In this document: positions 1 to 36,557 of the stretch, one piece after another
Layout: every line of letters begins with the position of its first letter
Position numbering within the stretch: position 1 is the first letter of the stretch
Assembly: GCA_036273515.1 (NCBI GenBank)
Contig: DASUHM010000096.1
Span: 1-36,557, forward strand
Origin: Gaiellales bacterium
GTDB lineage: Bacteria; Actinomycetota; Thermoleophilia; Gaiellales; JAICJC01
Length of the DNA: 36,557 nucleotides
Direction: 5' to 3'
The notes under the pieces: generated by a model
Told to the model about the DNA's origin: nothing
What the model saw: the letters and a program-made list of their open reading frames with translations, nothing else
Databases searched by the model: none
Made by a program: the position numbers and the translations under genes

Positions 1-216
1 CGCTACAGGATCGCTATATGCGTTGTAGGCCGCCGCGATGAGGCCGCCGGCAAGGATCATCCCGGCAGTTGGCAGCACGTACGTGAGCCAACCGCCGTAG
101 TACTTCCGCCACTCCTCCGCGGGCTTTCCCCGCAGCCCATACATAACGAGGAGTTCCGGGACGACTCCGCCCAAGAGGCCAAACACGAATACTGCCCAGG
201 TGCTGGTGCCCGCCAT
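1..216 (-). CDS. Small membrane protein, 3' end outside the window
   Basis: This gene starts at an ATG whose first base is 216 and runs off the left edge, leaving 72 codons. The peptide begins MAGTSTWAVFVFGLLGG, a hydrophobic helix at residues 6-26. A short charged loop (RGKPAEEWRKYY) follows, then a second hydrophobic stretch at residues 43-66. This looks like a two-or-more-helix integral membrane protein. A TAGTAT hexamer lies 10 bases upstream of the ATG and could be a -10 box. I do not recognise the family. Its codons are less GC-biased than those of genes further right, as is the next gene, so the left end may be a separately acquired segment. Confidence 0.6.
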   Translation of the reverse strand, partial: MAGTSTWAVFVFGLLGGVVPELLVMYGLRGKPAEEWRKYYGGWLTYVLPTAGMILAGGLIAAAYNAYSDPVA

Positions 217-229
217 GCGGCAGGAGATA

Positions 230-496
230 CTACCCCCAGCGGGACAACGCCGCACGCAAAACGAGCAGAAGTTCTTTACCGCCGATCCCGTGGTGGGCAG
301 ACGTGAAGACCTGCTTGCCGTCCTGGTTCGCGGCTGGAACGCGACGTGCGAGGTCTGGCTTCTGCTCGAGGAAGTCAGCGACCTTCTCGGGCGGCAGGTC
401 GACGCGCGACGCTAGCTCGTCCGCTGTCCAATACTTCGGCAGCTCCTCGATCGCGTCCTCAAGTTTGCGTTCAGCTACGGGGGTCATTCGTTCCAC
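230..496 (-). CDS. Small hypothetical protein with a possible winged-helix-like N-terminal half
   Basis: An 88-codon frame upstream of, and co-directional with, the partial membrane protein, with 13 bases between stop and next start. Residues 14-50 (ELPKYWTADELASRVDLPPE and following) read like a helix-turn-helix or winged-helix core: a helix, a turn with Asp-Leu-Pro, then a recognition-type helix. Residues 58-75 could be a beta-hairpin wing. No cofactor motif is seen. An in-frame ATG nine bases downstream (487) is an equally good start, and neither has a strong Shine-Dalgarno sequence. The family is not recognised; a DNA-binding role is only a guess from the secondary-structure pattern. Confidence 0.5.
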   Translation of the reverse strand: MERMTPVAERKLEDAIEELPKYWTADELASRVDLPPEKVADFLEQKPDLARRVPAANQDGKQVFTSAHHGIGGKELLLVLRAALSRWG

Positions 497-904
497 TCCA
501 TCCCAAGTGTCCAGGCAAAATCCAAAAACACCAGCCCCAACCGGGGCATATTGCTAACTCGACTCCGCTTGCGCCGACCCGCGAGCGAGCCGATAGAAGC
601 TACCACAGAGAAGACTCCCCAGAACGGGTGATTCTTCCGATGTGGAGTCCGAATTCCCGCTTGGCGTGGGTTCCGACACATCGTCCTCTCGATGTTTGGC
701 TTCCATAGCCGCGAATCCTGCCAGCTCGACCGGATTGCGCGCATGCAGCACAGTAGTCGGCTCGGCTAAGGACTTCGTGAGAGCGGGGTCACCCATCCGT
801 GGCTCGCGTAGCTCTCTCCTGCGTGCACACCGGGTGCACACCGCACCAGCATTCCGCGACGCCTACCACGTTGGCGGGCATGGAGAAAAGCGGTTTCGGC
901 ATGG
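497..904. other. About 400 bases without a convincing gene
   Basis: Open frames here are short, overlap one another on both strands and lack the third-position GC bias of neighbouring genes. The longest plausible one (minus strand, 554-841) is Ser/Glu-rich with no recognisable domain. Apart from a short tandem repeat at 823-843 I see no strong terminator or tRNA. The segment separates the left-end small genes from the flavoprotein gene and may be a remnant of a mobile or decayed region. Confidence 0.4.
823..843. repeat. Tandem direct repeat of GTGCACACCG
   Basis: GTGCACACCG occurs at 823-832 and again at 834-843, an 11-base period with a one-base spacer. Each unit contains the palindrome GTGCAC. 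It lies about 60 bases beyond the 3' end of the flavoprotein gene. It could be a protein-binding site placed once per helical turn or an old recombination scar; no partner gene is evident. Confidence 0.5.
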
Positions 905-2413
905 TTACGCGGCTGGGATTATTCCCTGCCGGAAGCGGAACACCCGGTCGGGATCCCAGGTGCGCTTGATCGACCGCAGGCGGGGCAGATTGGTCGCGTA
1001 GTAGGCCTGCTGCCAGCCGTGCAGGCCGGGATCTATGTAGTTCTGGTACGCCTGCCCGGACGTGTGCGGGGCGAGGCCGGAGGCGAGGCCGTCGAGCCAG
1101 GCGTTCGCCGCCGTGCCCTGGCCGGCCGATCCCCAGTAGGCCAGCATCTGGGCCGAGTAGAGCTGGTCGCGGTGCACGAACGCGGTCGCGTCGGGCGCGA
1201 CCCGGTTGAGCGCGCCGCCGTAGGGGTCGAGCAGCACCGCGCCGGAGCCGACGCCCGCCGCCTGGCGGCTCTCGATGGCGCGGACGATCGTGCCGGCGCC
1301 GGCGGATCCGAGCGGCGTCGAGAAGTAGGCGGATCGCGCGGCGAAGCTGGACGGCTGGATGGTGCGGCAGGCGGCCGCCGACTCGCCGGCGCAGCCGGCC
1401 CAGATCTGCTGGACGTCCAGATACGTGCCCGACCCGGTCGAGAGCGACGCACCCGCGACGGCCGTGATCGGCGCCATGGCGGAGCGAAGCGCGGCCTCGC
1501 TGCCGCCGAGCAGCTGCCCGAACACGCGCACCTGCGGTGAGGACGTGCCGGTCTCGATCGCGCAGATCAGGTAGAGGCCGTCGGGGCCGTGCGGCGCGAC
1601 GCCCTGCCAGGCGGCCAGCGCCGCGGCGGCCTGCGACCAGGGGAAGTCGCAGAAGCCGTACGCGGCCGTCGAGACGGGATGGGTGGCGAGCGTGAGCGCC
1701 GTGACGGCGCCGAAGTTGCCCCCGCCGCCACCGCGGCAGGCCCACAGGAGGTCGGCGTTCGTCGAGGGATCGGCGACCCGCACCCGGCCGTCGGCGGTGA
1801 CGATCCGCACGGCGAGGATGTTGTCGCAGGTGGCGCCCATGGTGCGGGCGGCGAAGCCGACGCCGCCTCCGAGGGCGAGGCCGGAGATGCCCACGGTCGG
1901 GCACGACCCCGTCGGCACGGCCAGGCCGTGCGCCGCGAGGGCGGTGATCAGGTCGATCGCGAGCACCCCCGCACCGACCGTCACGGACTTCCGGTCGGCC
2001 GCGAGGCTGATCGTGTTCAGGCGGCGGACATCGCAGACGAGGCCGGCGTTCGTCGAGTAGCCGGCGTAGCTGTGGCCGCCGCAGCGCAAGGTGAAGGGCA
2101 GCGACGAGCGCGCGGCGAAGCGCACGCTCGCGGCGACGTCGGCCTCGACCACGGCGCGCGCGATCGCCTTGGGGTGCACGCCGGAGTAGCGCTCGTTCGA
2201 GATCACGCTGGCGTTCGCGTAGTGCGTCGTGCCCGGCAGGAGCAGCGGCCCGCGCAGCTGCGACGCAAGGCCGGCGAGGGTCGGCTGACCGCTCGTGCCG
2301 GCCGGCGCCGTCGCCGTCGCCCGTGTCGAGGACGACCCGTTCCCCGAGCATGCCGCGAGCGCCCCGGCCAGCGGCAGGGCGGCCGCCCGCTCGAGCAGCT
2401 GGCGCCGTCGCAC
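905..2413 (-). CDS. Tat-exported FAD-dependent oxidoreductase, berberine-bridge-enzyme family
   Basis: A 502-residue flavoprotein with the vanillyl-alcohol-oxidase fold. I chose the GTG at 2413 because the protein then begins VRRRQLLERAAALPLAGALAAC, a twin-arginine-like signal ending in a lipobox with Cys22. This predicts a folded, Tat-exported lipoprotein. The FAD domain has RCGGHS with His114 and GSCPTVGISG with Cys171, the two residues that tether FAD bicovalently in berberine-bridge-type enzymes (family knowledge). The C-terminal BBE motif is present: YQNYID, then WQQAYYATNLPRL, then KRTWDPDRVF. Such enzymes oxidise alcohols, sugars or polyphenols with oxygen; the substrate here is unknown. 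Upstream is a divergent nitronate-monooxygenase-like gene only 60 bases away. The open frame continues far upstream of 2413, but that part is antisense to the neighbour and is not coding. Confidence 0.9.
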   Translation of the reverse strand: MRRRQLLERAAALPLAGALAACSGNGSSSTRATATAPAGTSGQPTLAGLASQLRGPLLLPGTTHYANASVISNERYSGVHPKAIARAVVEADVAASVRFAARSSLPFTLRCGGHSYAGYSTNAGLVCDVRRLNTISLAADRKSVTVGAGVLAIDLITALAAHGLAVPTGSCPTVGISGLALGGGVGFAARTMGATCDNILAVRIVTADGRVRVADPSTNADLLWACRGGGGGNFGAVTALTLATHPVSTAAYGFCDFPWSQAAAALAAWQGVAPHGPDGLYLICAIETGTSSPQVRVFGQLLGGSEAALRSAMAPITAVAGASLSTGSGTYLDVQQIWAGCAGESAAACRTIQPSSFAARSAYFSTPLGSAGAGTIVRAIESRQAAGVGSGAVLLDPYGGALNRVAPDATAFVHRDQLYSAQMLAYWGSAGQGTAANAWLDGLASGLAPHTSGQAYQNYIDPGLHGWQQAYYATNLPRLRSIKRTWDPDRVFRFRQGIIPAA

Positions 2414-2473
2414 CCCGGGATCGTGCCACCGGCGCCGGGCGGGTTTCGTACCAGCTGCACTACGATCGCCGTC

Positions 2474-3397
2474 ATGACGCTTCCCTGGACCGTCCCGGTG
2501 ATGCAGGCGCCCGTCGGTCCGGCGGCGACGCCGGAGCTGGCCGCCGCGGTCTCGGAAGCCGGTGGGCTCGGCAGCCTGGGCGCGTCGTGGACCGAGCCGG
2601 CGCAGCTGCGCGAGCAGATCCGCGCCATCCGCCGCCTGACCGATCGGCCCTTCTTCGTGAACCTGGTGCTCGCGTTCGACCAGGAGGAGCGGCTCGAGCT
2701 GCTCTGCGACGAGGGCGTCCCGATCGTCGCGTTCTCGTGGGGGATCGAGCGGCGGCTGGTCGAGCGCGCGCACGCGGCTGGATGCCTCGTGGTCGCGCAG
2801 GCCGGCTCGATCGGCGAGGGTCGGGCCGCGGTCGAGGCCGGCGCCGACGCCGTGATCGCCCAGGGCGTCGAGGCGGGCGGGCACGTCGAGGGCGAGACGC
2901 CCGTGCTCGACCTCGTCGCGGCGCTGCGCGGCGGCGTGCCGGTGGTCGCGGCCGGCGGGATCGCCGACGCCGACGGCCTGCGCCGCGCGCGCGCCGCGGG
3001 CGCCGAGGGCGTCGTGATGGGCACGCGGTTCCTGGCGACGCCCGAGGCGGACGTCCATGCCGACTACGCAAACCGTCTCCTTGCGGCCGGCCCCGACGAC
3101 ACCGTGCTCACGTTCCTGTTCGACGGCGGCTGGCCGGGCGCCGCCCACCGCGTCCTTCGCAACAGCACCTACCGGGCGTGGGAGGAGGCGGGCAGCCCAA
3201 AGAGCGGCGCGCGCCCGAACGAGGGCGAGATCGTGGCCGAGACCGACGGCCAGCCGATCGCCCGCTATTCGGCGGACGAGCCGCACCGCTCGACGACCGG
3301 CGATGTCGAGGCGATGTGCCTGTACGCCGGGCGCGGTGTGGGCCGGATCACCACGGTCGAACCCGCCGCCGAGATCGTGGCCCGCATGGTGTCGTAG
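2474..3397 (+). CDS. Nitronate monooxygenase / NPD-type FMN oxidoreductase
   Basis: A 307-residue TIM-barrel flavoprotein of the 2-nitropropane dioxygenase family, which oxidises alkyl nitronates to carbonyl compounds and nitrite using FMN and oxygen. The N-terminus VPVMQAPVGP matches the family's start, where a Gln or Met near the flavin follows PIIQAPMAG-like sequence. GADAVIAQGVEAGGHVEG (about residues 128-145) is the family's catalytic-His/phosphate loop. VPVVAAGGIADADGLRRA and GAEGVVMGTRFLAT are the standard FMN phosphate-binding segments. Length is typical of class I/II members. A TACGAT box sits 7 bases before the ATG and there is no ribosome site, so the mRNA is probably leaderless. 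The physiological substrate is unknown. The next gene follows after 31 bases that form a hairpin. Confidence 0.9.
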   Translation: MTLPWTVPVMQAPVGPAATPELAAAVSEAGGLGSLGASWTEPAQLREQIRAIRRLTDRPFFVNLVLAFDQEERLELLCDEGVPIVAFSWGIERRLVERAHAAGCLVVAQAGSIGEGRAAVEAGADAVIAQGVEAGGHVEGETPVLDLVAALRGGVPVVAAGGIADADGLRRARAAGAEGVVMGTRFLATPEADVHADYANRLLAAGPDDTVLTFLFDGGWPGAAHRVLRNSTYRAWEEAGSPKSGARPNEGEIVAETDGQPIARYSADEPHRSTTGDVEAMCLYAGRGVGRITTVEPAAEIVARMVS

Positions 3398-3400
3398 ACT

Positions 3401-3425
3401 CGGCCTCCCTACGAGAAGGAGGCCG
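3401..3425 (+). promoter_or_regulatory. Hairpin that sequesters the ribosome-binding site of the next gene
   Basis: CGGCCTCC (3401-3408) and GGAGGCCG (3418-3425) are perfect 8-base inverted arms around a 9-base loop. The right arm includes most of the Shine-Dalgarno AAGGAGG (3416-3422), which is ideally placed 6 bases before the ATG at 3429. There is no T-run, so a terminator is less likely. Folding would hide the ribosome site. Ribosomes finishing the upstream gene, whose stop is at 3395-3397, could melt it. Confidence 0.65.
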
Positions 3426-3428
3426 GGA

Positions 3429-3902
3429 ATGCGAAGGATGCTCATCTTGACGACGGCCGTGGCGGTGCTCGCCTCGGCGCTCACGGCGGGGGCGATGGCG
3501 CTCGGCTCCGGTTCGGGTGGGATCGTCGCGCCGATCCGGATCCACGTGGTCGAGCACCCCATCACCGACCAGGTCATCGACATCGGCGCGCCCCGCGACT
3601 CGCCCGGCGACCAGCTGCCGTTCGCAAACCCGGTGTTCGACGCCGCCAACAAGCACCAGGTCGGCTCCGACCAGGGCAACTGCGTCCGGGCGAGCTCGAA
3701 GCAGGGCCGCTGGGAGTGCATGTGGACGACGTTCCTGCACAAGGGCCAGATCACGGTCGAGGGGCCGTTCCGCGACGCCTTTCCGACGACGGTGCTCGCC
3801 GTCACCGGTGGCACCGGGGCCTATCGCAACGTGCGCGGCCAGATGATCCTGCACACCCGCAAGGACGGGAACTTCGACTTCATCTTCAAGCTCCAGCCGT
3901 AG
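3429..3902 (+). CDS. Secreted dirigent / allene-oxide-cyclase-like beta-barrel protein
   Basis: A 157-residue protein with an N-terminal signal peptide (residues 1-25, MRRMLILTTAVAVLASA then LTAGAMA). The mature part ends in a typical eight-stranded-barrel pattern: TVLAVTGGTGAYRNVRGQM followed by a basic strand and DFIFKL. The GGTG-x-Y-x-x-x-x-G segment is the hallmark of the dirigent/allene oxide cyclase-like barrel family. Two cysteines (near residues 80 and 91) could form a disulfide outside the cell. Bacterial members have no established reaction. The start is fixed by a strong AAGGAGG, itself folded into a hairpin. The gene follows the monooxygenase by 31 bases on the same strand and is closed by a strong terminator. 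Confidence 0.8.
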   Translation: MRRMLILTTAVAVLASALTAGAMALGSGSGGIVAPIRIHVVEHPITDQVIDIGAPRDSPGDQLPFANPVFDAANKHQVGSDQGNCVRASSKQGRWECMWTTFLHKGQITVEGPFRDAFPTTVLAVTGGTGAYRNVRGQMILHTRKDGNFDFIFKLQP

Positions 3903-4406
3903 CGCTGGCGAGGAGACTCTCGGCTCCGGCCCGGTTGTGGCACGGGCCGGAGCCCGGTGATGCGCGCGTCGGGCCCTTGCTCGAAGGCTTCCTGTCGATT
4001 GTGCAGGTGACGTCGCGTACGGCGTGGTCGGCCCAGACCGTATGGGGCTGGAGAGCCTCGATCTCAGCTTGCGAGGTGTTGGGCATCGGGCGGTCGTGAT
4101 GCCGATCCCAGGCACCCGGCGAGCGATGTCACGACTCCAATGCATGCCGTCGGTGCCGCGGCGCGCCTCAGGCCCGGAGTGCGCCTCGGCCCACGCCAGG
4201 ACTTCGTAGACGCTGCGGGCGCCGGAGATCTCGTGCTCGGTGGCATGAAACGCCGGCTCCTCGACAGGGATCCCTTCCCGGTACACGGCCGGGTCTCGAG
4301 AGTCCACCTGACGCACTTCCACGACAGCGAACAAATCACCGCTGGGGTGATCAGCCACCCCGCGGACGGGGGCGTGAGTCACCCGCGAAGGGGTCGCCGT
4401 AGCCAC
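3886..4406 (-). pseudogene. Uncertain minus-strand coding remnant, possibly frameshifted
   Basis: From a GTG at 4406 a frame reads about 107 protein-like residues, including FAVVEVRQVDSRDP, then EEPAFHATEHEISGARSVYE and VLAWAEAHSG. It then becomes Arg/Ser-rich and never stops until it is deep inside the opposite-strand dirigent gene. At 4086 another minus frame opens with MPNTSQAEIEALQPHTVWAD, which looks like a natural continuation, and it stops at 3886. One indel near 4090 would join them into a protein of about 170 residues. Reading would have to cross the 3922-3954 hairpin. I recognise no domain. It could also be an intact short gene, or non-coding. Confidence 0.3.
3922..3954 (+). terminator. 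12-bp GC-rich hairpin terminator
   Basis: GGCTCCGGCCCG (3922-3933) pairs perfectly with CGGGCCGGAGCC (3943-3954) around a 9-base loop, 19 bases after the dirigent-like stop. There is no U-tract, which is common for actinobacterial terminators. Confidence 0.75.
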
Positions 4407-4474
4407 TAGATAACACGCCCGCTCGCCCGTACCGTTGCCTTAGTCAGGCTTTGGCCACGGGGGAGGTCATGTTG

Positions 4475-5305
4475 ATGCGGTACGGATGGACTCGCGCGCT
4501 CGCGGCGGTCGCGGCGTTTGCGTGCATGTTGGCGGCGCCTGCGGGCGCCGGGGTGACGGCTGCCGCGCAGGCGGCGCCGACGGAGCCGGTCGTCCTGATC
4601 GTGCTCGAGAACAAGACGTACGACAGCATCGTGGGCAACACGAACGCGCCGTACATCCAGTCGCTGATCGCGGGTGGGACGCTGTACACGAACTACCAGG
4701 CGGCGCCGGGCAGCCTGCCCGACTACCTGCGCATGACCGGCGGCATCGCCACGACGTCGGCCGCCAAGAATTCGGACAACATCTTCAACCAGCTCCAGGG
4801 CATCGGCCAGAGCTGGGGCGAGTTCGAGGAGTCGATGCCGTCGGCCTGCTACCTGAAGTCGGGCCCGCTGCCGTACGACCGCGCGCACAACCCGGCCTCC
4901 TACTACGGTGACATCACCTCGAAGCCGGCGGCGTGCGCCAACATGGTGCCGTTCACCGCCTTCGATCCGACGCATCTGCGGTCGTTCTCCTACGTCGTGC
5001 CGAACGACAACGACAACATGCACTCGGGCTCGAGCAAGACGGCCGAGATCAAGGCCGGCGACGCCTGGCTGAAGGCCCACGTCCCGGCGATGCTGGCCGG
5101 CGGCGCGCTCGTCATCGTCACCTGGGACGAGGGCAACCGCTCGAACGAGCACATCGCCACGATCGCCATCGGCGGCTCGGCGGGGCAGGGTGTGAAGGAC
5201 TCGCACGCGTACACGCACTTCGGCCTCCTGGCCGGCCTCGAGAACGCGTACGGCGTGCCGCTCCTGAACTCGGCGAAGACCGCTACGCCGTTCCCGATCA
5301 GCTAG
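4475..5305 (+). CDS. Secreted phosphoesterase (acid phosphatase / phospholipase C superfamily)
   Basis: A 276-residue secreted hydrolase. I chose ATG 4475 over the in-frame ATG at 4469 because GGGGGAGG (4459-4466) is then 8 bases away. The signal peptide spans about residues 1-34 (MRYGWTRALAAVAAFACM then LAAPAGAGVTAAAQA). The mature part begins VVLIVLENKTYDSIVGN, the metal-binding ENxxYD motif of the phosphoesterase family (PF04185 type). PNDNDNMHSGS (about residue 180) and VIVTWDEGN (about residue 212) supply the remaining conserved Asp/His metal ligands. It should release phosphate from phosphomonoesters or lipids outside the membrane. It is monocistronic, with a strong terminator after it. 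Confidence 0.88.
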   Translation: MRYGWTRALAAVAAFACMLAAPAGAGVTAAAQAAPTEPVVLIVLENKTYDSIVGNTNAPYIQSLIAGGTLYTNYQAAPGSLPDYLRMTGGIATTSAAKNSDNIFNQLQGIGQSWGEFEESMPSACYLKSGPLPYDRAHNPASYYGDITSKPAACANMVPFTAFDPTHLRSFSYVVPNDNDNMHSGSSKTAEIKAGDAWLKAHVPAMLAGGALVIVTWDEGNRSNEHIATIAIGGSAGQGVKDSHAYTHFGLLAGLENAYGVPLLNSAKTATPFPIS

Positions 5306-5311
5306 GAACGG

Positions 5312-5346
5312 ACCCGCCGGAGGGGGTCTGACCCCTTCCGGCGGGT
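5312..5346 (+). terminator. 15-bp hairpin terminator containing the GGGGTCTGACCCC core
   Basis: ACCCGCCGGAGGGGG (5312-5326) pairs with CCCCTTCCGGCGGGT (5332-5346), one G.U included, around loop TCTGA. The apex, GGGGTCTGACCCC at 5323-5335, is the same 13-base palindrome that forms the ends of the two 65-base elements at 26396 and 31918. The hairpin starts 7 bases after the phosphoesterase stop. Confidence 0.8.
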
Positions 5347-5383
5347 GCTACTTCTCCGCCCCTGTGTGCCGATTACGTCGAGG

Positions 5384-5887
5384 ATGGGCACGGCCGAGCG
5401 CATCCCCACACGCAGACCCTCACGGCGGTCGACCCGGCCCGTCCTCGGCACCGCGGCTTCGATCGTTGCGGTCATGCTCGGCGTGGTAGCCGCCACGGGA
5501 TGCGCGCCAGTGTCGTTCGGCGACACCTCCAACCTGCGAGTCAGTGAGGTGTGGCCGTCGCGCGGCCCCGCCGCACACGTCGATGCAGCGCTGATCGTGG
5601 TTCGCGTCGACGGCCGGCTGATTTTCCGACGGTTCGCAGCTTTGAGTGAGAAGCGCACCTACTCCGCCGACGACACAGGCCACTACACGATCTCCGCGGC
5701 GGTGTACCGGTGCTCGGGCGCATGCCGGGCCGGGAACGATCCACACCCTGGCGATCGTCGCATTGCTCGGTGCTCGCTTCGGGCCGACTTCGAGGGGAGT
5801 CGTGGGGCGAACTACCTGCTTGTCGTTCGCACCGGGCGACCGGCGTGTCGGCTCAAACGGGGTGCGACTGCTCGGAACCAAGCGTGA
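5384..5887 (+). CDS. Probable lipoprotein of unknown function
   Basis: A 167-residue frame starting MGTAERIPTRRPSRRST and running into a hydrophobic segment that ends VMLGVVAATGC, a lipobox-like site with Cys near residue 40. The mature part has four or more cysteines (YRCSGAC, RCSLR, ACRLK), suggesting disulfides, and alternates as if beta-rich (ALIVVRVDGRLIFRRFAAL, YTISAAVYRC). No family is recognised. The ribosome site is weak, and the frame could start earlier at 5345. The last 35 bases overlap the 3' end of the convergent MFS gene. The signal-peptide pattern and cysteine spacing favour a real gene over a shadow frame. Confidence 0.5.
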   Translation: MGTAERIPTRRPSRRSTRPVLGTAASIVAVMLGVVAATGCAPVSFGDTSNLRVSEVWPSRGPAAHVDAALIVVRVDGRLIFRRFAALSEKRTYSADDTGHYTISAAVYRCSGACRAGNDPHPGDRRIARCSLRADFEGSRGANYLLVVRTGRPACRLKRGATARNQA

Positions 5888-7064
5888 TCGCGCAGGCGAC
5901 CGCCGCGCCGGCGATGCCGAGCGTGAGCGCGGCGTGGACGCCCACGTGCGCGATCAGGCTGCCGCCCGCGGCCGTCCCGCCGGCGATGCCGATCGTCACC
6001 GCAGTCGACATCCAGCCGAAGATCTCGGCCTGCGTCCCCGGCACCGCCGCCCGCTCGAGCATGTTGTAGGCGACCGCAATGCTGGGGGCGATCGGCAGTC
6101 CGGCGATGAACATGACGACGGCCATCTGGAGGATCGAGCCCGCCAGCAGCGGGGGGATCAGGACGAGCACGAACACGGCGCTGATCACCTGCAGGCGGCG
6201 GTTGAGCGGGCCGTTCGAGGCGGCTGCGCCGGCGAGGATGCCGCCGACCAGGCTGCCGGCCGAGAATGCGGCGAGCGTGATCCCGCCCAGCGAACGGCCG
6301 CCGTGGCCCTCGGCGAACGCCGGCATCGACACCTCCGCCGCGCCGAACGCGACGCCGTAGGCGATCCCCAGCATGAGCAGGCGGCGGATGCCCCAGGGGA
6401 CGAGCGCCTGCAGGACGTGGTGGTCGGAGCGGTCGTGGCTCGGGTCGGGCCGGCGGGCGCGGACGGCCGGCGTCGAGGTGAACCCGATCGTGCCGGCGAC
6501 ACACGCGACGCCGGCGGCGACGATGCCGGCGCTCGCGGAGATGGTGGCGGCGAGCACCGCCACGATCAGCGGGCCGACGACGAAGATGACCTCCTGGATG
6601 GTGGCCTCGAGCGCGTAGGCCGTCGTGCGCAGATCGGGCCGTGGCAGCATCGTCGGCCACATCATCCGGATAGTCGGGCCGACGGGCGGCGCCAGCACGC
6701 CGGCGACGAGGGTTGCCGCCACGAGCACCGGCTCGGCGACCCGGGCGTGCGCGAGCGCGAGCAGTGCGGCCAGTGCCGTCCCGTACGCGAGCGCGTAGGT
6801 GATCACCACCGGCGCCGGCGGACGCCGGTCGACCAGCCGGCCGCCGACCACGCTGCCCGCGCCCGACGCCACGGCGTAGGTGCCGGAGACGATCCCGGCC
6901 GTCGCGTAGGAGCCGCCCTCGCTGCGGACGAGGAGGACGAGCGCGAGCGCGCTCATCCCCATCGGCATCCGCGCCAGCAGCCCCCACGAGACCACCCGCC
7001 GCGCCTCGCCGCCGGACAGCAGCTCGCGGTAGCTGCTGACACCCAGCGCCTGTGCGACGCTCAT
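5853..7064 (-). CDS. MFS transporter, drug-efflux-like
   Basis: A 403-residue integral membrane protein with about 12 hydrophobic helices, in two six-helix halves split by the hydrophilic segment RARRPDPSHDRSDHH (about residues 198-212). GGRLVDRRPP after helix 2 is a degenerate version of the MFS loop 2-3 motif (G-x-x-x-D-R). The pattern resembles actinobacterial DHA1-like multidrug or metabolite exporters. The ATG at 7064 overlaps the stop of the upstream reductase gene (ATGA), so translation is coupled. It is the last gene of the minus-strand run headed by the ArsR regulator. The substrate cannot be told. Its 3' end overlaps the convergent lipoprotein gene by 35 bases. Confidence 0.88.
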   Translation of the reverse strand: MSVAQALGVSSYRELLSGGEARRVVSWGLLARMPMGMSALALVLLVRSEGGSYATAGIVSGTYAVASGAGSVVGGRLVDRRPPAPVVITYALAYGTALAALLALAHARVAEPVLVAATLVAGVLAPPVGPTIRMMWPTMLPRPDLRTTAYALEATIQEVIFVVGPLIVAVLAATISASAGIVAAGVACVAGTIGFTSTPAVRARRPDPSHDRSDHHVLQALVPWGIRRLLMLGIAYGVAFGAAEVSMPAFAEGHGGRSLGGITLAAFSAGSLVGGILAGAAASNGPLNRRLQVISAVFVLVLIPPLLAGSILQMAVVMFIAGLPIAPSIAVAYNMLERAAVPGTQAEIFGWMSTAVTIGIAGGTAAGGSLIAHVGVHAALTLGIAGAAVACAITLGSEQSHPV

Positions 7065-7915
7065 GCGTGCAGCGGCAGGCGGTCGGCCAACAGCCCGGCG
7101 ATGTCCGAGACCGAGAGCGGGTCCTCGCCGGTGAGGGTGCGGTAGTCGTCGCTCGTGACGTCGAACTCGCCGGCGCGCAGCGCGGCGTACGACGTGAGGC
7201 CGGCCTGGATCGCCCACGGGTCCTTGCCACGCGCCCGCCAGCGCTCCTCCCACCAGGCGTCGCTGGTCGGCGCGTAGCGGTAGTTCTGGCCCGTGACGGC
7301 CCACGCGATCTCGGCCAGCTCGCGCATGCTGACCGACTGGGGCGTGACGATGTCGTAGGCCTTGCCCTCGTGGCCCGGCTCGGTGAGCGTGACCGCGATC
7401 GCCCGGGCCAGCTCGGGCCGGTAGGAGAAGCTCATGCGGCCCTCGCCCGCGGGCACCGTGTTCAGGCCGTCTGAGTCGAACCAGCCAGGGATGTCGTCGG
7501 CGTACATCGAGCTTCGGATCGCCGTCCAGGGCACGCCGGACTCCGCCAGCAGCCGCTCCGTCTCGCCGTGCGAGCGGGCGTGCAGGAAGATCGCGTCCGG
7601 CCCGGCGGCCACGAAGGAGAGGTAGACGATGTGGGCGACGCCGGCCGAGGCGGCCGCCTCGATGAAGGAGCGGTGGTGGGGGACGCACTGGTCGGGCCCC
7701 TCGTGCAACGACACCATGAAGACGCGGTCGTCCGGCTCGAGCGCGTCGGCGATCGACAGGGGGTCGCCGTAGTCGCCCATCGCGATCTCGGCGCCGGCGA
7801 TGTCGGGCGCTCGGAGCGGGTCGCGCACGAGCAGGCGCTGGCGCATGCCGCGCGTCGAGAGCTCGCCGGCCACCAGGCGGCCCACGTGGCCTGTGGATCC
7901 GGTGACGACGAGCAT
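7061..7915 (-). CDS. NmrA-like NAD(P)H-binding reductase (atypical SDR)
   Basis: A 284-residue Rossmann-fold protein beginning MLVVTGSTGHVGRLVAGEL, with the GxxGxxG dinucleotide site at residues 6-12. RLLVRDP (about residue 30) is typical of NADP-binding atypical SDRs of the NmrA/QOR2 class. A mid-protein Tyr-x-Ser segment (VYLSFVAAG) lies where the degenerate catalytic region sits. YDIVTPQSVSMRELAEIA is the usual C-terminal segment of this class. Members reduce quinones or sense NADP; the substrate is unknown. A TAGGCT box ends 6 bases before the ATG, so a separate leaderless transcript is possible. It lies 35 bases after the cupin gene and is translationally coupled to the MFS gene. Confidence 0.87.
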   Translation of the reverse strand: MLVVTGSTGHVGRLVAGELSTRGMRQRLLVRDPLRAPDIAGAEIAMGDYGDPLSIADALEPDDRVFMVSLHEGPDQCVPHHRSFIEAAASAGVAHIVYLSFVAAGPDAIFLHARSHGETERLLAESGVPWTAIRSSMYADDIPGWFDSDGLNTVPAGEGRMSFSYRPELARAIAVTLTEPGHEGKAYDIVTPQSVSMRELAEIAWAVTGQNYRYAPTSDAWWEERWRARGKDPWAIQAGLTSYAALRAGEFDVTSDDYRTLTGEDPLSVSDIAGLLADRLPLHA

Positions 7916-7950
7916 GCCGCCAGCCTATCCCCGCGCGGGGGCCGCCCGCG

Positions 7951-8346
7951 TCAGAGAAGCTCGGATTCGTGCGCGCGGAAGATCGCGCCGTAGTCGCTCG
8001 CGCCCGTGGCGTGCAGGTCCCGCACCAGCCGCTCGATGCGCGGCGTCATCACGAGCAGGTAGCGGGCCGGCTCCGGCCGGGCGTTCCAGAACGTGTGCGG
8101 CGTGCCCCGCGGGACGAGCACGGCGGCGCCGGGTCCGGCCTCGACGAGCTCGTCGCCGACCCGGAAGCCGAGCGTGCCTTCGAGCACGTACCAGGCCTCG
8201 TCGTCGGCGTGGTGGACGTGGAGCCCGGCGATCGGCCGGTCGGGGCCGGTGACGCCGCCCGGGTCTCCCCACTCGACCATCACGAAGTCGCCGTCGGGGA
8301 GCCCGAGCGGGCCGTCGCGAAGCGCGGGCGCGCGGGTCGGTTCCAT
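7951..8346 (-). CDS. Small single-domain cupin
   Basis: A 131-residue beta-barrel protein. Cupin motif 1 is HVHHADDEAWYVLEGTLGF (His-x-His, then Glu, then Gly; about residues 43-61), and motif 2 is LVPRGTPHTFWNARP with the third metal His (about residues 77-91). These residues would bind Fe, Mn or Zn. The product may be a dioxygenase, an isomerase or a sensor; nothing decides between them. TAGGAT lies 7 bases before the ATG, with no ribosome site, suggesting a leaderless start inside the run. It sits 16 bases after the SRPBCC gene. Confidence 0.85.
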   Translation of the reverse strand: MEPTRAPALRDGPLGLPDGDFVMVEWGDPGGVTGPDRPIAGLHVHHADDEAWYVLEGTLGFRVGDELVEAGPGAAVLVPRGTPHTFWNARPEPARYLLVMTPRIERLVRDLHATGASDYGAIFRAHESELL

Positions 8347-8362
8347 GCGCCTGATCCTACGC

Positions 8363-8824
8363 CTACTCCTCGGCCGGGAACGCCTCGCCGGTCTCGAGCA
8401 CCGTCTTCAGGTTGCTGAGGATGAACGACCAGCCGCGCACGCTGGCGGCGGTCTTCGGCGCGCCTTCGAGCCTGTCGTGCACGAGCGTCAGCCTGGACGT
8501 CCCGCCCCGGGCCGGCTCGATCTCCCAGGTGACGCGACTCTCGTCTTCGGCCGCCAGCTCGTCGTCGTAGAGGCTGCGCCAGGTGTGGGCGAACCGGCGG
8601 GGCGGGTCGCATTCGAGGATCGTGTTGTCGCCCCAGAGGCGCGAGCGGTCAGGCGACCACGTGCGCCGCGAGGCGCCGACCTCGAGCGGGCCCGGGTCGA
8701 GCTGGGCGCCGTGGAAGTACCTCGCGATGGTCTCCGGGTTCGTGATCGCGTCCCACACCTGCTCGGGCGTCGCCCGGATGTAGAGCTGGTAGACCTGGGT
8801 GGTCGTCTCGGTCATGGTGGTCAT
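8363..8824 (-). CDS. SRPBCC / AHSA1-type START-fold protein
   Basis: A 153-residue member of the Aha1 C-terminal-like (activator of Hsp90 homologue) SRPBCC group. Characteristic segments are YIRATPEQVWDAITNPE (about residues 15-31), ARYFHG, the middle strand FAHTWRS, and a C-terminal helix RGWSFILSNLKTVLETGE. The fold has a ligand cavity. In many bacteria such a gene follows an ArsR regulator, as here, where the two overlap by four bases (ATGA). It may bind a hydrophobic ligand or act with the regulator; the exact role is unknown. Confidence 0.88.
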   Translation of the reverse strand: MTTMTETTTQVYQLYIRATPEQVWDAITNPETIARYFHGAQLDPGPLEVGASRRTWSPDRSRLWGDNTILECDPPRRFAHTWRSLYDDELAAEDESRVTWEIEPARGGTSRLTLVHDRLEGAPKTAASVRGWSFILSNLKTVLETGEAFPAEE

Positions 8825-9138
8825 GCGGTGTCCTCCAGGCTGGTCTTGAGGTCGAGCAGCGCCGACACCTCGTGTGCCCGGTACTTGTCGATCCAGCGGT
8901 CGTGGATCTGCCGGATCGGCACCGGGTTCAGGAAGTGGAGCTTCTCCCGGCCCCGCTTGCGGGAGACGACGAGCCCCGCCCCCTCCAGCACCTTCAGGTG
9001 CTTCATCGCCCCGAACCGGGTCATCTCGAGTTGCGCCTCGAGGTCGGTGAGCGTGCGGCCGTCACGCTCGAACAGCCGATCGAGCAGCGACCGGCGGGTC
9101 GGGTCTGCGAGCGCCTTGAAGACGAGGTCGTCGTCCAT
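8821..9138 (-). CDS. ArsR-family winged-helix transcriptional regulator
   Basis: A 105-residue regulator starting MDDDLVFKALADPTRRSLL, the standard start of the ArsR subgroup linked to SRPBCC genes. The helix-turn-helix is TLTDLEAQLEMTRFGAMKHL (about residues 29-48) and the wing is GLVVSRKRGREKLHFLN. The metal-site Cys residues of arsenic sensors are absent, so it probably senses an organic ligand or its SRPBCC partner. I chose ATG 9138 over upstream in-frame ATGs because a consensus promoter leaves the transcript start at about this ATG. The palindrome between -35 and -10 predicts autorepression. The gene is coupled to the SRPBCC gene by a 4-base overlap. Confidence 0.9.
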   Translation of the reverse strand: MDDDLVFKALADPTRRSLLDRLFERDGRTLTDLEAQLEMTRFGAMKHLKVLEGAGLVVSRKRGREKLHFLNPVPIRQIHDRWIDKYRAHEVSALLDLKTSLEDTA

Positions 9139-9145
9139 CGCCCCG

Positions 9146-9175
9146 ATCATAGGTGACCAAATGGTCACATGTCAA
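9146..9175 (-). promoter_or_regulatory. Sigma-70-like promoter for the arsR run
   Basis: On the minus strand the -35 TTGACA (9175-9170) and the -10 TATGAT (9151-9146) are 18 bases apart. The -10 ends 7 bases before the ATG at 9138, which puts the transcription start at or next to the start codon and gives a leaderless mRNA. Confidence 0.8.
9153..9168. promoter_or_regulatory. Operator palindrome GTGACCA-N2-TGGTCAC
   Basis: Perfect 7-base arms with a 2-base centre fill the -35/-10 spacer of the arsR promoter. The position would block RNA polymerase. The site also lies 39 bases before the divergent methyltransferase gene, so one regulator could control both directions. Confidence 0.75.
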
Positions 9176-9206
9176 GCCGCGCGTCCACCTCCGGTAGAAC
9201 ACGGCC

Positions 9207-9968
9207 ATGGAGCCCGATCAGGTCGTCCGCGAGTTCACCCACCAGTCCGAGTCGTTCAACGTCGCGGCGGTGATGCGCTCGGCCGACACGCTCGGCCGGC
9301 TCGTCGGCCTGATCCCGGCTGCGCCGGATGCGCACTGGCTCGATGCGGCCTGCGGTCCGGGCCTGGTCGCCCGCGGTCTCGCGCACCGGGTCGGCGAGGT
9401 GCGCGGCGTCGACATGACGCCGGCGATGGTCGAGGTCGCGCGGCGCGAGGCGGCGGCGGAGGGCATCCGAAACGCCGTCTTCTCGGTCGGCGACGCGACC
9501 GCACTCGACTTCGCGGACGCGAGCTTCGACGGCGCCGTCACCCGCTTCAGCCTGCATCACATCCCGGTGCCGGGTCGCGTCGTCACGGAGCTGGCCCGGG
9601 TCGTGCGTCCCGGTGGCGCCGTCGTGCTCGCCGATCACGTCACCTCGGCCGACGCCGACGAGGCCGCATGGCATCAGGAGATCGAGCGCCTGCGCGACCC
9701 GTCGCACTGGGCCTGCCTGACGCCGGCGCGGCTGCGGGCGCTCGGCGAGGCGGCCGGCCTCGTGCTCGACCGCGAGGACGAGACGCAGATCTCGATCGAC
9801 TACGAGGAGTGGATCGGCCGCGGCAGCGGCGGGCCGGGCTCAGCCGGCCTGATCGCCCGGGCGCTCGCCGACCGCGTCCCCGCTCCCGATGTCTTCCGGG
9901 TCGTCGACCGCAGCGATGGGCGCCGTCTCGAGCTGCGTTACTGGGTCTCGGTCTGGCTTCGGCCGTGA
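9207..9968 (+). CDS. Class I SAM-dependent methyltransferase (UbiE/type-11-like)
   Basis: A 253-residue methyltransferase. Motif I is WLDAACGPGLVARGLA (about residues 44-59) and binds S-adenosylmethionine. The acidic end of strand 2 is VRGVDMTPAMVEVAR, motif II is GDATALDFADASFDGAVTRF, and post-II is ARVVRPGGAVVLADHV. This is the pattern of small-molecule methyltransferases. It is divergent from the arsR run across 68 bases that contain the palindrome. A TAGAAC box 6 bases before the ATG suggests a leaderless transcript. The substrate is unknown. Its 3' end overlaps the convergent tatA-like gene by about 129 bases. Confidence 0.88.
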   Translation: MEPDQVVREFTHQSESFNVAAVMRSADTLGRLVGLIPAAPDAHWLDAACGPGLVARGLAHRVGEVRGVDMTPAMVEVARREAAAEGIRNAVFSVGDATALDFADASFDGAVTRFSLHHIPVPGRVVTELARVVRPGGAVVLADHVTSADADEAAWHQEIERLRDPSHWACLTPARLRALGEAAGLVLDREDETQISIDYEEWIGRGSGGPGSAGLIARALADRVPAPDVFRVVDRSDGRRLELRYWVSVWLRP

Positions 9969-10277
9969 CCGGCGCCGGTGGCGGCCGGCCGGCTCCGCGT
10001 TCGAAGCTGCGCCGGGCGGGTGGTACGAGGCCGGCGGGCTGTACGCCTCGGTCGAGTCGGCCGGCGGGACATAGGACGGTGGCGGGACGTACGACTGCGG
10101 CGGCTCGAACGCCGGCGGCGCCGGCCGGTCGTCGTCGTGGCCGCTGATCCCGGCCCGGAACTCGCGCATGCCGCGCCCGATCGCGTTCCCCGCCTCGGGC
10201 AGCCGCTTCGGCCCCAGGAACACGAGCGCGATCACGAGCACGAGCAGGATTTCCGGTAACCCAAGCTGAAACGGCAT
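9840..10277 (-). CDS. tatA: TatA/E-family twin-arginine translocase component with Pro/Tyr-rich tail
   Basis: A 145-residue protein. MPFQLGLPEILLVLVIALVF then LGPKRLPEAGNAIGRGMREF is a textbook TatA start: a short N-terminus, one membrane helix (about residues 8-21), the FLGPKRLPE hinge and an amphipathic helix. TatA forms the pore part of the Tat pathway, and this window's flavoprotein is a Tat substrate candidate. After residue 50 the tail is rich in Pro and Tyr with imperfect SYxPP repeats, then basic, then acidic. The first ATG at 10277 is chosen. The C-terminal 43 codons are antisense to the methyltransferase gene, so a frameshift or a shorter natural end deserves checking. No tatC is nearby. 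Confidence 0.85.
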   Translation of the reverse strand: MPFQLGLPEILLVLVIALVFLGPKRLPEAGNAIGRGMREFRAGISGHDDDRPAPPAFEPPQSYVPPPSYVPPADSTEAYSPPASYHPPGAASNAEPAGRHRRRSRPKPDRDPVTQLETAPIAAVDDPEDIGSGDAVGERPGDQAG

Positions 10278-10444
10278 CAATGCACCCCGCGGTCAGGCTA
10301 GCATCGCGGATCGGCCTTGGACGGGCCGTGTTAAAGGTTGGTTGCAAGGGGGTTGCCGCCGGCGGCGGGAGCCGTACCCTTGGACTGGAGGCCCCATGGA
10401 CGTCTTCGGGGCCGTCGAGAGCACTCAAGGAGGGAAGGGCACAC

Positions 10445-11971
10445 ATGTCGCATCGTCGACGCGCCGGCCGAGCGCTGGCGGGGATCGGGTTGCTCGCAGT
10501 GGCCGCGGTGGCATCCGCAGGCCCGGCAGGCGCCGCAACGCACAGCATCAGCCAGTTCACGATCAAGAGCCCGAACAATCAGCCGGGCGACATGACGATC
10601 GGGAACGACGGGAACGTCTGGTTCGTCGACCAGGCGACGAGCAAGGTTGCCCGGGTCACCAGGTCGGGCGGCATCGCCGGCTTCCTGGCCGCCGCGAACA
10701 GCCATCCGGTGGGGATCACGACGGGCTCCGACGGGGCCGTCTGGTTTACCGAGACGGCCGTAAACAGGGTCGGCCGCACGGTGTCGGGCTCGACCATCAA
10801 CCAGATCGCGCTGCCCACCACGGGTGTGAACGCGGTCAAGAGCCCGCGCGGCATCACGGCGGGCCCGGACGGCAACCTCTACGTGGTCGGCTTCAGCACG
10901 AACAACGTCGCCCGGATCAACGTCGGGACGCCTCACACCGTGACCAACGTCGCCAGCCTCGGCGCCGGCAAGGGCCCGGTGCGGATCACGACCGGTCCCG
11001 ACGGCAACCTGTGGGTGACCGAGACCACGAGCCATCAGGTCGCCCGGGTCACGCCCGGCGGCGGCGTCACCCAGTTCAACCTGCCGGCCAAGGCCGCGCC
11101 GTCCCGGATCGTCTCCGGCCCCGACGGCAACCTGTGGGTCACCGAGCCGGGGATCAACAAGGTCGCGGTCGTCACGACCGCCGGCACCGTCAGCCAGATC
11201 GGCATCGCCGGCAAGCCGACCGGCATCACCTCGGGCGCCGACAACTTCATGTGGGCGACGCTCCAGAGCGGCACGGGCGGCAACGCCATCGCCCGCATCC
11301 CGATCGCGGCTCCGCGCACGATCAAGAAGTTCACGGTCCCGACCGCGAAGTCGCTCCCGAGCGGCATCACCGTCGGCGACGACGGCAACATCTGGTTCAG
11401 CGAGACGGCCGGGAACAAGATCGGCCGCCTCATGGATGCCCCCGGCCACACGAGCTTCGTGGCCGTGAACGACCACGGCTACGCGCCGGCCTCGCAGGGC
11501 ATCGCGCTCCAGACCGGCAAGAACCACACGCCGACCAAGGTGGAGTGGCTGTTCCGCGGCGCCAAGAGCCACAGCGTCGTCGACTCGACGGGCCTCGGCC
11601 TGTTCAGCTCGGGCACGCAGGCGCCGGGCACGAACTTCGTCACGACGTTCGGGAGTGCGGGGGCGTTCACGTACCACTCGACCGTCGGCACGGACACGAT
11701 GACCGGCACCATCAAGGTCACCCCGAGCGCGGTGCTCTCGAACGGGAACATCATCGTCTCGGTCGGCAACTCCGCGATGAGCGGCAGCGTCACCTGCGAC
11801 GTGCAGGTCGAGGCACCCGGAGCGACCGTGTTCTCGCCTGCTGGCAGCAACATCACCAACACGACGTTCACCTACAACCCGAGCGCACACGGCGTGTACA
11901 AGTTCCAGGTGCGCACGGTCAACGGCGGCAACATGTCGGGCTGGTCTCCCTCGGCCCGCGTGACCTTCTAG
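10445..11971 (+). CDS. Secreted Vgb-like beta-propeller with a C-terminal cupredoxin-like domain
   Basis: A 508-residue exported protein with signal peptide 1-31 (MSHRRRAGRALAGIGLLA onwards to AGAA). Residues about 32-330 are repeats of the streptogramin/virginiamycin-B-lyase-like propeller, each blade carrying a GPDGNLWVTE-type motif (GNDGNVWFVD, GSDGAVWFTE, GPDGNLYVVG, GPDGNLWVTE twice, GDDGNIWFSE). The next ~100 residues (FVAVNDHGYAPASQ, KVEWLFRG, SHSVVDSTGLGLFSSG, AFTYHSTVGTDTMTGTIKV) follow a plastocyanin-like sheet. The Cys and second His expected in the last copper-binding loop are missing, so copper binding is doubtful. The last ~85 residues look like an Ig-like domain. The start is fixed by AAGGAGGG 10 bases upstream. 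The function may be adhesion or extracellular binding rather than lyase activity. Confidence 0.85.
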   Translation: MSHRRRAGRALAGIGLLAVAAVASAGPAGAATHSISQFTIKSPNNQPGDMTIGNDGNVWFVDQATSKVARVTRSGGIAGFLAAANSHPVGITTGSDGAVWFTETAVNRVGRTVSGSTINQIALPTTGVNAVKSPRGITAGPDGNLYVVGFSTNNVARINVGTPHTVTNVASLGAGKGPVRITTGPDGNLWVTETTSHQVARVTPGGGVTQFNLPAKAAPSRIVSGPDGNLWVTEPGINKVAVVTTAGTVSQIGIAGKPTGITSGADNFMWATLQSGTGGNAIARIPIAAPRTIKKFTVPTAKSLPSGITVGDDGNIWFSETAGNKIGRLMDAPGHTSFVAVNDHGYAPASQGIALQTGKNHTPTKVEWLFRGAKSHSVVDSTGLGLFSSGTQAPGTNFVTTFGSAGAFTYHSTVGTDTMTGTIKVTPSAVLSNGNIIVSVGNSAMSGSVTCDVQVEAPGATVFSPAGSNITNTTFTYNPSAHGVYKFQVRTVNGGNMSGWSPSARVTF

Positions 11972-11986
11972 TCGCAACACCGAAAG

Positions 11987-12020
11987 ACGCCGGCCGGAGA
12001 GTCCGCTCTCCGGCCGGCGT
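11987..12020. terminator. 15-bp bidirectional hairpin terminator
   Basis: ACGCCGGCCGGAGAG (11987-12001) and CTCTCCGGCCGGCGT (12006-12020) pair perfectly around TCCG. It lies between the convergent propeller gene (stop 11971) and the ornithine-cyclodeaminase-like gene (stop 12028), serving both. Confidence 0.85.
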
Positions 12021-12027
12021 TCGCAAT

Positions 12028-13032
12028 TCAGCGGTAGGGCAGCCGCGTCCCGACGCCCATGTCCCGCGCGCGCTCGAGCATCGCTTGGCCCAGCGCGATG
12101 TCGGTCGTCGAGAGGCCGCGGTGCCAGAGCAGGATGCGCTCGTCGGCGCGCTCCCGGCCGGGCCGGTCGCCGCACACGATCTGGCCGAGCTCGGCATGCA
12201 CCCGCTCCGCCGTCAGCCGGCCCGAGTCGACGTGCGCGCGCAGCGCCCCGAGCGGGCCGGCATGGGCCTGGCCCCAGTCGTCGACGACGATCTTTTGCAT
12301 CGCGTCGGTCAGGTCGAGCTCGACGGCGCTGACGGTGCCGTAGGGCACGACCAGCGTTCCCGGGCCGATCCAGGCGGTGCGCAGGAGCGGCTCGGGCGCC
12401 TCGAGCCGTGACGCCTCGACGACGATGTCGGCGCCGCGGACGCACTCCTCCCAGCCGTCGACCGCCCGCACATCGGCGTGCAGCTCGGCGTCCAGCCGCT
12501 CGGCCAGCGCCGCCCGGCTCTCGGCGGTACGCGAGTGGATGCGCACCTCCTCGATGGCGGGCAGGACGTGGCACAGCAGGCGCACGTTCCACTCCGCCGT
12601 GCCCCTGCTGCCGACGTGGCCGAGGACGCGGCTGTCCGGCCGGGCCAGGTGGCGGCCGCCGATGGCGGTCACGGCGCCCGTGCGCATCGCGGTGATCGCG
12701 GTCGCGTCGACGATCGCGATGGGGACGCCCGTCGCCGGGTCCATCAGCAGCAGCAGCGCCAGCTCGGAGGGGAGGCCGAGCCGGCCGTTGTCGACGAAGT
12801 CGCCCACCACCTTCACCCCGGCCACGCCGTCGCGCGGGAGCGACCCGCGCAGGACGTTGAAGTGTCCGTCGGCGCCTGCGCCGGGGAAGAGGTGGACGCG
12901 CGGCTCGAGCACGACCTCGCCGCGGCCCTGGGCGGCCAGCACGTCGGCCACCGGATCGAGGATCGCGTCGCCGGCCAGCTCGAGCCGCTCGACGTCGGCG
13001 CCGCTCAGGTAGGTCAGCTCGATTCCTGCCAC
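12028..13032 (-). CDS. Ornithine cyclodeaminase / mu-crystallin family protein
   Basis: A 334-residue NAD(P)-dependent protein. LTYLSGADVERL is the family start. GVKVVGDFVDNGRLGLPSEL (about residues 72-91) and ITAMRTGAVTAIGGRHLARP (about 117-136) are the substrate-binding Lys and Arg-Thr-Gly segments. RVLGHVGSRGTAEWNVRLL is a Rossmann site; note the GxGxQA form is altered to GHVGSRGTAE. VVVEASRLEAPEPLL and DDWGQAHAGPLG follow the family pattern. Members include ornithine cyclodeaminase, alanine dehydrogenase, ketimine reductases and EutC of ectoine breakdown. The GTG at 13032 overlaps the upstream lyase stop by 19 bases, so the pair is coupled. Joint action with the lyase on one amino acid or imine is inferred. 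Confidence 0.85.
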   Translation of the reverse strand: MAGIELTYLSGADVERLELAGDAILDPVADVLAAQGRGEVVLEPRVHLFPGAGADGHFNVLRGSLPRDGVAGVKVVGDFVDNGRLGLPSELALLLLMDPATGVPIAIVDATAITAMRTGAVTAIGGRHLARPDSRVLGHVGSRGTAEWNVRLLCHVLPAIEEVRIHSRTAESRAALAERLDAELHADVRAVDGWEECVRGADIVVEASRLEAPEPLLRTAWIGPGTLVVPYGTVSAVELDLTDAMQKIVVDDWGQAHAGPLGALRAHVDSGRLTAERVHAELGQIVCGDRPGRERADERILLWHRGLSTTDIALGQAMLERARDMGVGTRLPYR

Positions 13033-14435
13033 CGCACCGCCTCGCGCACCCGTTCCTGCAGTCGCCCGGACTCCACCAGCTCGCGGGCGACCCGCTCGAC
13101 CTCGCCGCCGAGCGGCCGGTCGTCGCCGAGCGGCGGCACGAGCTCGCGCACGGCCGCGTGGGCCGCGGCGGCGCCCCGGCCGAGGCGGTCGGGCGCCGCC
13201 AGGTCGACGGCGAGGGCCGCGCAGACGAGCTCCACCGCCACGACCCGCTCGAGCAGCCCGAGCTGCGCCTCGAGGCGGAAGGCCGCAGCGGCGGCGTTCG
13301 TGGCGTCGTCCTCGACGCCGTCGGCGCCGAAGCGCGGGTCGATCGCCAGGGGCGCGGCCAGGTGGCGGATGTCGACGGCGAGCGACTGCGAGGTCTTGAG
13401 CAGCGGCGCCACGCCGGAGCGGCCCTCGCCGTCCCGGGTCAGGTTGGCGGGCAGGCCGCTGAGCCGGTCGGTCGCGAGGCGCGCCGGCCGCTCGGACGCC
13501 GGCCCCGCCGCCTGGGAGACGGCGATGGCGCAGGCGTCGAGGGCGAGCGCGAGGGCCGGCGTGTGGAAGTTGCCGGTCGAGACGACCCTGCCGCCCGCCA
13601 GCACGAGCGGGTTCTCGCCGGCGCCGTTGAGCGCGGCGGCAACGGCGGTCGCGAGCGCGTCGAGCGACCAGCGCAGCGCGCCGTGGACGTGGCTCACGCA
13701 GCGAAAGCTGAGCGGATCCTGGAGGCGGCGGCCGGGGCCGTCGAGGAGCGAGCCGCCGCGCAGGAGCTCGCGCAGGCCGGCCGCCTCCCACTCCTGGCCG
13801 GGCGCCGGGTGGGCGCCGGCCACGTCCGCGGCGACCGGCGAGGTCGACGCACGGAACCCCTCCATCGAGAGCGCCGCGGCGATGCCGAGCGCCTCGAGCA
13901 GGCTCTCCGCGCGCGCGTGCGCGAGGGCGGCCACCCCGGCCGCGACCGCCGGCGCGCTGCAGAGCGCAAGGCCGTCGCCCGGGCCGAGGCGGGCAGGCTC
14001 CACGCCGGCGCGGCGCAGGGCGTCGGCGCCGGGCAGTCGCTCGCCGCCGACGTCGGCCTCGCCCTCGCCCATGACGACCAGGCCGATGTGGGCCAGCAGG
14101 CACAGGTCGCCGGAGCCGATCGACCCGCTGCGGGGGACGACCGGATGGACGCCGGCGTTCAGCATGGCGGCGAGCGTCTCGGCGACCGCCGGCGACGCGC
14201 CGCTCCCGCCGGCGCAGAGCCCGTTCAGGCGAGCGACCATCGCCGCCCGCACCGAGGCGGGTGCGAGCGGCTCGCCGACCGCGGCCGCGCGGCCGCGCAG
14301 GATCCGGGCCGACTGCTCGGCCGCCCGCTCGGGCGCGATCGCCTCGCCCACGCGCGCGCCGAGACCGGTGGTCAGGCCGTAGACGGGGCGGCCCTCGGCC
14401 AGGGCGCGGTCGAGCCCTGCCCGCGCATCGTGCAT
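13014..14435 (-). CDS. Histidine/phenylalanine ammonia-lyase-fold protein with disrupted MIO motif
   Basis: A 473-residue protein from the first canonical ATG. It clearly belongs to the aromatic amino acid lyase family: YGLTTGLGARVG (catalytic Tyr19), VPRSGSIGSGDLCLLAH (residues 100-116), QDPLSFRCVSHVHGA, STGNFH and GLPANLT. Histidine ammonia-lyases read GSVGASGDLAPLAH and LLNGTQ. Here the loop lacks one residue (Gly-Ser-Gly instead of Ala-Ser-Gly) and the conserved Asn-Gly after it is replaced (LCSAPAV, about 158-164). The autocatalytic MIO prosthetic group may not form. Upstream codons in the same frame, back to 14552, spell convincing family N-terminal sequence (GVTPADVTDVARHGRRVD) but contain no ATG, GTG or TTG. 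The true start may therefore be a rare codon. Likely a C-N lyase on an unusual substrate, co-transcribed with the cyclodeaminase-like gene. Confidence 0.85.
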   Translation of the reverse strand: MHDARAGLDRALAEGRPVYGLTTGLGARVGEAIAPERAAEQSARILRGRAAAVGEPLAPASVRAAMVARLNGLCAGGSGASPAVAETLAAMLNAGVHPVVPRSGSIGSGDLCLLAHIGLVVMGEGEADVGGERLPGADALRRAGVEPARLGPGDGLALCSAPAVAAGVAALAHARAESLLEALGIAAALSMEGFRASTSPVAADVAGAHPAPGQEWEAAGLRELLRGGSLLDGPGRRLQDPLSFRCVSHVHGALRWSLDALATAVAAALNGAGENPLVLAGGRVVSTGNFHTPALALALDACAIAVSQAAGPASERPARLATDRLSGLPANLTRDGEGRSGVAPLLKTSQSLAVDIRHLAAPLAIDPRFGADGVEDDATNAAAAAFRLEAQLGLLERVVAVELVCAALAVDLAAPDRLGRGAAAAHAAVRELVPPLGDDRPLGGEVERVARELVESGRLQERVREAVRWQESS

Positions 14436-14579
14436 CCGCTCGAGCGCTACCGGAGCGATGTCGACGCGGCGCCCGTGGCGGGCGACGTCGGTGACATCGG
14501 CGGGCGTGACGCCATGGCCGGAGAGTGCGAGCGGAGGGAGCGGAGCGGAGATGCCTCAATCTAGAGGCTGCGCCGCTCC

Positions 14580-14613
14580 TTGACATGAACCCGGATCTTT
14601 GCAATCGTTTGCA
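14580..14613 (+). promoter_or_regulatory. Promoter with LacI-type operator no. 1 (upstream of E1 alpha)
   Basis: TTGACA (14580-14585) is a perfect -35. The palindrome TGCAA-TCGT-TTGCA at 14600-14613 covers the place where a -10 would lie (17-base spacing puts it at 14603-14608). It stands in the divergent gap between the lyase/cyclodeaminase operon and the E1 genes, so it may control both. It matches the sites at 18954 and 20007. Confidence 0.75.
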
Positions 14614-14621
14614 GTATCGAG

Positions 14622-15599
14622 ATGGCGAAGACCGAGGGAGCGCGGATCAGCGACGGTGGGGGCGGGGCCGGGGCGCTCGACCTGTACCGGGCGATGGTGC
14701 GCATCCGCGCCTTCGAGGACGAGATGCAGCGGCTGTTCCTGCGGGGCGAGGTGCACGGCACCGTCCACCTCTACACCGGCCAGGAGGCGTGCGCCGTCGG
14801 CGTCTGCTCGGCGCTCGTCCCGGGCGATCAGGTCGCGGCCACGTACCGCGGCCACGGCGCCGCCCTCGCCATGGGGACGGAGGCGCGTGCGCTGGCCGCC
14901 GAGCTGATGGGCCGGTCGACCGGCGTCTGCGGCGGCCGGGCCGGCTCGATGAACGTCGTCGACCGCGAGCACGGCCTGATCGGGTGCTTCGGGATCGTCG
15001 GCGGGAGCATCGCCGCCGCCACCGGGGCCGCGCTGGCCCTGCGGCGAAGCGGCGGCGTGGCCGTGGCGTTCTTCGGCGACGGGGCGGCCAACCACGGCTA
15101 CTTCCACGAGTGCCTGAACTTCGCGAGCGTCCAGCGACTTCCGGTCGTGTTCGTCTGCGAGAACAACCTCTACGGCGAGTTCACGCCGATGGCGGCGGTG
15201 ACCGCCGGCGGCGACATCCGCGCCCGTGCAGCGGGATACGCCATGCCGGCCGAGAAGGTCGACGGGAACGACGTCGTCACCGTGCGTGCCGTCGCCGAGC
15301 GGGCCATCGACCATGCCCGCCGCGGCGACGGCCCGGCCTTCCTCGAGTGCCTCACCTACCGCCACGTCGGCCACTCCAAGACCGATCCCGCCACCTACCG
15401 GCCGCCGGGCGAGCTGGAATCCTGGCTGGAGCGCGACCCGTTGCTCGTGGCGGCCGCCGCCCTGGCCGAGGCGGGCGTCGATGCCGCCGAGATCGACGAG
15501 AGCGCGGCCGCCGCCCGCGCCGAGGTCGCCGCCGAGGTGGCCGCCGCGGTCTCCGACCCCTACCCCGACCCGGCCGTCCCCGTGGCGGAGTACGCGTGA
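14622..15599 (+). CDS. 2-oxoacid dehydrogenase E1 component, alpha subunit
   Basis: A 325-residue thiamine-diphosphate enzyme subunit of the pyruvate/acetoin/branched-chain E1 alpha family. MVRIRAFEDEMQRLF starts the domain. TYRGHGAALAMG (about residues 74-85) binds the cofactor phosphate region. The ThDP motif runs from GDGAANHG (152-159) to ENN (180-182). YRHVGHSKTDPATYRPPGE is the family's phosphorylation-loop region. It decarboxylates a 2-oxoacid and passes the acyl group to an E2 lipoyl protein, but no E2 or E3 gene is in the window. The beta subunit follows with a 4-base GTGA overlap. The LacI-type operator lies 9-22 bases before the ATG; no good ribosome site is seen. Confidence 0.92.
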   Translation: MAKTEGARISDGGGGAGALDLYRAMVRIRAFEDEMQRLFLRGEVHGTVHLYTGQEACAVGVCSALVPGDQVAATYRGHGAALAMGTEARALAAELMGRSTGVCGGRAGSMNVVDREHGLIGCFGIVGGSIAAATGAALALRRSGGVAVAFFGDGAANHGYFHECLNFASVQRLPVVFVCENNLYGEFTPMAAVTAGGDIRARAAGYAMPAEKVDGNDVVTVRAVAERAIDHARRGDGPAFLECLTYRHVGHSKTDPATYRPPGELESWLERDPLLVAAAALAEAGVDAAEIDESAAAARAEVAAEVAAAVSDPYPDPAVPVAEYA

Positions 15600-16573
15600 G
15601 CACCGACCTGCGCACGGCCGTCCGCGACGCGCTTGCGGCCGAGATGCGGCGCGACGAGCGGGTGGTCCTCTTCGGCGAGGACATCGCCGCCGCCGGCGGC
15701 GTCTTCAAGGCGACGCCGGGGCTGGCCGAGGAGTTCGGGCCGGAGCGGGTGTTCGACACGCCGATCTCCGAGCTGGCTCTGGCCGGCGCCGCGTTCGGCT
15801 GCGCCGTGTCCGGCCTGCGCCCCGTCGTCGAGATCATGTTCGGCGACTTCATGGCGCTGGCGATGGACAGCCTCGTGAACCAGTCCGCGAAGTACTGGTA
15901 CATGTCGAACGGGCAGGGCACGGCGCCGCTCGTGATCCGGTGCGCCGTGGGCGGCGGCGGACGCTTCGGCGCCGTCCACTCGCAGACGCCGGCGACGTGG
16001 CTGCAGGGCATCCCCGGCCTGAAGATCGTGGCGCCCGCCTTCCCGGACGACGCCCGGGGGCTGATCGAGGCGGCGGTGCGCGACGAGAACCCGGTCGTCG
16101 TGCTCGAGCACAAGCGGCTCTACCCGGTGACCGGCGAGGTCGGCGACGGGCCCGTCGTGATCGGGTCGGCCCGGGTCGTGCGCCGCGGGGCCGACGTCAC
16201 GATCGTCTCGACGATGCGCGGCGTCCACGACGCGCTCGGGGCGGCGGAGCTGCTCGCGGCCTCCGGGGTGGACGCGGAGGTGATCGACCTGCGCAGCCTG
16301 CGCCCGCTCGACGTCGGGGCCGTCGTCGAGTCGGTGTCGCGGACGACCCGCCTCGTGGCCGTCGAGGAGGGGCCGCAGCTCGGCGGATGGGCGAGCGGCC
16401 TCGTCGGCGCCGTCGCCGAGGAAGCGCTCGGGGAGCTCGACGACGTGTGGACGCTGACGACGCCCGACACGCCGATCCCGTACAGCCCCGTCCTCGAGGA
16501 CGCGTACCTGCCGGACGCCGACGCGATCGCCCGCAGCGTCCGTTCGCGGCTCTCGGTCGGCGGGCCCGTCTGA
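15596..16573 (+). CDS. 2-oxoacid dehydrogenase E1 component, beta subunit
   Basis: A 325-residue transketolase-like subunit partnering the preceding alpha subunit. VVLFGEDIAAAGGVFKATPG is the usual start. ERVFDTPISELALAGAAFG carries the conserved Glu that activates thiamine diphosphate. GGGGRFGAVHSQTPATWLQG (about residues 120-139) contains the catalytic His region. DLRSLRPLD and the terminal transketolase C-domain complete it. The GTG start overlaps the alpha stop, and its own stop overlaps the next ATG (TGATG), so three genes are translated in series. The family includes acetoin, pyruvate and branched-chain dehydrogenases; this sequence does not decide the substrate. Confidence 0.92.
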   Translation: MSTDLRTAVRDALAAEMRRDERVVLFGEDIAAAGGVFKATPGLAEEFGPERVFDTPISELALAGAAFGCAVSGLRPVVEIMFGDFMALAMDSLVNQSAKYWYMSNGQGTAPLVIRCAVGGGGRFGAVHSQTPATWLQGIPGLKIVAPAFPDDARGLIEAAVRDENPVVVLEHKRLYPVTGEVGDGPVVIGSARVVRRGADVTIVSTMRGVHDALGAAELLAASGVDAEVIDLRSLRPLDVGAVVESVSRTTRLVAVEEGPQLGGWASGLVGAVAEEALGELDDVWTLTTPDTPIPYSPVLEDAYLPDADAIARSVRSRLSVGGPV

Positions 16574-17913
16574 TGGGCAAGACGTTCGGGTTGAACGCGG
16601 TCGACTGGGAGCAGCGCATCGACGTCGAGCGGCTGCGGCGGGAGCGGCTGGCGCGGATCGCGGGCGTGCTCGAGGGCTCCGAGCTCGGGGCGCTCCTGTG
16701 CTTCGACATGGGCAACATCCGCTACGTCACCGCCACCCACATCGGCACGTGGGCGATGGACAAGCTGGCCCGTTTCTCGCTGCTCCCGCGCGGCGGCGAG
16801 CCGATCGTGTGGGACTTTGGCTCGGCGGCCCGCCACCACGAGCTCTACTGCCCCTGGCTCGAGGGCCGCACGCCGGCGGGCATCTCGACGATGCGCGGGG
16901 CGATGTCGCCCGAGAGCGGGCGGGCCGAGGACGTCGCGGACAAGGTGTGGCGCGAGCTCGAGGCGCGCGGCCTCGCGGCCGAGCCGGTCGGCGTGGACGT
17001 CGTCGAGCCGGCCGTGCTCTTCGCGCTCCAGGCCCGCGGCCTCCAGGTCGTCGACGGGCAGCAGCTGATGCAGTCCGCCCGCGTGATCAAGACCGCCGAC
17101 GAGATCTCGCTCCTCGACACCGCCTGCATGATGGTCGACGCCGCCTACGAGGAGCTCTACCGCAGCATGCGTCCGGGGATGCGCGAGAACGAGTGCGTCG
17201 GCCTCGTCAGCAAGGTGCTCTACGACCTTGGCTCGGAGCACGTCGAGGGCGTGAACGCGATCTCGGGCGAGCGGGCCAACCCGCATCCGCACGTCTACTC
17301 CGACCGCGTCCTGCGCCCCGGCGACCCGGCCTACTTCGACATCCTCCACAGCCATCTCGGCTACCGGACGTGCTATTACCGCACGTTCGCGATCGGCAGC
17401 GCCTCGCGCGCGCAGGTCGACGCGTACCGTCGCTGCCGCGACCTGCTCGACCGGGCGATCGACCTCGTCCGTCCCGGCGTCACGACCGCCGAGGTCGCGA
17501 GCGTCTGGCCGCGGGCGCAGGAGTTCGGGTTCGCGAGCGAGGAGGCGGCGTTCGCCCTCCAGTTCGGGCACGGGGTCGGGCTCTCGATCTGGGAGAAGCC
17601 GATCATCAGCCGGCTCGTCTCGCTCGACCACCCGGAGACGATCGAGGAGGGCATGGTCTTCGCGCTCGAGACGTTCTGGCCGACGACCGACGGGTTCGGC
17701 GCGGCCCGGATCGAGGAACAGCTCGTGGTCACCGCGACCGGCTGCGAGGTGATCACGCGGTTCCCGGCCGAGGATCTGCTCGTCGCCGGGCGCCGCAACT
17801 ACTTCACCGTGTCGGGCCAGCTCCCCGGGATCCGCGAGCCGCAGTCCCACCTGAACCGGCCCGGCTCCGACGGGGCTTCCGGGTCGGCGCCGCCGTCGAC
17901 TCCCGCACGATGA
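16573..17913 (+). CDS. M24 (creatinase/prolidase/DddP-like) hydrolase with an altered metal site
   Basis: A 446-residue pita-bread protein. A creatinase-type N-domain (LCFDMGNIRYVTATHIGTW and the IVWDFGS strand) precedes the catalytic domain. Dinuclear M24 enzymes use Asp, Asp, His, Glu, Glu. Here Asp256 (YFDILHS), His333 (FGHGVGL), Glu366 (FALETF) and Glu381 (ARIEEQL) are present. The second Asp, within GYxxDxxRTF, is Cys267 (GYRTCYYRTF). The active site may therefore hold one metal or none, as in creatinase. The N-domain resembles DddP (DMSP lyase), and M24 enzymes also open ectoine (EutD/DoeA), so a non-peptide substrate is likely. It is third in the E1 operon. The C-terminal ~36 codons are antisense to the lacI-type gene's end. 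Confidence 0.88.
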   Translation: MGKTFGLNAVDWEQRIDVERLRRERLARIAGVLEGSELGALLCFDMGNIRYVTATHIGTWAMDKLARFSLLPRGGEPIVWDFGSAARHHELYCPWLEGRTPAGISTMRGAMSPESGRAEDVADKVWRELEARGLAAEPVGVDVVEPAVLFALQARGLQVVDGQQLMQSARVIKTADEISLLDTACMMVDAAYEELYRSMRPGMRENECVGLVSKVLYDLGSEHVEGVNAISGERANPHPHVYSDRVLRPGDPAYFDILHSHLGYRTCYYRTFAIGSASRAQVDAYRRCRDLLDRAIDLVRPGVTTAEVASVWPRAQEFGFASEEAAFALQFGHGVGLSIWEKPIISRLVSLDHPETIEEGMVFALETFWPTTDGFGAARIEEQLVVTATGCEVITRFPAEDLLVAGRRNYFTVSGQLPGIREPQSHLNRPGSDGASGSAPPSTPAR

Positions 17914-18901
17914 GCGTCGGCTCGAACATGAGCGTCTGAGGCGTCGCCTCCGGGTCCTCGATGCGCTCGAGCAGGAGCTCGGCCGCGCGGGCGCCGATGT
18001 GGCCGTGGGGGATGTGGATCGTCGTCAGCGGCGGCGCGAACCGGTCGGCAAACGGCATGTCGTTGAACCCGACCACCGACACGTCGCCGGGGCAGTCGAG
18101 GCCGGCGTCGGCGAGCGCGGTGTAGGCGCCGAGCGCCAGCAGGTCGTTCGCCGCCACGATGCCGGTGGGTGGCTCCGCCGAAGCGAGCAGCGCCCGGGCG
18201 GCCCGGGCGCCGCCGGCGATGGTGAACGTCTCGCCGTGGGCGATCTGCTCGGGGCCGACCTCGAGGCCCGCGTCCCCCATCGCCTCGACGAACCCGCGGT
18301 AGCGCAGCAGGCCGGTCGTGGTCGACTGCGGACCGGCGATGTGGCCGATGCGGGTGTGGCCGAGCCCGGCCAGGTGGGAGACGGCGGTCGCCGACCCGCG
18401 CCGGTCGTCCGGCACGACGGCGAAGACGCCGCCGCCGTCGATGGTGCGGTTGACGAGGACGACGGCGAGATCCGACGCGATGGCGTCGGCCACGACCGGA
18501 TGGCGGCGCTCGGCCGTCGCGATCACGAAGCCGTCGACCTGGCGCGCGATCAGCGCCTCGAGCCGCTGCCGCTCCTGGGCCGGCTCGCCGTCGGTCGAGG
18601 CGACCAGGGCGGTGTACCCGGCGGAGTCGAGCACCCGCTCGATGCCGCGGATGATGGGCGGGAACAGCGGGTTCTCGAGGTCCGGGATCAGCACCCCGAC
18701 GGTGAAGGTGCGCCGCGTCTTCAGGCCGCGCGCGATCGGGTTCAGCGAGTAGCCCATCTCGCGGGCGGCCTGCTCGACCCGGTCGGCCGTGGCGGGATTC
18801 ACCAGCTCGCGCGTCCGCGGATTGAGCACCCGCGAGACCGTGCCCGGATGCACCCCGGCGGTGCGGGCGACGTCGCGCATCGTGACCTGCCTCTGCGACA
18901 T
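17804..18901 (-). CDS. LacI-family transcriptional regulator of the catabolic cluster
   Basis: A 365-residue regulator. The DNA-binding domain starts at VTMRDVARTAGVHPGTVSRV (residues 6-25), the LacI helix-turn-helix. GYSLNPIARGLKT is the hinge region that inserts in the minor groove. The periplasmic-binding-protein-like sensor follows (VGVLIPDLENPLFPPIIRGI, VIATAERRH, VAANDLLALGAY, VVGFNDMPFADRF). The natural LacI end is at about VRESTAAP; the last ~22 residues are a basic, low-complexity tail antisense to the M24 gene. It is flanked by two of the three palindromes proposed as its operators. LacI proteins usually release DNA when a sugar or other metabolite binds; the inducer is unknown. Confidence 0.92.
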   Translation of the reverse strand: MSQRQVTMRDVARTAGVHPGTVSRVLNPRTRELVNPATADRVEQAAREMGYSLNPIARGLKTRRTFTVGVLIPDLENPLFPPIIRGIERVLDSAGYTALVASTDGEPAQERQRLEALIARQVDGFVIATAERRHPVVADAIASDLAVVLVNRTIDGGGVFAVVPDDRRGSATAVSHLAGLGHTRIGHIAGPQSTTTGLLRYRGFVEAMGDAGLEVGPEQIAHGETFTIAGGARAARALLASAEPPTGIVAANDLLALGAYTALADAGLDCPGDVSVVGFNDMPFADRFAPPLTTIHIPHGHIGARAAELLLERIEDPEATPQTLMFEPTLIVRESTAAPTRKPRRSRAGSGGTAARGSRGAGPTR

Positions 18902-18921
18902 GGCTCACTCTAGATGGTCGG

Positions 18922-18967
18922 TTGACGCCCGTGGGGGCGGTGGATATAGTAGCTGCAATCGATTGCC
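18922..18967 (+). promoter_or_regulatory. Promoter with LacI-type operator no. 2 (hydroxyacid dehydrogenase)
   Basis: TTGACG (18922-18927), a 17-base spacer and TATAGT (18945-18950) form a clear promoter. The palindrome TGCAATCGATTGCC (18954-18967) follows at once and would cover the transcription start. It lies between the divergent lacI-type gene and the dehydrogenase, so it can also mediate autoregulation. Confidence 0.8.
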
Positions 18968-19003
18968 GTATCCGGCCGGTGCCGGAGAGAGGGGACGACG
19001 CGC

Positions 19004-19978
19004 GTGGACGACGGCAAGGCTGCGAGGCGCTCGATCGGCTGGATCGGCACCGGACGGATGGGCTACCAGCTCGTCGAGCGGCTGCTCGCGGCGGGCTGCG
19101 ACGTGTCCGTGTGGAACCGCACCCGGGCCAAGGCCGAGCCGCTGGCCGAGCGCGGCGCGACCGTCGTCGACACGCCGGCCGACCTGGCCGGGTGCGGCAT
19201 CGTGTTCACGATGGTGGCGGGGTCGGACGACCTGGTCGCCGTGACGACCGGGCCGGACGGCGTGCTCGGCCGGGCGGACGCCGCGCCCGACGTGCTCGTC
19301 GACTCGTCCACCGTCTCGGCCGAGGCGTCAGAGGCCGTGCGCGCCGCAGCGGCGGCACGCGGCACCGCGCTCCTGGCCGCGCCGGTGAGCGGCAACCCCA
19401 AGGTGGTGAAGGCCGGGCGGCTGACCGTGGTCGCGTCTGGGCCGCGGCCGGCCTACGACGCGGCGCTGCCGTACCTGGAGCACTTCGGCGAGGGCGTCAC
19501 GTACGTCGGCGAGGGCGATGCGGCCCGGCTGGTGAAGATCTGCCACAACCTGCTCCTGGGCGTGGTCGCCCAGTCGCTGGCCGAGATCACGGTGCTCGCC
19601 GAGCGCGGCGGCGTGGGCCGGCGCGCGTTCTTCGAGTTCCTCAATGCAAGCGTGCTGGGATCGATGTTCACGCGCTACAAGACGCCCGCCTACGTCAATC
19701 AGGAGTACGCGCCCACGTTCACGATGGAGCTCCTGCGGAAGGACTTCGACCTCGGTCTCGAGGCCGGCGAGCGCATGCGCGTGCCCTTGCCGACGATGGA
19801 GCTCGTGCGAGGGGTGGTGCAGGAGGCGATCGACGCCGGGCACACGGGCGTCGACTTCGCCGCGTTGATCGAGCTCGAGGCCGCGCGTGCCGGCCTGGAG
19901 ATGGCGGCGGATCCAGATCCCGTCTGGGACGGCCTCGCCGCCCGCGCCGACGGGGCCGCCGGCGCCCGGGCGCATTGA
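19004..19978 (+). CDS. Beta-hydroxyacid dehydrogenase (3-hydroxyisobutyrate dehydrogenase family)
   Basis: A 324-residue NAD(P)-dependent dehydrogenase starting at GTG 19004. IGWIGTGRMGYQLVERLL (residues 11-28) is the Rossmann GxGxMG site. VWNRTRAKAE favours NADP binding (Arg after strand 2). APVSGNPKVVKAGRL is the substrate-binding segment, one Gly short of the usual DAPVSGG. KICHNLL contains the catalytic Lys178. Members oxidise 3-hydroxyisobutyrate, tartronate semialdehyde (reversibly), gamma-hydroxybutyrate and others. It is controlled from operator no. 2 and could supply a semialdehyde or oxoacid from the imported compound. Confidence 0.9.
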   Translation: MDDGKAARRSIGWIGTGRMGYQLVERLLAAGCDVSVWNRTRAKAEPLAERGATVVDTPADLAGCGIVFTMVAGSDDLVAVTTGPDGVLGRADAAPDVLVDSSTVSAEASEAVRAAAAARGTALLAAPVSGNPKVVKAGRLTVVASGPRPAYDAALPYLEHFGEGVTYVGEGDAARLVKICHNLLLGVVAQSLAEITVLAERGGVGRRAFFEFLNASVLGSMFTRYKTPAYVNQEYAPTFTMELLRKDFDLGLEAGERMRVPLPTMELVRGVVQEAIDAGHTGVDFAALIELEAARAGLEMAADPDPVWDGLAARADGAAGARAH

Positions 19979-20020
19979 CATGGCCGGGCTCGAGGGAGTA
20001 GGTTGATGCAACCGATTGCA
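19975..20020 (+). promoter_or_regulatory. Promoter with LacI-type operator no. 3 (ABC importer)
   Basis: TTGACA (19975-19980) overlaps the dehydrogenase stop. A -10 such as TAGGTT (19999-20004) lies 18 bases on. TGCAA-CCGA-TTGCA (20007-20020) is a perfect-arm copy of the operator, in the same position relative to the promoter as at 18954. It opens the importer operon. Confidence 0.8.
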
Positions 20021-20082
20021 TATCAAGTTGCAGGCGGCGCTGGGTGGTCACTCGCCGTTTCCCCGACGAGAGAGGAGTCGTC

Positions 20083-21312
20083 GTGAGGGTCGCATTCCAC
20101 AAGGTCTCACTGGCGATGGCCGTCGTGGCCCTCGCGGTCACCGCGGCGTGCGGCGGCGCCTCCGGAGGGTCGAGCTCCGGGAGCACGAAGCCGCTCGTCA
20201 TCGGCATCTCGCTGTCGTTCTCGGGCGACTTCTCCGACCCCGGCCACGCCGCCGAGCTGGGATACAAGCTGTGGGCGGACACCGTCAACAAGCAAGGCGG
20301 GATCCTCGGGCGCAAGGTGCAGCTGAAGATCGTCGACGACGCCTCATCCCCCAACCAGGTCGTCACGAACTACCAGACGCTGATCTCGAGGGACAAGGTC
20401 GACCTCGTGTTCGGCCCCTTCTCCACCCTCCTCACGGCGCCCGCGGCACGGGTCGCCGCCCGCTACGGCTACGCCTTCCCCGAGCCGTCGGGCGGCGGCC
20501 CGCTGGTGTTCCAGGAGAAGCTCGGGAACGTGTTCTTCGTCCAGCCCGCGCCCGTCGTGAACTGCGGCGACCCGTTCGTCTCCTACATCCTCTCGCTGCC
20601 GCCGAGCGAGCGGCCGAAGACCGCCGCCTACCCGGAGCTCGACGACCCGTTCGCCGAGCCGATCGCCGAGCGCGCCCGCCTGAAGTTCGAAGCCGCCGGG
20701 ATCAAGACCGTGTTCAAGGAGGTCTACCCGCCGGAGATGTCCGATCTGACGCCGGTCGTCGAGAAGATGGCCGCCGCGAAGCCCGACATGGTCTTCGCCG
20801 GCACCCAGTCGGACGACGCCTACTCCATGGTGAACGCGATGGTGCAGCTCGGCTTCAGCCCGAAGTTCCTGTTCCAGGCCAACGGCGCCAACTCCCCGGT
20901 CGAGTTCCCGAGCAAGGTCGGCGCGAAGAACACCGAGGGCATCTTCAGCTGCGGCGACTGGTTCCCGAACTCGAAGGCGCCCGGCAACCCGGCGTTCATC
21001 AAGGCCTACATCGCCAAGTACGGCGGCACCGCGGCCGACATCGACTCGGGCTCGGCGGAGGCCTACGCCGTGGGCGAGGTCGTCTCCGAGGTGGCGAAGA
21101 AGACCGGCAAGATCGACAATGCCACGATCATCAAGACGCTCCATTCCGGGACCTGGCCGACGGTCGAGGGGAACCTGTCGTGGGACAAGTACGGCGCGCC
21201 GAACGGCACCACCATGCTGACCGAGTGGATCGGCGGGAAGCTCCTGCCGGTATACCCGTCCGCGGTGGCCCTGCACGCGCCGGTCGTCCCGAAGCCGCCC
21301 TGGGGCGGTTGA
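20083..21312 (+). CDS. ABC importer substrate-binding lipoprotein, branched-chain-amino-acid (LivK) type
   Basis: A 409-residue lipoprotein. I chose GTG 20083 because AGAGGAG lies 5-6 bases upstream and the signal then reads VRVAFHKVSLAMAVVALAVT followed by AAC with a lipobox. The mature domain is a type I periplasmic-binding fold: VIGISLSFSGDFSDPGHAAE, NKQGGILGRKVQLKIVDDAS and FGPFSTLLTAPAA. Proteins of this group bind amino acids, amides, aromatic acids or urea. The ligand is probably the substrate of the neighbouring catabolic genes. It heads five consecutive transport genes under operator no. 3. Confidence 0.92.
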   Translation: MRVAFHKVSLAMAVVALAVTAACGGASGGSSSGSTKPLVIGISLSFSGDFSDPGHAAELGYKLWADTVNKQGGILGRKVQLKIVDDASSPNQVVTNYQTLISRDKVDLVFGPFSTLLTAPAARVAARYGYAFPEPSGGGPLVFQEKLGNVFFVQPAPVVNCGDPFVSYILSLPPSERPKTAAYPELDDPFAEPIAERARLKFEAAGIKTVFKEVYPPEMSDLTPVVEKMAAAKPDMVFAGTQSDDAYSMVNAMVQLGFSPKFLFQANGANSPVEFPSKVGAKNTEGIFSCGDWFPNSKAPGNPAFIKAYIAKYGGTAADIDSGSAEAYAVGEVVSEVAKKTGKIDNATIIKTLHSGTWPTVEGNLSWDKYGAPNGTTMLTEWIGGKLLPVYPSAVALHAPVVPKPPWGG

Positions 21313-21341
21313 TGGATACCCAGGTCGTCTGAGGCGGTCGC

Positions 21342-22220
21342 TTGCACCTCGTCGTCCAGGCGATCATCCTCGGCCTCCTGACCGGCGGCGTGTACGCCCT
21401 GATGGCGAGCGGCCTCACCCTGGCGTTCGGCGTCATGCGCGTGATCAACGTCGCCCAGGGGGCGATGATCGTCGCCGGGGCGTACGTCAGCTACACCCTC
21501 TTCACCGACTTCAACATCGACCCGTTCGTCTCGATCGTGCTGATGGCGCCGGCCGCGTTCGCGGTCGGCGTCCTCCTCCAGCTGGTGTTCCTGCGGCCGC
21601 TGCGCTCGGACGAGCGCGAGGAGCTGTCCCTGCTGGTCACCTGGGCGATCGCGCTCGGGATCGAGGGCGTCCTGAGCGTGATCTACACGACCACCTACCG
21701 GGCCACCCTGCCGGGCTACGTGAACGACTCGCTCACCATCGCCGGCTACCGGATCGCGGTGGTGCGGCTGGTGGCGTTCGGCATCTCCGGCGCGATCCTG
21801 CTCCTCCTCTACCTCGTGCTCCACCGCACCCGGCTGGGGCGGTCGATCCGGGCGACCGTGCAGAACCCGACCGCGGCGCGGCTGCTCGGGGTCGACGCCG
21901 AGCGGGTGTCGGCCTACGGGTTCGGCCTGAGCGTCGCCACGGCGACCGCCGCGGGCGCGGTGTTCGGCATGGTCGAGCCCTTCAACCCGGGCAGCCACTA
22001 CGACCTGATCTCCCGCCTGCTCACGATCGTCGTCCTCGGCGGCCTCGGCAGCCTCACGGGGGCCGTCGTCGCCGCGCTCCTGATGGGCGTCTCGGAGGCG
22101 GTGCTGGCGGCGACGATCTCGCCGACCTGGTCGTCGCTCGTGTTCTTCGTGATCCTGATCGCCGTCCTGGTGGTGCGGCCCCAGGGCCTCATGGGCGCCA
22201 CGGAGCGGGGCCGGCTGTGA
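21342..22220 (+). CDS. livH: ABC importer permease, LivH type
   Basis: A 292-residue inner-membrane permease with about eight hydrophobic helices. LTLAFGVMRVINVAQGAMIV (about residues 26-45) is the signature of LivH. GVDAERVSAYGFGLSVATA and VVLGGLGSLTGAVVAALLMG are the other conserved segments, the latter contacting the ATPase. The start is TTG at 21342, with GAGGCGG four bases before it; no ATG or GTG is nearby. A six-codon frame (ATG at 21312 overlapping the previous stop, TGA ending 21332) sits between the binding protein and livH and might help ribosomes re-initiate. The symbol denotes the family, not proven leucine transport. Confidence 0.9.
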   Translation: MHLVVQAIILGLLTGGVYALMASGLTLAFGVMRVINVAQGAMIVAGAYVSYTLFTDFNIDPFVSIVLMAPAAFAVGVLLQLVFLRPLRSDEREELSLLVTWAIALGIEGVLSVIYTTTYRATLPGYVNDSLTIAGYRIAVVRLVAFGISGAILLLLYLVLHRTRLGRSIRATVQNPTAARLLGVDAERVSAYGFGLSVATATAAGAVFGMVEPFNPGSHYDLISRLLTIVVLGGLGSLTGAVVAALLMGVSEAVLAATISPTWSSLVFFVILIAVLVVRPQGLMGATERGRL

Positions 22221-23236
22221 GGAAGCTGACCGTCCCCGGCCTGGCCCGCGGAATCGGGTTCACGGCGCTCTTCGTCGCGTTCCCGTTCGTCTTCACCGAG
22301 TCGTGGGTGGTGAACATCGGCATCTTCACCGTCATGTACGCGGCCCTGGCCACGGCGTGGAACGTGCTCGGCGGGTTCTCCGGCTACCTGTCGCTCGGCA
22401 ACGCCGCCTTCTTCGGGATGGGCGCCTACGGCGAGGCCATCCTCTTCCAGCACATCTCGATCGGCGGTGGATATCGACCGTTTTGGGTGCTCCCCGTCAT
22501 CGGGCTGGGCGTCGCCGTCGCCGCGCTCCCGGTCGCATGGGTGGCCGTGCGCACCCGGGCGGCGACGTTCGCGATCGTGACGATCTCGATGCTCTTCATC
22601 GCCCAGCAGCTCGCGTTCAACCTCCACTCGCTGACGAACGGGGCGCAGGGGCTCGTCATGCCGCTGCCGCCGTTCCCCAACACGACGTTCGAGCGGCCGT
22701 TCTACCTGGCGATGGTGGCGGTGTTCGCCCTCTCCGTGCTGCTGTCGTGGTACGTCTCGACCGGCAGGCTCGGCCTGATGCTCTTCGCCATCCGCGACGA
22801 CGAGGACCGGGCGCGGGGGCTGGGCGTCCACACCACGTACGCGAAGCTCTTCGCCGTCGCGATCAGCGCCGGCCTGACGGCCATGGCCGGCGGCGTGTGG
22901 GCGTACTACATCGGCTTCGTCTACCCGCAGTTCGCGGTCGACCCGCTCGTGACGGTCGGCGCGGTGCTGATGGCGTTCCTGGGCGGGCGGGGGACGATCT
23001 GGGGGCCGACGCTCGGCGCGCTCATCCTCGTCCCCGCCCAGCAGTACCTTGCGTTCAGCGAGGGCGCAAGCGAGCTCTACCTGGTCGCGTACGCGGCCAT
23101 CTTCCTCGGAGTCATGCTGCTCATGCCGCGCGGGATCCTGCCGTCCATCGCCGACCTCGTCGCCGCGCGGCGCTCGTCCAACGGCGCTCACCGGGCCGAC
23201 GGTCCGCGGGCCGAGATGCCGGAGGCGGTCACATGA
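22217..23236 (+). CDS. livM: ABC importer permease, LivM type
   Basis: A 339-residue permease partnering LivH. ALATAWNVLGGFSGYLSLGN with AAFFGMGAYG (about residues 42-71) is the LivM signature. AIRDDEDRARGLGVHTTYAK is the cytoplasmic loop that meets the ATPase, followed by FLGGRGTIWGPTLGA. The GTG start overlaps the livH stop (GTGA). The hydrophilic C-tail (residues 315-339) overlaps the next ATG by four bases. Confidence 0.92.
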   Translation: MRKLTVPGLARGIGFTALFVAFPFVFTESWVVNIGIFTVMYAALATAWNVLGGFSGYLSLGNAAFFGMGAYGEAILFQHISIGGGYRPFWVLPVIGLGVAVAALPVAWVAVRTRAATFAIVTISMLFIAQQLAFNLHSLTNGAQGLVMPLPPFPNTTFERPFYLAMVAVFALSVLLSWYVSTGRLGLMLFAIRDDEDRARGLGVHTTYAKLFAVAISAGLTAMAGGVWAYYIGFVYPQFAVDPLVTVGAVLMAFLGGRGTIWGPTLGALILVPAQQYLAFSEGASELYLVAYAAIFLGVMLLMPRGILPSIADLVAARRSSNGAHRADGPRAEMPEAVT

Positions 23237-23964
23237 CCGCCGTGCTCGAGGTCGACGGCCTGACCAAGCGCTTCGGGGGCGTGGCCGCGGTCGACGGCTG
23301 CTCGCTGGCGGTCGCGGAGGGCACCGTGACCGCGCTCATCGGCCCCAACGGCTCGGGCAAGACGACCCTCTTCAACCTCATCACCGGGTACCTGCGGGCC
23401 GACTCGGGGTCGGTCGCGTTCGCCGGCAAGCGCGTGCGCCGCCCGGAGCCGACCGCGCTTTGCCGGCGCGGCCTCACGCGGACGTTCCAGCAGGCGCGGG
23501 TCTTCGGGTCGCTGACGCTCGTCGAGAACATGGTGGCCGCCGTCCAGCAGCCGCGCCGAAGCGCGTTCCGGCAGGCCGTCTCGCGGGCCGACCGGGAGCG
23601 GGCGATCGGCGTCCTCGAGGAGTTCGGGCTGGCCCGTCTGGCCGCCTCACGGGCCGACCAGCTCTCGTTCGGCCAGCGCAAGCTGCTCGAGTTCGCCACC
23701 GTCCTCATGGGCCGGCCCCGGCTCGTCCTGCTCGACGAGCCGACCTCCGGTGTGAACCCGGTCATGGTCGAGACGATGGAGCGGCACATCCGCGAGCTGC
23801 ACGCCCGCGGCCTCACGCTGCTCGTGGTCGAGCACTCGATGCCGACGGTGATGCGGCTGTGCGATCCGGTGATCGTGCTCGACCACGGGTCGAAGATCGC
23901 CGAGGGGCCGCCCGCGGCCGTCCAGCACGACCCCGCCGTCCTCGACGCCTACCTCGGCACGTGA
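23233..23964 (+). CDS. livG: ABC importer ATPase, LivG type
   Basis: A 243-residue ATPase. Walker A is GPNGSGKTT (residues 37-45), the Q-loop lies in TRTFQQARVF, the signature is LSFGQ in place of LSGGQ, and Walker B is LVLLDEPTSG. VVEHSMPTVMRLCD holds the switch His. LivG proteins bind the permeases and, with LivF, form an ATPase heterodimer. The ATG overlaps the livM stop (ATGA), and its own stop overlaps the livF start (GTGA). Confidence 0.93.
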   Translation: MTAVLEVDGLTKRFGGVAAVDGCSLAVAEGTVTALIGPNGSGKTTLFNLITGYLRADSGSVAFAGKRVRRPEPTALCRRGLTRTFQQARVFGSLTLVENMVAAVQQPRRSAFRQAVSRADRERAIGVLEEFGLARLAASRADQLSFGQRKLLEFATVLMGRPRLVLLDEPTSGVNPVMVETMERHIRELHARGLTLLVVEHSMPTVMRLCDPVIVLDHGSKIAEGPPAAVQHDPAVLDAYLGT

Positions 23965-24689
23965 CCGTCCTCGCGCTGCAGGACGTGCGGGCGGGCTACG
24001 GCGCCGCCGACGTGCTGCGCGGCGTCGACCTCACGCTCGAGCCCGGGACGATCACCTGCCTGGTCGGCCCCAACGGCGCCGGCAAGTCGACCGTCCTTCG
24101 CACGGTCTCCGGCCTGCTGCGTCCGCGCCAGGGCCGGATCGTGCTCGACGGCGACGACATCGCCGGCCTGTCGCCGGGAGCCGTGCTCCGCCGCGGAGTC
24201 GTCCACGTTCCCCAGGAGCGGGGCCTGTTCGCCGGCATGACCGTGTGGGAGAACGTGCTGATGGGCGGCCACATCCTGCGTGACGCCGCCGCGGTGCGGC
24301 GGCGGGCCGAGGCCGTGTCCGAGCGCTTCCCGATCGTGGCGGAACGCCGCCGGGACAAGGCAGGCGCCCTGTCCGGCGGTCAGCAGAAGATCGTCGAGAT
24401 CGCGCGGGCGCTGATGCTCGAGCCGCGCCTGATCCTGATGGACGAGCCGTCGATGGGGCTCGATCCGAAGGCCCGCCGGACGGTCTTCGAGACGATCACC
24501 GGCCTGAACGGCGACGGCCACACCATCCTGCTCGTCGAGCAAAACGCCCGCGCGGGCCTCGGGATCGCGCATCGCGGGGCGGTGATGGACGGCGGCGCCG
24601 TCGCCATCGCCGCCGGCGGGCCCGAGCTCCTGGAAGACCCGCGCATGGCCCAGCTGTACCTCGGCGGCCACGCCGCCCGTCCTGCTTGA
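23961..24689 (+). CDS. livF: ABC importer ATPase, LivF type
   Basis: A 242-residue ATPase starting at GTG 23961. Walker A is GPNGAGKST (36-44), the Q-loop and LivF-specific segment is VHVPQERGLFAGMTVWENVL, the signature is LSGGQQK, Walker B is LILMDEPSMGLDPKA, and VEQNAR replaces the switch His by Gln, as is usual for LivF. It completes the importer. The next gene starts 77 bases on with its own promoter. Confidence 0.93.
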   Translation: MTVLALQDVRAGYGAADVLRGVDLTLEPGTITCLVGPNGAGKSTVLRTVSGLLRPRQGRIVLDGDDIAGLSPGAVLRRGVVHVPQERGLFAGMTVWENVLMGGHILRDAAAVRRRAEAVSERFPIVAERRRDKAGALSGGQQKIVEIARALMLEPRLILMDEPSMGLDPKARRTVFETITGLNGDGHTILLVEQNARAGLGIAHRGAVMDGGAVAIAAGGPELLEDPRMAQLYLGGHAARPA

Positions 24690-24704
24690 CGCGACGGCTG
24701 GGGG

Positions 24705-24733
24705 TTGACGCTTCCGGCAACCGCCCCTATATT
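24705..24733 (+). promoter_or_regulatory. Promoter of the sulfite-oxidase-like / thiol dioxygenase pair
   Basis: TTGACG (24705-24710), a 17-base spacer and TATATT (24728-24733). No TGCAA-type palindrome is present, so this pair may lie outside the LacI regulon. A six-codon frame (ATG 24747 to TGA 24767) overlaps the first base of the gene's ATG. Confidence 0.75.
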
Positions 24734-24766
24734 GTCAAGTAGAACGATGGAGATTACGATCGCCTG

Positions 24767-25840
24767 ATGCCAGAGCCCCACGTCCAACCGACGGTCGGCA
24801 CCGCCGGCTCGCACTCGCCGGCGCCCGAGGTGCACAACACCGCCGCGCGGCTCGAGGCGCTCGGCGCCGAGACGATGCCGGCCGCCGAGCACTTCCGCCG
24901 CGAGCACTTCCCCGCGCCGGTGATCGATCCGCACGGCTGGCGACTGGTGCTCGGTGGGCTCGTCGAAACGCCGGCGATCCTGGCGCTCTCCGACCTGCAG
25001 GCGCTCCCGGCCCGGACGCTCCCGGTCGTGCTCGAGTGCGCCGGCCATCGCCGCGCCGAGCTCACGCCACCCGTGCCCGGACTGCAGTGGCAGGTCGGCG
25101 CGGTGTCCGAGGCGCGCTGGACGGGCGCGCGGCTGCGCGACCTGCTCGAGCGCGCCGGCGTCGACACGCGGGCGACCGGCGTCGTCCTCACCGGCGCCGA
25201 CCGCGGCCCGTTCGAGGGCGACGGCGGCCGGCACGCGTACGGCCGCTCGCTGCCGCTGCGGAAGGCGATCGATCCCGACACGCTGCTCGCCTACGAGATG
25301 GACGGCGAGCCGATCCCGGCCGCGCACGGCGGGCCCGTGCGGGCGATCGTGCCCGGCTGGTACGCCACCGACTCCGTGAAGTGGCTCGAACGGATCCAGG
25401 TGGCGGCGGAGGAGTACGAAGGGCCGTTCCACGCCGTCGACTACCGCTTCGCCGCCGCGGACGACCCCGGGCCGGGGGAGCGAATGGAGCGGGTGCCCGT
25501 GCACTCGCTGGTGACCCAGCCCGCACCCGGCACGGCGCTCGACCCCGGCCTCGCCCATATACGCGGTATCGCCTGGAGCGGCGGTGGCGCGATCACCCGC
25601 GTCGAGGTGCAGGTGGACGGCGGCGAGTGGCGGCGCGCGACGATCGCCGGCCGCGCCGGCCTGTACGGCCGCACCCGGTTCGAGCACGCCTTCGCGGCCG
25701 AGCCGGGGAGGCACACGATCGCCGTGCGCGCCCGCGAGGCGAGCGGCGACGCGCAACCGGAGGAGCCCGTCTGGAACAGGCGCGGCTACCGCAACAACGC
25801 CGTCCACCGGGTCACGGTGACGGTCAGGGAGGCACGCTGA
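24767..25840 (+). CDS. Molybdopterin-dependent oxidoreductase, sulfite oxidase family
   Basis: A 357-residue protein with a sulfite-oxidase-type molybdenum domain (RREHFPAPVIDP, then VVLECAGHRRAEL with the molybdenum-ligand Cys91, then VRAIVPGWYATDSVKWLERI). A C-terminal Mo-co dimerisation, Ig-like domain follows (RGIAWSGGGAITRVEVQVDG, and WNRRGYRNNAVHRV at the end). No heme or Tat signal is seen, so a cytosolic enzyme is likely. The expected reaction is sulfite to sulfate, although relatives reduce methionine sulfoxide or act on other S compounds. Its stop overlaps the next ATG (TGATG), coupling it to a thiol dioxygenase: a plausible organic-sulfur-to-sulfate module. Confidence 0.9.
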   Translation: MPEPHVQPTVGTAGSHSPAPEVHNTAARLEALGAETMPAAEHFRREHFPAPVIDPHGWRLVLGGLVETPAILALSDLQALPARTLPVVLECAGHRRAELTPPVPGLQWQVGAVSEARWTGARLRDLLERAGVDTRATGVVLTGADRGPFEGDGGRHAYGRSLPLRKAIDPDTLLAYEMDGEPIPAAHGGPVRAIVPGWYATDSVKWLERIQVAAEEYEGPFHAVDYRFAAADDPGPGERMERVPVHSLVTQPAPGTALDPGLAHIRGIAWSGGGAITRVEVQVDGGEWRRATIAGRAGLYGRTRFEHAFAAEPGRHTIAVRAREASGDAQPEEPVWNRRGYRNNAVHRVTVTVREAR

Positions 25841-26394
25841 TGGGCACGTTCGCACGCGACGCCGCAGTCGCCAACGAGACGGTCGCCGCCGACGCCGCGC
25901 TGGACGCGTGGCTGGCCGACCGCGACCGGGACAGGGAGTCCACACGGGCCGAGCTCGAGGAGCTCGTGCGCGAGCTGGCAACGCGGCCGGATCTCTGGAG
26001 CGGGCACGTGCGCCACTCGCAGGTCGAGCGGATCTACGTCCGCCTGCACCTGGACGACCATCTGGAGCTGTGGCTGATCTGCTGGTCGCAGCGGCAGGAC
26101 ACCGGCTTCCACGACCACGACGGCAGCCGCGGCGCGGTGGCCGTGGTGGGCGGCGCGCTCGCCGAGCGGCGGCTGGCGGCGGGCTGCGCCCAGCCGCCGA
26201 CGGCGATCTACCCGGCCGGCGCGGCCTTCTCGTTCGGGGCGACGCACATCCACGACGTCTCCCAGACGGGCGCCACCCTCGCGACGTCCCTGCACGTCTA
26301 CTCGCCCCCGCTGGGCGAGATGGGCTTCTACGAGGTCGCGCCGGACGGCACCCTCAGCCGCCGCACGGGCGACTACCGCGAAGAGTTCTGCTAA
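25840..26394 (+). CDS. Cysteine dioxygenase-type thiol dioxygenase
   Basis: A 184-residue cupin of the CDO family. Metal ligands are His91 and His93 in FHDHDGSRGAVAVVGG and a third in THIHDVSQ (His136 or His138). LHVYSPPLGEMGFYEV is the typical family C-terminal segment. CDO enzymes add oxygen to the sulfur of cysteine or 3-mercaptopropionate to give a sulfinate, using Fe(II). Length is close to bacterial CDOs. It is coupled to the sulfite-oxidase-like gene. The 65-base repeat element begins two bases after its stop codon. Confidence 0.88.
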   Translation: MGTFARDAAVANETVAADAALDAWLADRDRDRESTRAELEELVRELATRPDLWSGHVRHSQVERIYVRLHLDDHLELWLICWSQRQDTGFHDHDGSRGAVAVVGGALAERRLAAGCAQPPTAIYPAGAAFSFGATHIHDVSQTGATLATSLHVYSPPLGEMGFYEVAPDGTLSRRTGDYREEFC

Positions 26395-26700
26395 TCGGGG
26401 TCAGACCCCGAACGGCGGCCGTGCGTCTTTCGTGACACTTCCGTTCGGGGTCTGACCCCGGTCCAGCCGAAGAGCGCCGCGCCCGCCCCGACCAGGAGCG
26501 AAGCGGCCCAGAGCAGGTCGAGGTTGACCCAGGCGCGGCGCAGGATGCCGACGCCGACTACCTCGAACACGACCACGGCGACGGCGGCCGCGACGGCCAC
26601 CATCGCCAGCGTGTGCACGACGACCGCGGCGGCGCCGAACTCCAGGCCGCCCGGGATCGGCCCGTCGCCCGCCGGGACGCGGTGGGCGCTCCCGGGCCGC
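26391..26700 (-). pseudogene. 3' fragment of an integral membrane protein gene
   Basis: The minus strand encodes two hydrophobic helices (AAVVVHTLAMVAVAAAVAVV, and DLLWAASLLVGAGAALFGW) joined by GVGILRRAWVNLDL, a pattern I associate with small actinobacterial membrane proteins. Upstream of about 26700 the sequence belongs to another gene on the opposite strand, so the first helices and the start are missing. The last ~20 residues are read through repeat copy A. An ATG at 26750 could give a 119-residue frame, but its start would lie in the sulfotransferase fragment. The exact junction is approximate. Confidence 0.5.
26396..26460 (+). repeat. 65-base inverted-repeat element, copy A
   Basis: Perfect 20-base inverted arms (26396-26415 and 26441-26460) flank a 25-base centre. 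Each arm contains the palindrome GGGGTCnGACCCC followed or preceded by the CGAACGG/CCGTTCG part. It sits directly after the thiol dioxygenase stop. Copy B at 31918-31982 has the same length and architecture on the other strand; when both are read in the same orientation, their centres match at 17 of 25 positions. Confidence 0.85.
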
Positions 26701-27129
26701 CGGCGCCTGGCCGTTCCGGATCTCGTGCAGTCGGTGTTCCCGAACCTCACCTACCTCACCGTCACCCGCCGCGACAAGGTGCGCCAGGCGGTGTCGCTGT
26801 GGCGGGCGCAGAACGCGGATCGCGCCGCCGGTGACCGCCTCACCTACAGCCACGCCGCCATCGCCCACCTGATCAGGGACATCGAGGATCACGAGTTCGG
26901 CTGGCGGGCGTTCTTCCGCGAGAGCGGCGTCGAGCCGTTCGAGGTCGTCTACGAGGACTTCGCGGCCAGCTACGAGGACGCGCTCCGCGAGATCCTGCGC
27001 CACGTCGGCTTCCCCGAGGCCGACACCGTCGCGATCGCGACGCCGACGCGGCGCCGTCAGGCCGACGACCTCTCGCAGCGCTGGACCGAGCGCTACAAGG
27101 CCGAGTCCGGCCGGCTCGCGCACGCCTAG
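26700..27129 (+). pseudogene. 3' fragment of a Stf0-type sulfotransferase gene
   Basis: From about 26720 the plus strand encodes SVFPNLTYLTVTRRDKVRQA, then VSLWRAQNADRA, HLIRDIEDHEFGWRAFF and VVYEDFAASYEDALREIL. This is the C-terminal half of the Stf0 (trehalose 2-sulfotransferase-like) family. The N-terminal half, with the PAPS 5'-phosphosulfate loop, is absent. A frame open from 26524 precedes it but encodes low-complexity Thr/Ala/Pro antisense to the membrane fragment. It is therefore non-functional as a sulfotransferase, or a remnant. The boundary near 26700 is approximate. Confidence 0.65.
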
Positions 27130-27145
27130 ACCTACGATCCCGGGC

Positions 27146-27751
27146 ATGTGGATCGACCCGCCCGCCGCGGACGCCGTGCTCGTGCTCGCCCACGGCGCCG
27201 GCTCGGGCATGCGCTCGCCGTTCATGGCCGGCTTCAGCGAGGAGATCGGGCGCCTGGGCGTGGCGACGCTGCGGTTCGAGTTCCCCTACATGCAGGCGGG
27301 GCGGCGCGCGCCCGACCGGCCGCCGGTGCTGATCGACGCGTGGCGGGAGGCGTTCGTGGAGGGCGCGTCCAGGGCGGCCGGCCGGCCGGTGTTCGCGGGC
27401 GGCAAGTCGATGGGGGGCCGCATCGCCTCGATGGCCTCCGCCGAGGGCATGCCGGCGGCGGGGCTCGTCTTCCTCGGCTACCCGCTCCATCCGCCCGGGC
27501 GGCCGGAGAAGATCCGCGACGCCCATCTGTCCGACGTGCCGGTGCCGATGCTCTTCCTGCAGGGCTCGCGCGACAGCTTCGCCCGGCCCGACCTGCTCGC
27601 CGGCGTGATCGCCCGGCTCGGCCCGCGGGCCGAGTACGTCGAGGTGACGGGCGGCGACCATTCGTTCCGAGTGCCCGGCGGCCCGCGCGACGCCGCGGTG
27701 ATCGGCGCGTCGCTGGCCGAGCCGGCGGCGCGGTTCATTCGAGCCGTCTGA
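27146..27751 (+). CDS. Small alpha/beta hydrolase (TEX30/KANL3-like)
   Basis: A 201-residue serine hydrolase-fold protein. VLVLAHGAGSGMRSPFM carries the oxyanion-region HGAG. GGKSMGGRIA (about residues 90-99) is the nucleophile elbow with Ser. LQGSRDSFA supplies the Asp, and GGDHSFRV the His. Family members are uncharacterised hydrolases. TACGAT lies 7 bases before the ATG and there is no ribosome site, so it is probably leaderless. The 3' end overlaps the convergent GNAT gene by 17 bases. Confidence 0.87.
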   Translation: MWIDPPAADAVLVLAHGAGSGMRSPFMAGFSEEIGRLGVATLRFEFPYMQAGRRAPDRPPVLIDAWREAFVEGASRAAGRPVFAGGKSMGGRIASMASAEGMPAAGLVFLGYPLHPPGRPEKIRDAHLSDVPVPMLFLQGSRDSFARPDLLAGVIARLGPRAEYVEVTGGDHSFRVPGGPRDAAVIGASLAEPAARFIRAV

Positions 27752-28253
27752 TCATCGCCACCCGCGGGTGGTCGCCCGGGATGGCGGTCGCCTCGTGCGC
27801 GACGAGCGCCCGCAGCTGCGGCCCCCACTCGCCCTCCGGCAGCTCCGTGAAGCCGAGCCGCGCGTAGTAGGGCGCGTTCCAGGGGATGTCGCGGAAGGTC
27901 GTCAGCGTGAGCGCGGGGCGTCCGTCGGCGCGGGCGGCTCCGGCGAGGTGGTCGATCAGCCCGGCGCCGATGCCGCGGCCGGCCTGGGCCGGGGCGACGC
28001 TCACCTGCTCGACGTGCAGGCAGCCGTCCACCTCCGCGGCGAGCAGGTAGGCGACCGGGCCGTCGCCGTCGGCCGCGACCCATGCCAGGCCCGCCGTCCG
28101 GTACGCCTCGAGCTCCTCGGGTGAGCCCGGGTCGTCGGCGGCGATCTCGGGCATGCCGTGGTCGGCGAAGGCCTGCCCGGCGGCCGCCTCGATCTCGACC
28201 AGCCGGGCCAGCTCGTCCGCCGCCGGCGGGCGGATCACGAATCGAGCAGCCAT
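27735..28253 (-). CDS. GNAT-family N-acetyltransferase
   Basis: A 172-residue acetyltransferase. LHVEQVSVAPAQAGRGIGAG followed by LIDHL is motif A, with the acetyl-CoA pyrophosphate loop QAGRGIGAG at about residues 90-98. WNAPYYARLGFTEL is motif B. The acceptor is unknown. The gene overlaps the end of the kinase-like gene by 19 bases and ends a minus-strand run starting at 31903. Confidence 0.88.
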   Translation of the reverse strand: MAARFVIRPPAADELARLVEIEAAAGQAFADHGMPEIAADDPGSPEELEAYRTAGLAWVAADGDGPVAYLLAAEVDGCLHVEQVSVAPAQAGRGIGAGLIDHLAGAARADGRPALTLTTFRDIPWNAPYYARLGFTELPEGEWGPQLRALVAHEATAIPGDHPRVAMIRRLE

Positions 28254-29044
28254 CGCACCGCCTCGACGTGCTCGGGCGGACCGCCGCCCACCGCCCAGGC
28301 CACGGTCTGGCCGATCGTCCAGCCGCGGGCGCGGTCGCGGTCGAGCCCGAGCTCAGACGTGAGCCGGTCGAGCCGTCCGAGCACCGCCCGGCGGGAGTGG
28401 CCGAGCTCGAACGAGCGCACGATCGGCGCCACCGCGAACTCGCGCTCGCCCGCGAGCGGCTTGGGGTCGATCGCGAGCCACGGCTCCCGCTCCGCCGCGA
28501 GCACGTTGTCGCCGTGCAGATCCTGGTGCAGCAGCACCTGCTCGCCCTGGCTCGGCGCAAGCTCCGTCAGCACCTGGATGGCGGCGTCGACCAACCGCCG
28601 CTCGAAGGGCCGCCCGGCCGCCTCCCACTCGTCCGCCAGGTAGCTCACCCACCAGCCCGCCTCGTCGGCGAGCGTGTGGAACGGCGGCTCGGCCGGCACC
28701 CACAGCCGCGGCAGCAGGCCGGTCAGCACGGCGAGCGCGGTCTCCGGGCCGGTCGCCGAGAGTGGGGTGCCGGGCTCGCAGCGCTCGATCAGGACGGCCC
28801 AGCCGTCGTCGGTGCGGTCGAGCAGGCGCACGGCGCCGTTCCCGTCCCAGCGGGCCAGGGCGTCGGCCTCGTGCTCGGACTCGCGGTGCGGGTGGATCAG
28901 CTTGAGCACTGCAGGCGCGCCGTCGGGGAGGTCCGCTGGGGCCGCGTAGCCGCCTGCGCCGGCGGCGTAGGGCGCGCCCAGGGCCAGGCCCCAGCGGTCG
29001 CGCAGCTCCTCGATCCGGTCTAGAGGCGGGTGCGGATCGCCCAC
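28235..29044 (-). CDS. Streptomycin 6-kinase / hydroxyurea-phosphotransferase-like kinase
   Basis: A 269-residue kinase-like protein of the APH(6) type. PAVLKLIHPHRESEHEADAL contains the ATP-anchoring Lys and the Glu of the small lobe. LLHQDLHGDNVLAAE is the catalytic Brenner motif (Asp and Asn). WLAIDPKPLAGE is the DFG-equivalent with the metal-binding Asp. The start is GTG at 29044, overlapping the dioxygenase stop by 25 bases; upstream sequence in frame is antisense noise. It may phosphorylate an aminoglycoside-like or other hydroxylated compound. A true resistance role is not shown. Confidence 0.83.
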   Translation of the reverse strand: MGDPHPPLDRIEELRDRWGLALGAPYAAGAGGYAAPADLPDGAPAVLKLIHPHRESEHEADALARWDGNGAVRLLDRTDDGWAVLIERCEPGTPLSATGPETALAVLTGLLPRLWVPAEPPFHTLADEAGWWVSYLADEWEAAGRPFERRLVDAAIQVLTELAPSQGEQVLLHQDLHGDNVLAAEREPWLAIDPKPLAGEREFAVAPIVRSFELGHSRRAVLGRLDRLTSELGLDRDRARGWTIGQTVAWAVGGGPPEHVEAVRWLLDS

Positions 29045-29817
29045 AGGTCGGGAAACGCCTGGCGGCCGATGGTGGACGCGAGGTAGTCGACGCCCGCCGA
29101 TCCGCCGGTGCCCGCCTTGCGGCCGATGGTGCGCTCGACCATCTTCACGTGCCGGTAGCGCCACTCCTGCACGCCCTCGTCGATGTCGACCATCCGCTCG
29201 CACACCTGGGCGCTGGCCGGGTCCGACTGGTAGACCTCGACCAGGACGTCCTGCACCGCCTCGGACGGCTCCACCGGCAGTGCCGGGTCGCGGTCGAGCA
29301 CGCCGTCGGGGATCCAGTGGCCGAGCCGGTTCAGGTGCAGAAGGAACGAGTCCCACAGGCTGCGGCGCGACATCGCCGCCTGGATCCGGTCGCGGGCCGG
29401 CCCGGCCGGGTGGTGGTCGAGGACGCCGGCGTCGCGGCCGCCGAGCACGGCCTCGAGCTCGCGGAACTGGGCCGACTGGAAGCCGCTCGCCCGCTCCAGC
29501 CGGCCCCGGAAGCTCGAGAAGCCGAGCGGCGTCATCGTCTCGAGCACGTCGATCTGGGCGACGATCGTCTTCAGGATCGTCAGGATCCGCTTCATCGTCA
29601 TGAGGGCCGAGCCGCGGTCGCCGATCTCGAGCCGGTCCTGGAGCCGCTCGAGCTCGTGCAGGAGCACCTTGAACCAGAGCTCGTAGACCTGGTGGATGAC
29701 GATGAAGAGCATCTCGTCGTGCTCCGGGCCGTCGGAGAGCGGCTGCTGGCAGGCGAGCAGCTCGTCGAGGTGCAGGTACGACGAGTAGGTGACGGCGGGA
29801 TGCTCGGGGGCGGCCAC
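29020..29817 (-). CDS. kynA: Tryptophan 2,3-dioxygenase
   Basis: A 265-residue heme enzyme that opens the indole ring of L-tryptophan to N-formylkynurenine. MLFIVIHQVYELWFKVLLHE (about residues 36-55) holds the substrate-binding His and the helix next to heme. FSSFRGRLERASGFQS and YRHVKMVERTIGRKAGTGGS (near residues 220-240, with the proximal His) are diagnostic. The GTG start lies 7 bases after the flavoprotein stop, so the two are probably co-transcribed. No kynureninase or formamidase gene is in the window. Confidence 0.93.
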   Translation of the reverse strand: MAAPEHPAVTYSSYLHLDELLACQQPLSDGPEHDEMLFIVIHQVYELWFKVLLHELERLQDRLEIGDRGSALMTMKRILTILKTIVAQIDVLETMTPLGFSSFRGRLERASGFQSAQFRELEAVLGGRDAGVLDHHPAGPARDRIQAAMSRRSLWDSFLLHLNRLGHWIPDGVLDRDPALPVEPSEAVQDVLVEVYQSDPASAQVCERMVDIDEGVQEWRYRHVKMVERTIGRKAGTGGSAGVDYLASTIGRQAFPDLWAIRTRL

Positions 29818-29824
29818 CGCCGAA

Positions 29825-31903
29825 CTATCGCACCGCGGCCAGCGCGTCCGCCTCGAAGCCGGGGCGCTCGCGCAGGTGGGGCAGCGGCCGGGCCGGGTCG
29901 GGCGAGTCGATCTCGCGGCCGAGCCGGTGGCCGTCCCAGATGGCGTCGGCGATCAGCCGCGGGGCGACGCAGTCGCCGATCCGGTAGACGGCACCGATCC
30001 CTGCGCCCACGAGCTCGAGGTAGAGCGCCTCGTCCGAGACGCGCTGGGTGACGAGCACGAACGCGTCGGCCTCGACCGAGAAGGTGTCGCCGAGCTCGGT
30101 CTCGCCGTCGGCGCCGCCGGCGCCGATCCGGGTCAGCCAGGCCTCGGCCCGCATGCCGATGCCGAGGTCGTGCAGGTGGCGGCGCAGGATCGGGCCCTCC
30201 AGGGTCTCATCGCACAGCGGCGCGACCTTCTCGCACGAGGTGATGAGCTCGACCTCGTGGCCGTGCCCGCGCAGGAGCTCGGCCATGCCGGCGCCCGTGA
30301 AGTAGCCCTCGCAGTCGAGCACGATCGCGCGCGACCCTGGCGGGCGCTTGCCGTCGAGCATGATCTGTTCGGGGGTGAGCACGTGCGGGAGCGAGGCGTC
30401 CGCGCCCGGAATCGCCCCGCGGGTGATGCCGTTTCGGCCGTCGCCCGCCCAGGCCGCGCCGGTCGCGATCACGACGAGGTCGGCGCCGGCCGCGCGCACC
30501 GCCGCGGCGTCCATGCGCACGCCGGTCTCGATCTCGACGTTGGGCAGCCGGGCGAGCTGGCCCAGCCGCCACGTGCGCAGCCGGTCCCACTCGGCCAGTC
30601 CCGGCAGGCGCGGCACCCAGCGGGTGAGCCCGCCCGGCTCCGCGGCCGCGTCCACCAGGCGCACGCGGCGCATCCCGCGGCGGCCGAGCACCATCGCGCA
30701 TTCCATCCCGGCCGGCCCGGCGCCGACGATCAGCGCTTCGCGGTCGGCGTTCGCGGCGCGGTCGAACCGCTCCGGGTGCCACCCGCGGCGGTGCTCCTCG
30801 CCCGCGGTCGCGTTCTGGGTGCAACCGATGTGGCGGCGGACGTCGCCCTTCGAGATGCACATGTTGCAGCCGATGCAGGCGCGGATGTCGGCGAACCGGC
30901 CCTCGCGGATCTTCTCGGGGATGAACGGGTCGGCGATGTTCGGGCGGGCCGCACCGATCAGATCCCAGACGCCGGACTCGACGATCGCGGCCATCCGCTC
31001 GGGTGTCGTCAGCCGGCCGACGCCGACGATCGGCTTGGCCGTCGCCTCGCGCACGTGCCCGGTCCACTCGAGCTGCCAGCCCTCCGCGAAGAAGCGCGAC
31101 GCGCCGGAGTCCTTCGACCATTCCAGGATCGAGCCGATGTGGACGTCCCACAGGTCGACCAGGTGGTCGGCCATGCGCACGAACGCGAGGCCCTCGTCGA
31201 GCTCGACGCCTGGCCCGCCCGCCGCCGAGACGGCCATCCGGCAGGCGATGGCGCAGTCGGAGCCGACCGCGTCGCGCACCGCAGCGAGCGTCTCGATCCA
31301 CATCCGCGCCCGGTTCTCGAGCGAGCCGCCATACCCGTCGGTGCGCTGGTTGTAGAACGGCGAGAGCATCTGGCCGAGCAGGTAGGAGTGGCCTCCGTAG
31401 ACGTAGACGATGTCGAAGCCGGCGTCGCGCGAGCGGATCGCGGCCTGCACCCAGTCGGAGACGATCCGGTCGATGTCGAGCTGCTCCATCCGCTTCGGCG
31501 TGATGTTCGAGAAGTCGCTCGCGATCTGGGACGGCGCCGGAGGCGGCTGGCGGGTCTCGCAGTTCTCGCCGTGGGCGCCCGAGTGGGAGAGCTCGATGCC
31601 GGCCAGCGCGCCGTGCTCGTGCACCGCCTCGGTCAGGATCGCGAGGTGGCGCAGGTCGTGGTCGTCCCACATCCGCGCCGAGATGTACGGCGTCTCGTCG
31701 GCGTCGCTGGACACGGTGCAGTACTCGGTGCAGACGGCCGCCCAGCCGCCCTCGGCCTTGACGGCCCGGTGGGCCGCCTGCGACCAAGGCTTCTCGACGC
31801 CGAAGCCCGTGCAGTGGGGCACCTGGTAGAAGCGGTTGCGCAGCGTCTTCGGGCCGATCTGGACGGGCTCGAAGAGGATGTCGAAGCGCGGATCGGCGGC
31901 CAT
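29825..31903 (-). CDS. Iron-sulfur flavoprotein of the trimethylamine/dimethylamine/histamine dehydrogenase family
   Basis: A 692-residue three-part enzyme. The Old-Yellow-Enzyme-like FMN barrel begins RNRFYQVPHCTGFG; Cys31 matches the Cys that binds FMN covalently in trimethylamine dehydrogenase, and Tyr61 and Trp252 match its amine-pocket residues. A 4Fe-4S site follows (Cys343, 346, 349, 361). A pseudo-FAD/ADP-binding C-domain has GAGPAG at 394-399. RRGWHPERF, IPGADASLPHVLTPEQ and GDCVAPRLIADA also track trimethylamine dehydrogenase. In the WYGGAH segment of that enzyme the Tyr is His here (SHSGAH), so the amine may differ; the shorter length suggests a histamine-type member. It gives aldehyde, amine and electrons to an ETF not seen here. 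TATAGT lies 8 bases before the ATG. Confidence 0.92.
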   Translation of the reverse strand: MAADPRFDILFEPVQIGPKTLRNRFYQVPHCTGFGVEKPWSQAAHRAVKAEGGWAAVCTEYCTVSSDADETPYISARMWDDHDLRHLAILTEAVHEHGALAGIELSHSGAHGENCETRQPPPAPSQIASDFSNITPKRMEQLDIDRIVSDWVQAAIRSRDAGFDIVYVYGGHSYLLGQMLSPFYNQRTDGYGGSLENRARMWIETLAAVRDAVGSDCAIACRMAVSAAGGPGVELDEGLAFVRMADHLVDLWDVHIGSILEWSKDSGASRFFAEGWQLEWTGHVREATAKPIVGVGRLTTPERMAAIVESGVWDLIGAARPNIADPFIPEKIREGRFADIRACIGCNMCISKGDVRRHIGCTQNATAGEEHRRGWHPERFDRAANADREALIVGAGPAGMECAMVLGRRGMRRVRLVDAAAEPGGLTRWVPRLPGLAEWDRLRTWRLGQLARLPNVEIETGVRMDAAAVRAAGADLVVIATGAAWAGDGRNGITRGAIPGADASLPHVLTPEQIMLDGKRPPGSRAIVLDCEGYFTGAGMAELLRGHGHEVELITSCEKVAPLCDETLEGPILRRHLHDLGIGMRAEAWLTRIGAGGADGETELGDTFSVEADAFVLVTQRVSDEALYLELVGAGIGAVYRIGDCVAPRLIADAIWDGHRLGREIDSPDPARPLPHLRERPGFEADALAAVR

Positions 31904-31911
31904 GGCGGCCG

Positions 31912-31917
31912 ACTATA
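31912..31917 (-). promoter_or_regulatory. -10 box TATAGT of the flavoprotein operon, abutting repeat copy B
   Basis: On the minus strand TATAGT (31917-31912) lies 8 bases before the ATG at 31903. Copy B begins at the adjacent base 31918, so the -35/-10 spacer would be formed by the element's outer arm. The -35 would fall at about CTTACG/TTACGT, partly inside the element. Confidence 0.6.
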
Positions 31918-31982
31918 CGGGGTCAGACCCCGAACGTAAGTGCAACGGAACTGCAACGGCCGACGTTCGGGGTCTGACCCCG
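31918..31982 (-). repeat. 65-base inverted-repeat element, copy B
   Basis: Perfect 20-base arms (31918-31937 and 31963-31982) flank a 25-base centre. Read on the minus strand, its centre aligns with copy A at 17 of 25 positions without gaps, with conserved ends CGGCCGT and CACTT. The innermost arm pair is G-C in copy A and T-A here, a compensatory change. It lies in the divergent gap between the flavoprotein and the metallophosphoesterase. Confidence 0.85.
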
Positions 31983-32018
31983 GTTCGGGTGGTCGGGAAG
32001 ATGGGTGTTTTTCCCCGT

Positions 32019-32048
32019 TTGACTTCCGTCCTGACCCCCGGCGACAAT
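32019..32048 (+). promoter_or_regulatory. Leaderless promoter of the metallophosphoesterase gene
   Basis: TTGACT (32019-32024), an 18-base spacer and GACAAT (32043-32048), then 8 bases to the GTG at 32057. Transcription should begin at or next to the start codon. Confidence 0.7.
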
Positions 32049-32056
32049 CCCGAAAC

Positions 32057-32995
32057 GTGCGTGTCTTCTTCGCCACGGACATCCACGGGTCAGAGACGTG
32101 CTGGCGCAAGTTCCTGAACTCGGGAACGCACTACAAGGCCGACGTTCTCATCCTGGGGGGCGACATGACCGGCAAGGCCCTGGTGCCCGTCATCGACGAC
32201 GGCAACGGGCACTGGCACGGCACGCTCCAGGAGCAGCGCCGCGACCTGCAGGGCGACGACGAGGTCAAGGCGTTCGAGCTGGACGTGATCCGGCGCGGGT
32301 ACTACCCGTTCCGGACGACGCCCGACGAGCTGGCGGAGCTCGAGGCCGATTCCGAGCGGCTCGACGAGCTCTTCCATAGCCACATGCTCGGCACCGTCGA
32401 GCGGTGGATGCAGATGGCCGAGGAGAAGCTGGCGGGCCAGCCGCAGCGGATGTTCGTCTGCCCCGGCAACGACGACCAGTTCGAGGTCGACGACATCCTG
32501 GCCGCCGCCCGCAGGGTCGAGCTGGCCGAGGGCCGGGTCGTCGACATCGACGGCTTCCAAATGGCCTCGACCGGGTGGGCGAACCCGACCCCGTGGCACA
32601 CCTACCGGGAGGAGCCGGAGGACGTCCTGCTCGAGCGCATCCGGTCGGTCACCTCGCAGCTGACGGCGCCGCCCGAGCGGACGATCCTGAACCTGCACTG
32701 CCCGCCGCACGGCTCCGGCCTCGACGACGCCCCCGGCCTCGACGATGACCTGAAGCCCAAGCACGGCGGGCATGCGCCCGAGCCGGTCGGCTCGACGGCG
32801 GTGCGCGAGGCGATCGAGGAGACCCGGCCGGTGCTCTCGCTGCACGGCCACATCCACGAGGCCCGCGGCCACACCCGCATCGGGCCGACCCTCTGCATCA
32901 ACCCCGGCAGCGCCTACGAGCAGGGCGACCTGATGGGCGCCCTGATCGAGCTCAACGGCAAGAAGGTGAAGAACTTCGTGCTCACCAGCGGCTGA
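32057..32995 (+). CDS. Calcineurin-like metallophosphoesterase
   Basis: A 312-residue phosphoesterase. Its metal-binding motifs occur in order: FFATDIHGS (Asp8, His10), ILGGDMTGK (Asp36), FVCPGNDD (Asn-Asp), LNLHCPPHG, and LSLHGHIHEARG with the last His pair, then INPGS. These form a dinuclear metal site. The middle holds an alpha-helical insertion (about residues 45-125) not found in minimal YfcE-type enzymes. GTG 32057 is chosen because an extended promoter ends 8 bases before it. The substrate is unknown. The permease gene follows 11 bases on, suggesting an operon. Confidence 0.88.
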   Translation: MRVFFATDIHGSETCWRKFLNSGTHYKADVLILGGDMTGKALVPVIDDGNGHWHGTLQEQRRDLQGDDEVKAFELDVIRRGYYPFRTTPDELAELEADSERLDELFHSHMLGTVERWMQMAEEKLAGQPQRMFVCPGNDDQFEVDDILAAARRVELAEGRVVDIDGFQMASTGWANPTPWHTYREEPEDVLLERIRSVTSQLTAPPERTILNLHCPPHGSGLDDAPGLDDDLKPKHGGHAPEPVGSTAVREAIEETRPVLSLHGHIHEARGHTRIGPTLCINPGSAYEQGDLMGALIELNGKKVKNFVLTSG

Positions 32996-33006
32996 AAGGA
33001 GAGGGG

Positions 33007-34650
33007 ATGGCTGCAGCAGACACGCCCATGGAGCGCACGATGTTCGTGCGCAAGGCGACGGGCCTGGTGAAGGGGTGGTCGGTGTTCGACGCCTTCATCT
33101 ACTCGGCCTTCGCGATCAACCTGATGGCGCTCGGGTTCGGATACGCGTTCACCGGCATCGCCGTGTTCCCGGAGGCCGGGCTGATCGCCGCGATCGTCCT
33201 CTCGGGCCTCTTCATCATCTTCGAGGTGCTGACGTACGCCTCGCTGATCGCGGTCATGCCCCGCGCCGGCGGCGACTACGTGTGGCAGTCGCGCGTGTTC
33301 GGCGGCGGCATCGGCTTCGTGCTGGCGGCCACCGGGTGGTGGTTCATCCTGTGGCACTGGGTCCCGATCTACGCCAACATCATGATCCTGGAGTTCATCC
33401 AGCCGATCCTGAACGTCCTCGGCAAGAACGGCACGGGCACGTTCGACGCGGCCTGGTGGAACCCGATCCACGGCACGGGGATCTTCATCGCGTCGCTGGC
33501 GACCGCCGTGATCGCGGCCGTCGCGGTCTCGATCGGCATGCGCAACTACGCCCGCTTCCAGAAGATGTGCTTCTACGGCGCCATGGCCGGACTGCTCATC
33601 ATGCTGGCGCTCTTCCTGTTCCACTCCAAGGCCGACTTCGCCTCGGCGTTCAACAAGCAGACCGACATCTACGGCTCGCATGACCCGAACGCGTTCGCGA
33701 AGACGATGGCCGCAGGCAAGTCCGCCGGGATCGACTACAAGGGCTTCGGCGCGTTCCCGCTCAAGGCGACGTTCCTCTTGATCCCGTTCATGCTCTTCTA
33801 CAACCTGTGGCCGAACTGGGGCGCGACCCTGTACGGCGAGGTGCGGGGAGCCTCCGACTTCCGCAAGAACATCTACGCGATGGGCGGCGCGCTCGTCTTC
33901 ACGACGATCGTCGTGGTCATCACCTTCGCGGCCATGGCGCACGCGATGGGGTTCAACTTCTACGGCATCCTGTCCGGCGAGTACTGGGCGTCGGTGACCA
34001 AGGCGCCCGTCTACTGGTTCCCGTACCCGGGCATGCTGGCGGCGATGTTCATCGGGAACGGGTTCTTCCAGGTGGTGTTCCTGCTTCTGCTCTCGCTGTG
34101 GTTCTTCGGCTGGGCCGGAAGCGTGTTCCTGTCGTCGACGCGGATGATCTTCGCGGCTGCGTTCGACCGGATCCTGCCCGAGTGGGCGGCCAAGGTCGAC
34201 GACCGCACCCATGTCCCGATCGCCGCGCTCCTGCTCATGCTCGTGCCGTCGATCCCGATCAGCTACCTGTACGCGTACAACTCGAGCTTCTACGGCTACA
34301 CGCTCGACGCGACCGTCGTCATCGCGATCACCTACTTCGGCACGACCCTGTCGGCCGTCGTGCTGCCCTGGCGGCGGCGCGAGATCTACCAGGCCTCGCC
34401 GATCGCCAAGTACGAGCTGGCGGGCATTCCGCTCGTCACGATCGCCGGCGTGATCTTCGGCGGGTTCCTGGCCTTCTGCGGATACAAGTGGTTCACCGAC
34501 GACTCCTACGGGATCAACCACTCGAACTCGCTGAAGTACATGGCGGTGCTCTACCTGATCGCGATCGCGATCTACGTGATCAGCCGGGTCGTCCGCCGCC
34601 GCGAGGGCATCGACCTCGCGATGATCAACTCCGAGATCCCGGTCGAGTGA
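33007..34650 (+). CDS. APC-superfamily amino acid/amine permease
   Basis: A 547-residue membrane protein with about 12-13 helices. VKGWSVFDAFIYSAFAINLM is the unwound first helix region of the APC family, where the substrate backbone binds. MPRAGGDYVWQSRVFGGGIG is its conserved loop after helix 2. A long extracellular insertion (about residues 210-250, FNKQTDIYGSHDPNAFAKT) separates helices 6 and 7. Start ATG 33007 follows AAAGGAGAGGGG. Co-transcribed with the phosphoesterase. The substrate is not evident; amines or amino acids are typical, and an amine-dehydrogenase-like gene lies nearby on the opposite strand. Confidence 0.88.
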   Translation: MAAADTPMERTMFVRKATGLVKGWSVFDAFIYSAFAINLMALGFGYAFTGIAVFPEAGLIAAIVLSGLFIIFEVLTYASLIAVMPRAGGDYVWQSRVFGGGIGFVLAATGWWFILWHWVPIYANIMILEFIQPILNVLGKNGTGTFDAAWWNPIHGTGIFIASLATAVIAAVAVSIGMRNYARFQKMCFYGAMAGLLIMLALFLFHSKADFASAFNKQTDIYGSHDPNAFAKTMAAGKSAGIDYKGFGAFPLKATFLLIPFMLFYNLWPNWGATLYGEVRGASDFRKNIYAMGGALVFTTIVVVITFAAMAHAMGFNFYGILSGEYWASVTKAPVYWFPYPGMLAAMFIGNGFFQVVFLLLLSLWFFGWAGSVFLSSTRMIFAAAFDRILPEWAAKVDDRTHVPIAALLLMLVPSIPISYLYAYNSSFYGYTLDATVVIAITYFGTTLSAVVLPWRRREIYQASPIAKYELAGIPLVTIAGVIFGGFLAFCGYKWFTDDSYGINHSNSLKYMAVLYLIAIAIYVISRVVRRREGIDLAMINSEIPVE

Positions 34651-34657
34651 GCCGGCA

Positions 34658-34693
34658 CCAGCGTGGGAGCCGGGAAACCGGCTCCCACGCTGG
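34658..34693 (+). terminator. 16-bp hairpin terminator with GAAA tetraloop
   Basis: CCAGCGTGGGAGCCGG (34658-34673) pairs perfectly with 34678-34693 around GAAA, a stable GNRA loop. It begins 8 bases after the permease stop. Confidence 0.88.
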
Positions 34694-34727
34694 CATTCCG
34701 GCCCGTTCGCAACGCGCGCCGAGCGTA

Positions 34728-34773
34728 TTGACTTCCCTCCCCCGGTCGGGGAAGATTTCCCTGGTCTAGACCA
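34728..34773 (+). promoter_or_regulatory. Palindrome-rich promoter region of the second APC permease
   Basis: TTGACT (34728-34733), 17 bases, then GAAGAT (34751-34756) form a moderate promoter. CCCC-GGTC-GGGG (34740-34751), GGGAA-GAT-TTCCC (34749-34761) and the perfect 12-base palindrome TGGTCTAGACCA (34762-34773) overlap or follow it. The last sits at the likely transcription start, a repressor position, and its TGGTC/GACCA arms recall GntR-type sites. No candidate regulator gene is adjacent within the window. Confidence 0.6.
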
Positions 34774-34802
34774 CAACCGTCTCCGCAGAGGAGGGGAGGG
34801 GT

Positions 34803-36380
34803 ATGCAAGAAGGCACCCACTCGGACAGCCATCAGTTGGCAGAGTTCGGGTACCGGCAGGAGCTGCACCGGACGCTCGGCAGCTTCTCGTCGTTCGCCGC
34901 CGGCTACAGCTACATCTCCATCTTGACCGGCATGTTCCAGACCGCGGGACTCGGCTTCTTCTTCGCCGGCCCCGCGTTCGCATGGGCGTGGCTCGTCGTC
35001 ATGTTCGGCCAGTTCATGGTCGCCCTCCAGTTCGCCGAGCTCTCGGCGCACTATCCCCTGGCGGGCTCGGTGTACCAGTGGTCCAAGCAGCTCGCGTCGA
35101 AGGCCTGGGCCTGGAACACGGGTTGGATGTACCTGTGCGCGCAGGTCATCACGGTGCCCGCCGTTGCGCTCGCCTGGCAGGTCATCCTGCCGCAGATCTC
35201 GACCCACTTCCAGATCGTCGGGTCGTCGGCGAACTCGGGCAATCTCTACAGCAAGGACTTCGCCGAGAACGCGATCATCCTGGCGATGGTCATGGTCGTC
35301 CTGACGACCCTGATCAACGCGACGGGCGTCAAGCTGCTCGCCCGCATCAACAACATCGGCGTCATCGCCGAGCTGGTCGGCGCAAGCGGCCTGATCATCC
35401 TGTTCCTGGTCAACGCGACCCGCGGGCCGGCCAAGGTGCTGACGGAGACGGCCAACACGGCCAACGTCCCCGTCCACCACAGCCTCGGCTACCTGGGCGC
35501 GCTGCTCGTGGGCGCGATCATGCCCCTGTACGTGATGTACGGCTTCGACACCGCCGGCTCGCTGGCGGAGGAGACCGACGACCCCCGCCGCAAGGCGCCT
35601 CGGGCCGTCATCCAGGCGCTGGCGACCGCCGGCACGATGGGCTTCCTGCTCATCCTGTTCGGCACGATGGCCGTCAGCGACGCGCTGTTCAAGAACGGCA
35701 CCTCGCTCACGCTGCCGGCGATCACCACCGACGTGCTCGGCTCGACGTGGGGCAAGATCTTCCTTGCCGACGTCGCGGTGGCCATCTTCGTCTGCTGCCT
35801 GGCGATCCACGCCATGTCGGTGCGGATCCTGTTCGCGATGGGCCGTGACGACAACCTGCCCGGCGCCTCGCGGCTCGCGCACGTCTCCGGGACGCGGCGC
35901 GTGCCGGTGTTCCCGGCCGTGCTCGTCGGCGCGATCGCGATCGTCGTGCTGGCGTTCAACATCTACAACCAGTACGCGTTCGAGGTGATCGTGGCCCTGG
36001 GCATCATCTTCATGTACCTGGCCTACCTGGGAGTGACTATCCCGCTGCTTCAGCGGCGCCTGAACGGGTGGCCGGGCAACCTGCCCGACGCCCGCGACGG
36101 GCTGTTCAGCCTGGGCGGCTTCGCGGTCATCACCAACGTGATCGCGATCGCCTACGGCATCGCCATGAGCGTCAACCTGGCATGGCCGCGGGACTACTTC
36201 TACGGCACCAAGACCTACCAGCAGTACGGCCCCATCATGGGCGTCTCAGCGGTGGTGATCGTCGGCCTGGCGTTGTACTTCGGCTACCAGCAGAACCGCA
36301 CGGAGGTGCTGGCCGAGCATCGGGCTGAGAGCCTCTCCGCGGCGATGAACGAGCCGCCTCCGATCCACGGCGGCCCCTAG
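34803..36380 (+). CDS. APC-superfamily amino acid/polyamine/GABA-type permease
   Basis: A 525-residue, 12-helix transporter. FGYRQELHRTLGSFSSFAAG, then YSYISILTGMF, is the helix-1 binding region of the eukaryotic-type/GABA-permease branch of the APC family. ELSAHYPLAGSVYQWSKQLA is the conserved helix-2/3 loop. YVMYGFDTAGSLAEETDDPR, then RKAPRA, is the diagnostic helix-6 segment. Start ATG 34803 follows a purine-rich ribosome site (GAGGGGAGGGG). It has its own promoter and terminator, so it is regulated apart from the preceding permease. It likely imports an amino acid, choline-like or amine compound; the substrate is unresolved. Confidence 0.92.
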   Translation: MQEGTHSDSHQLAEFGYRQELHRTLGSFSSFAAGYSYISILTGMFQTAGLGFFFAGPAFAWAWLVVMFGQFMVALQFAELSAHYPLAGSVYQWSKQLASKAWAWNTGWMYLCAQVITVPAVALAWQVILPQISTHFQIVGSSANSGNLYSKDFAENAIILAMVMVVLTTLINATGVKLLARINNIGVIAELVGASGLIILFLVNATRGPAKVLTETANTANVPVHHSLGYLGALLVGAIMPLYVMYGFDTAGSLAEETDDPRRKAPRAVIQALATAGTMGFLLILFGTMAVSDALFKNGTSLTLPAITTDVLGSTWGKIFLADVAVAIFVCCLAIHAMSVRILFAMGRDDNLPGASRLAHVSGTRRVPVFPAVLVGAIAIVVLAFNIYNQYAFEVIVALGIIFMYLAYLGVTIPLLQRRLNGWPGNLPDARDGLFSLGGFAVITNVIAIAYGIAMSVNLAWPRDYFYGTKTYQQYGPIMGVSAVVIVGLALYFGYQQNRTEVLAEHRAESLSAAMNEPPPIHGGP

Positions 36381-36393
36381 CGCAACCGGACCA

Positions 36394-36424
36394 CGTGTGG
36401 GGCGGGCAGGGCCCGCCCCACACG
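36394..36424. terminator. 14-bp hairpin terminator
   Basis: CGTGTGGGGCGGGC (36394-36407) pairs perfectly with GCCCGCCCCACACG (36411-36424) around AGG, 13 bases after the permease stop. Confidence 0.85.
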
Positions 36425-36437
36425 CTACGGTGACGTT

Positions 36438-36557
36438 GTGCAACGGGCCGAACTGCGTACGCTTGTCCGCCGCGACCTGGTCGTCTCCGGCGGCGGCTCG
36501 CTGATCGCGTTGTGGACGTGGGCGGTGATTGCGGCTGGCCACTTTGGCTGGCTGTCG
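36438..36557 (+). CDS. Start of a membrane protein gene, cut by the window edge
   Basis: Forty codons from GTG 36438 read VQRAELRTLVRRDLVVSGGG followed by a hydrophobic helix (SLIALWTWAVIAAGHFGWLS). This is a basic amphipathic N-terminus leading into a membrane segment. TACGGT (36426-36431) lies 6 bases before the GTG and directly after the terminator hairpin, suggesting a leaderless start. The family cannot be told from this much. Confidence 0.6.
   Translation, partial: MQRAELRTLVRRDLVVSGGGSLIALWTWAVIAAGHFGWLS

Follow-up and report, generated by a model that had tools for sequence, protein, structure and literature searches.

Within a 36,557 nt stretch of DNA from a Gaiellales bacterium (hereafter the window), the 3′ remnants of two genes, one for a membrane protein on the minus strand and the other for an Stf0-type sulfotransferase on the plus strand, meet at a join where both have lost their 5′ parts. 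Our preferred reading, to which we attach a probability of roughly 0.62, is that the sulfotransferase gene was gained beside a gene of the SBP56 family, and that a recent single deletion then took SBP56 along with the 5′ parts of both its neighbours. One such event would explain both of the facing truncations, as well as the absence of SBP56. Lineage-specific deletion scars and truncated pseudogenes are ordinary in bacteria, and the window resembles them in its joined gene ends, lost starts, single lost stop and missing gene in between; its only oddity is that Stf0 was not seen whole at this locus. Accordingly, what is found here appears to be recent, ordinary gene decay and no new kind of system, and is real as far as the assembly is trustworthy. 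The features of the locus are collected in Table 1, and the ORFs at 26391–26750 and 26524–27129 should not be annotated as intact genes.

Table 1. Features at and around the join (window coordinates)
Feature	Position	Strand	Basis
SorA/SoxC-like molybdopterin sulfite dehydrogenase, left anchor	24767..25840	+	PF00174 E 2.5e-56; PF03404 E 6.2e-16
Cysteine-dioxygenase-like gene	25840..26394	+	PF05995 E 2.4e-13
Palindromic repeat element, copy A	26395..26462	.	Orthologous copy, G002 9483–9550
Membrane-gene stop codon site	26463..26465	-	TGA in G002, TGG in window (stop lost)
Membrane-gene 3′ remnant (likely SBP56 partner)	26466..26681	-	Residues 133–204 of 204
Join (putative deletion scar)	26680..26689	.	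G002 homology ends 26679; Stf0-like residues from ~26689
Stf0-type sulfotransferase 3′ remnant	26689..27129	+	PF09037, profile 105–244 of 244
Right anchor, where G002 homology resumes (alpha/beta hydrolase gene 27146–27751)	27133..27751	+	PF20408 E 4.4e-51

Two gene remnants with facing truncations

The minus-strand remnant is 93 % identical over 72 residues (E 2e-35) to the end of an intact membrane protein of 204 aa encoded by a genome of the same genus, G002, and the last two long helices of the predicted structure (residues 145–174 and 186–203) fall within it. On the plus strand, the Pfam Stf0 family matches with an E-value of 9.6e-23 and 81.4 bits (cut-off 22). Compared with that family, the window gene shares the C-terminal ~57 % of the domain, complete to its end, without the N-terminal ~43 % (profile positions 1–104), which is unmatched. 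The original prediction had recognised the end of a membrane protein with its last two helices, the C-terminal half of an Stf0 sulfotransferase, and a cut on the facing side of each; all of this is upheld, with the cuts now placed at about 26680–26689. DNA homology of the membrane remnant to G002 is clear up to 26679, and the start of Stf0-like residues is taken from the furthest-reaching matches.

The extent of the loss from the sulfotransferase can be gauged from 23 whole-domain relatives, in which a median of 139 residues (range 102–186, counted from the upstream stop and hence an upper bound) precede the position of base 26722, indicating that a substantial N-terminal part is missing. In Stf0 proteins it is this part that carries the PAPS-binding loop. 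The remnant is free of internal stops and keeps the stop at its 3′ end. In-frame starts after the join (GTG at 26725, 26734, 26779 and 26791) all lie past the missing part, and the TTG at 26524, with which its frame opens, sits in the antisense of the membrane gene. Because the N-terminal part is missing, the remnant should not make a working protein. Its score against the NCBIfam trehalose 2-sulfotransferase model (NF047724) is 80.7 bits, far under the model cut-off of 400.

The membrane remnant has also lost its stop codon, with the result that its frame continues through the adjoining repeat element to 26391. The sole start listed for the resulting ORF is a GTG at 26750, which lies in the antisense of the sulfotransferase. 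Four histidines (H16, H51, H119 and H155) are invariant in 32 aligned members of this membrane family, and only H155 is left in the remnant. With three of the four missing, and the stop lost, this remnant likewise should not make a working protein. At E ≤ 1e-8 the window's genome contains no second membrane-gene copy; the protein was matched in 3 of the 61 genomes searched, with the window's own remnant counted.

Codon changes in the membrane tail bear on the age of the truncation. In the tail, which is as long as its counterpart in G002, 19 of 71 codons differ synonymously from that genome and 4 nonsynonymously; the corresponding figures are 43 and 24 of 201 codons for the hydrolase, and 74 and 48 of 357 codons for the sulfite dehydrogenase. 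Divergence of the tail is therefore no worse than that of these intact neighbours, which argues for a recent truncation; judging by sequence, most of the tail's divergence would predate it, from a time when the gene was still working.

The repeat element had been described in the original prediction as bordering the remnant, and copy A does adjoin the membrane remnant, at its far (3′) end and not at the join. As a cause of the join the element was considered and rejected, given that copy A has an orthologue in the corresponding position of G002, and that the membrane remnant separates it from the join. At least 54 matches to the element are found in the window's own genome (40 of 784 candidates scored), a figure in which hits within the window, and hits to one copy on its second strand, are also counted. 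Copy A folds into a near-perfect hairpin of −51.8 kcal/mol (z −7.6; equalled by none of 200 shuffled sequences), and sits between two convergent genes, adjoining their stop codons, an arrangement expected of a bidirectional terminator. A second copy (31918–31985) was not seen at the matching place of G002, where the sequence differs, suggesting that copies of the element move or get lost between species.

Comparison with an intact locus

The locus nearest to that of the window is in G002, and the two are collinear to the left and right of the join, in pieces that are 83–89 % identical in DNA. The gene order in G002 is a sulfite-dehydrogenase-like gene, the element, an intact membrane gene (L032:9556–10167) and an SBP56 gene, both on the minus strand, and then the hydrolase. 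Homology ends at window position 26679 (G002 9769) and picks up again at 27133 (G002 11651); the window lacks 1881 bases of G002 (L032 9770–11650) and has 453 others (26680–27132) instead. To the left, the sulfite dehydrogenase is 87 % identical to its G002 orthologue, and scores 209.9 bits against the NCBIfam SorA model, under the 600-bit cut-off; to the right, the hydrolase region corresponds to G002 11651–12247, also at 87 %. A 10-base similarity between window 26682–26691 and G002 9811–9820 (E 6.1) stands among many chance matches; it could reflect another short stretch lost from within the membrane gene, and is too short to use.

The SBP56 gene of G002 is intact (464 aa; PF05694 E 1.8e-180, profile 2–453 of 453) and belongs to the selenium-binding protein/methanethiol-oxidase superfamily. 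A search at E ≤ 1e-20 gave no SBP56 for the window's genome, whereas the gene is present in all four family relatives (G001–G004), and in 9 of the 61 genomes searched. Hence the original idea that one deletion removed the 5′ halves of both genes retains its standing as the simplest history, but needs enlarging, as the comparison with G002 indicates that a whole SBP56 gene between the two has gone as well. The functional consequence is that the SBP56 unit is lost from the window's genome. G002 is the only near relative to span the locus whole; SBP56 and the hydrolase are split between contigs in G001 and G003.

The window is one entire contig of a draft genome, probably metagenome-assembled, that comprises 98 contigs and 4.07 Mb, with a completeness of 96.58 % and a contamination of 3.89 %. 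A draft in this many pieces leaves some room for a join made from collapsed or chimeric strain variants, with the genes whole in the living organism. Such an artefact is nonetheless improbable, since the contig and G002 run collinear on either side of the join, and no contig of this nearly complete assembly carries SBP56, the 5′ part of the membrane gene or the 5′ part of Stf0 at the cut-offs used. Moreover, the lost stop codon is a separate sign of decay, located away from the join.

The cysteine-dioxygenase-like gene is missing at the matching place in G002, where the alignment skips it. In the window it shares a single base with the sulfite-dehydrogenase gene (TGATG). Contig C74 of the window's genome carries another gene of this kind (52 % identical), and the sole cysteine-dioxygenase-like match of G002 lies on a different contig from the locus.

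SBP56 is the usual upstream neighbour of the membrane gene

The association of the membrane gene with SBP56 extends well beyond G002. SBP56 lies directly upstream on the same strand in G002, G003 and G092, the last of these belonging to another family of the same order. A public-genome scan seeded on an alignment of the membrane protein yielded 99 confirmed loci, of which 80 were kept (L095–L174), spanning Chloroflexota, Acidobacteria, Thermoleophilia, Proteobacteria and others. SBP56 is directly upstream, on the same strand and at a gap of 300 bases or less, in 77 of these, the G002 and G092 contigs included. Amongst the other three, one has SBP56 at 1.7 kb with a GMC-oxidoreductase-like gene between, and two are without it. 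In the flanks of the same 80 loci (up to 8 kb on either side, and shorter at contig ends) no Stf0 was detected with an HMM constructed from 24 sequences of the class, from which the window and five rows that were long or partial had been excluded; built in this way, the model still finds the window remnant at 7e-40. From these counts it follows that the usual upstream neighbour of the membrane gene is SBP56, and not a sulfotransferase.

This bears directly on the original prediction of a divergent membrane-protein/sulfotransferase pair, directly adjacent to each other, from which a single deletion took the shared promoter and the two starts. Gene orientation and the facing cuts are what such a pair would leave behind, yet SBP56 separates the membrane gene from the hydrolase in G002, and is the direct upstream neighbour in G003, G092 and nearly every other locus inspected. 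As far as these genomes go, neither G001–G004 nor the 80 loci contain an adjacent membrane/Stf0 pair, which is the outcome that the prediction itself had named as counting against it, and the shared-promoter part of the prediction is therefore abandoned as highly improbable. Under the preferred reading, any shared intergenic region would have separated SBP56 and Stf0, as opposed to the membrane gene and Stf0.

The pairing is less strict when viewed from the other side. Within flanks of up to ~1.5 kb, a membrane gene is near SBP56 in 2 of 10 loci from relatives (G002 and G003), two of the loci (L072 and L073) ending at or within the SBP56 gene on the downstream side; thus SBP56 often occurs without the membrane gene.

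Origin of the sulfotransferase gene

The remnant is the only Stf0 match in the window's genome, and none was found in the family relatives G001–G004, two of which (G001 and G002) have a completeness of just 81–82 %. Across the class the gene is patchy, with a match in 40 of 399 genomes, and it was matched in 3 of 101 relatives; a phylum search gave 11 of 396 genomes at E ≤ 1e-20 (the window's own genome is included in each of these counts). The closest other examples in the class are 44 % identical (G144), or 50 % over most of the fragment (G303), with short pieces reaching 56 % identity in the class search, whilst five plasmid records match at 28–36 %. No near source was found across relatives, class, phylum or plasmids. 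Scanning public genomes for the Stf0 fragment turned up 77 pattern matches, with no relative among them; such single-protein scans reach close relatives only.

The patchiness of Stf0 in the class fits a horizontally gained gene. Together with its absence elsewhere in the window's family as searched, it makes a gain on the window's lineage likelier than a loss elsewhere, and the gene would thus be a presence specific to this lineage rather than an old partner of the membrane gene.

The same patchiness could be accommodated by a different course of events, in which recombination exchanged the SBP56 stretch for foreign DNA, with Stf0 already truncated or cut separately, and therefore never intact at this place. 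No relative with an intact Stf0 at the locus was found in G001–G004 or the 80 scanned loci, and the cysteine-dioxygenase gene is a second window-specific difference from G002, indicating that this spot has changed more than once. However, replacement needs at least as many events, and Stf0 is complete to its stop with G002 homology back after three bases, and so looks to have once been whole. Its codon-position GC (0.73/0.48/0.96) is, in addition, like that of its neighbours, and gives no obvious sign of DNA newly acquired from elsewhere. Taken together, we regard replacement as unlikely, and favour gain of an intact Stf0 gene followed by a single deletion.

In terms of this favoured history, the ancestor shared with G002 would have carried a rightward sulfite dehydrogenase gene, the element, leftward membrane-protein and SBP56 genes, and a rightward hydrolase gene, an arrangement supported by the comparison above. 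On the window's lineage, a rightward Stf0 gene, divergent from SBP56, would have been gained in the gap separating SBP56 from the hydrolase. A single deletion, being the fewest events, may then have run from around codon 133 of the membrane gene through all of SBP56 and into Stf0 near profile position 100. At roughly 2 kb or more, it would have removed both 5′ parts, and SBP56 with its upstream region. No genome with SBP56 and Stf0 side by side was found among those searched, and the intermediate state is consequently unseen.

The lost SBP56-membrane unit

The SBP56 of G002 scores 100.9 bits against the NCBIfam equivalog for the methanethiol oxidase MtoX, for which the cut-off is 650. According to a published account (PMC5739008), MtoX-type SBP56 is a copper enzyme whose gene sits in the mtoX operon together with SCO1/SenC and MauG. 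The gene lost in the window is similarly an SBP56 homologue located beside a partner gene, but, in contrast to the SCO1/SenC and MauG of the operon as presented there, its neighbour in G002 is the four-histidine membrane protein. Oxidation of a small thiol is the most likely activity of the intact unit, in which the membrane protein would be a dedicated partner, possibly for metal supply. A more specific version, in which a non-MtoX SBP56 is coupled to the four-histidine protein as a metal-supply or maturation partner, in the role proposed for SCO1/MauG with MtoX, is offered only tentatively, and we consider it somewhat doubtful. On that version, the window's lineage would be a natural knock-out of the SBP56-membrane unit.

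A Pfam search with the 32 aligned members of the membrane family gave a best E-value of 0.012, with no family matched by more than four of them, and the G002 protein has no match in NCBIfam. Its structural model has a mean pLDDT of 85.7. Foldseek against the PDB returned a best E-value of 0.33, and the best VIA-align result (Z 7.4, rmsd 6.3, 189 aligned) has many unrelated folds close behind; as no clear PDB match was found, no function is read from the fold. In literature searched largely by titles and abstract openings, no paper was recognised as describing a membrane partner of SBP56. With a family lacking a convincing Pfam or NCBIfam match located beside SBP56 in almost all of its sampled loci, the partner role becomes testable.

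Within the order, the SBP56 of G092 (L033:10935–12906; L100 = JABFWJ010000272.1) is 75 % identical to that of G002, and is thereby nearer to it than are the SBP56 proteins of G001, G003 and G004 (59, 62 and 45 %, respectively), which share the genus or family of G002. This similarity between families suggests horizontal exchange of the SBP56 unit or a contaminated bin.

Follow-up and report, generated by a model that had tools for sequence, protein, structure and literature searches.

The window analysed here, a stretch of 36,557 nucleotides that forms contig C96 of a 4.07-Mb genome in 98 contigs, contains two inverted-repeat elements, copies A and B, each 65 bases long with perfect 20-base arms around a 25-base centre. 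These dimensions, already given by the sequence-only reading, are confirmed directly on the sequence, as are the agreement of the arms at 19 of 20 positions, with an innermost pair that differs between the copies (G-C and T-A), and the match of the centres at 17 of 25 positions once copy B is reversed; the opposite orientation of the two copies is borne out by an asymmetric centre common to all copies of the family. Comparison across the family shows the true repeating unit to be an 18-bp REP (GGGGTCAGACCCC followed by GAACG), bordered on the outside by a conserved C and, with its inverse, enclosing a centre of 27 bp; the 20th arm base lies outside the conserved arm (table 1). A third feature, absent from the earlier description, is a solitary palindrome that starts 9 bases past a predicted gene end and has the same core as copies A and B within other outer arms. 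No Rfam family matched at gathering score within the window.

Table 1. Repeat features of the window, with positions counted from its first base.
Feature	Position	Strand	Remarks
REPIN copy A (type B)	26396..26460	-	inverted REP pair flanking a 27-bp centre, whose asymmetric sequence is read on the minus strand
REP of copy A, GGGGTCAGACCCC-GAACG	26397..26414	+	CAG loop on the + strand
27-bp centre of copy A	26415..26441	-	two 11-bp iterons (GAASYGYMACG-like)
Inverted REP of copy A, CGTTC-GGGGTCTGACCCC	26442..26459	-	
REPIN copy B (type B)	31918..31982	+	flanked by divergent genes 29825-31903 (-) and 32057-32995 (+)
REP of copy B, GGGGTCAGACCCC-GAACG	31919..31936	+	
27-bp centre of copy B	31937..31963	+	two 11-bp iterons (TAAGTGCAACG GAACTGCAACG GCCGA)
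Inverted REP of copy B, CGTTC-GGGGTCTGACCCC	31964..31981	-	
Solo 29-bp palindrome CGCCGGAG-GGGGTCTGACCCC-TTCCGGCG, type A REP family	5315..5343	.	between convergent genes 4451-5305 (+) and 5853-7064 (-)

A search of the whole genome for further copies, proposed when the two elements were first noticed, found some 265 palindrome units. The core palindrome GGGGTCNGACCCC has 265 exact occurrences against 0 for the reversed pattern in the same genome, so the repeats are not due to chance. Family statistics were drawn from 1.83 Mb (45% of the genome), where 110 exact cores belong to at least three families told apart by their surroundings: type B, the family of the window's REPINs (C-GGGGTCAGACCCC-GAACG ... 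CGTTC-GGGGTCTGACCCC-G), type A (CACCA-N3-core-N3-TGGTG) and a small GAATA type. Type B forms about 25 doublets in this portion, with a centre of exactly 27 bp in 21 of 25, and the sister species (G002) holds 21 further type-B REPINs, every one with a 27-bp centre under a pattern that allowed 15-45. The centre is asymmetric and comprises two 11-bp iterons (GAASYGYMACG); one copy, at C31:18895, has a 38-bp centre, equal to one extra iteron. The arms are more conserved than the centre (majority fraction 0.991 vs 0.772, with the sister-species set biased by its selection for exact arms), and a search with the centre only is in agreement, 16 of its 18 matches at up to 3 mismatches carrying both arms. 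The earlier picture of fixed arms around diverged centres therefore stands for the arms; the centres have not diverged freely, since their 27-bp length and two 11-bp iterons are kept. The iteron slots alternate between GCAAC and GTCAC (20 and 12 in one slot, 15 and 21 in the other, of 42 copies); intermediates are few, as though these words were swapped as blocks (e.g., at 31937-31963). Two inverted REPs with a short, less conserved spacer, able to form hairpins, present in many dispersed copies and extragenic in location (92 of 110 cores intergenic, compared with about 10% of random positions, using a home-made gene finder) are the features that characterize REPINs.

Folded as single-stranded DNA, copies A and B each reach about -27.7 kcal/mol (z = -8). 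The conserved fold is a pair of small hairpins rather than the single long hairpin that had been offered beside it: the small hairpins are intact in 21 of 21 copies, whereas the long one is broken in 5 of 21 at pair 7/57, which is the loop base of the small hairpins. Selection on the folded form, also suggested from the two copies, is supported for the small hairpins. The proposed covariation of the innermost pair (19/45) was rejected as an over-read coincidence between two copies, since these positions pair in 8 of 21 copies, where 8.7 would be expected. Stem covariation is not visible within this one genome because the copies are too alike.

A search with Y1_Tnp for a transposase gene, which the sequence-only reading had recommended, finds two full-length genes for RAYTs (HuH/Y1 REP-associated tyrosine transposases), both on contig C8 of the same genome: RAYT-A (240 aa), with a weak C-terminal helix-turn-helix (HTH_38 match under cut-off), and RAYT-B (180 aa, about 68943-69485), in which Pfam profile comparison found no C-terminal HTH. 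Both score above the Pfam cut-off for Y1_Tnp, contain the HYH and Y-x3-NP motifs and occur as one copy each in the genome; they occupy separate places in the RAYT tree. Their only NCBIfam match is NF047646 (REP_Tyr_transpos), with scores of 79.2 and 73.6 under a curated cut-off of 80, and RAYT-B matches E. coli TnpAREP 4ER8 (E=0.0012). RAYT-B has the type-B REP CGGGGTCAGACCCCGAACG at -99 (upstream) and the inverse of that REP at the 3' end of the gene, RAYT-A is bracketed in the same way by type-A REPs, and the REPs of the window match the RAYT-B flanks over 19 bases. A Y1_Tnp domain with HuH and Y-x3-NP motifs, encoded in single copy between inverted REPs, is the signature of a RAYT. The shared architecture, together with the bracketing of RAYT-B by exactly the window's REP and of RAYT-A by a family with the same core, indicates a REPIN/RAYT system. 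We interpret the elements of the window as REPINs, hairpin-forming REP doublets that act as non-autonomous single-strand mobile elements and depend on a RAYT, most probably RAYT-B, for mobilisation in trans, and put the probability of this reading at roughly 0.88. It agrees with the initial suggestion of a REP-like element that is dispersed and non-coding and is probably mobilised in trans, the RAYT genes lying elsewhere in the genome.

That RAYT-B cuts and moves these REPINs is the most likely assignment, judged from anatomy and comparison. Mobilisation by the larger, helix-turn-helix-bearing RAYT-A, in place of RAYT-B or beside it, presupposes that the outer bases matter little; the identical 13-bp core GGGGTCNGACCCC flanks both genes, but their outer sequences stay distinct, GAACG/CGTTC and an AAYC foot accompanying RAYT-B and CACCA...TGGTG accompanying RAYT-A, and this, with the 19-base match of the window REPs to the RAYT-B flanks, makes RAYT-A an unlikely mover. 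The assignment to RAYT-B is itself weakened by the shared core, through which RAYT-A could also move REPINs, and by a REPIN centre not clearly derived from the RAYT-B ends: the upstream end of the RAYT-B element gave no match to the centre, and the downstream match was equalled by 20 of 1000 random windows. Derivation of the REPIN from the RAYT-B element by simple internal deletion was rejected, the REPIN centre being without convincing homology to those ends. It is weakened, too, by the sister species, rich in type-B REPINs, where the nearest B-like RAYT (in an assembly that is 82% complete) is 64% identical and flanked by GGGGAC cores, and by genomes such as G056, of the same order, with 97 GGGGTC cores and no RAYT with that flank among the loci read. 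A RAYT-B pattern search of genome contigs returned 24 matches, none confirmed as relatives.

Across 61 genomes, for each of which some RAYT loci were read, core copy number follows the core that flanks the genome's RAYT (permutation p=5e-5). Where a matching flanked RAYT was read, copies range over 17-265 for GGGGTC, 12-243 for GGGGAC, 2-27 for GGTGCC and 56-69 for GGTGTC; elsewhere the medians are 0, 0, 1.5 and 1, respectively. Among the RAYT-flanking palindromes of the order, the triloop is CAG or CTG (one CGG), stem pair 3 is G-C or T-A, and pair 5 is T-A, A-T or C-G. Cells with double changes in the stem number 15, compared with 5.0 in shuffles and with 0 of 500 shuffles as high, and sliding the stem partners abolishes the signal; it should be noted that these cells are not independent events, as related RAYTs have common ancestry. 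The true covariation is thus that of stem pairs 3 and 5, by compensatory changes across the order. Sister RAYTs can differ in their cores (L006 TC vs L157 AC; L025 TC vs L017 GGTGCC). Tentatively, and with more doubt than confidence, RAYT recognition in this order may be a hairpin code, with a near-fixed CAG/CTG triloop, alternating near-invariant G-C pairs, and compensatory pairs 3 and 5 and outer arms that switch as RAYTs diverge; under such a code, two RAYTs of different clades would have come to use the same core in one genome, told apart by foot and outer arms.

Comparison with relatives showed sites in several states. Copy A has an orthologous REPIN at the same place in the sister species (L152), whose arms are identical and whose centre has diverged. 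The gene at 25840-26394 before copy A has no counterpart there in that species, in which the preceding gene adjoins the REPIN. At the site of copy B the sister species (contig C93, L152) has a different REP array, of GGGGACTGTCCCC units, after the same GACTATAC; this divergent intergenic site is thus one reused by another REP family. The site at C30:2997 is shared, those at C2:78117 and C16:10497 are substituted by other REPs, C2:78117 and C40:32775 are empty in genome G001, and one REPIN of the sister species (L195) corresponds to a cleanly empty site in the genome of the window. Empty sites, which had been proposed as a check, are thus found beside shared and substituted ones, and the description of the element as old becomes doubtful, because most comparable sites differ between the sister species. 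One REPIN (L198, JAICUV010000161.1), on a contig binned as Chloroflexi, agrees exactly, near flanks included, with a contig of Thermoleophilia (L208), and probably represents mis-binning rather than transfer.

No target-site duplication was found over 46 copies (k=4: 13 vs 9.8 shuffled; k=5-7 not above chance). The foot of the hairpin reads AAYC (A 56/92, A 69/92, C or T 66/92, C 90/92). Short, non-coding elements of high copy number with terminal inverted repeats might also be MITEs of a DDE transposase; this class was rejected for lack of the duplication, and the matching ends flank HuH/Y1 genes, so that we regard it as extremely improbable.

The distribution of cores relative to genes is uneven, with 43 of 92 intergenic cores between convergent genes (47% vs 17%) and 9 between divergent genes (10% vs 31%). 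Ten of the 18 "genic" cores lie at predicted gene ends, where the stop codon is the TGA at the palindrome middle, and both RAYT reading frames (L005, L006) stop in the TGA of their downstream core; these ten gene ends and two frames indicate that REPs supply stop codons. The marked excess of cores behind genes and in convergent gaps, like the genes that end in a palindrome's TGA, would suit host-selected RNA hairpins, acting as bidirectional terminators or 3'-end stabilisers and copied by ordinary recombination with no current transposition. Such an origin seems quite improbable given the exact REP flanks around the RAYTs, the link of RAYT core to copy number, the empty and substituted sites between sister species, and the position of copy B between divergent genes. 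A putative terminator role and a mobile-element role are not mutually exclusive.

For the REPIN/RAYT system, we propose that, when the locus becomes single-stranded, each REP would form a hairpin of 6 bp closed by a CAG triloop (CGGGGT-CAG-ACCCCG), with a 5' AAYC foot before it. The RAYT would read loop, stem and foot, the roles of foot and iterons being putative, and cut with its HuH/tyrosine centre, presumably by the corresponding strand chemistry. The REP-centre-inverted REP unit would then pass whole into intergenic sites, which for the most part lie immediately behind genes, and would duplicate no target sequence.

Both REPINs and RAYTs are established in the literature (PMC3116915, PMC2817692, PMC8049555). 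As in the REPINs of Bertels and Rainey (2011; PMC3116915), two inverted, conserved REPs surround a less conserved spacer in extragenic DNA alongside a single-copy RAYT; unlike them, the present family differs in sequence and has no GTAG/GTGG-type tetranucleotide at the 5' hairpin foot, which reads AAYC, its centre keeps two 11-bp iterons, and one core is common to several REP families. E. coli REP/BIME with TnpAREP (PMC8266576, PDB 4ER8) shares a homologous HuH-Y1 protein and a hairpin with a 5' foot, but that foot is GTAG, and here the stem is perfect and bulge-free with a 3-nt CAG/CTG loop. The nearest type is the TIRYT/TIRtron, in which tyrosine transposases are flanked by terminal inverted repeats with GGGGWSAS, some self-complementary and some dimers (Di Nocera et al. 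2013; PMC3733652); the foot of the present family is AAYC in place of GTAG. Inverted GGGGTCAG flanks occur at both RAYTs, GGGGTCAG and GGGGACAG fit GGGGWSAS, the repeats stand at a fixed distance on either side of a RAYT-like gene and are also found as dimers in the genome, and RAYT-A has a C-terminal HTH, as do most of that group (PMC6006769). Unlike TIRYTs, whose families are called moderately abundant (PMC3733652), the present repeats number hundreds of copies and form true doublets around an iteron-bearing centre of fixed length (27 bp), and RAYT-B is without a C-terminal HTH. Thermoleophilia was not found in PMC3733652. RAYT-A also resembles TnpAY1 subclass 2.1, to which we liken it by its HTH-like C-terminal extension only, the hallmark of that subclass; a survey found no REP-like sequences beside genes of subclasses 2.1 and 2.3 (PMC6006769), whereas abundant hairpin repeats go with the HTH-bearing RAYT-A. 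A literature search for the core sequence gave only unrelated papers, and none treating REPs of Thermoleophilia was found. The kind of element is thus known, but no description appears to exist of this abundant family or of its atypical recognition hairpin.

These observations tie an abundant REPIN population to little-studied TIRYT-like RAYTs, whose nearest subclasses were reported without REP-like repeats, and place REPINs in Thermoleophilia, a class outside the REP papers found. The occupation of the same intergenic site by different REP families in sister species offers a view of REPIN turnover, and the series of cores paired with RAYTs (TC, AC, CC; GGGG or GGTG starts) provides a ready test of hairpin choice.
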